Program-made: the position numbers and the translations under genes
The notes under the pieces: generated by a model
Told to the model about the DNA's origin: nothing
Database searches by the model: none
What the model saw: the letters and a program-made list of their open reading frames with translations, nothing else
Part shown: positions 1-64,000 of the stretch, in pieces
How the letters are laid out: the number at the start of each line of letters is the position of its first letter
Numbering within the stretch: position 1 is the stretch's first letter
Assembly (NCBI RefSeq): GCF_024171815.1
Contig: NZ_JAMTCJ010000001.1
Coordinates: 186,001 to 250,000, forward strand
DNA length: 64,000 nt
Source: Williamsia maris
Lineage (GTDB): Bacteria; Actinomycetota; Actinomycetes; Mycobacteriales; Mycobacteriaceae
Direction of reading: 5' to 3'

Positions 1-75
1 CTGAACCTCGCCAACGCCGCGAGCATCGTCATGTACGAGGCCTGGCGTCAGAACGGTTTCGACGGCGCCGTCTGA
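1..75 (+). CDS. trmL: tRNA 2'-O-methyltransferase TrmL/SpoU family, C-terminal end (partial)
   Basis: Only the last 24 codons are inside the window, ending at TGA 73-75. They read LNLANAASIVMYEAWRQNG and onward, which matches the C-terminal knot segment of SPOUT (TrmH/TrmL) methyltransferases: an SLN(V/L)SNA-type motif followed by a helix ending in YEA(L/W)RQ. The family methylates the 2'-O of the wobble nucleotide of some tRNALeu. In M. tuberculosis the spoU gene lies a few genes from dnaE2, so the position fits. The 5' part is outside the window, so the family is clear from this tail but the exact specificity is not. Confidence 0.7.
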   Translation: MNLANAASIVMYEAWRQNGFDGAV

Positions 76-84
76 CGCGCGTGT

Positions 85-111
85 CCGGGCCGCGGCGGCA
101 CACCCGGCCCG
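85..111. terminator. Bidirectional terminator-like hairpin between trmL and the RT gene
   Basis: CGGGCCG (86-92) pairs with CGGCCCG (105-111) across a 12-nt loop. It lies between the convergent ends of trmL (75) and the RT gene (116). There is no T tract, as is usual in high-GC actinobacteria. Confidence 0.4.
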
Positions 112-115
112 CGGA

Positions 116-1402
116 TCACCAGACGACGCGGGATGCCATGTCGAGCAGTTTGTCTCGCCGGGCCGGGCTCGTGGCACCGATCCAGGCGATCTTCCCGTAG
201 ACGTGGGCCCGGAAATCGGCGTGTCCGTCGCGGTTCTGGGCGGCCCCGCCGGTTCGGATCGCATTGTGCAGCAACGCCCGCAGTGCGTCGTGATCGGCGC
301 GCGACACCTGCGGGCGATCGTTGACGACAAGACCCGCGAGACGCTGTTGCTGGTGTGCGTACATGATCCGCGTCTTGGCCGGGTGCACGGTGAAACCCTC
401 GTCGGCGACGACGCGCAGCACGGTCCACAACACCCGATCGGCGTCCATCCGGTCGCCGGAGAGCGCGAGGTCGTCACCGTAGCGGGTGTATCGCAGGTCG
501 TTGCGCGTCGCGAACCCGGCCAGGCGCCGATCCAGACCGCGCAGAACCAAATTCGCGAGGTGCGGCGACGTCGGCGCACCCTGCGGGAGATGGCGCTCGC
601 GCAGGAGGCCGGCGTGGATCGGGTCGAGACCGCGTAACGCATCGGGCGGAGTCGCGGTGGTGCAGAGTTCGGTGAGGATCCGGGCAATCGCCGACGAATA
701 CCCCACTCCGGAGAACACGCGTCGGACCCGTCGGGCGTCGATCGACTCGAAGCAGTGCCGCAGATCGACTCGGAGCACCACCGGACGATCGGTGTGCGGC
801 CACGCGAACGCGGCCGTCGACGATCCACGTACGAATCCGCGAGCGGCCGGATGCGCCGGGATCCGCTCGATCAGACGACGCAGCAGTCGACGCTGGGTCT
901 CGCGCATGCGAGGCTTCGGGGCCTCGATGATCCGGAACCCGTCCCGCTTCTCGACGCGGAACACGCGATAGTGCCGCAACGGTTCTCGCGCCTGACGCAA
1001 CCATCGGCCGCGGTCGGCGAACCATTCGAGCTCGCGGACCGTGAAGTTCAGCCAGTGCGCGAGCTGTTCCACGTCGTAGATGTCGGGCAGGTCCTCGGGG
1101 ACCCGACCGGTCGATGCGGGTTCGGCGAGCACGAGGACGGTAGGCGGCGGCGGCTCGACGACCGGAGGCGCGACCGTCCAATCACGCAACGCTGCGACGA
1201 TTCGGCTCTCGATGTCATGCTCATTGGCGTCATCGGTTTCGACGCCGAACAATCGTTGCCCCACCGAGTCGGCGAGCTCCGCCCTCACACCGGCACCGAT
1301 GAGGGCGCGCTGCATTTCCGGCCAGGTCCATCCGGTGAGATGGGCGTCGACGTACGAGGCGATCTCAGCGGCCTCCTCTATCGAGAACTCCGGCTCATCC
1401 AC
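116..1402 (-). CDS. Retron-type reverse transcriptase with N-terminal extension
   Basis: RNA-directed DNA polymerase of the retron/group II-like branch. Numbering from GTG at 1402, residues about 212-218 are VDLRHCF (motif A), 272-280 are LPQGAPTSP, 308-311 are YGDD (catalytic motif C), and 355-361 are LAGLVVN (the VTG-region position of retron RTs). Upstream of motif A, HYRVFRVEKRDGFRII and QRRLLRRLI look like standard RT fingers. There are no maturase or endonuclease domains. About 75 N-terminal residues plus a proline-rich linker precede the usual retron RT start (IYDVEQLAHWLNF), which is an unusual extension. A longer reading from GTG 1489 runs through the structured RNA upstream and is Arg-rich, so 1402 is preferred (428 aa). 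No strong ribosome binding site is seen. The gene follows dnaE2 and is preceded by a retron-like ncRNA. Confidence 0.9.
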   Translation of the reverse strand: MDEPEFSIEEAAEIASYVDAHLTGWTWPEMQRALIGAGVRAELADSVGQRLFGVETDDANEHDIESRIVAALRDWTVAPPVVEPPPPTVLVLAEPASTGRVPEDLPDIYDVEQLAHWLNFTVRELEWFADRGRWLRQAREPLRHYRVFRVEKRDGFRIIEAPKPRMRETQRRLLRRLIERIPAHPAARGFVRGSSTAAFAWPHTDRPVVLRVDLRHCFESIDARRVRRVFSGVGYSSAIARILTELCTTATPPDALRGLDPIHAGLLRERHLPQGAPTSPHLANLVLRGLDRRLAGFATRNDLRYTRYGDDLALSGDRMDADRVLWTVLRVVADEGFTVHPAKTRIMYAHQQQRLAGLVVNDRPQVSRADHDALRALLHNAIRTGGAAQNRDGHADFRAHVYGKIAWIGATSPARRDKLLDMASRVVW

Positions 1403-1433
1403 GCGCGAACCCGGGCACGATCGACGACGAAGT

Positions 1434-1602
1434 GGCGATGGACCGCGGGCGAGGTGACCAGCAACTCGTGAAGCGGCGCCGCGAAGCACGCGCAGCGTGC
1501 CGTCCGGCGTCGGACGCAGGGACCAACTGTGCGGTGTACCCAGGGGTTACCCCTGAGACGGGTCGTGACGACCCACTCTCACCTCGCCCGCCGTCCATCG
1601 CC
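1434..1602 (-). ncRNA. Putative retron msr-msd RNA
   Basis: Reading the minus strand, the 5' arm (1602 to 1579) and the 3' arm (1457 to 1434) are complementary over 24 nt with a single mismatch (1592 versus 1444). This is the a1/a2 pairing expected of a retron. Just inside a1 the RNA continues with G (1578), the position of the 2',5'-branching guanosine in known retrons. The 121-nt interior holds perfect hairpins: GGGTCG/CGACCC at 1560-1574, CAGGG/CCCTG at 1541-1555, CGTCCG/CGGACG at 1501-1516 and GCACGC/GCGTGC at 1486-1500. The first two would be msr stem-loops and the rest msd. The RNA starts about 20 nt after the dnaE2 stop and ends 31 nt before the RT start. Arms and hairpins are read directly. 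The retron assignment is inference from layout and the adjacent RT. Confidence 0.82.
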
Positions 1603-1622
1603 CACGATGGTGCCACGGACGA

Positions 1623-4600
1623 TCACTGCCAGTCGCGGGATCGGGTACCGACCTTGAGGTCGAGCCGTTGCAGATGTTCGGCCACGACGGTGACCGCACC
1701 CTCGGCGTTCTGCACCGTTCCGCGGATCATCAGGGCCGTCGCGCTCTGGGCGAGCTTGCGATACCGCTTCCACAATCCGACCGAACAGACGACATTGACC
1801 ATGCCGGTCTCGTCCTCGAGGTTGATGAACGTGACCCCCGAGGCGGTGGCCGGTCGTTGACGGTGGGTGACGGCGCCCGCGACGAGCACCCGGGATCCGT
1901 CGCGCACCGACAGCAACCCGTCGGCCGGGACGACGCCCATCGCCGACAGCCGAGGTCGCAGGAACTGCGTCGGGTAGACCGTCGGCGTCACGCCGGTGGC
2001 CCACGCATCGGCCGCGGCGAGTTCGACGTCGGTCATGCCGGGCAGCGTCGGCGCCACACCCGACGCCTGCAACGCCAGATGATCGGCCCGCTCCAACGAC
2101 GCCGCACCCGCGTCCCACAGCGCCTGTCGACGGGTTCCGCCGAAGCAGTCGAATGCGCCTGCGGTGGCGAGCGCCTCGAGCTGGCGTTCGCTCAGCTCGG
2201 CGCGGCGAGCGAGGTCGGCCGGGCTGCGGTACGGACCGTCGGCCACCCGGCGGTCGACGACGAGTTGTGCGACCTCGTCGCCGATGTGTCGGACCGAACC
2301 GAGCGCCATCCGGACGTCGAGCCCGTCGTTCTCCAGGTTCGCGTGGGCCAGGGAGAGGTTGATGTCGGGACCGTGCACGCGGACACCGTGTCGGCGGGCG
2401 TCGGCCACCAGCGACTGCGGCGAATAGAACCCCATCGGCTGCGCCCGTAGCAGCGCCGCGCAGAACGCCGCGGGGTGGTGCAGCTTGAACCACGACGAGT
2501 AGAAGACCAGCGCGGCGAAACTCTGCGAATGACTCTCGGGGAAACCGAAGTTGGCGAAGGCGGCCATCTTCTCGAAGACGCGGTCGGCCACGTCGCCGAC
2601 GATGCCGTGGGTCTGCTCCATACCGGCATAGAACCGCTCCTTGAGGAGTTGCATCTTCTCCGGCGAGCGCTTCGACCCCATCGCGCGACGCAGCTGATCG
2701 GCCTCGGCCGCGTCGAAGCCTGCGACGTCGACGGCCAACTGCATCAGCTGCTCCTGGAACAGCGGCACACCCAGCGTGCGCTCCAGCGCGGTCTTCATCG
2801 ACGGGTGCTCGTAACTGGTGACCTCGAGCCCGTTGCGACGGCGGATGTAGGGGTGCACCGACCCGCCCTGGATGGGACCGGGGCGAATCAGCGCCACCTC
2901 CACCACCAGGTCGTAGAACCGTCTCGGCTTGAGCCTCGGCAGCGTCGCCATCTGCGCGCGCGACTCCACCTGGAAGACACCGACCGAGTCGGCGGCGCAG
3001 AGCATGTCGTACACCGCGGTCTCCGCGAGGTCGATCCGGGCGAGGTCGACGTGGATGTCCTTGTGCTCGGCGACGAGGTCGATGGCGTAATGCAGCGCCG
3101 AGAGCATGCCGAGCCCGAGCAGATCGAACTTCACCAGACCGATTGCGGCACAGTCGTCCTTGTCCCACTGCAACACGCTGCGGCCGGCCATCCGGGCCCA
3201 CTCGGTCGGACACACGTCGGCGATGGGGCGATCACAGATGACCATCCCCCCGGAATGGATCCCGAGATGTCGCGGCATGCCCGCGATCTGCCCGGCCAGG
3301 TCCATGACGTCGTCAGGGACTTCGTGCTCCGGGTTCTCCTCCTCGTCGACGGTGCGCCCCCACCGGCTGACCTGCTTGCTCCACGCGTCCTGCTGGCCGA
3401 TCGAATAGCCCAGTGCGCGAGCCATGTCCCGCACCGACGACCGCCCGCGGTAGGTGATGACGTTGGCGACCTGCGCGCTGTACTCACGGCCATACCTGGC
3501 GTACACGTGCTGGATGGCCTCCTCGCGCCGATCGGACTCGATGTCGACGTCGATGTCGGGCGGACCGTCCCGCTCGGGGGACAGGAAGCGCTCGAACAGC
3601 AGACTGTTGCGCACCGGGTCGACGTTGGTGACCCCGAGCGCGTAACAGACCGCGGAGTTCGCGGCACTCCCCCGGCCCTGACACAGGATGTCGGAGCGTT
3701 TGCAGAAGTCGACGATGTCGTGGACGACCAGGAAGTACCCGGGGAAGTTCAGCGAGTTGATGACCGCGAGCTCGTGTTCGATCTGCCTGTACGCCTTCGG
3801 GTTCGACGTCGGCGGCCCGTAGCGGTTCGCGGCGCCTGCCATCGTGAGATGGCGTAGCCACGATTTCTCGGTGTGCCCGTTCGGGACATCGAACGGCGGG
3901 AGTTCCGGTGCGATCAGGCGCAACTCGAAGGCGCAGTCGCGACCGATCTGCGCCGAGTTGTCGATGGCCTCGGGGTGGGCGGCCAGCAACCGCGCCATCT
4001 CGTCGCCGCTGCGCAGGTGGGCACCGCCCACCGGACCGAGCCATCCGGCGATCTCGTCGAGACTCGCCCTGGCGCGCACCGCGGCCATGGCCATCGCGAG
4101 TCGGCGGCGGTCGGGGCCCGCGAAGTGGGCACCGGTGGTGGCGACGGTGACGAGACCGTGTGCCGCAGCCAGTTCGGCGAGGGCGGCGTTGCGTTCGTCG
4201 TCGGTCGGCATGGACTGGGTGGTGAGTTCGACGGCGACGTTGTCACGGCCGAATCGATCGACCAGCAGCCGCAGTTCGTGTGCGGCCGCCTCGGGCCCCC
4301 GGGTGGCCAGGGCCTGGCGCACAGTCCCCTTGCGGCACCCGGTGAGGATGAGCCACGACCCGTCGGCGGCGGTGGCCAACTCGTCCATGTCGTAGCGCAG
4401 CAGACCTTTCTCACCGGCCGCCATGTGTGCGGCGGCCATCTGCCGCGACAGCCGCCGGTACCCGTCCTGCCCCCTGGCCAGCACGAGCAGATGACTGCCC
4501 TCCGGGTCGTTGACGCCGGTACGTGCCGCGTCGTGCTGCATCGACAGTTCGGCGCCGAACACCGTCGGCAGTCGCCACTCGCGGGCGGCCTCGGCGAACC

Positions 4601-4922
4601 GGACCACACCGTAGAAACCGTCGTGATCGGTGACGGCGAGCGCCTCGAGTCCGAGTCGGTGCGCCTCGGTGACCATCTCCTCGGGCGAGCTGGCGCCGTC
4701 GAGGAAGCTGTAGGAGGTGTGCGCATGCAGTTCGGCGTAGCGCGTCGTGCTCCGCCCCCGCGCGCTGTCGTCGGCCTGGAACGGGTCACGCTTCCGGGAC
4801 CAGGCGGGGCTGTCGCCACCGTCGCCGGGGAACGTCTCGCCCGGCCGCCCACCGTTGTTCGGGCGCCCGGACAGCACCCGCTCCATCTCCGCCCAGGTGG
4901 GCGGGCCCTCGTTCCAACCCAC
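1623..4922 (-). CDS. dnaE2: Error-prone DNA polymerase III alpha subunit DnaE2
   Basis: C-family polymerase of the SOS mutasome, which does translesion synthesis and damage-induced mutagenesis with ImuA' and ImuB. The N-terminal PHP domain begins near residue 62 with the HAHTSYSFLDG metal-binding motif. The catalytic segment PDIDVDIESDRR is intact, and the C-terminal OB fold reads GVTFINLEDETGMVNVV. Length is 1099 aa from GTG 4922, normal for the family. I chose that start because VGWNEGPPTWAEMERVL matches the usual DnaE2 N-terminus, and because the longer reading would cross the SOS box and the divergent promoter. A LexA-type box lies 19 nt upstream. The retron RNA and RT gene follow 20 nt after the stop and are probably on the same transcript. 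Confidence 0.95.
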   Translation of the reverse strand: MGWNEGPPTWAEMERVLSGRPNNGGRPGETFPGDGGDSPAWSRKRDPFQADDSARGRSTTRYAELHAHTSYSFLDGASSPEEMVTEAHRLGLEALAVTDHDGFYGVVRFAEAAREWRLPTVFGAELSMQHDAARTGVNDPEGSHLLVLARGQDGYRRLSRQMAAAHMAAGEKGLLRYDMDELATAADGSWLILTGCRKGTVRQALATRGPEAAAHELRLLVDRFGRDNVAVELTTQSMPTDDERNAALAELAAAHGLVTVATTGAHFAGPDRRRLAMAMAAVRARASLDEIAGWLGPVGGAHLRSGDEMARLLAAHPEAIDNSAQIGRDCAFELRLIAPELPPFDVPNGHTEKSWLRHLTMAGAANRYGPPTSNPKAYRQIEHELAVINSLNFPGYFLVVHDIVDFCKRSDILCQGRGSAANSAVCYALGVTNVDPVRNSLLFERFLSPERDGPPDIDVDIESDRREEAIQHVYARYGREYSAQVANVITYRGRSSVRDMARALGYSIGQQDAWSKQVSRWGRTVDEEENPEHEVPDDVMDLAGQIAGMPRHLGIHSGGMVICDRPIADVCPTEWARMAGRSVLQWDKDDCAAIGLVKFDLLGLGMLSALHYAIDLVAEHKDIHVDLARIDLAETAVYDMLCAADSVGVFQVESRAQMATLPRLKPRRFYDLVVEVALIRPGPIQGGSVHPYIRRRNGLEVTSYEHPSMKTALERTLGVPLFQEQLMQLAVDVAGFDAAEADQLRRAMGSKRSPEKMQLLKERFYAGMEQTHGIVGDVADRVFEKMAAFANFGFPESHSQSFAALVFYSSWFKLHHPAAFCAALLRAQPMGFYSPQSLVADARRHGVRVHGPDINLSLAHANLENDGLDVRMALGSVRHIGDEVAQLVVDRRVADGPYRSPADLARRAELSERQLEALATAGAFDCFGGTRRQALWDAGAASLERADHLALQASGVAPTLPGMTDVELAAADAWATGVTPTVYPTQFLRPRLSAMGVVPADGLLSVRDGSRVLVAGAVTHRQRPATASGVTFINLEDETGMVNVVCSVGLWKRYRKLAQSATALMIRGTVQNAEGAVTVVAEHLQRLDLKVGTRSRDWQ

Positions 4923-4940
4923 ACCCGATGGTAGCGGGAT

Positions 4941-4956
4941 TCGAACACATATTCGA
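4941..4956 (-). promoter_or_regulatory. LexA/SOS box of dnaE2
   Basis: TCGAAC-ACAT-ATTCGA matches the actinobacterial SOS box TCGAAC-N4-GTTCGA at 11 of 12 defined positions. It lies 19 nt upstream of the dnaE2 GTG and 18 bp from the -10 of the divergent transporter gene. Confidence 0.75.
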
Positions 4957-4973
4957 CCCGGTTCGGCCCGGTT

Positions 4974-4979
4974 TAGTCT
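4974..4979 (+). promoter_or_regulatory. -10 element TAGTCT, leaderless transporter gene
   Basis: TAGTCT ends 7 nt before the ATG at 4987, so the transcript should start at or near the start codon. This supports 4987 over longer readings of the frame. Confidence 0.5.
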
Positions 4980-4986
4980 GTTGCCC

Positions 4987-5967
4987 ATGCATGCCCCGTG
5001 GCCCGGACGCGGGGTCGTCGCCACCCTCGAGCGGTTCCAGATCTCGTTCTATCTGCTGGCCCTGGCCGTGGGTGCCGCGCTCGGCCTGGCCGCCCCGGGC
5101 GCGGCTCCGACCGTCGAACACGCGATCAACCCCGCGTTGATCGTCCTGCTGTACGCCACGTTCCTGGCCGTGCCGTTCGCACGGATCGGCGCCGCTCTGC
5201 GCGACGTCCGCTTCCTCGTCGGCACCGTGGTCCTGAACTTCGCCCTCGTCCCGATCGTGGTGTTCGCGCTCACGCGGTTCGTCGCCGACGATCGGGCCGT
5301 ACTCGTCGGCGCCGTCCTCGTGCTGTGCGCGCCATGCATCGACTACGTGATCGTCTTCAGCGGACTCGCCGGTGCGGCGTCCGAGCGACTCCTCGCCGGT
5401 GCACCTGCGCTGATGCTGCTGCAGATCGTGCTGCTCCCGCTCTACCTCTGGTTGTTCGTGGGCGCGGACGTGGTGGACACGATCGAGATCGCGCCGTTCG
5501 TCGAGGCCTTCGTGATCCTGATCGTCGTACCGATGGCCCTCGCCGCGACCACCCAGGCGCTCGCGCGTCGGCATCGGTTCGCCACGGCGGTCACCGAAGC
5601 GATGGCGGCGGGGATGGTCCCGATCATGATGGTGACGCTGGCCGTCGTCGTCGCCTCGCAGATCGACGCCGTCCGTACGCGCTGGGCCGACCTCGTCGGC
5701 GCCGCCACCGTCTTCGTCGCCTTCCTGGTGGTCATGGCCGTCCTCGGACGCGCCGCGGCAGCCGTCGCCCGACTCGACGTCCCCGCCGGTCGCGCTCTCG
5801 TGTTCTCCGGTGCCACCCGCAACTCGCTGGTGGTGCTACCGCTCGCGCTGGCCCTGCCGTCAGCCCTGGCCCCGGCGCCGGTCGTGGTGGTCACGCAGAC
5901 ACTGGTCGAGTTGATCGGGATGATCGCCTACGTCCGACTCGTCCCCCGCCTGATCCCGGCCGACTGA
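4987..5967 (+). CDS. Arsenic-resistance/bile acid:sodium symporter family membrane transporter
   Basis: Integral membrane protein of 326 aa with about ten hydrophobic segments, starting FQISFYLLALAVGAALGL. The segment APCIDYVIVFSGLAGAASERLLAG carries the Pro-Cys pair seen in the ACR3/SBF superfamily, where a conserved Cys is needed for arsenite export. The nearest annotation type is the actinobacterial arsenic-resistance, ArsB/ACR3-like branch of bile acid:sodium symporters. No ArsR or arsenate reductase gene lies nearby, so the substrate cannot be set from context. It is transcribed divergently from dnaE2 across a 64-bp gap, and a -10 hexamer 7 nt before ATG 4987 suggests leaderless translation. 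Confidence 0.75.
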   Translation: MHAPWPGRGVVATLERFQISFYLLALAVGAALGLAAPGAAPTVEHAINPALIVLLYATFLAVPFARIGAALRDVRFLVGTVVLNFALVPIVVFALTRFVADDRAVLVGAVLVLCAPCIDYVIVFSGLAGAASERLLAGAPALMLLQIVLLPLYLWLFVGADVVDTIEIAPFVEAFVILIVVPMALAATTQALARRHRFATAVTEAMAAGMVPIMMVTLAVVVASQIDAVRTRWADLVGAATVFVAFLVVMAVLGRAAAAVARLDVPAGRALVFSGATRNSLVVLPLALALPSALAPAPVVVVTQTLVELIGMIAYVRLVPRLIPAD

Positions 5968-5991
5968 TCCGGTCGCCGTACAAAAGTTACT

Positions 5992-6005
5992 GTTACTCTC
6001 GTAAC
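5992..6005. promoter_or_regulatory. Palindrome GTTAC-N4-GTAAC upstream of the acyl reductase gene
   Basis: GTTAC-TCTC-GTAAC, with a further GTTAC half-site at 5986-5990, lies 45 bp before the acyl reductase ATG in a locally A+T-rich stretch. The shape suits a TetR-type operator, but no regulator gene is adjacent. Confidence 0.4.
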
Positions 6006-6049
6006 ACAAACACGGGTCAGTCCCGATCATGACGTCGTCAGGATGTGCC

Positions 6050-8176
6050 ATGACCAGCTACTTCATCACCGGTGCGACCGGTTTCATCGGCCGCCGCGTG
6101 CTCCCGCGCCTCCTCGCGGCGCAGCCGGACGCAACGGTGTACGCACTGGTTCGCCCGCGGACGATCGAGGGTTTCTCCGACATCATCGACGGGTGGGACG
6201 GCGCGGATCGGCTGCACCTGGTGCCCGGCGATCTGACGGCCGACGCGCTGGGCATCGCCGACGACGCCGCGATCCCCGACCACATCGATCACGTGCTGCA
6301 CCTCGGAGCCGTCTACGACATGACCGCCGACGCGATCAGTCAGCAGGCCGCCAACGTCGAGGGCACCTCCCGGATCGTCGACTTCGCACTGACACACGAC
6401 GCGATGCTGCATCACGTCTCGTCGATCGCGGTGTCGGGCGATCACCGCGGCACGTACACCGAGGACGATTTCGATCTCGGTCAGCGCTTCCCCACGCCGT
6501 ATCACCGCACCAAGTTCGAGGCCGAGAAGGTCGTCCGCGAACAATCCGGTCTGCGGTGGCGCGTCTACCGTCCGTCGATCGTGGTCGGCGACTCCACGAC
6601 CGGCGCGATGGACAAGATCGACGGTCCCTACTACTTCTTCGGCCATCTGCGTCGCCTGGGTGCATTGCCCTCGCGCGCAACGGTTCCGATGCCCGCTCTC
6701 GGGAACACCAATGTCGTGCCGGTCGACTTCGTGGCCGACGCGATCGTCGCGTTGCTCGGACACCGACCGGACCAGACCGGTCGGGTGTACCACCTCGTCG
6801 ACCCGGACAAGCGGTCGATCACCGATCTGTACAACGCCGTGGCGCCGGCGTTCGGCGGCCCCCGTGGACTCGACGTGATCCCCCGACGCATCGTCGCCCC
6901 GGTGGTGGCAGGCAGCAGCCGCGGCGTGATCCGGACCGCGCGCGATCTCGTTGCGCTGCAACAGAAGATCCCACCCGCAGTGCTCGACACCACCGAATTG
7001 CCCGCCGTGTTCACCACTGCGAGGACCACCCCGGTGCTCGATCGGTACGGCGTCTCGGTGCCCGATCTCGCCGAGTACGGCCCGCGACTCTTCGATTACT
7101 GGGCCGAGAATCTCGACCCGACCCGGTTCTCCCGCACCGACCCTCGCGGTCCGCTGGTGGGCAGGCACGTGCTGATCACCGGCGGATCGGCCGGCATCGG
7201 ACTCGAGACCGCCCGTATCTGTGCGCGCAAAGGCGCCACGGTGTTCGTCCTCGCCCGCAAACAGGACGACCTCGACGCCGCGGTGCGCGACATCGGTTCC
7301 GCCCTGCGCACCGCGCCGTCCGACACCGACGTGCCGACCGGGTCGGTACACGCCTACGTCTGCGACATCACCGATCCCGAGGCCGTGGCGGTGACCGTGA
7401 AGACCATCCTGACCGAGCACGATCACGTCGACGTCCTGGTCAACAACGCCGGACGGTCCATCCGACGGGCCACGATCAACGCCACCGACCGCTCGCACGA
7501 CTACCACCGGACCATGGCGGTCAACTACTTCGGTGCGGTGGAGATGGTGCTGGCGTTGCTCCCGCACATGACCGGTCGGCGCACCGGCCACATCGTCAAC
7601 GTGTCGAGCATCGGCGTGCAGGCGCGCGGCCCGCGTTTTGCCGCCTACGTCGCGTCGAAATCTGCGCTGGAGGCGTTCAGCGACATCACCGCGGCGGAGA
7701 CGCTGTCCGATCACGTCACGTTCACCAACATCCACATGCCGCTGACCAGGACCCGGATGATCGCACCCACCGACTCCTACGACAAGGCCCTGGCGCTGAC
7801 GGCCGAGAAGGCCGCCGCGATCGTGGTCCGCGGCATCGTGGAGAAGCCCAAACGCATCGACACGCCATTGGGCACGCTGGCGCAGGTCGGCCAGTTCCTC
7901 CTGCCCGGTGTGACCGCTCGACTGCAACACCAGGGTTTTCTGCTGTTCGGTGAATCGACTGCGGCACAGGGAAAGACCGAGCCGACCGATGTGGTGCCCG
8001 CCGACGGCACCACCGCTGCGTCGTCGGCACCGGTGTCGCCGACGATGTCGATCGTGCACGGCGTGCGCGACCGTGCGCAGGCCGTGGCCCATCCGGTGAA
8101 GTCCGCGGTGGTCGACAGCGGTGCGCGTCGGGTCGTCCGCCGTTCGCTCAACCTGGTTCCCGGGGTGCACTGGTGA
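6050..8176 (+). CDS. acrA1: Two-domain fatty acyl-CoA reductase / SDR oxidoreductase (AcrA1-like)
   Basis: 708 aa. The N-terminal half is an extended-SDR, male-sterility-type reductase: TGATGFIG at residues 7-14 binds NADPH, and YHRTK carries the Tyr-Lys pair. The C-terminal half is a classical SDR: TGGSAGIG near residue 375 and YVASK near 535. This arrangement matches mycobacterial AcrA1 (Rv3391), thought to reduce fatty acyl-CoA to an aldehyde or alcohol for wax and lipid synthesis. ATG 6050 is chosen over 6029 because MTSYFITGATG places the Rossmann motif at the usual distance. The stop overlaps the next start by 4 nt (GTGA), so the two genes are translationally coupled. Confidence 0.85.
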   Translation: MTSYFITGATGFIGRRVLPRLLAAQPDATVYALVRPRTIEGFSDIIDGWDGADRLHLVPGDLTADALGIADDAAIPDHIDHVLHLGAVYDMTADAISQQAANVEGTSRIVDFALTHDAMLHHVSSIAVSGDHRGTYTEDDFDLGQRFPTPYHRTKFEAEKVVREQSGLRWRVYRPSIVVGDSTTGAMDKIDGPYYFFGHLRRLGALPSRATVPMPALGNTNVVPVDFVADAIVALLGHRPDQTGRVYHLVDPDKRSITDLYNAVAPAFGGPRGLDVIPRRIVAPVVAGSSRGVIRTARDLVALQQKIPPAVLDTTELPAVFTTARTTPVLDRYGVSVPDLAEYGPRLFDYWAENLDPTRFSRTDPRGPLVGRHVLITGGSAGIGLETARICARKGATVFVLARKQDDLDAAVRDIGSALRTAPSDTDVPTGSVHAYVCDITDPEAVAVTVKTILTEHDHVDVLVNNAGRSIRRATINATDRSHDYHRTMAVNYFGAVEMVLALLPHMTGRRTGHIVNVSSIGVQARGPRFAAYVASKSALEAFSDITAAETLSDHVTFTNIHMPLTRTRMIAPTDSYDKALALTAEKAAAIVVRGIVEKPKRIDTPLGTLAQVGQFLLPGVTARLQHQGFLLFGESTAAQGKTEPTDVVPADGTTAASSAPVSPTMSIVHGVRDRAQAVAHPVKSAVVDSGARRVVRRSLNLVPGVHW

Positions 8177-9255
8177 CCGACGCGTTCTCCGGCGACACAC
8201 CGGACACCCCGTACGTGGCAGTCGACGCCGACGTGCTCGACGCCAACATCGCCGCGCTCGCCGCGCAGACCGCCGGATCAGGCATGGCGGTGCGCCCGCA
8301 CGGCAAGACCCACAAGTGCGCGCAGATCGCTCGACGCCAGGTGGCCGCGGGAGCTGTCGGACTGACCGTCGCGACGATCGGCGAGGCCGAGGCATTCGCC
8401 CGATCGGGGATCGACGACCTGTTCATCGCCTATCCGCTCTGGCTCACCGAGAACAAGGGCGCGCGGTTGCGCGAACTGTCCGAGCGGACAGCACTGCGTC
8501 TGGCCGTCGATTCCGCAGCCGGTGCAGAGTCGATGGCGCACGCACTCGGCGATGCGCGGGACGCCGTGGAGGTCCTGGTGGAGGTCGACAGCGGTCAGCA
8601 CCGCACCGGATGCGACCCGACGCGGGCGGGTTCGGTTGCGGCACGGGCCCTCTCGGTCGGTCTACGGGTGGTGGGGGTCTTCACGTTCCCTGGCCACGGC
8701 TATCGGCCCGGCCATCGCGAGGAGACCGCCCATCAGGAGTCCGCAGCGCTCTCGACCGCCGCGGACGCGGTGACGTCGGTGGGGGTCGACCCTGTGGTCC
8801 GCAGCGGTGGATCGACCCCCACGGTGGAGTTCGCCGACGCAGGCGTCCTCACCGAGGTGCGCCCCGGCGTCTACCCCTTCAACGACGCCCAGCAGGTCGC
8901 GTTGGGGCGAGCCGGCATCACCGATGTCTCGCTGATGGTGATGGCGACCGTGGTGCATCGCGAGCCGGGACGGTTCGTGCTCGACTGTGGCAGCAAGATA
9001 CTCGGGACCGAGCGACCCGAGTGGGTGAGCGGGTTCGGACTCCTGCTCGATCACCCTGATGCGCGCGTGGTGGCGCTGTCGGAGCATCACGCGACCGTGG
9101 TCACCGACACCGTGGTCCCCGAACTCGGTTCGGTGCTGCGGGTGGCCCCGAACCACGTCTGCATCACCGTCAATCTCGTCGACGACCTGGTGGTGACGGC
9201 GGGCGGTGCGGTCGTCGACCGGTGGTCGGTCATGGCGCGGGGTGCCAACACCTGA
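8173..9255 (+). CDS. D-threonine aldolase/D-serine dehydratase-like PLP enzyme (DSD1 family)
   Basis: 360-aa fold-type III PLP enzyme with an alanine-racemase-like N-terminal barrel. The PLP-lysine segment is VRPHGKTHKC near residue 40. EVDSGQHRTG, GHGYRPGHR and the SGGSTPT phosphate-binding loop match the D-threonine aldolase / D-serine dehydratase group. The C-terminal ALSEHHATV and VAPNHVCITVNL carry the His and Cys that bind a divalent metal in this family. Start GTG overlaps the acyl reductase stop. The substrate cannot be set from sequence alone. Why it is coupled to an acyl reductase is unclear. Confidence 0.75.
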   Translation: MTDAFSGDTPDTPYVAVDADVLDANIAALAAQTAGSGMAVRPHGKTHKCAQIARRQVAAGAVGLTVATIGEAEAFARSGIDDLFIAYPLWLTENKGARLRELSERTALRLAVDSAAGAESMAHALGDARDAVEVLVEVDSGQHRTGCDPTRAGSVAARALSVGLRVVGVFTFPGHGYRPGHREETAHQESAALSTAADAVTSVGVDPVVRSGGSTPTVEFADAGVLTEVRPGVYPFNDAQQVALGRAGITDVSLMVMATVVHREPGRFVLDCGSKILGTERPEWVSGFGLLLDHPDARVVALSEHHATVVTDTVVPELGSVLRVAPNHVCITVNLVDDLVVTAGGAVVDRWSVMARGANT

Positions 9256-9290
9256 TCAAGGCACCGATCGGGGTCGGGCACACTGTGGGC

Positions 9291-10577
9291 ATGTCCTCTC
9301 GTCGCCGACTCGGCCTGTCGGTGGGCGTCGCTGGCGTGCTGCTGTTCAGCGGGTGTGCCACCGATCCGGCGCCCCCGACCACCGCACAGCTCAGTAAGGC
9401 GCCCAGCGTGACATTTCAACAGATCGGCATAGACCAGGTCCGTGCAGAATCGGCCGAGGTGGTCACGGCGACGCGGGATCTCGGTGTCGCCCTCGCGCAG
9501 GCGGAGCCTGACACCGGCGGCACCAACCGGGTGGTGTCGCCGTGGAGTGCGATGACCGCGCTCGGCATGGTCCGGGCGGGTGCCGACGGGACGACCGCCG
9601 ACGAGCTGGACCGGGCCCTCGGCCCCTACCGACCGAAGGCCCTGGCCGCCTTGCTCGGGCAACTCGACGTGATCGGAGGCGACCCCGGCACTGTCGACGA
9701 GGACAACCCGCCCACCCCACCGGTCTACCGGCAGGGCACCGGCGCCTTCGTACAGAAGTCCTCCTCCCTGGGCAGGCAGTATCTCACCGACCTCAGCTCG
9801 TTCTTCGACACCGGCGTCTACCCCATCGACTTCCGGACCCCGCAGGCCGCCAACGCGATCAACGAATGGATCGCGGTCAACACCGGCGGTCAGATCACCC
9901 AGGCGCCGGTGCCGCCGGATCCGGAGACCGTGTTCAGCCTGCTGAGCACGGTGTATCTCGGGGCCGCCTGGGACCGACCGTTCACTCAGACCATCGACGA
10001 CGGCACGTTCACCACCGGCCCGGGTCGGACGGTCCCCACGGCGATGATGTCGCAGACCGACGACTTCCGACTCGCCCGCGGGGCTGGGTGGACTGCGCTC
10101 GAACTCCCCTACGGCGGTGGTGGTCTGGCCATGCAGGTGGTGCTGCCCGACGTCGGCGCTTCGGTGGGCTCCACGCTCTCCGGCGCGGTACTCGGCGCGG
10201 TGTCGGACGGCCTGAAGCGGGCCCGGCCCGCCGAGGTGTCGGTGACCATGCCCCGCTGGAAGATCGAGCAGACGGTCGATCTGGCGCCGGTGCTCGAGGG
10301 TCTCGGCGCTCGACGGATGTTCACCTCCGACGCCGATCTGAGCGCGATCGGTGAGGACGTGTTCGTCTCCGGTGCCGCGCAGTCGGCGACGATCACCGTC
10401 GGCGAGAAGGGCACGGTCGCCGCCGCGGTCACACAGGTCGCGATGACGACGACCGGCCTTCCCCCGGAGCAGCCCGAGACCTTCGACGCCGACCGCCCGT
10501 TCGTGTACCAGATCGTCGACACCTCGACCTCGCTGCCGCTGTTCCTCGGTGTGGTGGCGAACCCGACGGCCAACTGA
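9291..10577 (+). CDS. Secreted lipoprotein serpin (serine protease inhibitor family)
   Basis: 428 aa. The start MSSRRRLGLSVGVAGVLLFSGC is a lipoprotein signal peptide with a lipobox (FSGC), so the protein is probably anchored outside the membrane. The body has serpin landmarks: SPWSAMTALGMVRAGADGTT (helix B and shutter region), a reactive-centre hinge GEKGTVAAAVT, and the C-terminal FDADRPFVYQIVD...LPLFLGVVANP signature. The small-residue hinge (TVAAAVT) is typical of inhibitory serpins. The target protease is unknown. It converges on imuB with a 7-bp gap. Bacterial serpins are uncommon. Confidence 0.85.
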   Translation: MSSRRRLGLSVGVAGVLLFSGCATDPAPPTTAQLSKAPSVTFQQIGIDQVRAESAEVVTATRDLGVALAQAEPDTGGTNRVVSPWSAMTALGMVRAGADGTTADELDRALGPYRPKALAALLGQLDVIGGDPGTVDEDNPPTPPVYRQGTGAFVQKSSSLGRQYLTDLSSFFDTGVYPIDFRTPQAANAINEWIAVNTGGQITQAPVPPDPETVFSLLSTVYLGAAWDRPFTQTIDDGTFTTGPGRTVPTAMMSQTDDFRLARGAGWTALELPYGGGGLAMQVVLPDVGASVGSTLSGAVLGAVSDGLKRARPAEVSVTMPRWKIEQTVDLAPVLEGLGARRMFTSDADLSAIGEDVFVSGAAQSATITVGEKGTVAAAVTQVAMTTTGLPPEQPETFDADRPFVYQIVDTSTSLPLFLGVVANPTAN

Positions 10578-10584
10578 TCCCGAC

Positions 10585-12159
10585 TCATTCGTAGACCCCC
10601 TCGACGGTCCAGTTCTGCTGCTGGTACCGCAGCAGCAGTGCGCGCGAATCATCCAGCAGGACCTGGGCTCTCGCGTGTGTTCCCACCTGCTCGGAGGGAC
10701 TGGCCCACCAGCGCTCGTCGGCGGGCCACGGACCGGCCCACCACCGCAGCTCCCAGGTACGCGATCCCCAGATCACCGTGGTCGGCTCGGCGCTGAACAC
10801 CCCGCGCCGGGTGACCTGCACCGGCTCGTCGTACATGTCGCACACCCGCACCGGGGCGCTGAGCAACACCGACGGGGCCGGCTCGGGAACCCGACCCGGC
10901 CATGGCGCATCAGGGTCGGAACGCGGGGTCAGTTCGTCACCCAGCGGGACCAGGGTGATCCGCTCGGACGTACCCCGACCACCACTGCGCACCGGCACCC
11001 GTACCGCCTCGCCACCGAGCAGTCCCTGCACCCGGACCAGTGCGCGTCGGGCCCGGTCGGCCACCTCGCCGTCCCCGCCGGGGATGCCCGCGCCGCGGAA
11101 ACCGAACTGCAGTGCACCGGAATCCACCAGCTCGACCGGTTCCAGGCGCAACGACACGATGGGGGAATCAGGACGGTCCCCGGCCTTGCCGCTGAGCCAT
11201 CCGTCGAGTTGCCAGCGGATGCGGTCGGCGGTGGCCTCCGGGGTCAACGGCTCGGCACAGCGCCACGTGCGCGAGGACTGCTGCCCACCGGTGGTCGTCG
11301 CGTGCACGGTGAGTCGGGTGCAGGCCACCGCGGCCGCCATCAGTGCCCGATGCAACTCGTCGGCCAACCGTCGCCCCACGAACGCGGCCGCATCGACCCG
11401 GTCGATCGGCGGATCGCACTCATGGGAGATGACGACATCGGTCGCCGACAGACGACCCGAGGGCGCTCGGCCCGGCATCCCACGGGCGGCACGATGGGCC
11501 ACCACGGCGTCGGATCCGAAACGCGTAGCGACATCACTCGACGCCAACTGCGCGAACGCACCCATGGTGCGCACCCCGAGCCGCCACAGCAGATCGATCA
11601 ACTGATCGCGGTCGGCGGCGGACAGACTCGGCTCCGCACCGAGTTCCGAGATCGGCAGGTCGGCAAGGAACTCCGCGTCGGAGCCGGTCGGGACGATCTG
11701 TCCGTGACGGGCGGCGGCGACGCTGGTGAACAGTTCGTCGGCGATCCCCGTCTGCGATTCCACCCCGCAGGCGGAGATCACGTCGATCAGCTTCTCGGCG
11801 GCCACCTCCTCGCCGTCGAAGTACCGGGCCGCGCCGGCTGCGGGCAACACCATCAACCCCGGCCGCAACACCTCGACCGTCGGGATCACCTCGGCCACCG
11901 CCGCGACCACCGGGTCGAAGTACCGCCCGTCACGGCCGGCGTCGACGGTCACCACATGCAGGCTCGGACACCGGGCCTGCGACTCTCGCTTGCGCATCCC
12001 GCGTCGGACGCCCATCGCGCGGGCGGTCGCCGAACAGGTGACCACCCGGTTGGCCGAGATCACCGCCACCGGCTGGTCCGGGGACATGTCGGCGTCGGCC
12101 GCGGCGGCCACCGCGGGCCAGTCCGGACACCACACCGCGAGGGTGCGCCGCCCGGCCAT
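10585..12159 (-). CDS. imuB: ImuB, Y-family polymerase-like mutasome subunit
   Basis: 524 aa, starting MAGRRTLAVWCPDWPAV. It is a Y-family polymerase homologue in which the first catalytic carboxylate region reads VWCPDWP, fitting the non-catalytic ImuB class. In mycobacteria ImuB bridges DnaE2 to the beta clamp and ImuA'. The C-terminal half (TWRCAEPLTPEATADRI and onward) is the family's accessory domain, and QQNWTVEGVYE ends the protein. It follows imuA' by 13 bp in the same SOS-controlled transcript. dnaE2 is about 5.7 kb away on the same strand, so the mutasome genes are split. Confidence 0.92.
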   Translation of the reverse strand: MAGRRTLAVWCPDWPAVAAAADADMSPDQPVAVISANRVVTCSATARAMGVRRGMRKRESQARCPSLHVVTVDAGRDGRYFDPVVAAVAEVIPTVEVLRPGLMVLPAAGAARYFDGEEVAAEKLIDVISACGVESQTGIADELFTSVAAARHGQIVPTGSDAEFLADLPISELGAEPSLSAADRDQLIDLLWRLGVRTMGAFAQLASSDVATRFGSDAVVAHRAARGMPGRAPSGRLSATDVVISHECDPPIDRVDAAAFVGRRLADELHRALMAAAVACTRLTVHATTTGGQQSSRTWRCAEPLTPEATADRIRWQLDGWLSGKAGDRPDSPIVSLRLEPVELVDSGALQFGFRGAGIPGGDGEVADRARRALVRVQGLLGGEAVRVPVRSGGRGTSERITLVPLGDELTPRSDPDAPWPGRVPEPAPSVLLSAPVRVCDMYDEPVQVTRRGVFSAEPTTVIWGSRTWELRWWAGPWPADERWWASPSEQVGTHARAQVLLDDSRALLLRYQQQNWTVEGVYE

Positions 12160-12172
12160 CAGTGGGCCCCCA

Positions 12173-12979
12173 TCAGTTCGCCACCGACAGCGACACCGGC
12201 GCCACCGCAGGAGAATTCACCGGGGCGGCCGCCGAACCGGCCGCGACCAGTTGCACGCGGTCGTCGAGGTGCACCACGTCGACGCGGGCATGCCTGCCTC
12301 GCGTACCCCGTCCGCGCGCCTCGACCGACAGCGACATCCCCGCGATGCGACCGTGCCCGAGATGGCGGAACGGCAGGTGCCGGTAGTCGGCGACCTGTGC
12401 GGTCAGCGACGCCTGCACGCCGGACCACCGTCCGTCGGTGACCACCAGGGCGGCCCCCTTCGCCCGCGCCCGGGCCATCACCGCCCGCGATCGCGACGGC
12501 GGGACCGAGACACCGCCGAGTCCGACGACCACCAGATCCAGGCCGTCGAGCAACACCGCGGCCGCCTCCACGGGATCGAATCCGGGCGCTCCGTCGACGG
12601 TCGCGATGCGGGACAGATCGGCCCCCATCTCGGCCGCGGCGTGCAGGCTCAGATGCGGCTGACCGATCACCGCGACGTAGCCGCCCGCGGCCGTGATGGC
12701 GGCGATCATCGACAGCAACATCGACCGTGCGCCGTCGACCGAGACCACCGAGCCGCGGGCGAGACCACCACCGGGCAACAGCTCCGCGAGGACCTCCGGG
12801 ATCGGCAGCAACTCCCGCGCGCGCTGCTCCGACGCCGACACCGTGACCGTCTGCTGATTCTGCGGCACAACCGATTTCGTACGTCCCGTCGACGCCGCCG
12901 CCAATCGTGCGCGCAGCAGCGCAACAGTGTCCTCTACCGTCTCTCCGGTATCAATTTTCCCAACGCTCACAGGCGACAT
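12173..12979 (-). CDS. imuA': ImuA', RecA-like mutasome accessory protein
   Basis: 268 aa, alanine-rich. The LPIPEVLAELLPGGGLARGSVVSVDGARSML segment is a degenerate RecA-like ATPase start, with a lost Walker A lysine. LDLVVVGLGGV resembles the Walker B strand. This matches mycobacterial ImuA' (Rv3395c), which binds ImuB and RecA during SOS mutagenesis. ATG 12979 is 70 nt downstream of a LexA box at 13050-13065. The gene is followed by imuB. Confidence 0.88.
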   Translation of the reverse strand: MSPVSVGKIDTGETVEDTVALLRARLAAASTGRTKSVVPQNQQTVTVSASEQRARELLPIPEVLAELLPGGGLARGSVVSVDGARSMLLSMIAAITAAGGYVAVIGQPHLSLHAAAEMGADLSRIATVDGAPGFDPVEAAAVLLDGLDLVVVGLGGVSVPPSRSRAVMARARAKGAALVVTDGRWSGVQASLTAQVADYRHLPFRHLGHGRIAGMSLSVEARGRGTRGRHARVDVVHLDDRVQLVAAGSAAAPVNSPAVAPVSLSVAN

Positions 12980-13049
12980 GGCACTTCCTCAACCGACTCA
13001 GGGCCGCGTGGAAGGTGTGCACAGGGAAGGTGCGAACACTCACGACAGT

Positions 13050-13065
13050 TCGAACATGTTTTCGA
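13050..13065 (-). promoter_or_regulatory. LexA/SOS box of imuA'-imuB
   Basis: TCGAAC-ATGT-TTTCGA fits TCGAAC-N4-GTTCGA with one mismatch and lies 70 bp upstream of imuA'. The rest of the 157-bp gap (12980-13136) shows no other gene. Confidence 0.75.
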
Positions 13066-13136
13066 TTCTGATCGTAGGTCCGGGGTCCGACAACCGTCAA
13101 TCGCGAGCCGCTGACGAGGCGGTCCGCACCCCCGCG

Positions 13137-14102
13137 CTACCCGACGGGGGTCATCGCACGCCGCGCCGCGACCGCCTCGGCGATGTCGTCCTCCATGAGA
13201 CTCGCGTGCACGGCCATCGCGACGTTCACCCCGGCCGCGGCCGATGCGACCACGGTCGCGCGCGCGTCGGCGACGTTGCCGGCCGCCCACACCCCCGCGA
13301 CCCCGGTCGCGCCCATCGGATCGGTCGCGATCACGGTCGCCATCAGGTGATCGCCCACCCGCACCTCCTCGACCGTCAGCCCCAACGACTCCACCACCGC
13401 ACCGCCGACCCGCCCGGTGCTAGCGACGACCACCGCGTCGCACGCCACCTCGACCCCGGAGGCGAGCCTGATCCCGACGATCCGATCGTCGCGCACGACC
13501 ACCTCGGTGACGAGGCCGTCGACGACACCGATGTCGCGGGCGGTGAGCGCCTCGAGTTGCTCGCCGCCGAACTCCGGCGCCGTGTGCCGCGCGATGGTCA
13601 CGTCGGCACTCAACTGCCGGAACATGTGCGCCTGATGCGCCGACATCGCACTCGTCGCGATGATGACGATGGCCCGATCGCGCACCTCCCAGCCGTGACA
13701 GAACGGGCAGTGCAGAACGTCACGACCCCATCGCTGCGACAGCCCGGCGATGTCGGGGAGCTCGTCGGCGACACCGGTCGTGACGACCAGACGACGCGCA
13801 CGCACGGTGCCCCCGTCGTCGAGCGTCACGGTGAAGTCCCCGACCCCGCCGTCGACGCGTGACGCGGTGCCCCTGATCACCCGACCGCCGTAGAGCTCGA
13901 CCTCCGCGCGGCCGGTCGTCACCAGTTCCGTGGGCGAGATCCCCTCGCGCGTCAGGAAATTGTGCACCCCGTCGGCGGGCAGATTGCGCGGCGACCCGGC
14001 GTCGACGACGACCACCGATCGTCGTTGACGCCCCACCGTCACCGCTGCTGCGAGCCCTGCCGCACCGCCGCCGATCACGGCCACGTCCATCATCTCGTCC
14101 AT
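13137..14102 (-). CDS. FAD-dependent thioredoxin-reductase-like oxidoreductase
   Basis: 321 aa. The N-terminal VAVIGGGAAGLAAAV binds FAD, and an NAD(P)H site follows in the second half. HCPFCHGWEVRD holds a CPFC pair at the place of the thioredoxin reductase CxxC, so a redox-active disulfide is likely. Proteins of this group are annotated NAD(P)/FAD-dependent oxidoreductase, near ferredoxin-NADP or thioredoxin reductases. ATG 14102 is chosen because AGGAGAG lies a few nt upstream; the frame upstream is open but crosses the operator. It is divergent from the XRE-cupin regulator, which probably controls it. Confidence 0.8.
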   Translation of the reverse strand: MDEMMDVAVIGGGAAGLAAAVTVGRQRRSVVVVDAGSPRNLPADGVHNFLTREGISPTELVTTGRAEVELYGGRVIRGTASRVDGGVGDFTVTLDDGGTVRARRLVVTTGVADELPDIAGLSQRWGRDVLHCPFCHGWEVRDRAIVIIATSAMSAHQAHMFRQLSADVTIARHTAPEFGGEQLEALTARDIGVVDGLVTEVVVRDDRIVGIRLASGVEVACDAVVVASTGRVGGAVVESLGLTVEEVRVGDHLMATVIATDPMGATGVAGVWAAGNVADARATVVASAAAGVNVAMAVHASLMEDDIAEAVAARRAMTPVG

Positions 14103-14161
14103 CGATCTCTCCTCTGCTCGATTCGCACTGTCCCCACTGTGCGACCACACCCCGAAGACTG

Positions 14162-14175
14162 GCAACGTTTGTTGC
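14162..14175. promoter_or_regulatory. Operator-like palindrome GCAAC-N4-GTTGC
   Basis: GCAAC-GTTT-GTTGC lies in the 94-bp divergent gap between the flavoprotein and XRE-cupin genes. A TTGGCAA-like half-site recurs at 14181-14186 (TGGCAA). It is a likely site for the adjacent regulator. Confidence 0.45.
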
Positions 14176-14196
14176 TGATCTGGCAAAGTGATCGGT

Positions 14197-14787
14197 ATGG
14201 ACGATCCCACCACCGACACCGACGCCGTACTCGCCGCCGTCGGGCCACGCCTGCGTGCGCTCCGCAACCAGCGCGACATCACCCTGTCCGACCTCTCCGA
14301 GACCACCGGCATCTCGGTCAGCACCCTCTCCCGCCTCGAATCGGGTCAACGCCGGCCGACGCTCGAACAGCTGCTCCCCTTGGCGAGCGCGTACCGGGTG
14401 CAACTCGACGACCTGGTGGGCGCTCCCCGTACCGGCGATCCGCGCGTGGTCCTCCGACCGACGAAACGTCATGGGCTGACGTTCATCCCGCTGACCGGAC
14501 GCGCCGGCGGTCTGCAGGCCTACAAGATGATCCTGCCGGTGGCGCCGGATACCCCGGTCCCGGAACTACGGACCCACGAGGGCTACGAATGGCTCTACGT
14601 GCTCGACGGCAGGCTGCGGCTGATCCTCGGAGATCGCGACCTGATCCTGACGCCCGGCGAGGCCGCCGAGTTCGACACACACGTGCCGCACTGGCTCGGC
14701 GCTTCCGGACCCCACCCCGCCGAGGTGTTGGCACTGTTCGGCAAGCAGGGCGAACGAGCGCATCTGCGCACCGGGCCGCGACCGTAG
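14197..14787 (+). CDS. XRE-family regulator with C-terminal cupin domain
   Basis: 196 aa. Residues about 12-68 form an XRE helix-turn-helix (LRALRNQRDITLSDLSETTGISVSTLSRLESG). Residues about 100-185 form a cupin barrel: HEGYEWLYVLDGRL and LTPGEAAEFDTHVPHWL carry candidate metal-binding His and Glu residues. This layout is typical of single-component repressors that sense a small ligand. It is divergent from the flavoprotein gene. ATG 14197 is used; a GTG at 14188 is possible. Confidence 0.82.
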   Translation: MDDPTTDTDAVLAAVGPRLRALRNQRDITLSDLSETTGISVSTLSRLESGQRRPTLEQLLPLASAYRVQLDDLVGAPRTGDPRVVLRPTKRHGLTFIPLTGRAGGLQAYKMILPVAPDTPVPELRTHEGYEWLYVLDGRLRLILGDRDLILTPGEAAEFDTHVPHWLGASGPHPAEVLALFGKQGERAHLRTGPRP

Positions 14788-14790
14788 AGT
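14785..14790 (+). promoter_or_regulatory. -10 element TAGAGT, leaderless alarmone synthetase gene
   Basis: TAGAGT overlaps the stop codon of the upstream regulator gene and ends 6 nt before GTG 14797. It supports that start and suggests a private promoter within the apparent operon. Confidence 0.45.
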
Positions 14791-14796
14791 GCAGAC

Positions 14797-15573
14797 GTGA
14801 GCCGTAGTGAACCCGACCATCGCCGAGCCGACGCGCGATTGACCGACCTCTTGCCCGCCACCGATCTGGCCGACCTGCATCAACTACGAGATGACTTCGC
14901 GCGCTTCATGATGCAGTACAAATTCGGGATCGACACGGTCAACACCAAGATCACGATCCTGCGGGACGAGCTCACCCACCTCCACGACTACAACCCGATC
15001 GAGAACCTGTCGTCGCGGCTGAAGGCACCGGAGAGCATCCTCGCGAAGATCGGGCGCAAGGGGTGCGCTCCGTCCTTCGAGGCCATCCGCGCGACCATCA
15101 CCGACATCGCCGGGGTCCGGGTGACCACCTCGTTCGTCTCCGACGTCTACCACGTGATGGACATGCTCTCGCGGCAGGACGACGTCACCGTGCTCGAGGT
15201 CCGCGACTACATCGCGAACCCGAAACCCAACGGCTACCGCAGCCTGCACGTGCTCCTCGAGGTGCCGGTCAACATGTCCGACCGGGTCGTCCCGGTCGTC
15301 GTCGAGGTACAGATCCGCACCATCGCGATGGATTTCTGGGCGAGTCTCGAGCACAAGATCTACTACAAGTACGCCACCGAGGTGCCCCAGGATCTGCTCG
15401 ACGAACTCGGCCAGGCCGCCGAGACCGCGCATCGACTCGACGCGACGATGGAACACCTGCACGAGGAGATCCGCGGAGCCGATCGCGGTTCCGCGGTCGG
15501 CGATGTGGTGCCGTCGGACGCGGTGTTGCACGAGTGGGTGGCCGCGCGGACGAGGTTCATCACCGAGCAGTAG
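14797..15573 (+). CDS. Small alarmone synthetase, (p)ppGpp synthetase domain only (RelQ type)
   Basis: 258 aa with only the RelA/SpoT synthetase domain: no HD hydrolase, TGS or ACT parts. Motifs: KAPESILAKIGRKG (ATP-binding basic patch), ITDIAGVRVTTSF (catalytic Asp), NPKPNGYRSLH (GDP/GTP stacking Tyr), VVEVQIRTIAMDFWASLEHKIYYKY (catalytic Glu and following helix). It makes pppGpp/ppGpp/pGpp from GTP/GDP and ATP. With no hydrolase domain, breakdown must come from the long Rel protein elsewhere. Start GTG follows a -10 hexamer. Confidence 0.9.
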   Translation: MSRSEPDHRRADARLTDLLPATDLADLHQLRDDFARFMMQYKFGIDTVNTKITILRDELTHLHDYNPIENLSSRLKAPESILAKIGRKGCAPSFEAIRATITDIAGVRVTTSFVSDVYHVMDMLSRQDDVTVLEVRDYIANPKPNGYRSLHVLLEVPVNMSDRVVPVVVEVQIRTIAMDFWASLEHKIYYKYATEVPQDLLDELGQAAETAHRLDATMEHLHEEIRGADRGSAVGDVVPSDAVLHEWVAARTRFITEQ

Positions 15574-15581
15574 GGCGGCAT

Positions 15582-15608
15582 TGTCACGTTTGCGCGACCC
15601 GCGGTGTC
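15582..15608 (+). promoter_or_regulatory. ECF41-type sigma promoter
   Basis: TGTCACG (15582-15588), a 16-nt spacer, then TGTC (15605-15608). The published ECF41 autoregulated consensus is TGTCACA-N16-CGTC. It lies 45 bp upstream of the oxidoreductase that is co-transcribed with the ECF41 sigma gene. Confidence 0.65.
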
Positions 15609-15652
15609 TCAAGGGGGAGAGAATTCCCCACGAGGTCCACGAGGAGCGTCCG

Positions 15653-16804
15653 ATGAACACACGCACGAGCGACAACCGACATGTGGTGGTGGTCGGCGGC
15701 GGATACGCCGGCACCATGGCGGCCAACCGTCTGGCGGCCACCGACACCGCCGCGGTCACGCTGATCAGCCCGAACGCCGATTTCGTCGAGCGCATCCGTC
15801 TCCACCAACTCGCCGCGGGTACCGGCGGGGCCACCGTCGGCTACGACACCCTGCTGCACCCCGGCATCGAACGGGTGATCGCGGCGGTCGACCGTATCGA
15901 CGTGTCGGCTCGCACGGTGCTCACCTCGACCGGCGAGATCATCGCCTACGACCGGGTGATCTACGCGGTCGGCAGCGCGGCGGGTTCGGCGCCGGTTCCC
16001 GGTGTCGCCGAGTTCGCCCACACCGTCTCCGACCTCGACGACGCGACCCGACTGGCGGCCGCCCTGACCGACGCCCCCGCGGGCGCATCGGTCGTCGTGG
16101 TCGGTGGCGGGTTGACCGGTGTCGAGATGGCCGCGGAGGTCGCGGAGGCGCGGGACGATCTCGGGGTGACGCTGATCTGCGGCACCGGGGTGGTGCCGTC
16201 GGCCGGAGCCCGCGGCGGCGCGTCGGTGACGAAGCGGTTGCGCCGACTCGGTGTGGACCTGATCGAGCACACACCCGTCGGTGAGGTCACCGACACCAAG
16301 GTCGTCCTGACCGACGGTCGGGTGATCGCCGCCGACATCACCGTCTGGACAGCCGGATTCGCCGTTCCCGACCTCGCGGCGCGCAGCGGACTGAGCACCG
16401 ACCCCATCGGCCGGTTGATGGTCGATGCGGACCTCGTCGGTGTCGACGATCCCCACGTCATCGGGGCGGGCGATGCGATCACGGTGGCCGGACGCGATCT
16501 GCGGATGAGCTGCCAGTCGGCGCTGCCGCTCGGGGCGCAGGCCGCGAACACCGTGCGCGCGTTGCTCGACGGCGACACCCCCGCGCCGGTGGACCAGGGC
16601 TTCGCCGCCCAGTGCATCAGCCTCGGCCGAACCGCGGGCACCGTGGTGGCCACCCACCGCGACGACCGTCCTGCACCGATCCTGGTGGGTGGCCGGGCCG
16701 GCGCGGTGGTCAAGGAGCAGGTGTGCCGGATGACGCTGCGATGGATGGCCGGTGAAGGCCGACGCGGCGGTTCGTACTCGTGGACGAAGGGCCCGCGCCG
16801 ATGA
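15653..16804 (+). CDS. NAD(P)/FAD-dependent oxidoreductase, ECF41 partner
   Basis: 383 aa. HVVVVGGGYAGTMAANRLA binds FAD; VVVVGGGLTGVEMAAEVAE binds NAD(P)H; VDDPHVIGAGDAI is the second FAD segment. It resembles NDH-2/FSP1-like reductases. ECF41 sigma factors are usually encoded beside a carboxymuconolactone decarboxylase, oxidoreductase or epimerase, and this is the oxidoreductase case. It starts at ATG 15653 after GAGGAG (15640-15645), and the stop overlaps the sigma gene (ATGA), so both are translated together under the ECF41 promoter. Confidence 0.82.
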   Translation: MNTRTSDNRHVVVVGGGYAGTMAANRLAATDTAAVTLISPNADFVERIRLHQLAAGTGGATVGYDTLLHPGIERVIAAVDRIDVSARTVLTSTGEIIAYDRVIYAVGSAAGSAPVPGVAEFAHTVSDLDDATRLAAALTDAPAGASVVVVGGGLTGVEMAAEVAEARDDLGVTLICGTGVVPSAGARGGASVTKRLRRLGVDLIEHTPVGEVTDTKVVLTDGRVIAADITVWTAGFAVPDLAARSGLSTDPIGRLMVDADLVGVDDPHVIGAGDAITVAGRDLRMSCQSALPLGAQAANTVRALLDGDTPAPVDQGFAAQCISLGRTAGTVVATHRDDRPAPILVGGRAGAVVKEQVCRMTLRWMAGEGRRGGSYSWTKGPRR

Positions 16805-17706
16805 CCGGGGAGACGACGCACGCCGACACGTTCACCCACCTGCGTCCGCTGCTGTTCACCATCGCCTATGAGATCACCGGGTCGACGACCGACGCCGACG
16901 ACATCCTGCAGGAGAGCTATCTGCGGTGGGCCGCCGTCGATCTCGACACGGTGCGCGACGTGCGGTCCTACGTGGCGTCGATCGTCACCCGGCAGTCGTT
17001 GAACACGCTGCGGGCCTCGGCGCGCCGTCGTGAGGAGTACGTGGGACCGTGGCTGCCCGAGCCGCTACGGATGCCCGAGATCAGCGGCGCCGCGGGTGAT
17101 CCCGAGGCTGACGTCGTACTGAGCGAGTCGGTCTCGATGGCGATGATGGTGGTGCTCGAGTCGCTGGGTCCCGACGAGCGGGCCGTGTTCGTCCTGCGGG
17201 AGGTGTTCGGCTTCAGCCACTCCGAGATCGCCGAGGCCGTCGGGAAGTCCGTCGACGCCGTCCGCCAGAGTGCGGGTCGCGCCCGGTCCCACGTGCAGGC
17301 CCGCCGCCGACGCTTCGAGTCGACACCGGCCGCCGTCGAGGAGATCACCACAGCGTTCCTGTCCACCACCCTCTCCGGCGACCTGCAGGGGTTGATGAAC
17401 ATCCTCGCGCCGGACGCGATACTCATCTCCGACGGTGGCGGCAAGGTCAACGCGGCGCGTCGACCGATTCACGGCGCCGACAAGATCGCACGGTTCCTGA
17501 TCGGCATCGCCCGCCGGGAGATGCCCGAACTCGGTCTGGAATCCGCGATCTACAACGGTGGCCCGGCGCTGGTGATCTCGTCGCGCGGGGTGGTCGACTC
17601 GGTGTTCGTACTCGAGATCGTCGGCGGTGCGGTCACCGGCGTGTACGCCGTCCGCAATCCCGACAAGCTCGCGGCGGTGCTCACCCCGTTCGACATCGCA
17701 CGCTGA
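16801..17706 (+). CDS. sigJ: ECF41-group RNA polymerase sigma factor (SigJ-like)
   Basis: 301 aa. Sigma-2 region: LRPLLFTIAYEITGSTTDADDILQESYLRW. Sigma-4: LGPDERAVFVLREVFGFSHSEIAEAVGKSVDAVRQSAGRAR. An SnoaL-like C-terminal domain follows with the group's DGGGK loop (DGGGKVNAARRPIHG) and the NPDKL motif near the C-terminus (RNPDKLAAV). In ECF41 factors this domain replaces a separate anti-sigma factor. It is translationally coupled to the oxidoreductase upstream and probably self-activates through the promoter at 15582-15608. Confidence 0.92.
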   Translation: MTGETTHADTFTHLRPLLFTIAYEITGSTTDADDILQESYLRWAAVDLDTVRDVRSYVASIVTRQSLNTLRASARRREEYVGPWLPEPLRMPEISGAAGDPEADVVLSESVSMAMMVVLESLGPDERAVFVLREVFGFSHSEIAEAVGKSVDAVRQSAGRARSHVQARRRRFESTPAAVEEITTAFLSTTLSGDLQGLMNILAPDAILISDGGGKVNAARRPIHGADKIARFLIGIARREMPELGLESAIYNGGPALVISSRGVVDSVFVLEIVGGAVTGVYAVRNPDKLAAVLTPFDIAR

Positions 17707-17761
17707 CGACCCGGCCGCGCCTCGCGTGTCGCACGTCCGAACGACTCGCGGTGGCGTCCAC

Positions 17762-17767
17762 TAATCT
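17762..17767 (+). promoter_or_regulatory. -10 element TAATCT, leaderless kinase gene
   Basis: TAATCT ends 7 nt before GTG 17775, which is therefore the preferred kinase start over GTG 17751 or 17769. Confidence 0.5.
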
Positions 17768-17774
17768 TGTGGTC

Positions 17775-19007
17775 GTGACCGTTCCCCACAACCCCCGACA
17801 GGTTCCCGGACCCGGCTTTCTCGTCGCCGGACGCTATCGGCTCCGGTCCAAACTCGGTGGTGGTGGGATGGGCGCGGTCTGGCTGGCGACCGATCAGCTG
17901 CTCGAGCGCGAGGTCGCGGTCAAGCAGGTGGTGTCCACCGAGGGCCTGACCGAGGAGTCCGCGAGCGACGTCCGCTCGAGGGCGCTGCGCGAGGGTCGGA
18001 TGGCGGCCCGACTGAGTCATCGCAACGCGATCGCGATGCACGACCTCGCACTCGAGAGCGGCGAACCCTGGCTGGTCATGGAGTACCTGCCGTCGCGCAG
18101 CGTCGCGCAGATCCTGCACACCACCACGACCCTGCCGATCGGGTACGCCGCCCACATCGGGGCCCAGGTGGCCGCGGCGATGGCCACCGCACACTCCGAG
18201 GGGATCGTGCACCGCGACATCAAACCCGGCAACATCCTCATCGCCAACACCGGCCGGGCGGCGGGCACGGTCAAGATCTCCGACTTCGGCATCTCCCGGG
18301 CGAAGGACGACGTCGCCAACGTCGAGAGCGGTGTGATCACCGGTACCCCGGCATATTTCGCGCCGGAGCTCGCCCGGGGCGGGGAGCCCACCGAGGCCTC
18401 CGACGTCTACTCGCTGGGCGCCACGGTCTACACGGCCGTGGAGGGTGAGCCGCCGTTCGGCGTCGACGAGGACTCGCTGGTCCTGCTGCACCGGGTGGCT
18501 CGCGGCGAGATCACTCCCCCGACCCGGGCCGGCGACCTGACGCCTGCGCTGCTCGCCATGTTGGAGCCGAGCCCCGCGCGTCGACCGACCATGGCGCAGG
18601 CCCGAGATCAGTTGGCGCGCATCGCCGCCGGCCCCGGCGGCAACGTGGGCGCCGTGCTCCAGTCGCCCCTGCCCCGCAACGACAGCGCGATCCCGATCTG
18701 GGGGCTCTCGGGACGGTCGTCGACGCGGTCGAACCGGTCGTCTCCGCGGACCGAGTCGGGGTTGCCCGCCGCCCGCGTGCACCCGACCGCGACACGACCC
18801 GCCGCCGGTCCCGTGCCGGAGCCCACTCCACCGACACCGACACCGACAGCTCCAACTCCCGCTCCGGCTCCCGCGGCAGCGACCACACCGCCCCCGTCGC
18901 CGGACCGGCCGGCCGCGCCCACCCTGCCCATCTCACCGGCGACGATCGGCGTGGCCGCCGTGGTCGTGCTGGTGCTGCTGATGATCGTGCTCATCGTCGC
19001 CCTCTGA
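17775..19007 (+). CDS. Transmembrane Ser/Thr protein kinase (PknB-like)
   Basis: 410 aa. Kinase domain at about residues 20-285: glycine loop GGGGMGAVW (28-36), ATP Lys50 (VAVK), HRDIKPGN catalytic loop (146-153), DFG (170-172), GTPAYFAPE activation-segment end. A Pro/Thr-rich linker follows and the last about 20 residues (IGVAAVVVLVLLMIVLIVAL) are a membrane anchor with essentially no outside domain. So it is a cytoplasmic kinase tethered by its tail, without PASTA sensor repeats. The gene's 3' end is overlapped on the other strand by the long ABC transporter frame. Confidence 0.92.
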   Translation: MTVPHNPRQVPGPGFLVAGRYRLRSKLGGGGMGAVWLATDQLLEREVAVKQVVSTEGLTEESASDVRSRALREGRMAARLSHRNAIAMHDLALESGEPWLVMEYLPSRSVAQILHTTTTLPIGYAAHIGAQVAAAMATAHSEGIVHRDIKPGNILIANTGRAAGTVKISDFGISRAKDDVANVESGVITGTPAYFAPELARGGEPTEASDVYSLGATVYTAVEGEPPFGVDEDSLVLLHRVARGEITPPTRAGDLTPALLAMLEPSPARRPTMAQARDQLARIAAGPGGNVGAVLQSPLPRNDSAIPIWGLSGRSSTRSNRSSPRTESGLPAARVHPTATRPAAGPVPEPTPPTPTPTAPTPAPAPAAATTPPPSPDRPAAPTLPISPATIGVAAVVVLVLLMIVLIVAL

Positions 19008-20662
19008 CGGCGCCGGGTCCGCCCGTCGGCGCGCATCTCCACCGTCTCGTGGGCCAACGCGGCCAGACGGGTGTCGTGGGTGATCAGCAACGTCGCGCGT
19101 CCCGCGGCCAGACGGAGCAGCGGCCCGATGATCCGGTCCACGCTGTGGTCGTCGAGACCCGCGGTGGGCTCGTCGAGGACGAGAACGGGGGCGTCGCGCA
19201 GGATCGCCCGCGCGATCGCGATCCGTTGTCGCTGTCCGCCCGAGAGTCGTAGACCGCCGTCGGCGAGCTGCGTTCGGTAGCCGTCGGGGAGTCCGCGGAT
19301 GAATCCGTCGGCATCGGCGTCGCGGGCCGCGGCGACGACGGCCGCCTCGTCGGCACCCGGTGTGCCGTAGGCGATGTTCTCCGCGACCGTGCCCGCACGG
19401 ATCACCACCTGTTGTGGCAGCAGGGTGATCTGTTCGCGGACCGAGTGGGCGGTGTGGACGCCGATGTCGTTGCCGCCGAGCGTGATGACCCCGCACTGTG
19501 GTCGGTCGAAGCGGGCGACGAGTGCGGCCAGTGTCGATTTGCCCGAGCCACTGGGTCCCACCAGCGCGGTGATGGACCCGGGGCGGACGGTGAAGGTCGC
19601 GTCGGTGATGAGCGGACGGTCGTACTTGAAGCCCACGCCGCGCAGCTCCAGCGTTCCGCGGCCGCTCGGGAGGGGACGGGCGTCGTCGAGATCGGCTGCG
19701 CTGGGCGTGATGTCGAGGATCTCGGCGACGCGTTCGGCGCTGACCACCGCGGCGGCGACCGCCAACCGCAGCTCGGCGATCTCCTGCACCTTGGGGTACA
19801 GGTAGCCGAGGTAGCCCGTCAGTGCGATCAACTCGCCGACCGTGAGATGTCCGAGCCGGATCTGCCACGCGCCCACCACCGCGATGGCGAGCATGGTGAG
19901 AATCTGTCCGACCGACAGCACCGAGCCGAACCCGGCCTCGACCCGGGTCTGGGCCAGTCGGGCACGCATCCAGGACCGTCCGTGGCGATCGACCAGGTCG
20001 TGTTCGCGCTTCTGCTGGTTGTAGGCGACGGTGGTCTCGATGCCTGCGAGTCCCTCGTGCACAGCGACACCGATGGCGCTGGTGGCGGCACGCTCATCGC
20101 GTGCGGCCCGCGTCTGGGCCCTGCTGAACAGCGCCGAGAGCGCACTGAGGACCGGGATGGCGATGACGGCGACCAGCGACACCTGCCAGCTCAGGACGAA
20201 CCCGACGACGAGCAGCCCGATCACGTGCAGCAGGGCGACGCCCAGCTGCAGCAACCCCGATCCGGTCATGTGCTCGACCGCCTCGATGTCGCTCGAATGT
20301 CGGGTGACCATGTCGCCCAGGCCGTAGCGGCGGTGGATGAGCGGATTGAGGCGTTGTACATGGGCGTAGAGCTGATTGCGCAGCCGCAGCACGAATCGCT
20401 CCGACGTCCCGACAGCGGTCAGCAGACCGGTGTAATCGGCGCCCGCGGCCACCACCGTGATGACCAACCACACCGCGGCCGACAGCGCGAAGGACTGCAT
20501 CGAGTCCGAGGTGAGGGCGCCGTCGATCACATCGGACAGGAAGAACACGGCCGCGATCTCGCAGCCCGCCGAGATCGTCAGCAGGACAGCGGCGATCGCG
20601 AGAGACCGCAGGTCCGGGCGCAGCAGGGGTGCGAAACGGCGGAGGGCGGCGATGACGGTCAC
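18608..20662 (-). CDS. ABC exporter, fused membrane and ATPase domains; 3' end uncertain
   Basis: Six membrane helices (residues 1-310), then an ATPase domain: Walker A GPSGSGKST, Q loop LLPQQ, signature LSGGQRQRIAIARA, Walker B VLVLDEP, H-loop ITHD. It is a type IV half-exporter that would act as a homodimer on peptides, lipids or drugs. Homology-like sequence ends near 18995. The frame then runs about 400 nt antisense through the kinase linker, giving a low-complexity tail (VGAVGVGVGGVG). An alternative frame meets TGA at 18993-18991, so a frameshift or sequencing error may have removed the natural stop. It lies downstream of the Trp-rich peptide gene and the PspC-type two-component system. 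Confidence 0.85.
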   Translation of the reverse strand: MTVIAALRRFAPLLRPDLRSLAIAAVLLTISAGCEIAAVFFLSDVIDGALTSDSMQSFALSAAVWLVITVVAAGADYTGLLTAVGTSERFVLRLRNQLYAHVQRLNPLIHRRYGLGDMVTRHSSDIEAVEHMTGSGLLQLGVALLHVIGLLVVGFVLSWQVSLVAVIAIPVLSALSALFSRAQTRAARDERAATSAIGVAVHEGLAGIETTVAYNQQKREHDLVDRHGRSWMRARLAQTRVEAGFGSVLSVGQILTMLAIAVVGAWQIRLGHLTVGELIALTGYLGYLYPKVQEIAELRLAVAAAVVSAERVAEILDITPSAADLDDARPLPSGRGTLELRGVGFKYDRPLITDATFTVRPGSITALVGPSGSGKSTLAALVARFDRPQCGVITLGGNDIGVHTAHSVREQITLLPQQVVIRAGTVAENIAYGTPGADEAAVVAAARDADADGFIRGLPDGYRTQLADGGLRLSGGQRQRIAIARAILRDAPVLVLDEPTAGLDDHSVDRIIGPLLRLAAGRATLLITHDTRLAALAHETVEMRADGRTRRRQRATMSTIISSTSTTTAATPIVAGEMGRVGAAGRSGDGGGVVAAAGAGAGVGAVGVGVGGVGSGTGPAAGRVAVGCTRAAGNPDSVRGDDRFDRVDDRPESPQIGIALSLRGRGDWSTAPTLPPGPAAMRAN

Positions 20663-20705
20663 GAGGGGATCCTTCGGGGTGCGAGCTCGGTCGGTGGACG
20701 CACGT

Positions 20706-20731
20706 CCGGGGCCCGTCGAAACGGGCCCCGG
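20706..20731 (-). terminator. Strong hairpin between the peptide gene and the ABC exporter
   Basis: CCGGGGCCCG (20706-20715) and CGGGCCCCGG (20722-20731) form a perfect 10-bp stem with a TCGAAA loop. It lies 25 nt after the peptide stop and 43 nt before the exporter start. It would act as a partial terminator or attenuator, giving more peptide mRNA than exporter mRNA. Confidence 0.65.
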
Positions 20732-20756
20732 AATGGCGTTCGGTTGTGCGCAGCGG

Positions 20757-20864
20757 TCAGCGCCAGATCCACAGCCACTGACGGCGGCGCGGATCCCAGG
20801 TGCGCTGCCGGCGCTTGGTGCGGGTCGGGGTCTGCTGTGCCACAGGCTGATTGCGGTATGCCAT
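20757..20864 (-). CDS. Small Trp- and Arg-rich peptide, possible exported or signalling peptide
   Basis: 35-residue ORF starting MAYRNQPVAQQTP and ending QWLWIWR. It has a near-ideal ribosome binding site (AAGGAGA, 5-6 nt before ATG). The second half is strongly basic (KRRQR, RRR) with four Trp, three of them alternating in the last six residues, so it is a cationic amphipathic-looking tail. It lies between a LuxR-type response regulator and an ABC exporter, with a hairpin after it. I recognise no family. Possibilities are a bacteriocin-like or RiPP precursor, a membrane-active regulator, or a leader peptide for the exporter. The coding call rests on RBS, spacing and context. Confidence 0.6.
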   Translation of the reverse strand: MAYRNQPVAQQTPTRTKRRQRTWDPRRRQWLWIWR

Positions 20865-20983
20865 GTCGTTCTCCTTCATCGTGGTCGGCATCTCTTGCCG
20901 ACCTGACCGAAGGTAGGAGCGCTGTCTGTACGGGCGCCGCTGCTGCACTGTGCGTCCGCTGGCAGAACCAGCGGAGCTGTTCG

Positions 20984-21661
20984 TCAGCTGATGTGCCGGT
21001 TGGCGGCCCACCGGGTGAGTGCGTTGCGGTTGGACTGCTGCGTCTTGCGCAGGACGTTCGACGCGTGGGTCTCGACCGTCTTGATCGAGATGACCAGGTC
21101 CTCGGCGATCTCCCGGTAGGTGTAGCCACGGGCCAGCAACCGCAGGACCTCCATCTCGCGCGGCGTCAGCGAGTCGAGCTCGGGGTCGAGATGCGGTTCC
21201 GGGGCAGCGGAGCGTCCGGTGAACGAATCCAGCACGAAACCGGCCAGGCGAGGACTGAACACGGCGTCGCCGTCGGCGACGCGACGCACCGCGTCGGCGA
21301 GGTCGGCCCCGGCGATGGTCTTCGTGACGTAACCGCGGGCGCCTGCACGGATCGTGGCGATCACGTCCTCGGCCGCGTCGGACACGCTGAGCGCCAGATA
21401 GACCGGCTGGGTGTCGATGCGGGAATCGGCGACACCGCGCACGACCGCCACCCCACCGCCGTCGGGCATGTGCACGTCGAGGAGCACGACATCCGGTGTG
21501 GTGGCGACGATCCCGTTCACGGCGTCGGCGACGTTCCCGGCCTCGCCGACGATCTCGAGACCGACCTCCGAGGACAGCTCGGCGCGTACACCGGAGCGGA
21601 ACACCGCGTGGTCGTCGACCAGGAAGACGCGACACACCGCGGTGTCGGTGGGCACGGTCAT
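20984..21661 (-). CDS. NarL/LuxR-family response regulator of a PspC-type system
   Basis: 225 aa. Receiver domain: acidic pair LVDDH (residues 14-18), phospho-acceptor Asp62 (LLDVHMPDG), Lys in GARGYVTK. LuxR-type DNA-binding helix-turn-helix at about 165-205 (LTPREMEVLRLLARGYTYREIAEDL...TVETHASNV). It overlaps the histidine kinase stop (ATGA), forming a pair. It probably binds the two TCAGG-N6-CCTGA palindromes in the divergent promoter region, and may control the peptide and ABC exporter genes downstream. LiaR-like envelope-stress regulators are the closest comparison. Confidence 0.9.
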   Translation of the reverse strand: MTVPTDTAVCRVFLVDDHAVFRSGVRAELSSEVGLEIVGEAGNVADAVNGIVATTPDVVLLDVHMPDGGGVAVVRGVADSRIDTQPVYLALSVSDAAEDVIATIRAGARGYVTKTIAGADLADAVRRVADGDAVFSPRLAGFVLDSFTGRSAAPEPHLDPELDSLTPREMEVLRLLARGYTYREIAEDLVISIKTVETHASNVLRKTQQSNRNALTRWAANRHIS

Positions 21662-22938
21662 CGATTCCTCTTCTCGTTCTGGGTCATCGGGTCGGCGGTG
21701 TGTTCGCGGCGCGGCATCGACATCGCCACCTCGGTGCCCCGATCCGGCCCGGTCTTGATGACGACCGTTCCGTCACTGCGTTCGAGTCGCGCGCGGATCG
21801 ACTTCGCGACGCCCTGCCGGTCATCGGGTATCCGGTCGGGGTCGAAACCGCGCCCGCGATCGCGGACGAAGACGTCGACCGCGTCACCGGTCACCTCAGC
21901 GAACACGTCGACCTTGCGTTCCCCGGAGTGCTTGGCCGCGTTGATCAGTGCCTCACGGGTCGCGCCGATCAGGGCCGCCCATCGTTTCGACTCGGCGACG
22001 TCGGTGGCGGCGGCGCCCCGCGGCCAGGCCAGGTCGCCGACGGTCACCACGTCGACCTCGATGCCGTAGGCGTCCTCGACGTCGCCCGCCACGATCTCCA
22101 ATGCGGCCGCCAGCGAACTGCCCGAGCGTTCCCGCTCTCCGAACAACCAGCGCCGTAGTTCGCGCTCCTGGCCGCGGGCCAGCCGGGCGACCTCGTCGGG
22201 ACGGTTGGCCTGTTTCTGGATGAGCGCCAACGTCTGCAGCACCGAATCGTGGAGGTGCGCGGCGATCTCGTCGCGCTCAGCCGTGCGGATGCGTGCTGCG
22301 CGTTCGGCGTTGACGGTGCGCAACATGCGCATCCACAGGGGCACGGTCAACAGCACCACCCCGAGAAGGGTTGCCCCGACGGCCAACAGCGTCGCGCTGA
22401 GGCCACCGAAGGACCGGTTCGTGGCCAGCACGACGACGGCGAGACCGGCGATGACCAGGACCCCGCCACCGATGACTCGCGTCCACGTCAGAACCGCGCT
22501 GCGCGAATCGTTGGCGGGCGAGGCGTGTTCGGGGGAATCGAACTCACGCCACACCAGGGTCGCACCGATGGCGACGACGACGAGCGGAACCAAGTATTCG
22601 GCCGGGGTTCCCGACGCCGCGAAACCGACGACGATCACCGCGACGATGCCGACCACGGCCAGTCCGTACGCCTGGGTTCGCTCCCCGCGTGCGGGCGGTG
22701 TCGTGTCCGAGCCGGGCGGGCAGAAGAACCAGAGGAGTCCGTAGGCACAGACCCCGGCCCCGGCCAGCGCGCTGAGCACGACGAACACGATGCGCACGCG
22801 GACCGGGTCGACCCCGAGGTGGTCGGCCACGCCGCCCGCGACACCGCCGATGATGCGGCCGGCGTCGCGACGCGCGATGCGCTCGGGCAGCGGCGTCGAG
22901 CCACTGTCGGATGAGCGTTGGCGTGCCGGTGCGTCCAC
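21658..22938 (-). CDS. PspC-domain histidine kinase (NarX/LiaS-like)
   Basis: 426 aa from GTG 22938. Residues about 20-75 form a PspC domain (IARRDAGRIIGGVAGGVADHLGVDPVRVRIVFV...LLWFFCPPG). Further membrane helices follow. The dimerisation/phospho-acceptor helix is RDEIAAHLHDSVLQTLALIQ with the active His. The HATPase domain has ALINAAKHSGE (N box) and VRDRGRGFD (G box). The PspC-HK arrangement belongs to actinobacterial envelope-stress modules. It overlaps the response regulator start and is divergent from a second PspC protein. Confidence 0.9.
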   Translation of the reverse strand: MDAPARQRSSDSGSTPLPERIARRDAGRIIGGVAGGVADHLGVDPVRVRIVFVVLSALAGAGVCAYGLLWFFCPPGSDTTPPARGERTQAYGLAVVGIVAVIVVGFAASGTPAEYLVPLVVVAIGATLVWREFDSPEHASPANDSRSAVLTWTRVIGGGVLVIAGLAVVVLATNRSFGGLSATLLAVGATLLGVVLLTVPLWMRMLRTVNAERAARIRTAERDEIAAHLHDSVLQTLALIQKQANRPDEVARLARGQERELRRWLFGERERSGSSLAAALEIVAGDVEDAYGIEVDVVTVGDLAWPRGAAATDVAESKRWAALIGATREALINAAKHSGERKVDVFAEVTGDAVDVFVRDRGRGFDPDRIPDDRQGVAKSIRARLERSDGTVVIKTGPDRGTEVAMSMPRREHTADPMTQNEKRNR

Positions 22939-22973
22939 ACGTCGATACTGACACGGGAGTCCGCACCCGCACA

Positions 22974-22989
22974 TCAGGGAGAGCCCTGA
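22974..22989. promoter_or_regulatory. Palindrome 1, TCAGG-N6-CCTGA
   Basis: TCAGG-GAGAGC-CCTGA lies in the divergent region between the PspC histidine kinase and the PspC membrane protein. It shares its pattern with a second site 42 bp away (four helical turns). It is a probable response-regulator site. Confidence 0.55.
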
Positions 22990-23015
22990 GTCCGGTGTCG
23001 CGGTCGGGGCCGATT

Positions 23016-23031
23016 TCAGGGTGAATCCTGA
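23016..23031. promoter_or_regulatory. Palindrome 2, TCAGG-N6-CCTGA
   Basis: TCAGG-GTGAAT-CCTGA, the same half-sites and spacing as the site at 22974. It lies 37 bp before the PspC membrane protein ATG. Confidence 0.55.
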
Positions 23032-23068
23032 TGGTGTGGAGGGCAGCGCGCCGGTGAAGATGATCGGT

Positions 23069-24463
23069 ATGAACACGACAACCGCCACACCGAGTGCCGA
23101 ATCGTTGCTGCGCATGTGGAACACGCGACCGGTACGGCCGAACGCCGACGGCACCGTCGCCGGGGTGTGTGCCGGCATCGCGCGGCGGTATCGGGTGGAC
23201 CCGACGCTGGTCAAGATCGCGTTCGTCGTCGCCACCCTCTTCGGCGGCAGCGGCGTCATCATGTACGTACTCGCATGGATCACACTCCCCGCAGGCGACG
23301 ACGCACCCTCGGAGTACATGAACCGCGGGGAACGCAAGGCGGTGTACCGGCGGGCCCGTGCCGAGTACCGACGAGCCCGTCGCGAGCACCGTCACGGTCG
23401 GCGTCCCGACCTCGATGGGGCGCGGCACCGTTCGCATCCACCGACGATCGTGCTGATCGTCATCGCGGTGATCGTCGTGACGTCGTTCACCCCGAACATC
23501 GCGTGGAGTTCGGGTGGCCTGCTCGGCGCCGCGTTGATGCTGCTCGGGTGGTGGCTGCTCTACCAGCGCAGCCCGGACGCGGAGCCGGGCACCTCGGCCG
23601 ACACCATCGGTACCGCACCCATCGTCGCCACCGAGACCTTCACCCGATGGGTGCCGAAGGCCTGGGCCGACAACGTCACCGCGGCAACGGCTTCCGGGGT
23701 GTCGACTCCTGATGCACCCGGCGTCGGCGACGCGCCGACCGTCCCGACAGAGCGGGTCGATCTCGAGAAGCCGATCGAGGCCCCGCCCGGCCCCCCGACC
23801 CCACCGGCGTGGGACCCGCTCGGGGCGGCCCCGTTCGCCTGGGATCTGCCCGAGCCGTCGGTGGCTCCGGCTCCCGCGCCGATGCGACGCCGCTCTGCGC
23901 TCACCCCGATCACCCTCGGCGTCGCGCTGCTCGCCGCCGCCGGCGCCGCCACCGCCGCGTTCGCCGGTGTCGGCGCCCTGACTCCGGCCCGTATCGCCGC
24001 GCTGGCCCTCGGCGTCGTCTGCATCGGCCTGCTCATCGGGGCGGTCACCCGCAGGGGTCCGGGTCTCGTCCCGGTCGCGGTGATCCTGGCCGTCGTGGTG
24101 GTGTTCACCTCTGCCGCTTCGGGTCTGGGTTCCCTACCCGGCGGTGGCGTTGGCGACCGTGACTGGCGTCCGGTCACCGAGTCCGACATCGACCCGAGCT
24201 ACGAACTCACCGTCGGCTCGGCGACGTTGGACCTCCGGTCGGTGTCGTTGACGGGCAACCGATCGGTACGGCTGCGCGTCGGACTGGGTGAGGCCGTCGT
24301 GCTCGCGCCGGCCGGGATGAACCTGAAGGTGCGGTGCCGCACCACCATCGGCGACGAGACGTGCCGGACCGGACTCGACGGTGGCTCGGACGGGCCCGCC
24401 GGACCGGTGCTCGACATCGACGCATCGAGCATCGTGGGACACGTGGAGGTCGGCCGTGGATGA
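23069..24463 (+). CDS. PspC-domain membrane protein with C-terminal ToastRack-like domain
   Basis: 464 aa. PspC domain at residues about 18-80 (RPNADGTVAGVCAGIARRYRVDPTLVKIAFVVATL), then an Arg-rich loop, two helix pairs separated by a Pro-rich cytoplasmic linker, four more hydrophobic helices (about 275-370) and a C-terminal beta-rich domain (YELTVGSATLDLRSVSL...VRLRVGLGEAVVL) that resembles the ToastRack/LiaF-C module. This combination is the sensor or partner in PspC-LiaRS-like envelope-stress systems. ATG 23069 follows GTGAAGATG. It overlaps the next small gene by 8 nt. Confidence 0.82.
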   Translation: MNTTTATPSAESLLRMWNTRPVRPNADGTVAGVCAGIARRYRVDPTLVKIAFVVATLFGGSGVIMYVLAWITLPAGDDAPSEYMNRGERKAVYRRARAEYRRARREHRHGRRPDLDGARHRSHPPTIVLIVIAVIVVTSFTPNIAWSSGGLLGAALMLLGWWLLYQRSPDAEPGTSADTIGTAPIVATETFTRWVPKAWADNVTAATASGVSTPDAPGVGDAPTVPTERVDLEKPIEAPPGPPTPPAWDPLGAAPFAWDLPEPSVAPAPAPMRRRSALTPITLGVALLAAAGAATAAFAGVGALTPARIAALALGVVCIGLLIGAVTRRGPGLVPVAVILAVVVVFTSAASGLGSLPGGGVGDRDWRPVTESDIDPSYELTVGSATLDLRSVSLTGNRSVRLRVGLGEAVVLAPAGMNLKVRCRTTIGDETCRTGLDGGSDGPAGPVLDIDASSIVGHVEVGRG

Positions 24464-24647
24464 CCGCCGCTTCTCCCCCACCCAGGCCGTAGTCGGTGTC
24501 GCGGGGCTCGCCGTGGCGGTCTGGGCACTGGCCGGCGCGCCCGACATCGCCGACACCGGCGCGGTGCGCTGGGGCGTGGTCGGCGTCGCCGTCCTGATCG
24601 GCGCGGTGCTGATCGTCGTCGGCGGACTCAGCGGCCGACACCGCTGA
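24456..24647 (+). CDS. Small two-helix membrane protein, function unknown
   Basis: 63 aa from GTG 24456, overlapping the PspC gene end. Two membrane segments: VVGVAGLAVAVWALAGA and WGVVGVAVLIGAVLIVVGGL. It is coupled to the PspC/ToastRack gene, so it is probably part of that membrane module (compare LiaI-like TM proteins). No family recognised beyond this. Confidence 0.6.
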   Translation: MDDRRFSPTQAVVGVAGLAVAVWALAGAPDIADTGAVRWGVVGVAVLIGAVLIVVGGLSGRHR

Positions 24648-24654
24648 CGCGAGG

Positions 24655-24741
24655 TGGGCACCTGAGCCCGGCGACGTTACGTGCCCAGGTGACGGGTTTA
24701 CGTGCCCAACTGGCGGGGTTACGTGCCCAACTGGTGGCGGG
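24655..24741. repeat. 21-bp-period repeat array between convergent genes
   Basis: Three tandem units starting TTACGTGCCCA at 24677, 24698 and 24719 follow one inverted unit (TGGGCAC at 24655-24661). Period is 21 bp. It lies exactly between the convergent stops of the small membrane gene (24647) and guaA (24742). It probably folds as a bidirectional terminator. Its core CCCAACTGGCG resembles the larger array at 42264-42531. Confidence 0.75.
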
Positions 24742-26361
24742 TCACTCCCACTCGATCGTGCCCGGGGGCTTGCTGGTCACGTCGAGAACGACCCGGTTGA
24801 CCTCGGCGACCTCGTTGGTGATGCGGGTCGAGATGATCTCCAGCACCTCGTACGGCACGCGGGTCCAGTCGGCGGTCATCGCGTCCTCGCTCGACACGGG
24901 CCGCAGCACGATCGGGTGGCCGTAGGTGCGGCCGTCGCCCTGCACACCGACACTCCGGACGTCGGCCAACAACACGACCGGGCACTGCCAGATCGAGTTG
25001 TCGAGGCCTGCGCTGGTCAGTTCCTCGCGGGCGATGAGGTCGGCGGCGCGCAGGGTCTCGAGACGATCTGCGGTGACCTCGCCGACGATCCGGATCGCGA
25101 GGCCCGGTCCGGGGAACGGTTGGCGACCGACGATGTCCTCGGGCAGACCGAGTTCACGCCCCACCGCACGGACCTCGTCCTTGAACAGCAACCGCAGCGG
25201 CTCGACCAGCGAGAACTCGAGATCCTCGGGCAATCCGCCCACGTTGTGGTGGCTCTTGATGTTGGCCGTTCCGGTGCCGCCACCGGATTCGACGACGTCG
25301 GGGTACAGCGTCCCCTGGACCAGGAAGTCAATGGCTTGCGGCCCGCTCGCTTCGCTCCCGGCGCCGGCCGTGCCCTCGCTGCCGTCGAGAACGTCGGTGA
25401 CCGCGCCCTCGAACGACCGGATGAACTCGCGGCCGATGATCTTGCGCTTGGTCTCGGGATCGCTGTGTCCGGCCAACTCCCGCAGGAACGTCTCCTCGGC
25501 GTCGACGGTGACCAGACGGGCACCGGTGGCGGCGACGAAGTCCGTCTGGACCTGCTCGCGCTCACCGGCCCGCAGCAGCCCGTGGTCGACGAACACACAT
25601 GTCAGCCGGTTGCCGATGGCCCGCTGCACCAACGCGGCGGCCACCGCGGAGTCGACGCCGCCGGACAGCCCGCACAGGGCACGCCCGTCACCGACCTGGG
25701 CGCGGACCTGCTCGACGAGGGCGTCGGCGATGTTCGCGGCGGTCCAGTCGGCCTCGAGGCCGGCGATCTCGTAGAGGAACTTCGTCAGGATGTGCTGTCC
25801 GTGCGGGGTGTGCATCACCTCGGGGTGGTACTGCACCCCGGCCATCCGACGCTCGAGGTTCTCGAACGCCGCCACCGGTGCACCCGGCGTGGACGCGGTG
25901 ACCGTGAAGCCGGCCGGGGCCTCCTGCACGGCGTCGTTGTGGCTCATCCACACCGGCTGGGTCTCGGGGGTGCCTGCCATCAGCACCGACTCGCCGATCG
26001 ACGACAGCGTCGTGCGACCGAACTCGCGGCCGCCGGTGTTGGCGACCACGCCGCCGAGTTCCTTGGCCATCGCCTGGTAGCCGTAGCAGATGCCGAACAC
26101 CGGGATGTCGAGGTCGAGGACCGCGGGGTCCAGGCCGGGTGCGTCGTCGGCGTAGACCGACGCCGGTCCGCCCGAGAGCACCAGGGCGACCGGGTTTTTC
26201 GCGGTGATCTCCTCGATGGTCGCGGTGTGCGCGATCACCTCGGAGTAGATGCGGGCCTCGCGGACCCGACGTGCGATCAACTGCGCGTACTGGGCGCCGA
26301 AATCGACGACGAGGACCGGGCGGGGTGCGGCCGATTCGACCGGATCAGGGGCTGCGCTCAC
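24742..26361 (-). CDS. guaA: GMP synthase (glutamine-hydrolysing)
   Basis: 539 aa. Class I glutamine amidotransferase domain (residues about 15-205) with GICYGYQ catalytic Cys and HPE loop (YHPEVMHTP). ATP-pyrophosphatase domain with P-loop [14 protein letters not shown], then the dimerisation domain ending [17 protein letters not shown]. Converts XMP to GMP with ATP and glutamine. GTG 26361 is preceded by a -10 hexamer 7 nt away. guaB and guaB3 lie close by. An Ala/Gly/Ser-rich insertion of about 15 residues ([16 protein letters not shown]) sits in the synthetase part. Confidence 0.96.
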
Positions 26362-26368
26362 GCGTGTG

Positions 26369-26374
26369 AGTCTA
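26369..26374 (-). promoter_or_regulatory. -10 element TAGACT, leaderless guaA
   Basis: On the minus strand TAGACT ends 7 nt before the guaA GTG. It lies in the 25-bp gap after choD, so guaA may have its own promoter. Confidence 0.5.
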
Positions 26375-26386
26375 CGGTGCGACCGA

Positions 26387-28192
26387 TCAGGCGCTCACGC
26401 CGTCGCGTCGCACTCCGGCGGCCGGGAACAGCGATGCCCCGTCGGCCGGTGCCGCGGTGCCGTTGGTGATCGCCACGATCGGCAGACGCAGCGCGCCCGG
26501 CGCCGACTCGGGGACGACCGGCGACTGTGGCGCGACCGCGGTGATGCGACGGTAGGCCTCACCCTGCGCGGGTCGGGTGTCGACGCTGTTCTTGTTGGGC
26601 CAGAACGACATCGCGCGCTCGGCCTGCGCGCTGATCGACAGCGACGGGTTCACACCGAGGTTGGCGCTGATCGCCGATCCGTCGGTCACGTGCAGGGTCG
26701 GGTAGTTCCAGACGCGGTGGAACGGGTCGATCACGCCGGTCGACGGCTTGTCGGAGATCACACAGCCGCCGAGATAGTGCGCGGTCATCGGCATGTTGAA
26801 CACGTCGCCCCAGGTGCCACCGGCCAGGCCACCGAGCTTGGCCGCGACACGCTGCGCCGCCTCGTTGCCCTTCGGGATCCAGGTGGGGTTGGGCTCGCCA
26901 TGGCCCTGTCGGCTGTTGACGAAGCGGAACGGTCCCAACTTCTGGACGAACGTCGTCAGCGAGTTGTTCTTGTTCTGCATGACCAGCAGGATCACTGTGC
27001 GCTGCGACCATTTCCGGACGTTGATCAGCGAGAGCAGCGCGAACGGGTTCTTGCGCACCTCGTCGAGGAACTTGAGGAACCGGTTCCGGCCGGGCTCACC
27101 GTCGGTCAGCATCGTCTGCAGCAGCCCCATCGCGTTGGACCCCTTGCCGTATCGGCAGGGCTCGATGTGGGTGTCGGAGTCGGGGTGGATCGACGACGTG
27201 ATCGCCACACCCTCGGAGAAGTCGTCGGTCGGATCGACCTTGGTGCGCATCGCGCCGAGGATCGCCTCGGAGTTGGTGCGGGTGAGTTCGCCGAGTGCGT
27301 CGGACAGCTCCGTCAGCGACCCGTCGTCCTTGGCCAGGTGCAGCAGCTTCTGGCTGTTGTAGGTGCCTGCCGCGACGATGACCTGGCCCGCCGTCAGTGT
27401 GCGACGTCGGGCGCGCAGCTTCGTCCAGGTCCCGGTGCGCTCGGTCTCGACCGACCAGGTCCCGTCGGCGTGCGGGTGCAGCCCGGTGACGGTCGTGCGA
27501 TCGAGGATCTGCGCGCCGTTGCTCTCGGCGAGACCGAGGTAGTTCTTGAGCAGGGTGTTCTTCGCACCCACCCGGCACCCGGTCATGCACGATCCGCACT
27601 CGGTACAGGCCGTGCGCGTGGGACCGGCTCCGCCGAAGTACGGGTCGGGAACCGTCGCCCCCGGGGCGCCGTCGCCGCCGGTCTTGGCGCCGAAGAACAC
27701 ACCCACCGATGTGGGTACGAACGTCTCGGCGACCCCCATCTCCTGCGCCAGGTCCTTCATGACCCGGTCGGAGTTGGTGAACGTCGGGTTGGTGACCACG
27801 CCGAGCATGCGACGAGCCTGGTCGTAGTACGGAGTGAGTTCGTCGTCCCAGTCGGTGATGTGACCCCACTGCGGATCGGTGAAGAACGGCGTCGACGGCT
27901 TGTAGAGCGTGTTCGCGTAGTTCAGCGAACCGCCACCGACACCCGCGCCGGCCAGCACCATGACGTCGCGCAGCATGTGGATGCGCTGGATGCCGTACAG
28001 GCCGAGCTTGGGTGCCCACACGAACTTGTTCAGACGCCAGCTGGTCTTCGCATGATCGGAGTCCTCGAAGCGACGTCCCGCCTCGATCACGCCGACGCGA
28101 TACCCCTTCTCCACCAGGCGCAGTGCACTGACACTGCCGCCGAAGCCCGAACCGATGATCAGGACGTCAAAATCAGTGGAGTCGTGCGCCAT
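26387..28192 (-). CDS. choD: GMC-family oxidoreductase, cholesterol-oxidase-like ChoD
   Basis: 601 aa. N-terminal FAD motif [18 protein letters not shown], second FAD segment [16 protein letters not shown], and a C-terminal [32 protein letters not shown] flavin-binding part with the His of GMC enzymes. A Cys cluster [11 protein letters not shown] lies near residue 215. Length and context (beside guaB3) match mycobacterial ChoD (Rv3409c), annotated cholesterol oxidase, though true activity in that group is debated. ATG 28192 is used because it places the FAD motif near residue 10. Confidence 0.88.
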
Positions 28193-28241
28193 TGGGAGAA
28201 CCTCTCGCCGTGCCGGGGGCTGTCTCGCGTACCGCGGCTGT

Positions 28242-28259
28242 GTCACAAGTCTCTGTGAC
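28242..28259. promoter_or_regulatory. Palindrome GTCACA-N6-TGTGAC upstream of choD
   Basis: A perfect 6-bp inverted repeat, 50 bp before choD, in the 136-bp gap after guaB3. It suggests that choD has a separate regulated promoter. Confidence 0.45.
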
Positions 28260-28328
28260 TGCCGTTAACAGACAAAATGCTACCCGCCCGGTCCGCGATC
28301 CGGCGACACCCGCGACGACATGGGTCGA

Positions 28329-29471
28329 TCAGCTGCAGGCGGTGAGCCCGACCTTCTGGAATTCCTTGAGGTCGGAGTAGCCGGCCTTGGCCATCGACCG
28401 CCGCAGACCACCCACGACGTTGAGCTGGCCGAACGGCTCCGACGACGGCCCGTGCAGGACCTCGGAGAGCGGCGGACGGTCCTCGTCGCCGGCGACCTGC
28501 AGCAACGCGCCGCGAGGCAGTGACGGGTGCGCCGCGGCCGCGGTCCAGAACCAGCCGCGACCCGGGGCCTCGGCCGACGCGGCCAGCGGGGTGCCGAGCA
28601 TCGCGGCGTCGGCGCCGCAGGCGATCGCCTTGGCGAGAGTGCCCGAGGAGTGGATGTCGCCGTCGGCGATGACGTGGACGTACCGTCCACCGGTCTCGTC
28701 GAGGTACTCGCGACGGGCGGCGGCCGCGTCGGCGATGGCGGTCGCCATCGGGACACCGATACCGAGCACCTCGCCGGTCGTGGTCGAGCCGGCGGCCGAC
28801 CCGTATCCGACCACGACGCCCGCGGCGCCGGTGCGCATCAGGTGCAGTGCGGTGCGGTGGTCGTGCACGCCGCCGGCGACCACCGGGATGTCGAGTTCGC
28901 TGATGAACGTCTTGAGGTTGAGCGGTTCCCGGTCGTCGTGCGAGACGTGCTCGGCGGAGATGATCGTGCCGTGCACGACCAGCAGGTCGATCCCCGCCTT
29001 GACCAGGGCGGGGGTCAGCTCCTGCGCGTTCTGTGGACTGACCCGGACCGCGGTGGTGACGCCGGCGTCGCGCACGCGGGCGACGTTCTCGGCGAGCAGA
29101 CCGGTGTCGAGCGGTGCGGCGTGCAGTTCCTGCAGCCGACGGATGGCCGCGGCCGGATCGACGTCGTCGACCGCGATCGCGATCACCTCGGCGAGCTTCG
29201 CCTCCACGTCGCGGTGCCGGGCCCACAGCCCCTCCCCGTTGAGCACACCGAGCGCGCCGAGTCGGCCGAGTTCGATCGCCGACTCCGGTGAGACCAGGGC
29301 ATCGGTGGGATGCGACAGGATCGGGGTGTCGAACCGGTAGGCGTCGAGCTGCCACGCGGTCGACACCTCGCTCGACGACCGGGTACGACGCGACGGGACG
29401 ATGTTGATGTCGTCGAGCTCGAAGGTCTGCCGGGCGGTTCTGCCCATGCCGATGTCCACAAGATCTCGCAC
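28329..29471 (-). CDS. guaB3: GuaB3-family IMP dehydrogenase-related protein
   Basis: 380 aa TIM-barrel protein without CBS domains. It has LDDINIVPSRRTRSS near the start and the glycine-rich phosphate-binding loops (VVAGGVHDHRTALHLMRTGAAGVVVGYG). This is the actinobacterial GuaB3 group next to guaB (Rv3410c). The standard IMPDH active-site loop with its Cys is replaced, so activity on IMP is uncertain; some GuaB3 proteins act as GMP reductases. GTG 29471. It follows guaB by 78 bp. Confidence 0.9.
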   Translation of the reverse strand: MRDLVDIGMGRTARQTFELDDINIVPSRRTRSSSEVSTAWQLDAYRFDTPILSHPTDALVSPESAIELGRLGALGVLNGEGLWARHRDVEAKLAEVIAIAVDDVDPAAAIRRLQELHAAPLDTGLLAENVARVRDAGVTTAVRVSPQNAQELTPALVKAGIDLLVVHGTIISAEHVSHDDREPLNLKTFISELDIPVVAGGVHDHRTALHLMRTGAAGVVVGYGSAAGSTTTGEVLGIGVPMATAIADAAAARREYLDETGGRYVHVIADGDIHSSGTLAKAIACGADAAMLGTPLAASAEAPGRGWFWTAAAAHPSLPRGALLQVAGDEDRPPLSEVLHGPSSEPFGQLNVVGGLRRSMAKAGYSDLKEFQKVGLTACS

Positions 29472-29549
29472 CGATGCGCCCTTCTGTCAACCATGGTTCA
29501 ACCGACCGGGACCCGGTCGGGCGATGTGTCTACGACGATCGCAGCGCGA

Positions 29550-31256
<1,707 letters not shown>

Positions 31257-31257
31257 C

Positions 31258-31263
31258 TACGGT
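31258..31263 (+). promoter_or_regulatory. -10 element TACGGT, leaderless DUF5319 gene
   Basis: TACGGT ends 6 nt before GTG 31270, supporting that start over GTG 31243. Confidence 0.4.
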
Positions 31264-31269
31264 GGTCGT

Positions 31270-31662
31270 GTGCGTGACCACCTGCCGCCGGGACTGCCCC
31301 CGGACCCCTTCGCCGACGATCCGGGCGGCGATCCGTCGGCTGCTCTGGATTCGGTCGAGCCGGCACAGCCGCTCGACGCCGACGAGCGCCTCGCGGTCGA
31401 GGAGGATCTCGCGGATCTGGCCGTGTACGAGGCGTTGTTGGCCCGTCGCGGGGTGCGCGGACTCGTCGTGGTCTGCGAGGACTGCCAGCAGGATCACTAT
31501 CACGACTGGGACATGCTGCGCGCCAACCTGCTGCAGCTCCTTGTGGAGGGCACGGTGCGTCCGCACGAGCCCGCCGTGGACCCGTCCCCGGACGCCTACG
31601 TCACCTGGGACTACTGCCGCGGATACGCCGACGCGATGATGCACACCTCCGACGACGACTGA
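31270..31662 (+). CDS. DUF5319 conserved actinobacterial protein
   Basis: 130 aa acidic protein starting VRDHLPPGLPPDPFADDP, the usual start of the family (Rv3412-like). ARRGVRGLVVVCEDCQQDHYHDWDMLRANL has a CxxC pair (CEDC) and nearby His residues, so a metal site is possible. It is conserved between guaB and sigD in mycolata. Function is unknown. It is divergent from guaB. Confidence 0.85.
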   Translation: MRDHLPPGLPPDPFADDPGGDPSAALDSVEPAQPLDADERLAVEEDLADLAVYEALLARRGVRGLVVVCEDCQQDHYHDWDMLRANLLQLLVEGTVRPHEPAVDPSPDAYVTWDYCRGYADAMMHTSDDD

Positions 31663-31700
31663 TCGTCACGACCACACTCGACGCACCTCGGGTACACACG

Positions 31701-31733
31701 ACAACGGCCGACGGGATCACCGTCGGCCGTTGT
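31701..31733. terminator. Perfect bidirectional terminator hairpin
   Basis: ACAACGGCCGACGG (31701-31714) and its exact complement (31720-31733) form a 14-bp stem with a GATCA loop, between the convergent DUF5319 and rsdA genes. Confidence 0.85.
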
Positions 31734-31745
31734 TCGTCTGCGGAC

Positions 31746-32645
31746 TCAGTTGCCGGACGAGGGGGTGGTCGTCGTGGTCGTGGTGGTCGTCTCGTCATCG
31801 GCCGGGGTGGACGACGATGGCGGCGCCTGCGGTGTGGTGGTCACCGGCGAGGACGGCCGGGTGGTCTGTTTCGTCGGTCGCTGCGACGGGTTGATCCGGG
31901 CCTGCATCTCGCGCTGACGCTGCAGGATGTTCGACGGGATGGTCGGGACGACCACATCCGACGGCAACTGGAGCGGCGGCAGACCCGACACCGACGGGAG
32001 TGAGGTGAGCGACGTCAACGGGTTGTCCGGGATCGGACCGACCTGGGTGGCCAGCCGCTGCACCCAGTCCTGCATCCGCTGGCGGGCGTCGTTCCCGCTC
32101 ATGCCGCCCACCTGCTTCTGGGCGTCGGCGACGAGCTGTGCGGCCTGACGGTTGTCGCCGGAGGACAGTGCCTGTTCGGCCTTCTCCAGGTTCGACTGTG
32201 CATTCGCCGAGGCGACGGTCTGACTCGCCGCGCTGCCGAACATCGCCTCCTTGACCTGCCACAGCGGGTCGCCGGGGTTGGAGTTCTGGGCGAGGACGGT
32301 GATGGCCCCGAAGGCGACGACGGCGACCGCGGCCGCACCGCTCAGCACCCGAAGGCGCTTGAACGTGGTGTGGCGCGACCCGGCGCGCCTGGTCCGTGCG
32401 ATCTCGGCCTCGACCTCGTCGAGGGTGGGCCCGATCGGCATCGGTCGCGCATCGATCTCGTGTCGCCACTCGGCCAACAGCGACGCCAACTGGTAGTCGG
32501 CGGAACCGTCCAGTCCGCTGCCCGGGACCTGGTTGCGGGACAGTGCGTCCAGCAGCCGGTCGTCGGCGCGCAGCGACGCGAGGTCGATCGGGGTCGCGTC
32601 GTCGGGATCCTCGGGTGAGGACACGGGATAGTCACGGTCGTTCAT
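31746..32645 (-). CDS. rsdA: Anti-sigma-D factor RsdA
   Basis: 299 aa. The N-terminal cytoplasmic part (PIDLASLRADDRLLDALSRN) is the SigD-binding segment, followed by a single membrane helix near residues 105-122 (VLSGAAAVAVVAFGAITVLA) and a long outside domain ending in a Pro/Thr-rich tail with nine consecutive Thr. In mycobacteria RsdA is degraded to release SigD. It is coupled to sigD (ATGA overlap). No catalytic function. Confidence 0.88.
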   Translation of the reverse strand: MNDRDYPVSSPEDPDDATPIDLASLRADDRLLDALSRNQVPGSGLDGSADYQLASLLAEWRHEIDARPMPIGPTLDEVEAEIARTRRAGSRHTTFKRLRVLSGAAAVAVVAFGAITVLAQNSNPGDPLWQVKEAMFGSAASQTVASANAQSNLEKAEQALSSGDNRQAAQLVADAQKQVGGMSGNDARQRMQDWVQRLATQVGPIPDNPLTSLTSLPSVSGLPPLQLPSDVVVPTIPSNILQRQREMQARINPSQRPTKQTTRPSSPVTTTPQAPPSSSTPADDETTTTTTTTTPSSGN

Positions 32646-33217
32646 CTGCCCTCACCTGCTCTCATCATCTCGCTCTTCAACTTGTTCAACGCTCTGTGCT
32701 GCGCGACGCGCACCGCTCCCGCGGTGCTGCCGACCGCCTCGGCGGTCTCCTCCGCCGACATCCCCATCACCAGCCGCATGACCAGGACCTCGCGTTGCTT
32801 CTCGGGGAGCCGGTCGAGCAGCTCACTCATGCGCCGACTCGCGTCGGCGTTGAGGGCCATCTGCTCCGGCCCGTCGTCGACATCCATCGCCTCGGGGATG
32901 GTCTCGACGGGATCGGCCTTGACCCGGGCGGCCCCACGATGTGCGTCGGCGACCTTGTGTGCGGCGATGCCGTACACAAAGGCCATGAACGGCCGCCCCT
33001 GGTCTGAATACCTGGGCAGCGCGGTCATCACGGCCATACAGACCTCCTGCGCCACATCGTCGGCGGACAGCGAATGCCGTTCACCAGCCCCCACCCTCGC
33101 CCTGCAATACCGCACCACGAGGGGCCGAACACTCTCGAGAACATCAGAGAGAGCTGACCGGCTGCCCCGCCCTGCGGCGGCGACAGCGCGATCTAACTCG
33201 TCACCTGTGAGGATCAT
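32642..33217 (-). CDS. sigD: ECF sigma factor SigD
   Basis: 191 aa. Region 2: LVVRYCRARVG...LSADDVAQEVCMAVMTALPRY. Region 4: LLDRLPEKQREVLVMRLVMGMSAEETAEAVGSTAGAVRVAQHRAL. It is controlled by RsdA, encoded just after it. In mycobacteria SigD drives stationary-phase and rpf-type genes. ATG 33217. The 164-bp gap upstream (33218-33381) shows no gene. Confidence 0.93.
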   Translation of the reverse strand: MILTGDELDRAVAAAGRGSRSALSDVLESVRPLVVRYCRARVGAGERHSLSADDVAQEVCMAVMTALPRYSDQGRPFMAFVYGIAAHKVADAHRGAARVKADPVETIPEAMDVDDGPEQMALNADASRRMSELLDRLPEKQREVLVMRLVMGMSAEETAEAVGSTAGAVRVAQHRALNKLKSEMMRAGEGR

Positions 33218-33381
33218 CGTCGAGTGGGGTCCCTGCGTTACATGTGGCCGAACGAACGGGTCTGCGGTACGACCAGGTCATCAGGCCGTGGTCGTGGAAG
33301 TCGCTCGTCAGCTTAGCGAGCGGCGCCCGGGAAAATCGTGACCACGGGTACAGATGGGTCACGGGATGACCGGGCACACGC

Positions 33382-34215
33382 TCATACGGGCGTGAATCCG
33401 CCCCCACGGGCGTTCAGTTCCGCGCGCAGACGGGCCTCGGACGCGACGAGACTCTCGTCCCGACCGCCGGAGGCCCCGATCCCGACCAGCAGAGCGGTCG
33501 CCGCCCATTCGAGCGGCAACTGATCGTGCGTTCGCGCCGCCTCGGCGCAGTCGGTGGCCGCCCGGGTCGCCTCGCCGGTGTCACCGGTGGCGGCCGACGT
33601 CGCCGCGGCAATCAACTCTGTCTTGATCCGATGTCGCACCGACGGACACGCGCGCAGCAACTCCTCGCGGTCGGCCATCGTCTCGCGAGCCCGGTGTGCG
33701 TCACCCCGATACAGGGCCGACTCGGTCCGGACCCAGAGATGTCGCAGCCGAAGCCGACCCGACCAGATCCATCCCTCGTCGTCGTCGACGAGGGCCAGAG
33801 GGCCCGCACACCGGGCCAGCAACCGATCGGCCAGATCGAAGTGGGCCGTGCCGAGGCTGTCCGCGGCCAACCCGATCAGCGCGTCGAGTGTCGCCGCCCG
33901 GGTCATCGTGTCGGCCACGCCGCCGGCCGACCACCAGAGCGCCTCGCCGTCGTACCGCCGTGCCGCCGCATGCCTGCCGGCCTGTCGCAGGTGCGAGGCC
34001 CGTGTGGAGGACGCGAGCGAACGGACGGTCCTGCCCGTCGTCGACGCACACAGATGGTCGAGTTCCGCCGATGCGGCGGCGTAGTGGCCGCGGGCGCCCG
34101 CCGCCACCGCGCGCATCCACGAATCGACCGACGCATCGCCGTATGCGGCACGCGTCGGGGCGTGCGCGGACCCCGGTCGGGATCCGAACGCGACGGCCTG
34201 CAGATGGTCATTCAT
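33382..34215 (-). CDS. Conserved hypothetical helical-repeat protein (Rv3415c-like)
   Basis: 277 aa, mostly helical, alanine- and arginine-rich, without membrane segments or catalytic motifs. Repeating helix pairs such as ATLDALIGLAADSLGTAHFDLADRLL and ELIAAATSAATGDTGEATRAA suggest a TPR-like solenoid, that is, a binding protein. It lies between sigD and whiB3, the same place as Rv3415c. Function unknown. Confidence 0.78.
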   Translation of the reverse strand: MNDHLQAVAFGSRPGSAHAPTRAAYGDASVDSWMRAVAAGARGHYAAASAELDHLCASTTGRTVRSLASSTRASHLRQAGRHAAARRYDGEALWWSAGGVADTMTRAATLDALIGLAADSLGTAHFDLADRLLARCAGPLALVDDDEGWIWSGRLRLRHLWVRTESALYRGDAHRARETMADREELLRACPSVRHRIKTELIAAATSAATGDTGEATRAATDCAEAARTHDQLPLEWAATALLVGIGASGGRDESLVASEARLRAELNARGGGFTPV

Positions 34216-34665
34216 GGGTATATCGTGCTGCGCTCGTCGATGTAGCGAGAAATTAACCTTCTGTTGACGCGGGAAGAATGTCGCGCGATGTCACCGACAT
34301 GTCACCCGAATATGTATTCCATGTAACCCAAGCCCACGCAAACGGGCAATTGTCCACCGCTTCCGGGCGCACCGACAGGGTCACCACCGACCGCGAATTA
34401 CCGTGCCTGACGAGCATTTTGACCGACGCCGGAAATGCTGACCGTGGTCCGTTTGTGGGAGTCGCAGCATGACAGAACTTGGCAACCCACCGTTAACATC
34501 TGGTCGATCTCGGGCCCTTTTCCGCAGGCTGGGTGGCTTGTTGACTCGTTTTCGACGGTTTGCTTACCTAGATCAAGTCGGACGGGAACAACGTCGTACT
34601 CGACCACGGAGAACTGCTTCACCCAACCAGTTCACGCCGATCTCGGCAGTTCAAGGAGCCAGCAG
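34216..34665. other. 450-bp intergenic and leader region upstream of whiB3
   Basis: This divergent gap holds no convincing gene. It is clearly richer in A+T than its surroundings. It has a repeated ATGTCACC (34284-34305 region) and several AT-rich stretches. It probably contains the promoters of the minus-strand hypothetical gene and of whiB3, and a whiB3 leader of about 90 nt or more. Confidence 0.6.
34541..34570 (+). promoter_or_regulatory. Candidate whiB3 promoter
   Basis: TTGACT (34541-34546) and TACCTA (34565-34570) with an 18-bp spacer, about 95 bp before the whiB3 ATG. Confidence 0.35.
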
Positions 34666-34962
34666 ATGCCGCAACCAAACAGCCTTCCCGGACCCAACGC
34701 GGATATCTGGGACTGGCAGATGAAGGGACTCTGCCGGGGCGTCGACTCGTCGATGTTCTTCCACCCGGACGGTGAGCGCGGTCGCGCACGAGCGCACCGC
34801 GAGCGTCGCGCCAAGGAGTTGTGCCACCAGTGCCCGGTCATCGCGCAGTGCCGTGAGCACGCACTCGCCGTCGCCGAACCGTATGGCATCTGGGGAGGAC
34901 TCTCCGAGTCCGAGCGCGGGATCCTGATGAAGCGCGGTGTCGGTCGCCGCATGGCCGGCTGA
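34666..34962 (+). CDS. whiB3: WhiB3 iron-sulfur transcription factor
   Basis: 98 aa starting MPQPNSLPGPNADIWDWQ, nearly the WhiB3 N-terminus. Four Cys: one in LCRGVD and three in CHQCPVIAQC bind a 4Fe-4S cluster. The GIWGG turn (PYGIWGGLSESERG) is present, followed by the basic C-terminal tail KRGVGRRMAG. WhiB3 senses redox and NO and binds the primary sigma factor. AAGGAG at 34653-34658 sets the start. It is between the sigD block and groEL1 in mycobacteria as well. Confidence 0.95.
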   Translation: MPQPNSLPGPNADIWDWQMKGLCRGVDSSMFFHPDGERGRARAHRERRAKELCHQCPVIAQCREHALAVAEPYGIWGGLSESERGILMKRGVGRRMAG

Positions 34963-34983
34963 TCGGCCCACAGACACACGACA

Positions 34984-35020
34984 CCTCGAGGGGCATCCGG
35001 TATCCGGGTGCCCCTCGAGG
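34984..35020. terminator. Strong bidirectional terminator after whiB3
   Basis: CCTCGAGGGGCA (34984-34995) pairs with TGCCCCTCGAGG (35009-35020), with an inner CCGG/CCGG pair in the loop. It separates whiB3 from the convergent LLM oxidoreductase. Confidence 0.85.
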
Positions 35021-35043
35021 CGTGTCCGTGACCGGTGACCGCT

Positions 35044-36075
35044 TTACGGACGTGCGTACGCCTCGATGATCGGTTCGAGTTCGCCCGGTGTGGCCCCGTG
35101 CAGGATCACCGCGTCGCAACCCAGGTCGAGCTGGCGCCGGATGGCGGTGACGCACTGCTCCGGTGTCCCGGTGGCGGCCGCGGCCAACCACTCCTGGGGG
35201 ATCAGCGTGGCGGCGTGTTCGAGCTGATCGGGGGTGCCGACGATGTCGAGCCCGGCCACGCCGCTGATCACCGGATCGGTCAGGAAACGCTGAAGAACGG
35301 CGGGATCCCACCGGTTGGTCTCGACCATCAGTGCTCCGTATCCCTGCAGATAGGTGCCCAGACGTCCGACGGTCTTGCGCAACCGGTCCGCGTGGGGCAC
35401 GTGATCGCCGACGGTGGCCAGGCACGACCACACCCGCACCCGATCCGGATCACGGCCCGCGCGCGCCGCCGCGGTCTTGACGGTCTCGACGCACCTCCGG
35501 GTGGTCTCGTCGGTGAAGTAGGTGTGCAGGATGACGTCGTCGAACAGGCGGCCGCCGAGTTCGAGCGTGCGGGGTCCGAACGCGACCAGCGCCATCGGCA
35601 GGTACTCGTCGAGCGACGCGTCGAGGTGCAGGACCGGGAACCTCCCGGCGGGGCCGTCGTGGTCGATGAGCGTCTCGCCGCGGAACAACGCCCGCATGAT
35701 GCCGACGAAGTCCTCGATGGCCGCGGTGGTGATCGGCGGGATCCCGTAGGCGTCCTGCAGCAGTCGGATCCCACGGCCGAGTCCGAGGGTGAAACGGCCA
35801 CCGGTGAGATCCCGGGCCGTGCGCGCCATACCCGCGGTGACCATCGGATGGCGGGTGTTGTGGTTCGTCGCGGCCGTGCAGATACCGATGTCGTCGCTCG
35901 CCGCACCCGCGGCGCCGGTGAGGACGGCGGCCTCTTTCTTGTTGTAGCGCTCGGAGATGAACGCCGTGCCCAGGCCCAGTCGTTGTGCGCCGCGTACCTC
36001 GTCGACGATGTCGCGGACACTGTCTGGTTGCCCCGCCAGCAGGTACGCCCCGAGCTCCGGGAAGCGCGGGGTCAC
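35044..36075 (-). CDS. LLM-class F420-dependent-type oxidoreductase
   Basis: 343 aa luciferase-like TIM barrel. Typical segments: LGLGTAFISERYNKKEA, NTRHPMVTAGMARTARDLTGGRFTLGLGRG, VAFGPRTLELGGRLFDDVIL, TPEQCVTAIRRQLDLGCDAVIL. It resembles the TIGR03857 F420-binding group. GTG 36075 overlaps the phosphotransferase stop, so the two are coupled. It is part of a three-gene island between whiB3 and groEL1. The substrate is unknown. Confidence 0.82.
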   Translation of the reverse strand: MTPRFPELGAYLLAGQPDSVRDIVDEVRGAQRLGLGTAFISERYNKKEAAVLTGAAGAASDDIGICTAATNHNTRHPMVTAGMARTARDLTGGRFTLGLGRGIRLLQDAYGIPPITTAAIEDFVGIMRALFRGETLIDHDGPAGRFPVLHLDASLDEYLPMALVAFGPRTLELGGRLFDDVILHTYFTDETTRRCVETVKTAAARAGRDPDRVRVWSCLATVGDHVPHADRLRKTVGRLGTYLQGYGALMVETNRWDPAVLQRFLTDPVISGVAGLDIVGTPDQLEHAATLIPQEWLAAAATGTPEQCVTAIRRQLDLGCDAVILHGATPGELEPIIEAYARP

Positions 36076-37160
36076 GGCCGGTCGCCGATGAGATCGAGGG
36101 TCCCCAGTTCTCGGATCGCCTCGCAGCCGCGCTCGATCATGGCGATGAACATGTCGTCGCCGCGATCGGATCCGGCGGCGAAGGCGAACCCCAGGGTGGT
36201 GATGAGCGGGATCGCCAACATCCCGGATCGGTAGTCGCGCCAACACGTCTCGGCGTCGTATCCGGTCACGCCGTGTCCCGACAACGCCTGGTGGTAGGCG
36301 CAGACCAGGTCGCGTTCGTGCTCGGCTCGGGTATGGGGGTCCAGGCTGGTGCCGATGAAGTAGGCGAGGTCGCGCGCGGGCAGCCCCACGCTCAACGTCT
36401 GCCAGTCGACCACCGTGACCTCGTCGGTCTCCGGGTGGAACAGCAGGTTGTCGAGTCGGAAGTCGCCGTGTAGCAGCGAGAACCGCTCGGTGTCCGATAG
36501 CAGCCACGGCGTGATCGCGTCGGCGGATTCGGTGAGCGTGGCGCGGTCGGCGTCGCTGAGCGAGGCGCCGAGCCGTTCGATCGTGGTCGTGGTCGCGATC
36601 CGCGCGATCTCGCCGAACCCGTCGGCGGTGGCCGCGTCCGGCACCGGCATGACGACGCCCTCGAGGGTCAGCCAGGTCGGGTCGCACCATCGCGGGCCGT
36701 GCAGTCCGGCCAGGGCCGCCACGGCCGCACGGGCCTGCGTGGGCGAGCACCCGGCGATCTGGTCGCCCTGCACCGCAGGCGCGAGATCGGCCAGCACCAA
36801 CACGAAGTCGGCAGCGTCGTCACTGATGTCGATGTGCAGACAGTCCGGGACCGGGACGGCGACGGTGTCCGCGACGCGGGAGTAGAAGACGTGCTCCGAG
36901 CGGTATCCCAGCGCCACCCGTTCGCGCACGCCCGCGTCCTGCGACGGCAGCTTCACCACGAGCGTGGTCGGTGACGACTCGGTCGGGTCGGTGTAGACGA
37001 CGGTCAGCCGGTAGGTCGCGCCCGTCTGGCCGGTGCCCACCGGGTCGACGGTCACCGTGTCCACGGACACCGGGTGCTCGTCGGTACCGAGGACCGACTC
37101 GAGCCACCGGCCGGTCAGCTCGTGTGGGCTCGAGGGGATCGGGGATGCTGTCGCCGTCAT
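36072..37160 (-). CDS. APH-family phosphotransferase (ecdysteroid kinase-like)
   Basis: 362 aa kinase-fold phosphotransferase. Nucleotide-loop region GTGQTGATYRLTV; TTLVVKLPS supplies the ATP lysine; FSLLHGDFRLDNLLF is the catalytic HGDxxxxN loop; VTVVDWQTL is the DxD/DFG-equivalent. Such proteins phosphorylate hydroxylated small molecules (sterols, sugars, drugs) or act on acyl-type substrates. It is coupled to the LLM gene, and only 4 bp separate it from the TetR regulator. Confidence 0.85.
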   Translation of the reverse strand: MTATASPIPSSPHELTGRWLESVLGTDEHPVSVDTVTVDPVGTGQTGATYRLTVVYTDPTESSPTTLVVKLPSQDAGVRERVALGYRSEHVFYSRVADTVAVPVPDCLHIDISDDAADFVLVLADLAPAVQGDQIAGCSPTQARAAVAALAGLHGPRWCDPTWLTLEGVVMPVPDAATADGFGEIARIATTTTIERLGASLSDADRATLTESADAITPWLLSDTERFSLLHGDFRLDNLLFHPETDEVTVVDWQTLSVGLPARDLAYFIGTSLDPHTRAEHERDLVCAYHQALSGHGVTGYDAETCWRDYRSGMLAIPLITTLGFAFAAGSDRGDDMFIAMIERGCEAIRELGTLDLIGDRP

Positions 37161-37164
37161 CTGA

Positions 37165-37767
37165 TCACATTTCGTCGTCGATGGGTGGGATGAGAACGAG
37201 ACATCGGGAGACCAACTCCGACAACCGGATCCGACCCGGTGGCGCGGTCAACCATCGATGGAAGGCGAATTCGCCTGCGGCGAGGAAGACCTCGACCATC
37301 AGTCCCGGTCGGACGCTGTCCTGCGACGACACACCGATGCGCGCGGCGACCAGGTCCACGAGTGCCGCCCGGTCGGACGACCCGATGAGCGAGACGCGCT
37401 CGAGCAGGTGCGGTGCGCTGAGCACGGCGGTCCGCCAGTGGTCGACATCGACGTCGTCGAAGGCCGACATGCGTGCGGTGATCGCCGCGGTCAGGGCGGC
37501 ATGGGCGGTCTCGTGCTCCGGCTGCGCCCGCAACGCGCGCACGATCGCCGCCCCACCGCCGCGCACGGTGTCGAGCAGCAGCCCCTCCTTGGTGGGGACG
37601 TATCGGAAGTAGGTGCTCATCGACACCCCCGCGGCCGCGGCGATCTCCTCGGTGCTCACCGAGTCGTAGCCGCGCTCGGCGATCAGCGCGAGGGCCGCGC
37701 GTTGGATGTCCTCGCGCACGCGGGCGCGTTGACGTTCGCGCAATGTGCCCGCGTGTGGTTCCGGCAT
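37165..37767 (-). CDS. TetR-family regulator
   Basis: 200 aa. N-terminal HTH: REDIQRAALALIAERGYDSVSTEEIAAAAGVSMSTYFRYVPTKEGLL. The ligand-binding domain is variable. It leads a likely operon with the phosphotransferase and LLM oxidoreductase and probably represses it. It is not part of the mycobacterial gene order. Confidence 0.88.
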   Translation of the reverse strand: MPEPHAGTLRERQRARVREDIQRAALALIAERGYDSVSTEEIAAAAGVSMSTYFRYVPTKEGLLLDTVRGGGAAIVRALRAQPEHETAHAALTAAITARMSAFDDVDVDHWRTAVLSAPHLLERVSLIGSSDRAALVDLVAARIGVSSQDSVRPGLMVEVFLAAGEFAFHRWLTAPPGRIRLSELVSRCLVLIPPIDDEM

Positions 37768-37841
37768 ACCGGATGTCTATCCCGCGTTGGGAGTCACTGT
37801 CAACGGGCGACCCCATCTCAGGTTTCCGCCCACGACGACGA

Positions 37842-37877
37842 ACGAGGGGCACCCGGAGAAATCCGGATGCCCCTCGT
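37842..37877 (-). terminator. Terminator hairpin after groEL1
   Basis: ACGAGGGGCA (37842-37851) pairs with TGCCCCTCGT (37868-37877), 30 bp past the groEL1 stop on the minus strand. The TetR promoter must lie in the upstream part of this gap. Confidence 0.75.
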
Positions 37878-37908
37878 GTCAGGAGACTTGCTCAGCCTCG
37901 ACCTCCGG

Positions 37909-39973
<2,065 letters not shown>

Positions 39974-40101
39974 GATGTGAGCCCTCCACTTTCGGGGTTC
40001 TGGGCCGGACGGTGCGTCCGACCTCTTTGGAGTCGATGCAATGCTTATGGCGCCTAGCTCGGTTGCGTCGTCGCGGGAGCCGTAACCGCACTCGGTGCCA
40101 C

Positions 40102-40128
40102 CTGGCACTCTATACATGCGAGTGCCAG
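40102..40128 (-). promoter_or_regulatory. CIRCE element (HrcA operator)
   Basis: CTGGCACTC-N9-GAGTGCCAG is a perfect inverted repeat and matches CIRCE (TTAGCACTC-N9-GAGTGCTAA) at its core. It lies 129 bp upstream of groES. A TATAGA in its centre (minus strand) may be the -10. Confidence 0.85.
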
Positions 40129-40149
40129 CACTCAAGTACCCCTGAGTGC
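40128..40149 (-). promoter_or_regulatory. Second, degenerate CIRCE repeat
   Basis: GCACTC-N10-GAGTGC abuts the first CIRCE; its spacer is one base longer. It also lies near the stop of the MFS gene, on whose transcript it may act as a hairpin. Confidence 0.5.
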
Positions 40150-40166
40150 CAGCCTCCACATGATCC

Positions 40167-41672
40167 TCAGACCGCGGCCGGCGTCGTGCTCGGACGCCGG
40201 CGGCGGATGATCACGGCCAGGCTCCCGGCCACGCCGAGCATCGAGAGCACGGAGATGACCGTGATCGCGGTCGGCATGCCGCCGATCATCTCCCCGGGCA
40301 CCTGCGTCCCACCCGAACTGGCGGTGATCGCGGTGACCACGGCGATCATGATCGCCCCGCCGATCTGGATGCTGGTGTTGACCAGACCGGACGCCAGGCC
40401 CTGTTCGGCGTCGGAGACACCGGCGGTGGCCTGCGAGTTCACCGCCGGGAAGCAGAGCGCGAAGCCCAGTCCCAACAGCAGGATCGTCGGGAGCAGGAAG
40501 TTCGCGTACCCCATGCCCGGCTGCGCCCGGAGGAACAGCAGGTAGCCGGCGACAAAGGCGGTCAGCCCGATCGCGATCAGGATCGGGGTGCCGACGCGGT
40601 CGAGCACGCGGTCCATGCCGAACGCACTCGCGACGACGAGCAGGCCGGCCGGGAGGAACCCGAGGGACATCGCGATGGGCGACCAGCCGAGCGAGTCCTG
40701 CAGGTACAGCGTCACGAGGAACTGGAACGAGACGTAGCTGCCGAACATGACCGCCGCGGAGATGTTCGCGTGCACCAGGGTCAGCGAGCGCAGGATCCCC
40801 AGGCGCAGCAGCGGGTTGCGGTGTCGGGCCTCGATGGTGAGGAACGCGACGAGCAGCGCGGCCGACGCCACGAACAGTCCGACGGTCGACGGAGCGGCCC
40901 AGCCGACGTCGGGTGCGCGGACCACGGCGTAGACCACGATCAGCAGCGCGCCGGTACTGGTGAGAGCACCGCCCACGTCGAGGTGTCCCCAGTTGACCGC
41001 GGGGCGCGGGACCGACGGGATGACCTTGATGCCCGCGATGAGCAACAAGACCGCGACCGGGCCCGGGAACAGCAGGGTGGCCTGCCAGCCGACCTCGGTG
41101 AGCAACCCACCGAAGACGAGGCCCAGCGAGAAGCCGCTCGCACCGCACACCGTGTAGATGCTCAGCGCCTTGTTGCGCGCCGGCCCCTCGGCGAACGTCG
41201 TCGTGATGATCGACAGGCCCGCGGGCACGGTGAATGCCGCGGCCACACCCTTGATGAAGCGCAGCGCGACGATGGCCGAGTTGACCTCGACGAGCGCACT
41301 GATCACCGACGCGACGCCGAAGACCGCGAGCGCGGCCAGGAACACCGTCCGCCTGCCGAACAGGTCACTGGCGCGTCCGCCCAGCAGCAGGAAGCCGCCG
41401 TATCCGAGCACGTAGCCGCTGACGATCCACTGCAGTTGCGACTGGTCCATACCGAGGTCGGCGCCCATGGACGGCAGGGCGACCCCCACCATCGAGACGT
41501 CGAGCCCGTCGAGGAACAGCGCCCCGGCCAACACCACCAGCAGGACCCACGTCGCCGTGGACCATCCCCGCGCCGTCGTGACGACCGAGGAAACCGCCCC
41601 ACCCCCATCCACCGACGACGCGGTGCGCACGTCGGTCTCGTTTCCTGATGAATCACTGAGTTCCAGAGTCAT
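40167..41672 (-). CDS. MFS drug exporter, DHA2 (EmrB/QacA) family
   Basis: 501 aa with about 14 membrane helices. Motif C-like segment [15 protein letters not shown] and the DHA1/2 motif A ([16 protein letters not shown]) are present. [16 protein letters not shown] is the typical first helix. Such proteins export drugs by proton antiport. It is divergent from a MarR regulator, the classical repressor pairing. The pair is inserted between groES and tsaD. Confidence 0.9.
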
Positions 41673-41714
41673 GCGGAGGACTATATGCACATGCATTCAA
41701 TGTGTCTACAAATA

Positions 41715-41741
41715 ATGTCAGTGCAATAAATGAGTTGACAT
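41715..41741. promoter_or_regulatory. MarR operator candidate in the exporter/MarR gap
   Basis: ATGTCA (41715-41720) and TGACAT (41736-41741) form an inverted repeat over an A+T-rich 86-bp gap. A TGCACATGCA-type palindrome lies next to it at 41684-41693. Either could bind the MarR protein. Confidence 0.45.
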
Positions 41742-41745
41742 GTGA

Positions 41746-41751
41746 TAGTCT
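41746..41751 (+). promoter_or_regulatory. -10 element TAGTCT, leaderless marR
   Basis: TAGTCT ends 7 nt before ATG 41759 and supports that start over the longer frame from 41702. Confidence 0.45.
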
Positions 41752-41758
41752 GCGGGGC

Positions 41759-42250
41759 ATGTCCATCGGTGAGCATGCGTCGGCGACACCCGCCCCGGCT
41801 GCCGGTCCGTGCGACGAGGACGCCCTCGCCGCCGCGTGGCATCAACTGACCGTTCGCTATCACCGCCTGCACTGCGAGATCGACCGCGCACTCGAGGCCG
41901 GGCACCAGATCAGCGGCAGCGAGTTCGAGGTCCTCGAGCTCCTCGCCTCGGCGCCGGAGAACAAGCTGCGGATGAGCGAACTCGCCGCGCAGGTACATCT
42001 GAGTCAGAGCGCGCTGTCCCGTCTGGTCGCCGGACTGGACAAATGCGGACTGGCCCGACGATCCATGTGCGAGAACGACCGTCGCTCGGTGTTCGCCGAA
42101 CTGACCGACTCCGGATGCGCCCGGTACGAGTCGGCGCGCCCCACCCAGCGGTCGATCCTGCGCAGTCAGGCGGTCGACACCGACGGGTCGTCACTCTGCG
42201 GTGCCGACGACTTCGTCGATGTCATGCGCTCGGTCCGCACGGACTCCTGA
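41759..42250 (+). CDS. MarR-family regulator
   Basis: 163 aa. Winged helix: GSEFEVLELLASAPENKLRMSELAAQVHLSQSALSRLVAGLDKCGLARRSMCENDRRSVFAELTDSG. It carries several Cys, so thiol sensing is possible. Divergent from the DHA2 exporter, which it probably represses. Confidence 0.9.
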   Translation: MSIGEHASATPAPAAGPCDEDALAAAWHQLTVRYHRLHCEIDRALEAGHQISGSEFEVLELLASAPENKLRMSELAAQVHLSQSALSRLVAGLDKCGLARRSMCENDRRSVFAELTDSGCARYESARPTQRSILRSQAVDTDGSSLCGADDFVDVMRSVRTDS

Positions 42251-42263
42251 CCCCTCGCCCGTT

Positions 42264-42531
42264 GGGCCCTCGTCCCCCGCTGTTGGGCCTTTGTTGCCCG
42301 CTGTCGGGCCCCCGTTCACGCGTGTGGGCCCTTGTCACCGCGTGTTGGGCGGTCACTCCCCGCTGTTGGGCCCTTGTTGCCGCGTGTTGGGCCGCGGTGC
42401 GCCTGTGGTGGGCCGTTCCGACGCCGACAGGTTGACCCGCACCCAACCGGCGCACACAACGGCCCAACGCACTGCGACGTCGGCCCAACTCGCGTCAGCG
42501 ACGGCCCACCACGGAGGAACGAGGGCCCACC
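42264..42531. repeat. Array of 21-bp-period repeats, forward then inverted units
   Basis: Eight forward units marked by (G)TTGGGCC: the GGG starts fall at 42264, 42285, 42306, 42326, 42347, 42368, 42389 and 42410. Five inverted units marked by GGCCCAAC or GGCCCAC start at 42440, 42461, 42482, 42503 and 42524. It fills the 311-bp gap between the convergent marR and tsaD stops. It has no coding sense. Inverted halves can fold into long hairpins, so a bidirectional terminator is plausible. Not a CRISPR: the period is too short and there are no spacers. Confidence 0.85.
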
Positions 42532-42561
42532 ACGCGAAGTGGGGAATCGAACCGAGACGAC

Positions 42562-43593
42562 TCAGTAGGCGCTGATCTGCACCGACATCCCCGGGTCGGT
42601 AGCCACGGTCAGGGCCGACGGCGGCGCTCCCCCGGCGATGACGTGGGCTCCCAGCGTCGCGATCATCACACCGTTGTCGGTACACAGGCGCGGCTTCGGG
42701 ATACGAAGCGTCACACCGGCGTCCGCGCACCGCGCCGCGGTGAGCGATCGGATCCGCGAGTTCGCGGTCGCACCGCCGCCCAGCACGAGGGTGTCCACGC
42801 CGGTGTCCTCGCACGCCCGCATCGCCTTGCGCGTCAACACGTCGGCCACCGCCTCCTGGAACGACGCGGCGACATCGGCGATCGGCACGGCGTCACCCGC
42901 GCGCTCACACTTCTCGACGAAGCGGGCAACCGCGGTCTTCACGCCGCTGAAGGAGAAGTCATAGCGTGCGTCACGGGGTCCGGTCATGCCGCGGGGGAAC
43001 GGGATCGCGGCCGGATCGCCCTGCGCGGCAACGGCGTCGAGGGCCGGTCCGCCGGGGTAGCCGAGTCCGAGCAGCCGGGCGACCTTGTCGAAGGCCTCCC
43101 CTGCCGCGTCGTCGACCGTCGTCCCCAGTTCGATGATGGGCGCCCCTAGATCGTCCACTCGCAACAGGTGGGTGTGCCCGCCGGAGACGAGCAGCGCGAT
43201 GCACGCAGGCATCGGTCCGTGTTCGAGGGTGTCGACCGCCACGTGTCCCCCCAGGTGGTTGACCGCGTACAACGGCACATCCCAGGCCGCGGCATAGGCT
43301 TTCGCCGCCGCGACACCGACGAGCAGTGCCCCGGCGAGGCCGGGACCGATCGTCACCGCGATCGCGTCCGGTCGGTCGACACCCGCCGCTAACCGTGCCC
43401 GCCGCATCGTCGGCATGATCGCCTCGAGGTGGGCACGCGATGCCACCTCGGGCACCACGCCGCCGTAGCGCGCGTGCTCGTCGACGCTGGATGCGACCTC
43501 GTCGGCCAACAGGGTGGTCGTCGCGTCGTCGTTCCATTCGACGATCCCGACACCGGTCTCGTCGCAGGAACTCTCGATACCCATGACGATCAT
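42562..43593 (-). CDS. tsaD: tRNA t6A37 threonylcarbamoyltransferase TsaD
   Basis: 343 aa ASKHA-fold enzyme. [12 protein letters not shown] start; metal-binding His pair in [13 protein letters not shown]; nucleotide loops VSGGHTHLL and [12 protein letters not shown]. Transfers the threonylcarbamoyl group to A37 of ANN-reading tRNAs with TsaB and TsaE. ATG 43593 abuts the rimI stop. Last gene of the block. Confidence 0.96.
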
Positions 43594-44055
43594 CTACGAC
43601 GCCCCTCCGCGCGGACGCCGCATCGTGTACGCATCGGCGCCGCTGGGCTGGTAGTAGCCCTTGCGTAGACCGACCCGGACGAAGCCGTTGTGCTCGTAGA
43701 GTTCGATGGCGCGGTCGTTGTCGGTGCGGACCTCGAGGAACACCTCGGCGTCCACCTCGTCGGCAACCGCGAGCATCTCGGCCATCAGGGCCCGGCCGTG
43801 CCCACCGCCGCGGTGGGCGGGATCGACGGCGATGGTGTGGATCTCGCACTCGTGGTCCCCGGTCCGACCCAGGATCGAGACGCCCGCGTATCCGATGAGT
43901 ACGTCGTCGTCCCCACGGACGGCGAAGTATCGGTTGTGCGGTGACGCGAGTTCGGCGGTGAACGCCTCGACCGGCCACGGCGAGTCACCGGCGAAGATGG
44001 CGGCCTCGAGTTGGGCGCAGCGGGGCGCGTCGGTCGCGCGCAGTGGTCCGATCAT
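43594..44055 (-). CDS. rimI: Ribosomal protein S18 alanine N-acetyltransferase RimI
   Basis: 153 aa GNAT acetyltransferase. Acetyl-CoA loop VDPAHRGGGHGRALMAEML; C-terminal NDRAIELYEHNGFVRVGLRKGYYQPSGADAYTM. It is encoded between tsaD and tsaB, as in most actinobacteria. It overlaps tsaB (ATGA). Confidence 0.92.
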   Translation of the reverse strand: MIGPLRATDAPRCAQLEAAIFAGDSPWPVEAFTAELASPHNRYFAVRGDDDVLIGYAGVSILGRTGDHECEIHTIAVDPAHRGGGHGRALMAEMLAVADEVDAEVFLEVRTDNDRAIELYEHNGFVRVGLRKGYYQPSGADAYTMRRPRGGAS

Positions 44056-44711
44056 CGTTTCCGGTCCTTCAACTCGACGGCGTCCGGGCGGCGGAGGTAC
44101 AGCGGGACGACGGGTTCGGGGGCCGCACCGGACTCCAGGGCGTCGCGTGCCGCGGCGACGAGTCCCGTGGTGGTCGGTGCGCTGATCGAATCGTCGGTCG
44201 GTTCGCCGAACAGCGCTGTGTGCGAGGTCGATCCGACGATGAGGTCGACCGTCTCACCGCGCAACCGCCCGATCAGGTCGGCGGGGGTGTCGACAGCTGG
44301 GCCCGCCATACGCCCGTCCGGACCGTAGAGCGCCCAGTACACCTCACGGCGGCGGGCATCGGTGACGACGAGAACACGTCCCGCGCCGGCGTCGGATCGG
44401 ATCGCGTCGAGCGAGCACACCCCCTGCAGCGGGATCGCGAGGGCGTCGGCGAACGCCGCGGCGGTCGCCATGCCGACGCGGAGGCCGGTGAACGGTCCGG
44501 GGCCGGCACCGACAACGACCGCGTCGAGATCGGATCGCGCGACCCCGGCCTCGGTGAGGCACTCCAGTATCAGCGTCGTGAGGATCTCGGCGTGCCCGCG
44601 CGGAGTGTCTACCCGACGCTCGGCGCGCAGCACGACCGCGCGGTCCGGGGTCACCTCCCCGACCCCGGTGGTCACCGTGGGTGTGGAGGTGTCGACGGCC
44701 AGAACGAGCAC
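44052..44711 (-). CDS. tsaB: t6A biosynthesis protein TsaB
   Basis: 219 aa from GTG 44711. VLVLAVDTSTPTVTTGVG is the degenerate ASKHA start; GPGPFTGLRVGMATA follows. TsaB is a non-catalytic scaffold partner of TsaD. A longer frame would run through the tsaE 3' end, so 44711 is preferred. Confidence 0.93.
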   Translation of the reverse strand: MLVLAVDTSTPTVTTGVGEVTPDRAVVLRAERRVDTPRGHAEILTTLILECLTEAGVARSDLDAVVVGAGPGPFTGLRVGMATAAAFADALAIPLQGVCSLDAIRSDAGAGRVLVVTDARRREVYWALYGPDGRMAGPAVDTPADLIGRLRGETVDLIVGSTSHTALFGEPTDDSISAPTTTGLVAAARDALESGAAPEPVVPLYLRRPDAVELKDRKR

Positions 44712-44722
44712 GGTGATCCAGC

Positions 44723-45217
44723 CTATGCGGAACCGTCGGGAGACCGGACCCAGCCCCAGGTGGCCGTGCGGACGTCGGAGTCCGGTTCGCGCCGTAGCCG
44801 CACCAGCAGGTGACGGTCGGAGAGACGCTCGGCCACCCCCGCGCCCCACTCGACGACCACGACGTTGTCGGTGATCTCGGTGTCCAGGTCGAGCCCGTCG
44901 AGATCGGCGAGGACGTCGCCGCCGGTCGAGCCCAGTCGGTAGGCGTCGACGTGGACCATCCCGACGCCGCCGACATGTCCGGGGGCGTGTGCGCGGGCGA
45001 TGATGAACGTCGGCGAGGTGACGCGTCCGGCGACCCCGAGACCGGCGCCGATCCCGCGGGCGAGGGCGGTCTTGCCCGCCCCCAGCGGCCCATCGGTGAT
45101 GACCAGGTCACCGGCGCGCAGATCGGCGGCGAGTTCGGCGCCGAACGCCTCGGTGTCCTCGACAGTCGTCAGGGTCCGTCGGTTCGACGGTTCCGCGGGG
45201 TGGGCGTCCTCGCTCAC
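44723..45217 (-). CDS. tsaE: t6A biosynthesis ATPase TsaE
   Basis: 164 aa. Walker A GPLGAGKTALARGI and FIIARAHAP...VHVDAYRL switch region; VVVEWGAGVAERL is the TsaE signature. ATPase that resets the TsaBD complex. GTG 45217 overlaps the hydrolase stop (GTGA). Confidence 0.94.
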   Translation of the reverse strand: MSEDAHPAEPSNRRTLTTVEDTEAFGAELAADLRAGDLVITDGPLGAGKTALARGIGAGLGVAGRVTSPTFIIARAHAPGHVGGVGMVHVDAYRLGSTGGDVLADLDGLDLDTEITDNVVVVEWGAGVAERLSDRHLLVRLRREPDSDVRTATWGWVRSPDGSA

Positions 45218-46263
45218 CGGACGCTCCGCTGGACCAACCGCTCGATGGCCTCGGTGATCACCTCGGGTCGTTCCAGCAGCACGAGGTGACCGCAGTCGGG
45301 CACGCCGACGAGTTCGCAGTCGGCCAGCGCACCGTGCAGTTCGACCGAGTTGGGCAGTGGGGTGACCTTGTCCTCGTAGCCGCACGCGACCAGCGTCGGG
45401 ATGCGCGACAGCACGGCGAGGGCGGCGCTCTCGTCGTGACTCTCCAGCGACCGGAGGAAGTCCACGACGGTGTCGATGGGGGTGTTCTGGATCATCGCCG
45501 CGACGAACTGGCTCAGTGCCGGCGAATGGAAGGTCGACCCGAAGCTCGCGGCGGTCAGCACCGGCGTCATGACGGCACGGGTGACGCCGCGGCCGGCGCG
45601 GACCGCCCGCGGGACCCGCCGCACCGAGAGACGGAACGCGTCGACGAGCGGGTTCTGCAGACCCCGACCGAGGCCCGCCTCGGTGATCCCCCGCGCCGCA
45701 GTGGCGATCAGCCCCACGCCGATGATCTTGTCGCCGAACAGTTCCGGTGCGCGGGTCGCGAGACCCATGACGGCCATCGCTCCCATCGAGTGGCCGACGA
45801 GCACGACCGGGCCGTCGGGGATTACCGATCGGATCACGGCGTCGATGTCGGCGCCGAGTTGGGTGATGGTGGCGGTGTGCGCGGGCGCCGCCCCCGATCG
45901 GCCGTGGCCGCGGTGGTCCATGAACACCAGCCGCACGTTGTCGCCCCACACCGCGGCCAACTGCTGACGCTGGAAGTGCCAGCTCGACATGCGCAGGCTG
46001 AAACCGTGCGAGAACAGCACGGTCACCGCGGCGTCGGCCGGTCCGACCTCGCGGATGGCCAGCGGGACACCGTCGTCGGCCGTCGCGAAGCTCGCGCGGT
46101 CGGCGTAGATCGCACGGAAGTCCTCGATCGAGTTCGGGTCGACGCGCGCGTCGGCTCGGCGGGTCACGTTGCGGGCGACCCCGCCGATCGCGACCGCCCC
46201 CAGAGCGGCGAATCCCGCGGCGCCCGCGAGGATCCCGAGTCGCTGCGGTCGGTCGGCGCTCAT
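45214..46263 (-). CDS. Alpha/beta hydrolase
   Basis: 349 aa. A hydrophobic N-terminal segment (LGILAGAAGFAALGAVAIGG) suggests a membrane anchor. Oxyanion region LFSHGFSLRMSSW, DHRGHGRSG, nucleophile elbow VGHSMGAMAV (Ser), late Asp in YEDKVTPLPNS, catalytic His in DCGHLVLLE. Substrate unknown. It sits between alr and tsaE in mycolata. Overlaps alr (ATGA). Confidence 0.88.
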   Translation of the reverse strand: MSADRPQRLGILAGAAGFAALGAVAIGGVARNVTRRADARVDPNSIEDFRAIYADRASFATADDGVPLAIREVGPADAAVTVLFSHGFSLRMSSWHFQRQQLAAVWGDNVRLVFMDHRGHGRSGAAPAHTATITQLGADIDAVIRSVIPDGPVVLVGHSMGAMAVMGLATRAPELFGDKIIGVGLIATAARGITEAGLGRGLQNPLVDAFRLSVRRVPRAVRAGRGVTRAVMTPVLTAASFGSTFHSPALSQFVAAMIQNTPIDTVVDFLRSLESHDESAALAVLSRIPTLVACGYEDKVTPLPNSVELHGALADCELVGVPDCGHLVLLERPEVITEAIERLVQRSVR

Positions 46264-47423
46264 CTGCGCACCTCCGGAACGCCGGACACCGCCGAGGTCA
46301 CGTGTCGACGCTGCGCCCGTCCACGGATGCCGGAGACGATCTCGTAGTCGATCGTGCCGATGGTGGCGGCCCACTCCTTGGCGGTGGTGCCCCCGTCGGC
46401 ACCGGATCCGAAGAGCACGGCCCGATCCCCCTCCGTCACATCGCTGTCGGTGCCGAGATCGATCACCATCTGATCCATGCAGATCCGTCCGACACCGGGG
46501 TACGAGCGACCGTTGATCTGTACCCGGAGACGGTTGGACAACAGTCGCGGCACACCGTCGGCGTACCCGGCGGGCAGCAGCGCGAGGGTCGTGTCGTGCG
46601 GTGCGGTCCAGGTGTGTCCGTACGACACCCCCTGCCCGGCCGAGACCTTCTTGACCATCGAGACCTCCGCCGAGAGCGTCATCGCCGGGATCAGCCCGTA
46701 GCCCTCCGGCAGTGGCGAGGTGCCATAGACGGCGATGCCCGCCCGCACCAGATCCCGCGACAGATCCGGCCGGGCCAGCGCCGCAGCCGAATTGGAGATG
46801 TGCACGACCTGTGGTGCGACACCGAGACGGTCGAGTTCCCGGACACATTCGTCGAGGCGGGCGGCCTGGACGTCGTTGAGCGGGTGCTCCGGTTCGTCAC
46901 CGCGGGCGAGGTGACACATCGCCGCCCGCAGCACGATCGACTCATCGGCTACAGCCTTGGCAAGAGCGTCACGGAGGTCGGGCCACTCCTGCGGGCCGAC
47001 CCCGTTGCGGGCCAGGCCGGTGTCGATCTTGACGCTGAGGACCGCGGTTTCACCGACGTGCGCCGCCGCGGTGATGACCCGGTCGAGTTGGCGGGTCGAC
47101 GAGACCGCCAGTTCGATCCCGGCGTCGACCGCCGGGGCGAAATCGGTGGTCGGGGTGTGCAGCCAGGCCACGAGCGGCGCGGTGATGCCGTCCGCGCGCA
47201 GCGCGAGTGCCTCGGCGACGGTCGCGACCCCGAGGTCGGTCGCGCCGGCCGCGAGCGCCGCGCGTGCCACCGGCGTCGCGCCGTGGCCGTATCCGTCGGC
47301 CTTGACCACGGCCATGACGGCTGCCCCCGACCGCCGGGCCACGACCTCGACGTTGTGGGCGATGGCGGCGAGGTCGATGGTCGCCTCGAGCGCGGGACGC
47401 TCCGCGATGTCGTCGACGATCAT
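46260..47423 (-). CDS. alr: Alanine racemase
   Basis: 387 aa. PLP lysine K41 (AVVKADGYGHGA), catalytic Tyr in GVSYGHTW, and RICMDQMVIDLG. It makes D-alanine for peptidoglycan. It overlaps nnr upstream and the hydrolase downstream (ATGA junctions). Confidence 0.96.
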   Translation of the reverse strand: MIVDDIAERPALEATIDLAAIAHNVEVVARRSGAAVMAVVKADGYGHGATPVARAALAAGATDLGVATVAEALALRADGITAPLVAWLHTPTTDFAPAVDAGIELAVSSTRQLDRVITAAAHVGETAVLSVKIDTGLARNGVGPQEWPDLRDALAKAVADESIVLRAAMCHLARGDEPEHPLNDVQAARLDECVRELDRLGVAPQVVHISNSAAALARPDLSRDLVRAGIAVYGTSPLPEGYGLIPAMTLSAEVSMVKKVSAGQGVSYGHTWTAPHDTTLALLPAGYADGVPRLLSNRLRVQINGRSYPGVGRICMDQMVIDLGTDSDVTEGDRAVLFGSGADGGTTAKEWAATIGTIDYEIVSGIRGRAQRRHVTSAVSGVPEVRR

Positions 47424-48856
47424 GCGACCGAACGCATCTCGCGGATGGCCGGGCGGATCGCCGCGAGCAGGTCCGACGCACCGATGGGAGCGCCCGCGGA
47501 GGTGTCGTCGTCCCCTCGCGCGGCGAGGATGGCGGCGTGCGCGTGGACCCGCGCGGCCGACGCGGCGGCCACCCGGGCGGTGAGGCCGGCGGCGAGCAGG
47601 GCACCCGCCAGACCCGACAGCACGTCGCCGGCGCCCGCGGTCGCCGCCCAGGAGGCGCCCGCGTCGTTGACCAACACCGGCCCGGCCCCGTCGGCCACGA
47701 CGGTGATGCGGCCCTTGAGCAGGACCGTGGCACCGAGCCGCGTGGCGAGGTCGGTGACGGCGGTGACGCGGTCGGAGCCCACCGGGGCGCCGGCCAGCCG
47801 CGCGAACTCACCCGCGTGCGGGGTGAGCAGGGTCGGCGCCTCGCGCTGCTGCACCCAGTCGAGATGCGCTGCGAGAACGGTCAACCCGTCGGCGTCGACC
47901 AGCACCGGGAGATCGGTCGCGAGGATGCTGTGCACCTTGTCGGCGGCGTCGTCGTCGGTGCCCGCCCCGGGCCCGATGACCCACGCCTGCACACGCCCAG
48001 CGGAGTCCAGGTCCGGTGCGGCGACGACCTCGGGGTGGCGCGAGAGGATGTCGCCGGCGGCCGTGCCGACATAGCGGACCATGCCCGAGGTGGCGGCGAC
48101 CGCGGCGCCGGTGCAGAGCATTGCCGCGCCGGGGAACCTGTCGGAGCCGGCGATGATCCCGGTGACACCCTGGGAATACTTGTCGTCCGCCGGTCCCGGG
48201 ACCGGCCAGTTCGTGGCGACGTCGTGGTCGTCGAGGGCGACCATCCGCGCGCCGGGTACATCGATGCCGATGTCGACGCACTCGACCCGACCGCACTGGT
48301 CGGCGGCCAGGATGTGCGCGCGGCGTCGGGCGCCGAAGGTGACGGTCACCGCGGCGTGCACCGACGGGTCGTGCACGACGCCGGTGTCGGCGTCGACGCC
48401 CGACGGGATGTCCACGGCCACGACCGGCGCGCGCACGTGCTCGAAAACTGCTGCGGCCGCGGGGCGCAGGGGGCCGGAGCCACCGAGACCCACCACCCCG
48501 TCGACGACCAGGTCGAGATCGTGTCCGAGAGCGTCGACGACACGACCACCGGCGCGGCGGAAGGCGGCGAGACCGGCGGCGTGCGCGCGGTCGGGCGCGA
48601 GCAGCACCGCGGTGACGGCCACTCCGCGGGCGCGCAGGTTCGCCCCGGCGAACAGGGCGTCGCCACCGTTGTCGCCGGCACCGACGACGAGTCCGACGCG
48701 CGATCCGTACACCGCACCGCGGCGAGCGCGGAGTTCGGCCGCGACCACCCCGGCGAGACCGGCGGCGGCCCGTCGCATCAGGACACCGGACGCCAGCAGG
48801 TCGCCCGTCGCCGCCTCGGCGGCACGGATCTCGTCGGCGGAGTGGTAGCCGAGCAC
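47420..48856 (-). CDS. nnrD: Bifunctional NAD(P)HX epimerase/dehydratase
   Basis: 478 aa. The N-terminal YjeF_N epimerase part (MLGYHSADEIRAAEAAT, VVGAGDNGGDALFAG, DIPSGVDADTG) is followed by the C-terminal ADP/ATP-dependent dehydratase (GPGAGTDDDAADK, LLTPHAGEFARLAG, ASWAATAGAGDVLSGLAGALLA). It repairs hydrated NAD(P)H. Glycine- and alanine-rich, as usual in this lineage. Confidence 0.94.
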   Translation of the reverse strand: MLGYHSADEIRAAEAATGDLLASGVLMRRAAAGLAGVVAAELRARRGAVYGSRVGLVVGAGDNGGDALFAGANLRARGVAVTAVLLAPDRAHAAGLAAFRRAGGRVVDALGHDLDLVVDGVVGLGGSGPLRPAAAAVFEHVRAPVVAVDIPSGVDADTGVVHDPSVHAAVTVTFGARRRAHILAADQCGRVECVDIGIDVPGARMVALDDHDVATNWPVPGPADDKYSQGVTGIIAGSDRFPGAAMLCTGAAVAATSGMVRYVGTAAGDILSRHPEVVAAPDLDSAGRVQAWVIGPGAGTDDDAADKVHSILATDLPVLVDADGLTVLAAHLDWVQQREAPTLLTPHAGEFARLAGAPVGSDRVTAVTDLATRLGATVLLKGRITVVADGAGPVLVNDAGASWAATAGAGDVLSGLAGALLAAGLTARVAAASAARVHAHAAILAARGDDDTSAGAPIGASDLLAAIRPAIREMRSVA

Positions 48857-48860
48857 GGCC

Positions 48861-50723
48861 CTACTCCACCGTCACGGACTTGGCGAGGTTGCGCGGCTTG
48901 TCGACGTCGTAGCCGCGCGCCTGGGCGACCGCCGCGGCGAACACCTGCAGTGGGACGGTCGAGACCAGCGGCTGCAGCAACGTCGGGACACGCGGGATCT
49001 GGATGAGGTGGTCGGCGAACGCACCGACCGCCACGTCGTCGTCCTCGGCGATCACGATGGTCCGTGCGCCGCGCGCCTGGATCTCGCGGATGTTGCTGAC
49101 CATCTTCGAGTGCAGCAGCGGCCGGCCACTGGCCGACGGCATCACGATGATGACGGGCAGACCGTCCTCGATCAGCGCGATCGGCCCGTGCTTGAGCTCA
49201 CCGGCGGCGAACCCCTCGGCGTGCATGTAGGCCAGCTCCTTGAGCTTGAGCGCTCCCTCGAGCGCCACCGGGTAGCCGACGTGCCTGCCGATGAACAGCA
49301 CCGTCGGGCTGGTCGCCAGCGAACGGGCCAGCGCGCGAACCGGTTCGACGGTGGCCAACACCTGTTCGACAGCCGCCGGCATGGCCTCCAGCTCGGCGAA
49401 CTCACGGGCAACCTCGTCGGGGTACTTCGTACCGCGGGCCTGCGCGAGCGCCAGACCGACGAGGTAGGCCGCCGCGATCTGCGCCAGGAAGCACTTGGTC
49501 GACGCGACGCCGATCTCCGGGCCGGCGTGGGTGTAGAGCACGGCGTCGGACTCGCGCGGGATCTGCGCACCGTTGGTGTTGCAGATGGCCAGGACGCGGG
49601 CCTTCTGCTCCTTGGCGTGTCGCACCGCCTCGAGGGTGTCGGCGGTCTCCCCCGACTGCGAGATGGCCACGACGAGGGTGGACCGGTCGAGAACCGGGTC
49701 GCGATAGCGGAACTCGCTGGCGAGTTCGACCTCGACCGGCAGGCGGGTCCAGTGCTCGATCGCGTACTTGGCCAGCAGACCGGCGTGGTACGCCGTACCG
49801 CAGGCCACGACGAACACCTTGTCGATGTCGCGGAGGTCCTGGTCGGTGATGCGCTGTTCGTCGAGGACGATGCGCCCGTTCTCGAAGTGACCGACCAGGG
49901 TGTCGGCGAGCGCCTGCGGCTGCTCGGCGATCTCCTTGAGCATGAAGAAGTCGTGACCGCCCTTCTCGGCGGCGGCGAGATCCCAGTCGATGTGGAACGG
50001 CTTGCCCTCCTGCGGCGTGCCGTCGAACGAGGTGATCGTGTAGCTGTCGGCGGTGATGACGACGACCTGGTCGTGGCCGAGCTCGACCGCCTCGCGGGTG
50101 TGCTCGATGAACGCGGCGACATCCGAGCCGACGAACATCTCGCCCTCGCCGACACCGACCACCAGCGGGGTGGACCGGCGGGCGGCGACGATCGTGCCGG
50201 GGTGGTCGGAGTGCGTGAACACCAGGGTGAACGCGCCCTCGAGTCGGCCCAGCACGGCGTAGGCGCTGGCCACGAAGTCACCGGCGTTCTCGCCGGAGGC
50301 GTACTCGAGGTCGAGCATGTGCACCGCGGTCTCGGTGTCGGTGTCGGAGCCGAACTCGATCCCGGCGCGCTCGACCTCCGCGCGCAACGCGGCGTAGTTC
50401 TCGATGATCCCGTTGTGGACCACCGCGAACTTGCCGTCCCGGCTGGTGTGGGGGTGGGCGTTGCGGTCGGTGGGACGGCCGTGGGTGGCCCACCGGGTGT
50501 GCCCCATGCCGCTGGTCCCGGCGAATTCACTGCGCCCGACGGTCGCCAACTGCTTGTCCAGGTTCTCCAGACGGCCGGCCTTCTTCTCCACCGCGGTGTG
50601 ACCGTGGCCGTCGAGGATGGCGACCCCGGCCGAGTCGTACCCGCGGTACTCCATCCGCCGGAGAGCCTCGACGACGATCTCGAGAGCATCCCGGTTTCCC
50701 ACGTATCCGACGATTCCGCACAT
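48861..50723 (-). CDS. glmS: Glutamine-fructose-6-phosphate aminotransferase
   Basis: 620 aa. Cys2 (MCGIVGYVGN) is the glutaminase nucleophile. Two SIS sugar domains follow (SGETADTLEAVRHAK and FIGRHVGYPVALEGALKLKEL), ending KPRNLAKSVTVE. It makes glucosamine-6-phosphate, the first step to UDP-GlcNAc; glmM lies close by. A -10 hexamer lies 7 nt before ATG, so the mRNA is probably leaderless and no glmS ribozyme is expected or seen. Confidence 0.97.
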   Translation of the reverse strand: MCGIVGYVGNRDALEIVVEALRRMEYRGYDSAGVAILDGHGHTAVEKKAGRLENLDKQLATVGRSEFAGTSGMGHTRWATHGRPTDRNAHPHTSRDGKFAVVHNGIIENYAALRAEVERAGIEFGSDTDTETAVHMLDLEYASGENAGDFVASAYAVLGRLEGAFTLVFTHSDHPGTIVAARRSTPLVVGVGEGEMFVGSDVAAFIEHTREAVELGHDQVVVITADSYTITSFDGTPQEGKPFHIDWDLAAAEKGGHDFFMLKEIAEQPQALADTLVGHFENGRIVLDEQRITDQDLRDIDKVFVVACGTAYHAGLLAKYAIEHWTRLPVEVELASEFRYRDPVLDRSTLVVAISQSGETADTLEAVRHAKEQKARVLAICNTNGAQIPRESDAVLYTHAGPEIGVASTKCFLAQIAAAYLVGLALAQARGTKYPDEVAREFAELEAMPAAVEQVLATVEPVRALARSLATSPTVLFIGRHVGYPVALEGALKLKELAYMHAEGFAAGELKHGPIALIEDGLPVIIVMPSASGRPLLHSKMVSNIREIQARGARTIVIAEDDDVAVGAFADHLIQIPRVPTLLQPLVSTVPLQVFAAAVAQARGYDVDKPRNLAKSVTVE

Positions 50724-50730
50724 TCGTCAC

Positions 50731-50736
50731 AGGGTA
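50731..50736 (-). promoter_or_regulatory. -10 element TACCCT, leaderless glmS
   Basis: Minus-strand TACCCT ends 7 nt before the glmS ATG. Confidence 0.5.
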
Positions 50737-50774
50737 CTGGGGGTAGGACCGTCCGATCTGCTCCCCTGGTGCCA

Positions 50775-50780
50775 TAGGGT
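50775..50780 (+). promoter_or_regulatory. -10 element TAGGGT, leaderless hydrolase gene
   Basis: TAGGGT ends 7 nt before GTG 50788. With the glmS -10 it makes a compact divergent promoter pair in 64 bp. Confidence 0.45.
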
Positions 50781-50787
50781 CGTGTGG

Positions 50788-51633
50788 GTGACCTCGGTGA
50801 AGAAGTTGTTCGGGCAGCTACAGCGACGTGGACCACATCGTGTCCTGCGCGGTGACATGGCCATCGTCGGTCTGCCCGGGGTGGTCTACACCCCCGAATC
50901 CGGTACGAACCTGCCCGGTATCGCGTTCGGCCACGGCTGGTTGACCCGCAGCAAGCAGTACATCGACACCCTCGAGCACCTCGCCTCGTGGGGGATCGTC
51001 GTGGCCGTACCCGACACCGAGCGCGGTCCGTTGGCGTCCGACCGTGCGCTCGCCGCGGACCTGGAGACCGCGTTGCAGGTGATCAGCAGCGTGCGCCTGG
51101 GATCCGGCGACATCACGGTGCACCCCGAGCGACTCGGGTTGGCCGGCCACGGGCTCGGCGCGTCGGCCGCGGTGCTCGCCGCGGGCAACTCGTCGCGCGC
51201 CAAGGCGTTGGCCGCCCTGTTCCCCGCCCCCACCAGTCCCGCGGTGCTGCCCGCCGCGCACCGGGCTCGGGTGCCCGCCCTGATCCTGGCCGCGCCCAAG
51301 GATCTCGACGGTGTGACGTCGAACGCACTCGCACTGCGCAACGCGCTGCAGGGTGACGGCGTGTCGCTGCGGACGGTGCCCAAGTCGACCAACCGCGGGC
51401 TCGCGGAGGGTTTCAGCATCCGAAAACGCCTCGGCGACGGTTCCGACGACAAGAAGACCCAGCGGGCCTCACGCGCGGTGCTCGCGGGATTCCTGCTGGC
51501 CCATCTCGGACCGGACAAGACCTACTCCGACTTCGGCGACCCCTCGACGGCGCTCGGGAAGCTGCAGACCGTCGACCCTGCGACCGCGGAGATCGAGGAT
51601 CTCGATCCCGTCAGTCGTCTGCTTCGTCGCTGA
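50788..51633 (+). CDS. Dienelactone-hydrolase-like alpha/beta hydrolase
   Basis: 281 aa starting VTSVKKLFGQLQRRGPHRVLRGDMA. GIAFGHGWLTRSKQY resembles the oxyanion region and RLGLAGHGLGASAAVL the nucleophile elbow, but the elbow reads GHGLG with Gly where Ser or Cys is normal. So catalysis may be lost or use another residue. Mycobacterial homologues sit next to glmS too (Rv3438 place). Its end overlaps the convergent small gene by 23 bp. Confidence 0.8.
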   Translation: MTSVKKLFGQLQRRGPHRVLRGDMAIVGLPGVVYTPESGTNLPGIAFGHGWLTRSKQYIDTLEHLASWGIVVAVPDTERGPLASDRALAADLETALQVISSVRLGSGDITVHPERLGLAGHGLGASAAVLAAGNSSRAKALAALFPAPTSPAVLPAAHRARVPALILAAPKDLDGVTSNALALRNALQGDGVSLRTVPKSTNRGLAEGFSIRKRLGDGSDDKKTQRASRAVLAGFLLAHLGPDKTYSDFGDPSTALGKLQTVDPATAEIEDLDPVSRLLRR

Positions 51634-51769
51634 CGGTCGTCTGACCGTCCTCGTCGACGACTGCGTCGTCGGCGCGCGACTGTCTGCGTCTCGCGTGGGT
51701 GGCGCGGAGCGCGGTGAGGTCGGCGACCGCACGGTCGGCGGTCGCCTCGATCTGATCGGCCGGCCTCAT
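51611..51769 (-). CDS. Small acidic protein, function unknown
   Basis: 52 aa starting MRPADQIEATADRAVADLTAL and ending in an acidic tail (VSDEADD). ATG overlaps the stop of the gene before it (ATGA), and third codon positions are almost all G or C, as in real genes here. Predicted helical, no membrane segment. It overlaps the convergent hydrolase by 23 bp. It may be a partner of the WXG100-like proteins upstream. Confidence 0.55.
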   Translation of the reverse strand: MRPADQIEATADRAVADLTALRATHARRRQSRADDAVVDEDGQTTVSDEADD

Positions 51770-53046
51770 CGGTCACCCGCCAACGCGAGTCCACCGCCGT
51801 CATCGGGGTCCGGACGACCCCGAGACTGCTCACGGTCACGCTGACGCGGACCCACCGACGGGACGCCCCACGCCTCTGCGGTGCCCGGTGACGGCGGGTC
51901 GGCGGTATATGTCGACGGTGACCGGTCGTCGGTGTCCGGCGACAGGACGGCGGCGGGCACCTCCGGCACCGTCTCCGACTCGAAACCTCGAACTGTCGGT
52001 GACGACGGCTCGACGCCGAGCAGCGGTTGCGGTGCCACGGGCACCGGTACGACAGCGGTCGGCGCGATCGGATCGGTTGCGCGCGAGGAGCCCTCGCCCA
52101 CGGAGGCCTCCGGCTCGGTGCGCCCGGGGACGATCGGCACGATCGCACGGTCGTCGCCGTCAGGGCCGTCGCCCAGGTCGCTGCCTGCGTTGATGAGGTG
52201 GGTCAGCACCGCCCCCACACCTCCGGTCGCGGCGGTGCCCACCGACGACGCGGCCGCGATGGCGGCACCGGCGATCGTCGCGCCTGCCGAGATGGCGGCG
52301 ACGACGACATCCGGATCGGGCCCGCCCCGACCGCGACCGCCGCCCGCCGTCGGGGTGACGACGATGTCGGTGCGACGGCGCGCGCGAGGGTCCCGTCGCG
52401 GACCCGAACGCTGCCCGGGTCGGAGGCTCGCCCGCGGTCCGATCTCGTGCGGTGCGGGCAGCGCCCGGAACGAGTCGGTGAGGGTGGCCAGGATCGCCGC
52501 GGCGGCGGCATCGACCACGTCCATGGTGCGGGTGAACAGTTCGACCGCGCCGACGATGTCGGCCCGGTACGGTTCGGGGTCGGCGGCGACGTCCTCGGCA
52601 CTGATGGTCGACATGGGTTGTCCCGCAACGTTGTCGGCCTGCAGCATCGCCAGCGTCCGATGCTTCGACCCCTGCACCCGCCCCAGAGCGGTGGCCGCGG
52701 CGGTGACGGTCGCCGACACCGTGCGTACCCCGTCGACCACATCGCTCGCCGTCCGGAGATGCGTACCGACCGCCGCGTCGGCCGCTTCGGCCGCCGCACC
52801 GTGCCAGACGGTTGCGAGCCCACGACGGACGTCATGGGCGGAGTCGACCGCGCCGCCCAGCGTGACGATGACGTCGTCGAGCATGACGGCGTCATCGGCG
52901 AGCGCGGTCAGGTCGATGCTGTCGGTCGCGGCGAATCGGGCGGCGATCGCCGCATCGCCCGGTACGGCGACACCGACCTGCGCCGCGATGGCGCGCACGT
53001 CGGAGAAGTACTGCAGGCCGGCGAGCGCGGCCGCGCGGGTGGTCAC
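51766..53046 (-). CDS. Large WXG100/ESX-associated-like Ala-Pro-rich protein (Rv3439c-like)
   Basis: 426 aa. The first about 190 residues are helical and Ala-rich (AALAGLQYFSDVRAIAAQV...TVWHGAAAEAADAAVGTHL), like a WXG/PPE-style four-helix bundle with W-H-G at the turn. Then come a basic linker, a small-residue hydrophobic stretch (VVAAISAGATIAGAAIAAASSVGTAATGG) and a Pro-rich disordered tail. Such ESX-4-neighbourhood proteins are probable type VII substrates or toxins without a recognised enzyme domain. GTG overlaps the preceding gene (GTGA). Confidence 0.65.
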   Translation of the reverse strand: MTTRAAALAGLQYFSDVRAIAAQVGVAVPGDAAIAARFAATDSIDLTALADDAVMLDDVIVTLGGAVDSAHDVRRGLATVWHGAAAEAADAAVGTHLRTASDVVDGVRTVSATVTAAATALGRVQGSKHRTLAMLQADNVAGQPMSTISAEDVAADPEPYRADIVGAVELFTRTMDVVDAAAAAILATLTDSFRALPAPHEIGPRASLRPGQRSGPRRDPRARRRTDIVVTPTAGGGRGRGGPDPDVVVAAISAGATIAGAAIAAASSVGTAATGGVGAVLTHLINAGSDLGDGPDGDDRAIVPIVPGRTEPEASVGEGSSRATDPIAPTAVVPVPVAPQPLLGVEPSSPTVRGFESETVPEVPAAVLSPDTDDRSPSTYTADPPSPGTAEAWGVPSVGPRQRDREQSRGRPDPDDGGGLALAGDR

Positions 53047-53357
53047 GGCGCCCCGCGGACGGCGCGTATCGCCGTCCCGACATCGGCGTCGGTCGAGTGC
53101 AGGGCGCGCGCGGCCACATCGAGGTGGTCGACGAGTTCCGCGACGGATCCCGCCATCGCGTCGACGACGGCGCTCAGATCGCGCATGCCCGCGGTGTAGG
53201 CGACTCCGTGTTCGCGGAGATCGGCCGCGACCGAGTGGGGACCGAAACGCGCCGCGTCGGTCTCGGCGACGGCGCGGGTCAGCGCGTCGACGGCTGCGTC
53301 GAGACGATGTCCGACAGCGACGACCCCCGACGGATCGATCCGAATCCCATCACTCAC
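53043..53357 (-). CDS. Small WXG100-like / ESX target protein (Rv3440c-like)
   Basis: 104 aa from GTG 53357, a two-helix protein (GVVAVGHRLDAAVDALTRAVAETDAARFG and YTAGMRDLSAVVDAMAGSVAELVDHLDVAARALHSTD). There is no W-x-G at the turn, but size, pairing and coupling with the larger protein match ESX-secretion helper pairs. Residues before 53357 are not of this type. Confidence 0.65.
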   Translation of the reverse strand: MSDGIRIDPSGVVAVGHRLDAAVDALTRAVAETDAARFGPHSVAADLREHGVAYTAGMRDLSAVVDAMAGSVAELVDHLDVAARALHSTDADVGTAIRAVRGAP

Positions 53358-53472
53358 ACCGAACCCCCTGACCACGGCGTCGTCGTCCGCGCCCTGGACC
53401 ATCTGACGCACCCACGACTCGATCGGTTCCGGTCGTCGGTGCCCGATTGTCCGTTTCGGGCGACTGATCGGG

Positions 53473-54186
53473 TCAGATTATCGCGAGGGAGGCGACCGCG
53501 CCCAGGAGTCCGTCGGGTCGCTGGTATGTGGGCAGCGGCTCGACGTGCGCGAACGCGCATCCGATCGCACGAGCACCGCCGTCGGCCTCGACACTGTCGC
53601 CGACCATCAGGGCCCGCTCGGGGGCCACACCGAGGTCGTCGAGTGCGGCGGTGAAGATTCCCGCGTCGGGTTTGATGATCCCGACCTCGTGGGACAGGGC
53701 CCACGCTCCGACGAGGTGGTCCCAGCCGTGCAGGGCGAACACCGGTCGCAGGTCGAAGGCGATGTTGCTGACGACGCCGACCGCCACATCCAGTTCGGCC
53801 AGCAGGGTGAGCACCTCGCCCGTGTCGGGATAGGGCTGCCAGGACTCCGGGTCGGCGACCCGCGCGTACAGCGACTCCGCGTGGCCGGGTGCCGTCAGCC
53901 CGGACGCGCGCAGGATCGCGAGGTACGCCGTTCGATGCAGTCCCGGATCCAGGTCGCGGCGGTGCCAGGCGTCGGTCGACTCGGCGTCGAGTTCGGCCGG
54001 GACGCCGGTGGGCGCGGTCATCCGTCGCATCAGCTCCGCCTGCAACGCCCCGTCGATCGGGTTGCCCACCGCATCGTGCAGCTCGGCGAACCAGTCGTCG
54101 CGCTCGGTCAGACGGAACAGCGTCCCGGAGAAGTCGAAGAGGACCGCGTCGTGGTTCAGGTCCGCATTCATCGCTCCGCCGTTCAT
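53473..54186 (-). CDS. HAD-superfamily hydrolase with atypical motif I
   Basis: 237 aa. Motif I is [10 protein letters not shown]: the usual DxD is DxS, so the general acid/base Asp is missing. Motif II is GVVSNI, motif III is the Lys of GIIKPDAG, motif IV is [12 protein letters not shown]. The cap region (residues about 20-110) is helical. A dehalogenase- or phosphonatase-like or altered phosphatase role is possible. ATG 54186 overlaps the glmM stop (ATGA); ATG 54171 is an alternative. Confidence 0.78.
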
Positions 54187-55535
54187 CGACCGACCGCGCC
54201 GACGACGTCGGCGATCCGCCCGGCAACCTCTTTCGCGTGGGGCTCGGTGGTCGCCTCGACCATCACCCGCACCAGCTGCTCGGTTCCCGACGGGCGCAAC
54301 AGGACTCGGCCCTGCTCCCCCAGCTCGACCTCGGCGGCGAGCACGGCCTGCTGCACCGACTCGGCGATGGCCACCGAGTGCTTGTCGAGCACCGGCACGT
54401 TGATGAGAACCTGCGGCAGCGCGGTGATCACCGACGCCAGCTCCGCGAGCGAACGACCGGTGGCCGCCATCCGCGCCATCAGCGTGAGACCGGTGAGGAT
54501 TCCGTCGCCGGTCGTGGCGAACGACGGCAGGACGACGTGGCCGGACTGCTCTCCCCCGAGACTGAACGAGCCGCTGCGCAACTCCTCGAGAACGTAGCGG
54601 TCGCCGACCCCGGTGGTACGCACCGTGATCCCGGCCGAGCGCATCGCGATGTGCAGACCGAGGTTGCTCATCACCGTGGCCACGAGGGTGTCGGCGACAA
54701 GTGAGCCGGAGTCCTTCATCGCGAGCGCGAGGACGGCGAGGATCGCGTCGCCGTCGACGACCGCGCCGGTGTGATCGACCGCGAGACACCGATCGGCGTC
54801 ACCGTCGTGGGCCAGGCCGAGATCGGCCCCGTGTTCGAGGACCGCCGCCCGGACCACGTCGAGGTGCGTGGACCCGCAGCGGTCGTTGATGTTGAGGCCG
54901 TCGGGTGCGGCGTTGATGGCGATGACCCGCGCGCCCGCGGCCCGATAGGCCTCCGGTGCCGTCGCGCTCGCGGCTCCGTGGGCGCAGTCGACGACCACGG
55001 TGACGCCGTCGAGCCGGGTGGGGACGGTCTGGGCCAGGTGCGCCAGGTAGGGCACTTCGGGGTCGACGGCGTCGGCGATCCGGCCGATGTCGGATCCGAC
55101 CGGACCGGTCGCGGTCCACGCCGACGCGGGATCGGCCATCGCCGACTCGATCTGCGCCTCGAGGTCGTCGGGCAGCTTGTGCCCGCCGGCGGCGAAGAGC
55201 TTGACGCCATTGTCCGGCATGGGATTGTGCGAGGCCGAGATCATCACGCCGAACGCCGCACCGTGGTGCGCGGTCAGGAACGCGACGGCCGGGGTCGGCA
55301 GCACACCGACCCTGAGGGCGTCGACGCCGGAGGCGGCCAGACCCGCGCAGACGGCGGCTTCGAGCATCTCGCCCGAGGCGCGTGGATCGCGTCCCACCAC
55401 GGCGACGGCCCGACCGTCACCGGCCGTCGGGCCCAACACCCGTGCGGCCGAGCGCGCGATCTCCAGCGCGAGAGCCGGGGTGAGGTCGACGTTCGCGAGT
55501 CCGCGAACACCGTCGGTACCGAAGAGTCGTCCCAT
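54183..55535 (-). CDS. glmM: Phosphoglucosamine mutase
   Basis: 450 aa. Starts [15 protein letters not shown]; phosphoserine loop [13 protein letters not shown]; metal-binding DGDADR ([14 protein letters not shown]); C-terminal [15 protein letters not shown] phosphate-binding loop. It converts glucosamine-6-P to glucosamine-1-P after GlmS. It is downstream of rpsI, after two hairpins. Confidence 0.97.
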
Positions 55536-55570
55536 CGACGTTGTTCCCCCTCATTCGTCTTCGAGGATGC

Positions 55571-55598
55571 GATGCGCCGGTGGCGACACCGGCGCATC
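55571..55598. terminator. Perfect 12-bp hairpin with GNRA-type loop upstream of glmM
   Basis: GATGCGCCGGTG (55571-55582), loop GCGA, CACCGGCGCATC (55587-55598). It is 36 bp before the glmM start, in the glmM leader on the minus strand. Confidence 0.65.
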
Positions 55599-55617
55599 GA
55601 GGTGACCGTGAACGCAG

Positions 55618-55655
55618 ACGAGCAGGTGTCCAGACGTTCCTGAACACCTGCTCGT
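55618..55655 (-). terminator. Terminator hairpin after rpsI
   Basis: ACGAGCAGGTGT (55618-55629) pairs with ACACCTGCTCGT (55644-55655). It is 42 nt past the rpsI stop. Confidence 0.75.
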
Positions 55656-55696
55656 TGCCACGACCTACAGCAAGGATCCGCGCGTGAGCGCCGGGA

Positions 55697-56250
<554 letters not shown>

Positions 56251-56254
<4 letters not shown>

Positions 56255-56694
56255 TGGGACACCTGCTTGATCTCGAAGGGAGCGGGGCTCTGCGCCACGT
56301 GCGGATGATCCGGGCCTGCGTAGACCTTGAGCTTGCTGCTCATGGCGCGACCCAGCTTGGTCTTGGGGAGCATGCCGACGACGGCCTTCTCGATCACGCG
56401 CGTGGGCTGCGTTGCGAGCAACTCGGCCGTGGTGCGCGAGGAGAGTCCACCCGGGTGACCCGAGTGCCGGTAGTTGAGCTTGCGCTCCGCCTTGTTGCTG
56501 GTCAGGACGACCTTCTCGGCGTTGATGATGACGACGAAATCGCCGCCGTCCATGTGGGGGGCGTAGGTCGCCTTGTGCTTGCCGCGCAAGAGCGTGGCGA
56601 CCTGCACGGCGAGGCGGCCGAGCACCACGTCGGTGGCGTCGATGACATGCCACGCGTGCGTGATGTCACCGGCCTTGGGGGTATAGGTGGACAC
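56251..56694 (-). CDS. rplM: 50S ribosomal protein L13
   Basis: 147 aa starting [29 protein letters not shown], with [23 protein letters not shown] and the basic [18 protein letters not shown]. It is first in the rplM-rpsI operon, under a good vegetative promoter. Confidence 0.98.
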
Positions 56695-56801
56695 AGGTGT
56701 GATCCGTTCCGTGTGATCGGGGCTGGTCAGATACGACGGCGGGGTGCTCCCGGCGACCAGTGGGGACCCGGGACCCGGTGTGTGCCGCGTACCAGCGGTC
56801 C

Positions 56802-56830
56802 AGAGTACGTGTCGGGGTCTGACCAGTCAA
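56802..56830 (-). promoter_or_regulatory. Vegetative promoter of rplM-rpsI
   Basis: Minus strand TTGACT (56825-56830), 17-bp spacer, TACTCT (56802-56807). It gives a leader of about 100 nt before rplM. L13 autoregulation could act there, but no clear site was seen. Confidence 0.65.
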
Positions 56831-56850
56831 AATGCTCGCCACGGACGCGT

Positions 56851-58182
56851 TCAGGGCGCGATCGCGACCGAGCGGACGGCCGCGAGGCACTCGGCGTCGA
56901 CCGACTGGCCCTGACCGCCGTCCTGACACCCGACACTGACCTGCAGCGCGGACTCGACGACCACGTACCAGCGGATCTGCCCGCCCGAGACGGGCGTCTC
57001 GCGGTAGCCGATGACGTCGCGGTCGCCGTAGCGGGTCCGCGGCGAGAACTCGGTGACGACGTCGGTCCCGCGCTGGTCCAGACGGTTGCGCAGGCTGACC
57101 GCCACGGTGTCGATGGTGGAGTCGGAGCGCACCGAGTTCTGGACCAGGATGATCCGGCGGTCGTCCGAGCGCGCCGCGAACGTGGTGAAGGGGACGGCTC
57201 CGTCGTCGTCGGCGGGATCACTGGTGCGGCGCCACCCCGCGGGCACGGTCACCGACACCCGGCCGACGTCCGCGGTGACCCCGGCGGGAGTCGGGGTGTC
57301 GCCGGTGGTCCGGTCGGCCCGGGCGGTGTCGGCGAGCCGTTGCGCGTCGTCGGTGTCGGTGCGCCAGGGCGCGACGACGATGACCGCGACGAGCACGGCG
57401 ACCAGGACGGCCGACGCGGCGGTGACGATCGCGACGGTCTGGGCCCGGGACCGGGGCGCGGCGGATCCGACGGGAGCCGAGGTGAGCGGCGGCGCGGGTT
57501 GCCGGGTGCCGCCGTGCCGGTGCAGCAGGACGCGTTCGACCGCGGCGATGCGGCCGGTCGGCGTGTGCTCGTCGAACAGTCCCAGCGTGGCGGCCACCCG
57601 ATCGCGGTTGTCGCCGTCGACGAGGATCGCCTCCACGGCGTCACCGACGAGGGGTTCGAGAGCATCCGCGGCCTCGTCGTCGTCCAGCGTCTCGTCGAAG
57701 ACCGACGTGGCCGTCACCGACCAGTGGCCGGCGTCGCGGGTCAACTGGTGGACGTCGAGGCGACCGTCATGACATTCGGCGACGACACACATCTGCGCCG
57801 AGGACTCCATGTGCGCCTGCGCGATGGCGACGGCTCGCGGGACGACCGAGAGTGCGACGCGGTCATCGACGGCCGTCCGGATCGCCTCGGTGAGCAACGA
57901 CGTGCGCAGCGTGCCCCACGCGGTCGGGTGGGCGAGGGTGATCGCTTGCGGATCGGCGCCGGTCAACGCGTCGGCGAACACCGCCGTCCAGGCCTCGCGA
58001 GCAGGTCTGCGGACGCCGTTGACCACGACGTACGGGCTGTTGATCGATTCGACGAGGGGGCCGATGCGCAGACCTGGCCGACCGGCCACTTCGAGGCGGG
58101 AGTAGGCGACGTCGACCACCATGGCCCGACGGGACGACGGTCCGGCCGCAGCCGCGGGCGACGCCGTCTCGGTGGAGGCCAT
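56851..58182 (-). CDS. Type VII secretion-associated protein (Rv3446c-like)
   Basis: 443 aa. N-terminal ASKHA-like domain (MVVDVAYSRLEVAGRPGLRIGPLVESI), one membrane helix near residues 251-272 (VAIVTAASAVLVAVLVAVIVVAP) and an outside domain that reads VTVPAGWRRTSDP ... GYRETPVSGGQIRWYVVVES. This matches the ESX-4 type VII secretion-associated family (TIGR03931). Its usual neighbours esxT, esxU and eccC4 are not here; instead ispH follows. Met21 (58122) is an alternative start. Confidence 0.82.
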   Translation of the reverse strand: MASTETASPAAAAGPSSRRAMVVDVAYSRLEVAGRPGLRIGPLVESINSPYVVVNGVRRPAREAWTAVFADALTGADPQAITLAHPTAWGTLRTSLLTEAIRTAVDDRVALSVVPRAVAIAQAHMESSAQMCVVAECHDGRLDVHQLTRDAGHWSVTATSVFDETLDDDEAADALEPLVGDAVEAILVDGDNRDRVAATLGLFDEHTPTGRIAAVERVLLHRHGGTRQPAPPLTSAPVGSAAPRSRAQTVAIVTAASAVLVAVLVAVIVVAPWRTDTDDAQRLADTARADRTTGDTPTPAGVTADVGRVSVTVPAGWRRTSDPADDDGAVPFTTFAARSDDRRIILVQNSVRSDSTIDTVAVSLRNRLDQRGTDVVTEFSPRTRYGDRDVIGYRETPVSGGQIRWYVVVESALQVSVGCQDGGQGQSVDAECLAAVRSVAIAP

Positions 58183-58192
58183 CGCCGACGGG

Positions 58193-59143
58193 TCAGCGGG
58201 CGGTGCGGGCGGGGCGCAACTCCCGGGGAAGCGCGAACGTGAGGGTCTCGTTGGCCGTGGTGACCGTCTCGACGGTGCCGTAGCCGTGCTCGGCCAGGAG
58301 GTCGACGACGCCGCGGACCAGGACCTCGGGCACCGATGCGCCGGAGGTGACGCCCACGGTCTGCGCGCCCTCGAACCAGGCGGTGTCGATGTCGCGGGCG
58401 TAGTCGACGAGCTTCGACGCTCGGGCGCCTGCCTGCAGGGCGACCTCGACCAACCGGACCGAGTTCGACGAGTTCGTCGAACCCACGACGATGACGAGAT
58501 CGCAGTGCGGGGCCATGGCCTTGACCGCGACCTGGCGGTTCTGGGTGGCGTAGCAGATGTCGTCGCTGGGCGGGTCCTGCAGCAGCGGGAACCGCTCGCG
58601 CAGACGTCCCACGGTCTCCATGGTCTCGTCGACCGAGAGCGTGGTCTGCGAGAGCCAGATCACCTTGGACTCGTCGCGCACCTCGACCGCGTCGACGCCG
58701 GCCGGGCCGTCGACGAGCTGGATGTGTTCGGGCGCCTCACCCGCGGTGCCCTCCACCTCCTCGTGGCCCTCGTGGCCGATGAGCAGGATGTCGAAGTCGT
58801 CGCGGGCGAACCGCTTGGCCTCCTGGTGGACCTTGGTCACCAGGGGGCAGGCGGCGTCGATGGTCCGAAGGTTGCGTGCCGCGGCCGACGCGTGCACGGC
58901 CGGGGAGACGCCGTGGGCGGAGAAGACGACGAGCGCACCCTCGGGCACCTCGTCGGTCTCCTCGACGAAGATCACGCCGCGCTCGGTCAGGGTCTCGACG
59001 ACATGCCGGTTGTGCACGATCTCCTTGCGCACGTAGACCGGCGCGCCGTGCTTCTCGAGGGCTCGCTCCACGGTCTCGATCGCCCGATCGACTCCCGCGC
59101 AGTATCCGCGGGGTTCGGCCAGAAGTACTTTTTTGGCGGTCAT
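58193..59143 (-). CDS. ispH: 4-hydroxy-3-methylbut-2-enyl diphosphate reductase
   Basis: 316 aa. Three Cys bind the 4Fe-4S cluster: C15 ([12 protein letters not shown]), ACPLVTKVH and ICYATQNRQ. The [11 protein letters not shown] and TSGASVPE substrate loops are present. It makes IPP and DMAPP in the MEP pathway. ATG 59143 with GGAGCCC before it. It lies only 10 bp past the T7SS-associated start, and is likely on one transcript with it. Confidence 0.96.
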
Positions 59144-59213
59144 GGGCTCCAGACTACGTGCCTTTCTCACCCCATTTGTGGTGACCACCGTGGCGATGAG
59201 GCAGAGTTGACCC

Positions 59214-60110
59214 ATGATTCGTCCACCGTTCGCGGCTCGTGTCGTCACCGGGCTCATCGTGACCGCGATCGAGGAGACCCGGAAGCTGCCGAGCACCGCC
59301 GTCACCCTCCCGATGACCGCAGTCAGCCAGACCCTGCAGGCGGGAATGCGTTTCCAGCAGGGAATCGCCGAACTGGCCATCAAGGGCGACGAGGTCCTCG
59401 ACGCGCTGTTCCACCGCGCACAGGAGGAACCCGAGTGGGCGACCTTCGACGACGACGCGCCTGCAGATGTGACGCACGACCCCAAGTCGCAGGCGCCGAG
59501 CGACTCCGAATCGACCTCGACGACCGCGACGGTGACTCCGATCACCGCTGCCCCGACCGCCACCGCGGCGAGCGAGGACGCGCCCACCGGGAGCGCCACC
59601 CCCGGCCACATCCCGACCGGCCCGGACGAGCCCACGCCCGCCGACATGCCGTCGGAGCAGGCCGACACGGTCGAGCCCACTCCCCCGGCGAAGGCCACGA
59701 AGGCGCCGGTGAAGGCACCTGCCAAGAAGTCCCCCGCGAAAAATGCTCCTGCGAAGAAGGCTCCTGCGGCCACGGCCGCTCCCGCGAAGCCGTCGACCGG
59801 CGACACGGGTTCGGCGAACGACGATGCCGCGCCGTCGAACACCGGGCGGTTCGCGCTGTACAGCTCCGCTCCCGAGAACGTCGTGCGCTCCGACGTCGAG
59901 GCGACACCGGTCGCCCCGTCCGCGGACGCCCCCGAGATCGTCGAGTACCTGGACTACGACGGGCTCACCCTGGCGCAACTCCGTTCCAAGATCCGCTCGG
60001 TCGACCTCGACGACCTGCGGGCGCTCGCCGACTACGAGCGCAGCCATCGTGGCCGCGCCCCGTTCCAGACGATGCTCGACAACCGGATCACGGCCGCGGC
60101 AGGCAAGTGA
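59214..60110 (+). CDS. Lipid-droplet-associated protein
   Basis: 298 aa. N-terminal amphipathic part ([40 protein letters not shown]), a long disordered middle rich in Pro/Ala/Lys ([18 protein letters not shown]), and a conserved C-terminal helix pair [38 protein letters not shown]. This is the actinobacterial lipid-droplet-associated family encoded between ispH and xseA (Rv1109c place). It probably coats wax or triacylglycerol droplets, fitting Gordonia/Rhodococcus-type lipid storage. Confidence 0.82.
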
Positions 60111-60138
60111 GCGCGTCGATCCACCCCGGATCGCTGCG

Positions 60139-61383
60139 ATGAGCGGGCCCGGCAAGTCCACGCCGGAGGACCCGTGGCCCGTACGCACGCTCAACACCAA
60201 GATCGCCGACTGGATCCACCGCCTCGGTCAGGTGTGGGTCGAGGGCCAGATCACCCAGATCAGCCGTCGCGGGTCGAAGACCGCGTTCCTACAGCTGCGT
60301 GACCCGTCGGCCGACATCTCGATATCGGTGACCTGTTCGCCCGCCGTGCTCGATCGCTGCGAGGTCCCGCTCACCGAGGGCATCCGCGTGGTGATGGCCG
60401 GACGGCCCAGTTTCTACACCGGCCGCGCGACGTTGTCGTTGCGCGTCACCGAGATCCGACCGATGGGCATCGGCGAACTGCTCGCGCGGATCGAGCGCCT
60501 CCGTCGACTGCTCGCGGCCGAGGGCCTCTTCGAACCGGCCCTCAAGCGGCCGCTCCCGTTCCTGCCGCACGGTGTCGGTCTGATCACCGGTCGCTCCAGC
60601 GCCGCCGAACGCGACGTGCTCTCGGTCGCGCAGGGTCGGTGGCCGTCGGTGCGGATCGAGGTCCGCAACACCCCGGTGCAGGGACCGACCGCGGTCCCGG
60701 CGATCCTGCGTGCGCTCGCCGAACTCGAGGCCGACCCGGGCGTGTCGGTGATCATCATCGCGCGCGGCGGGGGCAGCGTCGAGGATCTGCTGCCGTTCTC
60801 CGACGAGACGCTGCTGCGCGCGGTGTCGCAGGCGCGGACGCCGGTGGTCTCGGCGATCGGGCACGAACCCGACCACCCGCTGCTGGACCTGGTCGCCGAC
60901 CTCCGGGCCGCGACACCGACCGACGCCGCCAAGAGAGTGGTCCCCGACGTGGCCGCCGAGTTGGCGTTGATCGACGAGCTCCGTGCGAGAACTGCGGGCG
61001 CACTGCGCAACTGGGTGTCGCGGGAACACCGGGGGCTGCTCGGTCTGCGCGCCCGGCCGGTGCTGGCCGACCCGCTGCGGATGATCGACGAACGCACCGA
61101 ATCGCTCGACCGGACCCTGCGCGAGGTGCGGCGTGAGGTCGCGCGGTTCGTCGGACACGAGGAGCATCGGGTCGAGAGCCTGGCCGCCCGACTGTCCACG
61201 TTGGGGCCGGCACAGACGCTGGCCCGCGGATACGCGGTGGTGCAGCGGATACACGGCGACGATCCACCCGAGGTGGTCGCGTCCGTTGGCGACATGCCCA
61301 TCGGGTCGCAGCTGCGCGTACGAGTCGCCGACGGTGCCATGCGCGCCGCGGTGATGGGCACCGACAAGAAGAGGGATGCATAG
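60139..61383 (+). CDS. xseA: Exodeoxyribonuclease VII large subunit
   Basis: 414 aa. N-terminal OB fold ([24 protein letters not shown]), catalytic core [15 protein letters not shown] and [19 protein letters not shown], then coiled coils. It degrades single-stranded DNA with XseB. ATG 60139. A YAVVQR turn near the C-terminus matches the family. Confidence 0.95.
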
Positions 61384-61683
61384 ATGGCCACCCGCAAGAC
61401 CGACGCCGACACCGAGGAGCCCTCGGTCGACGAGCTCGGCTACGAGCAGGCCCGCGACGAACTGGTCGCGGTCGTCCGCACCCTGGAGCAGGGCGGTCTC
61501 GACCTCGACGCGTCCCTGACCCTGTGGGAGCGCGGTGAGGCGCTGGCGCGCCGGTGTGAGGAACATCTCGAGGGTGCGCGCAGGCGCATCGAGACCGCGC
61601 TCGGCGATGTCGATGCGGACACCGACTCCGACATCGTCGACGACGATGACGACGGCGATCTGGACGACGACACCGACGACTGA
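61384..61683 (+). CDS. xseB: Exodeoxyribonuclease VII small subunit
   Basis: 99 aa. [51 protein letters not shown] is the XseB core. The last about 30 residues are nearly all Asp, an unusually long acidic tail. It starts directly after the xseA stop. Confidence 0.94.
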
Positions 61684-61687
61684 GTCG

Positions 61688-61714
61688 GGCCGGTCTATCC
61701 GGTGGGGACCGGCC
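61688..61714. terminator. Bidirectional hairpin between xseB and the DUF4245 gene
   Basis: GGCCGGTC (61688-61695) pairs with GACCGGCC (61707-61714). It lies between convergent genes and overlaps the last codons of the DUF4245 gene. Confidence 0.5.
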
Positions 61715-62282
61715 GGTTCCGTTGCGGTTGCAGGACCTTCGCCGAGGTCACCGCGGACGCCAACGTCTGGAAGTCGCTCTCGTTCGCCTTGCTGTACAGG
61801 GCGATACGCGTGTCCCTGGTGTCGGTGACCCACACCGACTTACCGTCGTCGGCGCCGTATCGGACCCATTGCGCGCCGCCGACCTCGATGACCCCGCGGC
61901 CCAGTACCTGCCCGGTGCTCAGATACCCGACGAGGGAGTCCTCGGTCGCGTCGGTCTGGCTGAGCTGCATGTACACGCCGTCTCCGGTGATGTAACCGGC
62001 GTTGCTCACGGTCTTGCCGTCGATACCGCCCCGGCTACCGGAGTTCGGCTTCCAGTCCGTCGGGGTCTCGGGTAGCCGGATGGGGAACGACATCGTCTGG
62101 GCGTCGGCGGTCAGGCCGGCGGTCACGTCGTAGGCGGGGGTCTTGTCGTCGCGCGCCCCGCCGGTCAGACCGACCGAACAGTTACCCGAGACGACCGCGA
62201 TCACCGCACAGATCGCGATGAGCGGGATCAGCGACCAGATCATGTCTTTGTGATCGGTCAGTATCCGGGGTTTGGCAGCCAC
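61695..62282 (-). CDS. DUF4245 membrane-anchored protein
   Basis: 195 aa from GTG 62282 (VAAKPRILTDHKDMIWSLIPLIAICAVIAVVSG), so the N-terminal helix is an anchor and the rest is outside the cell. The beta-rich domain (TDWKPNSGSRGGIDGKTVSNAGYITGDGVYMQLSQ) matches DUF4245 (Rv1100 place, beside glpX). Function unknown. Confidence 0.85.
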   Translation of the reverse strand: MAAKPRILTDHKDMIWSLIPLIAICAVIAVVSGNCSVGLTGGARDDKTPAYDVTAGLTADAQTMSFPIRLPETPTDWKPNSGSRGGIDGKTVSNAGYITGDGVYMQLSQTDATEDSLVGYLSTGQVLGRGVIEVGGAQWVRYGADDGKSVWVTDTRDTRIALYSKANESDFQTLASAVTSAKVLQPQRNRPVPTG

Positions 62283-62371
62283 GAGACCAGTATCCACGCA
62301 CGCCCATGAAAGGATGAGCACCACACCCGCCGTGGGCTCCCACCACGCGCGACCGAGCACTGGAGGCCTCC

Positions 62372-63376
62372 ATGTCCGACCCCGTCCGCTCCCCGCAAGC
62401 CCCGGATCGAAATCTGGCGATGGAGCTGGTCCGGGTGACCGAGGCAGCGGCGCTCGCGGCCGGACGCTGGGTCGGACGCGGCGACAAGAACGGCGGCGAC
62501 GGCGCGGCGGTCGACGCGATGCGCCAGCTGCTGTCGACAGTGTCGATGCGCGGCGTCGTGGTCATCGGCGAGGGCGAGAAGGACGAGGCCCCGATGCTCT
62601 ACAACGGCGAAGAGGTCGGGAACGGCGAGGGACCCGAGGTCGACGTCGCCGTCGACCCGATCGACGGCACCACGCTGATGGCCGAGGGCCGCCCGAACTC
62701 CATCGCGGTTATCGCGGTGTCCGAGCGCGGCACCATGTACGACCCGTCCGCGGTGTTCTACATGGAGAAGATCGCCGTCGGCCCGGAGGCCGCGGGCGCC
62801 ATCGACATCAACCAGTCCGTCGAGTGGAACGTCACCTCGGTGGCCAAGGCCAAGAACATCGCCGTCGCCGACACGACCGTCGTCGTGCTCGACCGTCCCC
62901 GTCACGCCGATCTGATCGGCGAGATCCGCGCTGCGGGCGCCAAGGTGCGGCTCATCTCCGACGGTGACGTCGCCGGTGCGATCGCCGCCGCGCAGGCGGA
63001 GAGCTCGGTGGACATGCTGATGGGCATCGGTGGCACGCCCGAGGGCATCATCACCGCCGTCGCGATGAAGTGCATGGGCGGCGAGATCCAGGGCAAACTG
63101 TGGCCACAGACCGAGGCCGAGCGCCAGAAGGCGCTCGACGCCGGCCTCGAACTCGACCAGAAGCTGACCACCAACGACCTGGTCAAGGGCGAGAACATGT
63201 TCTTCTGCGCGACCGGCGTCACCAACGGCGACATGCTGCGTGGCGTGAGCTACCGCTCGACCGGCGCCACCACCCGCTCGCTGGTGATGCGGTCGAAGTC
63301 CGGGACGATCCGACGGATCGAGGGCTTCCACCAGGTGGACAAGCTGCGTGAATTCGCGACCATCGACTTCGGTTAA
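62372..63376 (+). CDS. glpX: Class II fructose-1,6-bisphosphatase
   Basis: 334 aa. [17 protein letters not shown] and [17 protein letters not shown] carry the metal-binding acids; [20 protein letters not shown] follows. It makes fructose-6-P in gluconeogenesis, the only FBPase type in most actinobacteria. Adjacent to fum. Confidence 0.96.
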
Positions 63377-63387
63377 GGTCGTTGTCC

Positions 63388-64000
63388 ATGAGTGATTCTG
63401 ACGCCGACGGCACACCGCAGTTCCGTATCGAACACGACACCATGGGCGAGGTCCGGGTACCCATCGACGCACTGTGGCGGGCCCAGACCCAGCGTGCGGT
63501 CGAGAACTTCCCGATCTCCCACCGCCCGCTGGAGCGCACGCAGATCCGCGCGATGGGGCTGCTCAAGTCCGCGTGCGCGCAGGTGAACAAGGATCTCGGG
63601 TTGCTCGACGCCGAGAAGGCCGACGCGATCATCGCCGCCGCCGCCGAGATCGCCTCCGGTGCGCACGACGACCAGTTCCCGATCGACGTGTTCCAGACCG
63701 GCTCGGGCACCAGCTCGAACATGAACGCCAACGAGGTCATCGCCTCGATCGCGAAGGCCGCCGGTGTCGAGGTGCACCCCAACGACCACGTCAACATGTC
63801 GCAGTCGTCGAACGACACCTTCCCCACCGCAACCCATGTGGCCGCGACCGAGGCCGCGGCGACCGACCTGATCCCCGCACTCGAGCACCTGCACGAGGCC
63901 CTCGCGGCCAAGGCCATCGAATGGCGTGAGGTCGTCAAGTCCGGTCGCACCCACCTGATGGACGCCGTCCCGGTCACCTTGGGTCAGGAGTTCGGTGGTT
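63388..64000 (+). CDS. fum: Class II fumarate hydratase (partial, 3' end outside)
   Basis: 204 residues visible. [30 protein letters not shown] start; [50 protein letters not shown], all typical of FumC. The reaction is fumarate to malate. A TAAGGT -10-like hexamer (63374-63379) ends 8 nt before ATG 63388. The signature SSxxMPxKxN lies past the window end. Confidence 0.96.

Follow-up and report, generated by a model that had tools for sequence, protein, structure and literature searches.

The gap between dnaE2 and a trmL/SpoU-type methylase gene in Williamsia maris, which belongs to a genus of soil bacteria, holds an element that by its anatomy is very probably (roughly 0.9) a retron, complete-looking and minimal. 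On the minus strand of the window (the whole 64-kb stretch of DNA that was analysed) the order is dnaE2, a structured RNA (1602-1434) and a reverse transcriptase (RT) gene (1402-116), after which comes the convergent 3' end of the methylase gene; the RNA starts 20 nt past the dnaE2 stop on the same strand. The element has the a1/a2 closure, hairpins in both msr and msd and an invariant G, and so bears out the a1-msr-msd-a2-RT order of known retrons put forward in the original prediction. The features of the locus are:

1..75, plus strand: 3' end of the trmL/SpoU-type methylase gene, convergent downstream neighbour, outside the retron
116..1402, minus strand: retron-type RT of 428 aa (PADLOC, Pfam RVT_1), with about 100 N-terminal aa without known fold
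1434..1457, minus strand: a2 arm, pairing with a1; GTC at its inner end invariant (25/25)
1478..1508, minus strand: msd stem-loop (GCCG...GCACG...CGTGC...CGGC), predicted template of the DNA strand; helices 6 and 7, with 96.0% and 99.2% of alignment cells paired
1541..1555, minus strand: msr stem-loop 2 (CAGGGGTAACCCCTG), helix 5
1560..1574, minus strand: msr stem-loop 1 (GGGTCGTCACGACCC), helices 3 and 4, with compensatory changes
1578, minus strand: predicted priming (branch) guanosine, G in 25/25, within the invariant GAG at the inner end of a1
1579..1602, minus strand: a1 arm of the msr-msd RNA, complementary to a2 at 23 of 24 positions; compensatory changes in 11 of the 15 a1/a2 pairs counted
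1607..1615, minus strand: TGGCACCAT, conserved and promoter-like (putative extended -10), just upstream of a1 and starting 7 nt past the dnaE2 stop
1623..5024, minus strand: dnaE2, error-prone DNA polymerase (NCBIfam PRK05672, 1559.9 bits, cut-off 939), upstream neighbour, outside the retron

The flanking genes had been called dnaE2 and trmL; the first identification stands well above its cut-off, while the second holds as SpoU-type, with Pfam SpoU above its cut-off and the TrmL models below theirs for the partial chain used as query. A scan with the mycobacterial SOS box consensus placed one-mismatch LexA-like boxes at 4941-4956, just upstream of dnaE2, and at 13050-13065. Such patterns are above chance across the whole window (14 against 4.4 expected), so the single box before dnaE2 says little.

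Structure of the msr-msd RNA

The two arms, 1602-1579 and 1457-1434 on the minus strand, are separated by 121 nt and pair at 23 of 24 positions as predicted; when the window was scanned for 24-nt arms with a span of at most 248 nt, they were the sole pair with at least 20 matches, and so are unique at that quality within the 64 kb. The dnaE2-RT gap had been described as non-random, and folding agrees: the minus-strand RNA of 1434-1602 reaches -107 kcal/mol, 6.3 SD better than its shuffles (-78.6 ± 4.5 kcal/mol; z -6.3; 0 of 200 as low). The guanosine expected just inside a1 is present at 1578 and is a G in all 25 aligned relatives. This predicted priming base sits as described for known retrons in PMC6868368, within GAGA, which differs from the commonest sequence, TAGC.

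Three of the four hairpins originally proposed (1560-1574, 1541-1555 and 1486-1500) are supported by relatives, in which 97.0% (helix 3), 98.0% (helix 5) and 99.2% (helix 7) of their cells are paired. The fourth, 1501-1516, is a possible fold of the W. maris sequence but is unconserved, with its six pairs kept in just 11 to 21 of the 25 relatives. What is conserved is the pairing of 1505-1508 with 1478-1481, each pair being kept in 22 to 25 of the 25, so that the msd forms a single longer stem, 1508-1478, interrupted by an internal loop. Searches against Rfam 15 returned two sub-threshold matches in the first 2,500 bases of the window (E 1.6 and 2.2), both lying outside the RNA, and one sub-threshold match in four relative loci; no family there fits the RNA.

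Conservation of the RNA among relatives

RNAs were extracted upstream of related RT genes at 31 loci (five duplicate records being left unextracted, and L021 showing no clear RNA), and 25 were aligned, the covariation count omitting the distant L016 to L020 and L022, which has a broken RT; the arms at L007, L034 and L014 were set with the help of the conserved hairpin. All 25 share a common plan: behind a1 come an invariant GAG and two msr hairpins, then, past a conserved spacer, the msd stem-loop and finally an a2 that opens with an invariant GTC. Of 37 loci, five duplicates included, 35 carry the motif GGGGN[AT]ACCCC close to the RT start or upstream of it, and L011 has a GCGG/CCGC version of msr stem-loop 2.

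Across the 39 pairs of the alignment (957 cells), 95.9% of cells are paired, and both sides have changed in a compensatory manner in 22 of the 39 pairs. Double-change cells number 86, compared with 21.9 ± 4.6 in shuffled alignments (0 of 500 as high), and sliding the partners by 1-3 columns lowers pairing to 33.9-46.7% and double-change cells to 7-14. Comparison of the arms in related genomes, which had been proposed as a check, thus came out in favour of the RNA: a1 and a2 vary in sequence yet keep their pairing in the 25 aligned relatives. Since some of these loci were picked for the arms found in them, and the structure is the fold of the same alignment, a held-out test with a covariance model weighs more.

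The model built from the aligned RNAs was searched on 19 loci outside the alignment; in 15 of them, including L022 with its broken RT, it detected the RNA at E < 0.005, ahead of the RT and on the RT strand. These E-values are rough, coming from a short calibration, and the held-out set includes near relatives of aligned rows (e.g. L099, L100, L108 and L109). The weak cases were L103 (E 0.078) and L110 (E 0.81, at chance level, with a better match of E 0.26 inside the RT gene), and the model gave no RNA match at L021 or L104 among these 19; a hairpin and a closed fold are visible by eye at L103, L104 and L110. Applied to 61 genomes, the model gave 16 matches, all among the 22 RT carriers, and none in the 39 RT-less relatives; five of the six RT genomes missed here were recovered in the 19-locus search. 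In the W. maris genome itself the RT and the RNA each occur at a single place. Relatives with the RT but without conserved arm pairing would have spoken against the element; in general this was not the outcome, given the 25 aligned and 15 of 19 further loci, although L021 showed no matching RNA.

A conserved element precedes the RNA. Of 27 loci, 17 have TGGCANNNT in the 30 nt before a1, and none of the 27 has it in any of seven 30-nt control blocks lying further up, a count in which the motif was chosen after viewing the sequences and the loci are partly related; it covers 27 of the 31 loci, without L002, L030, L032 and L034. With a looser TGN[CT]ANNNT the count rose to 19 of 27, and each control block had 0 or 1. 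The element occurs behind differing upstream genes. By general promoter rules, TGGCANNNT would be an extended -10 with transcription starting near the first base of a1; read-through from dnaE2 is also possible.

The reverse transcriptase

The RT frame listed from 1489 runs through the RNA, so the GTG at 1402, after a2, is likely to be the start. Both motifs noted originally, YGDD and LPQGAPTSP, are present, and YxDD is found in 39 of 39 related RTs. The best PADLOC matches are RT_other (557.9 bits) and RT_outgroup (532.4), with RT_XIII third at 306.9; RT_other and RT_outgroup are matched by all 39 RTs, and the best 25 of the 64 matching PADLOC families all carry retron RT names. With these top scores on retron RT models, and with the Ec86 retron RT as the closest solved chain (E 1.2e-29), the assignment as a retron RT is upheld. 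Pfam RVT_1 is matched at E 6e-20 and is the only Pfam family across the 39 RTs except for DUF4853 in one (E 0.0015); no Pfam family was found in residues 1-120 of the W. maris RT. In comparisons with two near relatives the RT core has dN/dS of 0.06 and 0.08, indicating strong purifying selection; evolution is faster in the N-terminal part.

Two motifs usual in retron RTs are replaced. The window has FAWPH at the place of NAXXH (exact NAXXH in 1 of 39 RTs, F/YAxPH in 26 and the final H in all 39) and LAG at the place of VTG (VTG in 5 of 39, LAG in 24). According to the review PMC6868368, NAXXH and VTG are each present in 14 of 16 validated retron RTs, the other two being substituted at the N of NAXXH. 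Both motifs are thus common rather than required, and their replacement is a departure, not an exclusion. Among NCBIfam models the best retron model scored 164.6 bits, below its cut-off of 235, and the DRT models Drt2 and Drt3a scored 35.3 (cut-off 390) and 33.0 (cut-off 200).

Extent of the cassette and neighbouring genes

Two same-genus genomes without the cassette have dnaE2-trmL spacings of 4 and 13 nt, and the gap in six occupied loci is 1,487-1,628 nt; at this site the element is therefore the RNA and the RT, with at most some 130 nt more. In two W. muralis-like records the gap measures 2,092 and 2,227 nt and contains an additional small ORF that matches no Pfam family. In another genus, L098 (G013) lacks the RT and has a dnaE2-trmL gap of 378 nt, seemingly filled by a different small ORF, so the junction tolerates inserts. 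All six RT-carrying genomes of the genus have the cassette between dnaE2 and trmL. Counting wherever it occurs, dnaE2 lies upstream in nine loci (one with a broken RT, two near copies) and trmL downstream in eight of these nine. In Gordonia, Rhodococcus, Dietzia and others, the cassette lies among other genes, at unrelated sites.

A recurring neighbour was sought among 113 genes at 19 other RT loci, and none emerged, the commonest Pfam being TetR (4) and no PADLOC family exceeding 2; single neighbours do match defence models, each PADLOC family in 1 or 2 of the 113 genes, HTH_VI and ATPase-Toprim_I-B with one match apiece. The scan was made without L030, L037, the dnaE2-site loci, the loci of the class-wide search and those on plasmid records, and its genes come from a home-made codon-score caller, which can miss short genes and called few in L046. 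Taking the empty sites, these 19 contexts and the 39 RTs together, no effector gene or fused effector domain was recognised with the cassette. The anti-phage role stated for retrons in general finds no support here, because no recurring effector gene accompanies the cassette.

Distribution and movement

Counting the W. maris genome each time, the RT is present in 6 of 8 genomes of the genus, in 22 of 61 relatives (E ≤ 1e-20) and in 13 of 394 genomes of the class (E ≤ 1e-40). Plasmid searches gave 37 records at E ≤ 1e-15, mostly distant, of which the best is a Dietzia plasmid (58.7%) that also has the RNA; on this plasmid, pII, RNA and RT (L108:2856-4298) lie between merA and a transposase gene. 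An 880-kb Burkholderia plasmid carries a related RT (45.8% identity) between ordinary genes, with a similar-looking RNA upstream for which the covariance model gives no support. Among 50,697 phage records, 7 matched at E ≤ 1e-10, all distant RTs of 26-33% identity, and viral contigs, scanned by pattern, had none.

The dnaE2-site RTs are not supported as one clade, as the 39-RT tree needs 3 label changes, at least 2 of them forced by starred branches. The tree thus splits the dnaE2-site copies, so moves, losses or replacements have occurred; one origin at the dnaE2 site with later moves is possible.

Several records deserve separate mention. One related genome (L022:1044-1230 and L054) keeps dnaE2 and the msr-msd RNA beside a short RT remnant, apparently a dying retron. 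L034 bears the name Kitasatospora arboriphila, but its layout is that of Williamsia muralis and its RT is nearly identical to the one of that species; it is probably a mislabelled assembly. L109 (NZ_LR134447.1), a Tsukamurella 'plasmid' record, has polA and rpsA around the retron, and the record therefore looks like a chromosome.

Proposed mechanism and alternative explanations

By analogy with known retrons, we infer with high confidence that the cassette makes msDNA. The RNA would be made from the putative promoter just 5' of a1, and its two ends would pair through a1 and a2, as the covariation shows. The RT gene follows on the same strand after a few tens of bases; its product would, as in known retrons, bind the msr hairpins and prime from the 2'-OH of G1578, and the msd stem-loop would be copied from 1458, the base just 5' of a2. 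The predicted product is a short DNA of perhaps 60-70 nt that would stay joined to the msr RNA.

The notion of another RT system with a structured upstream RNA, such as a DRT, draws on the replacement of NAXXH and VTG in most of these RTs, but we regard it as very improbable, given that each of the top 25 among the 64 matching PADLOC families is a retron RT by name, that the NCBIfam retron model far outscores Drt2 and Drt3a (164.6 bits against 35.3 and 33.0), and that a1/a2 closure, msr/msd hairpins and an invariant G make up the retron plan. A decayed relic kept by chance, as might be read from the L022/L054 genome with its RNA and broken RT and from the two same-genus genomes lacking the element, is harder still to credit for a cassette with an intact frame, RT-core dN/dS of 0.06 and 0.08 and compensatory changes in its RNA.

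What the retron does is a separate matter. It might be a tripartite defence retron with its effector in trans, the RNA and RT acting, like those of known retrons, as antitoxin and sensor, a reading of function compatible with the anatomy and one to which we give somewhat less than even odds: a defence library's retron models recognise these RTs, and the patchy distribution (6/8, 22/61, 13/394) and the Dietzia plasmid copy are as for defence genes, but no effector recurs in 113 genes of 19 contexts, and all six carriers in the genus share the same dnaE2 junction. That junction could point to a stress-linked retron, in which read-through raises the cassette after DNA damage and the msDNA binds a DNA-binding or repair protein. 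The RNA begins on the same strand close behind dnaE2, a one-mismatch LexA-like box (4941-4956) precedes that gene, and dnaE2 and trmL flank the cassette repeatedly (nine loci and eight of nine). Against this stand the unrelated sites elsewhere, the conserved element of its own before a1, the excess of LexA-like patterns in the window (14 against 4.4) and, in 29 of 31 loci, no LexA-like box (≤2 mismatches) within 400 nt upstream of a1; we therefore consider it improbable. Turning from the rivals to the msDNA, it may, at a little under an even chance, work with a partner encoded elsewhere in the genome; comparable weight goes to a role not tied to an adjacent toxin, the dnaE2-linked stress idea included; and action through the RT's own N-terminal part seems unlikely, although less so than the stress-linked reading taken alone. 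Tentatively, and with a shade more reserve than for the first two, we suggest that widespread two-part retrons (RNA and RT, with their own promoter and no effector) exist in Actinomycetota, perhaps reaching Burkholderia, in which msDNA or the RT N-terminal part would be the working product, the function would be other than toxin control, and a bare unit of about 1.5 kb would move between sites and genomes.

Relation to known retrons and significance

The original prediction knew of no description of this element. For the RNA and the cassette this holds in the literature searched, and for the RT it does not, since its clade is in PADLOC as RT_other and RT_outgroup and is thus not unknown at the RT level. 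These matches span nearly the whole RT, including part of the N-terminal stretch; the two are RT model names, presumably linked to the Mestre et al. 2020 classification, and in the literature searched come with no RNA, partner or function. The type XIII retron RTs (RT_XIII), the third-best match, score some 250 bits less than RT_other. The solved RT nearest by sequence is that of Retron-Eco1 (Ec86), a tripartite defence retron with the same order msr, msd, RT; it has an adjacent effector gene, and none lies beside the Williamsia cassette.

Myxobacterial retrons such as Mxa1 and Mxa2 are not known to have an effector. They belong to a different phylum and are likened here to the Williamsia cassette by description only: according to PMC6868368, Mxa1 (Mx162) and Mxa2 (Mx65) have an N-terminal RT extension, as here, and in Mxa2 the bases around the priming G read GAGC and the N of NAXXH is replaced, which resembles the present element on both points. 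Evidence of vertical inheritance of myxobacterial retrons is mentioned in PMC8867640. Retrons without a known partner are on record in PMC8934634 and PMC12548924, the latter giving Retron-Bth1 as having no obvious effector, so lacking a known partner does not by itself make a cassette new; compared with those cases, the absence here is backed by empty sites and 19 further contexts. Surveys list putative retrons in Actinobacteria (PMC6868368), and in a paper on a Rhodococcus ruber genome the label retron-type polymerase is given (PMC6498646). A literature search found no retron paper for the genus, and the RNA and cassette were undescribed in the literature covered (Actinobacteria/Actinomycetota, related genera and effector-less retrons); the 2020 classification or a 2024 census may list the RNA of this clade.

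Recent papers present retrons as three-part phage defence systems of RNA, RT and effector. In the present family, RNA and RT are under selection at many unrelated sites with nothing else recurring, which makes the msDNA's own role directly testable, and the same-genus genomes with empty sites provide natural controls. A compact cassette from high-G+C actinobacteria might also serve for single-stranded DNA production in such hosts.
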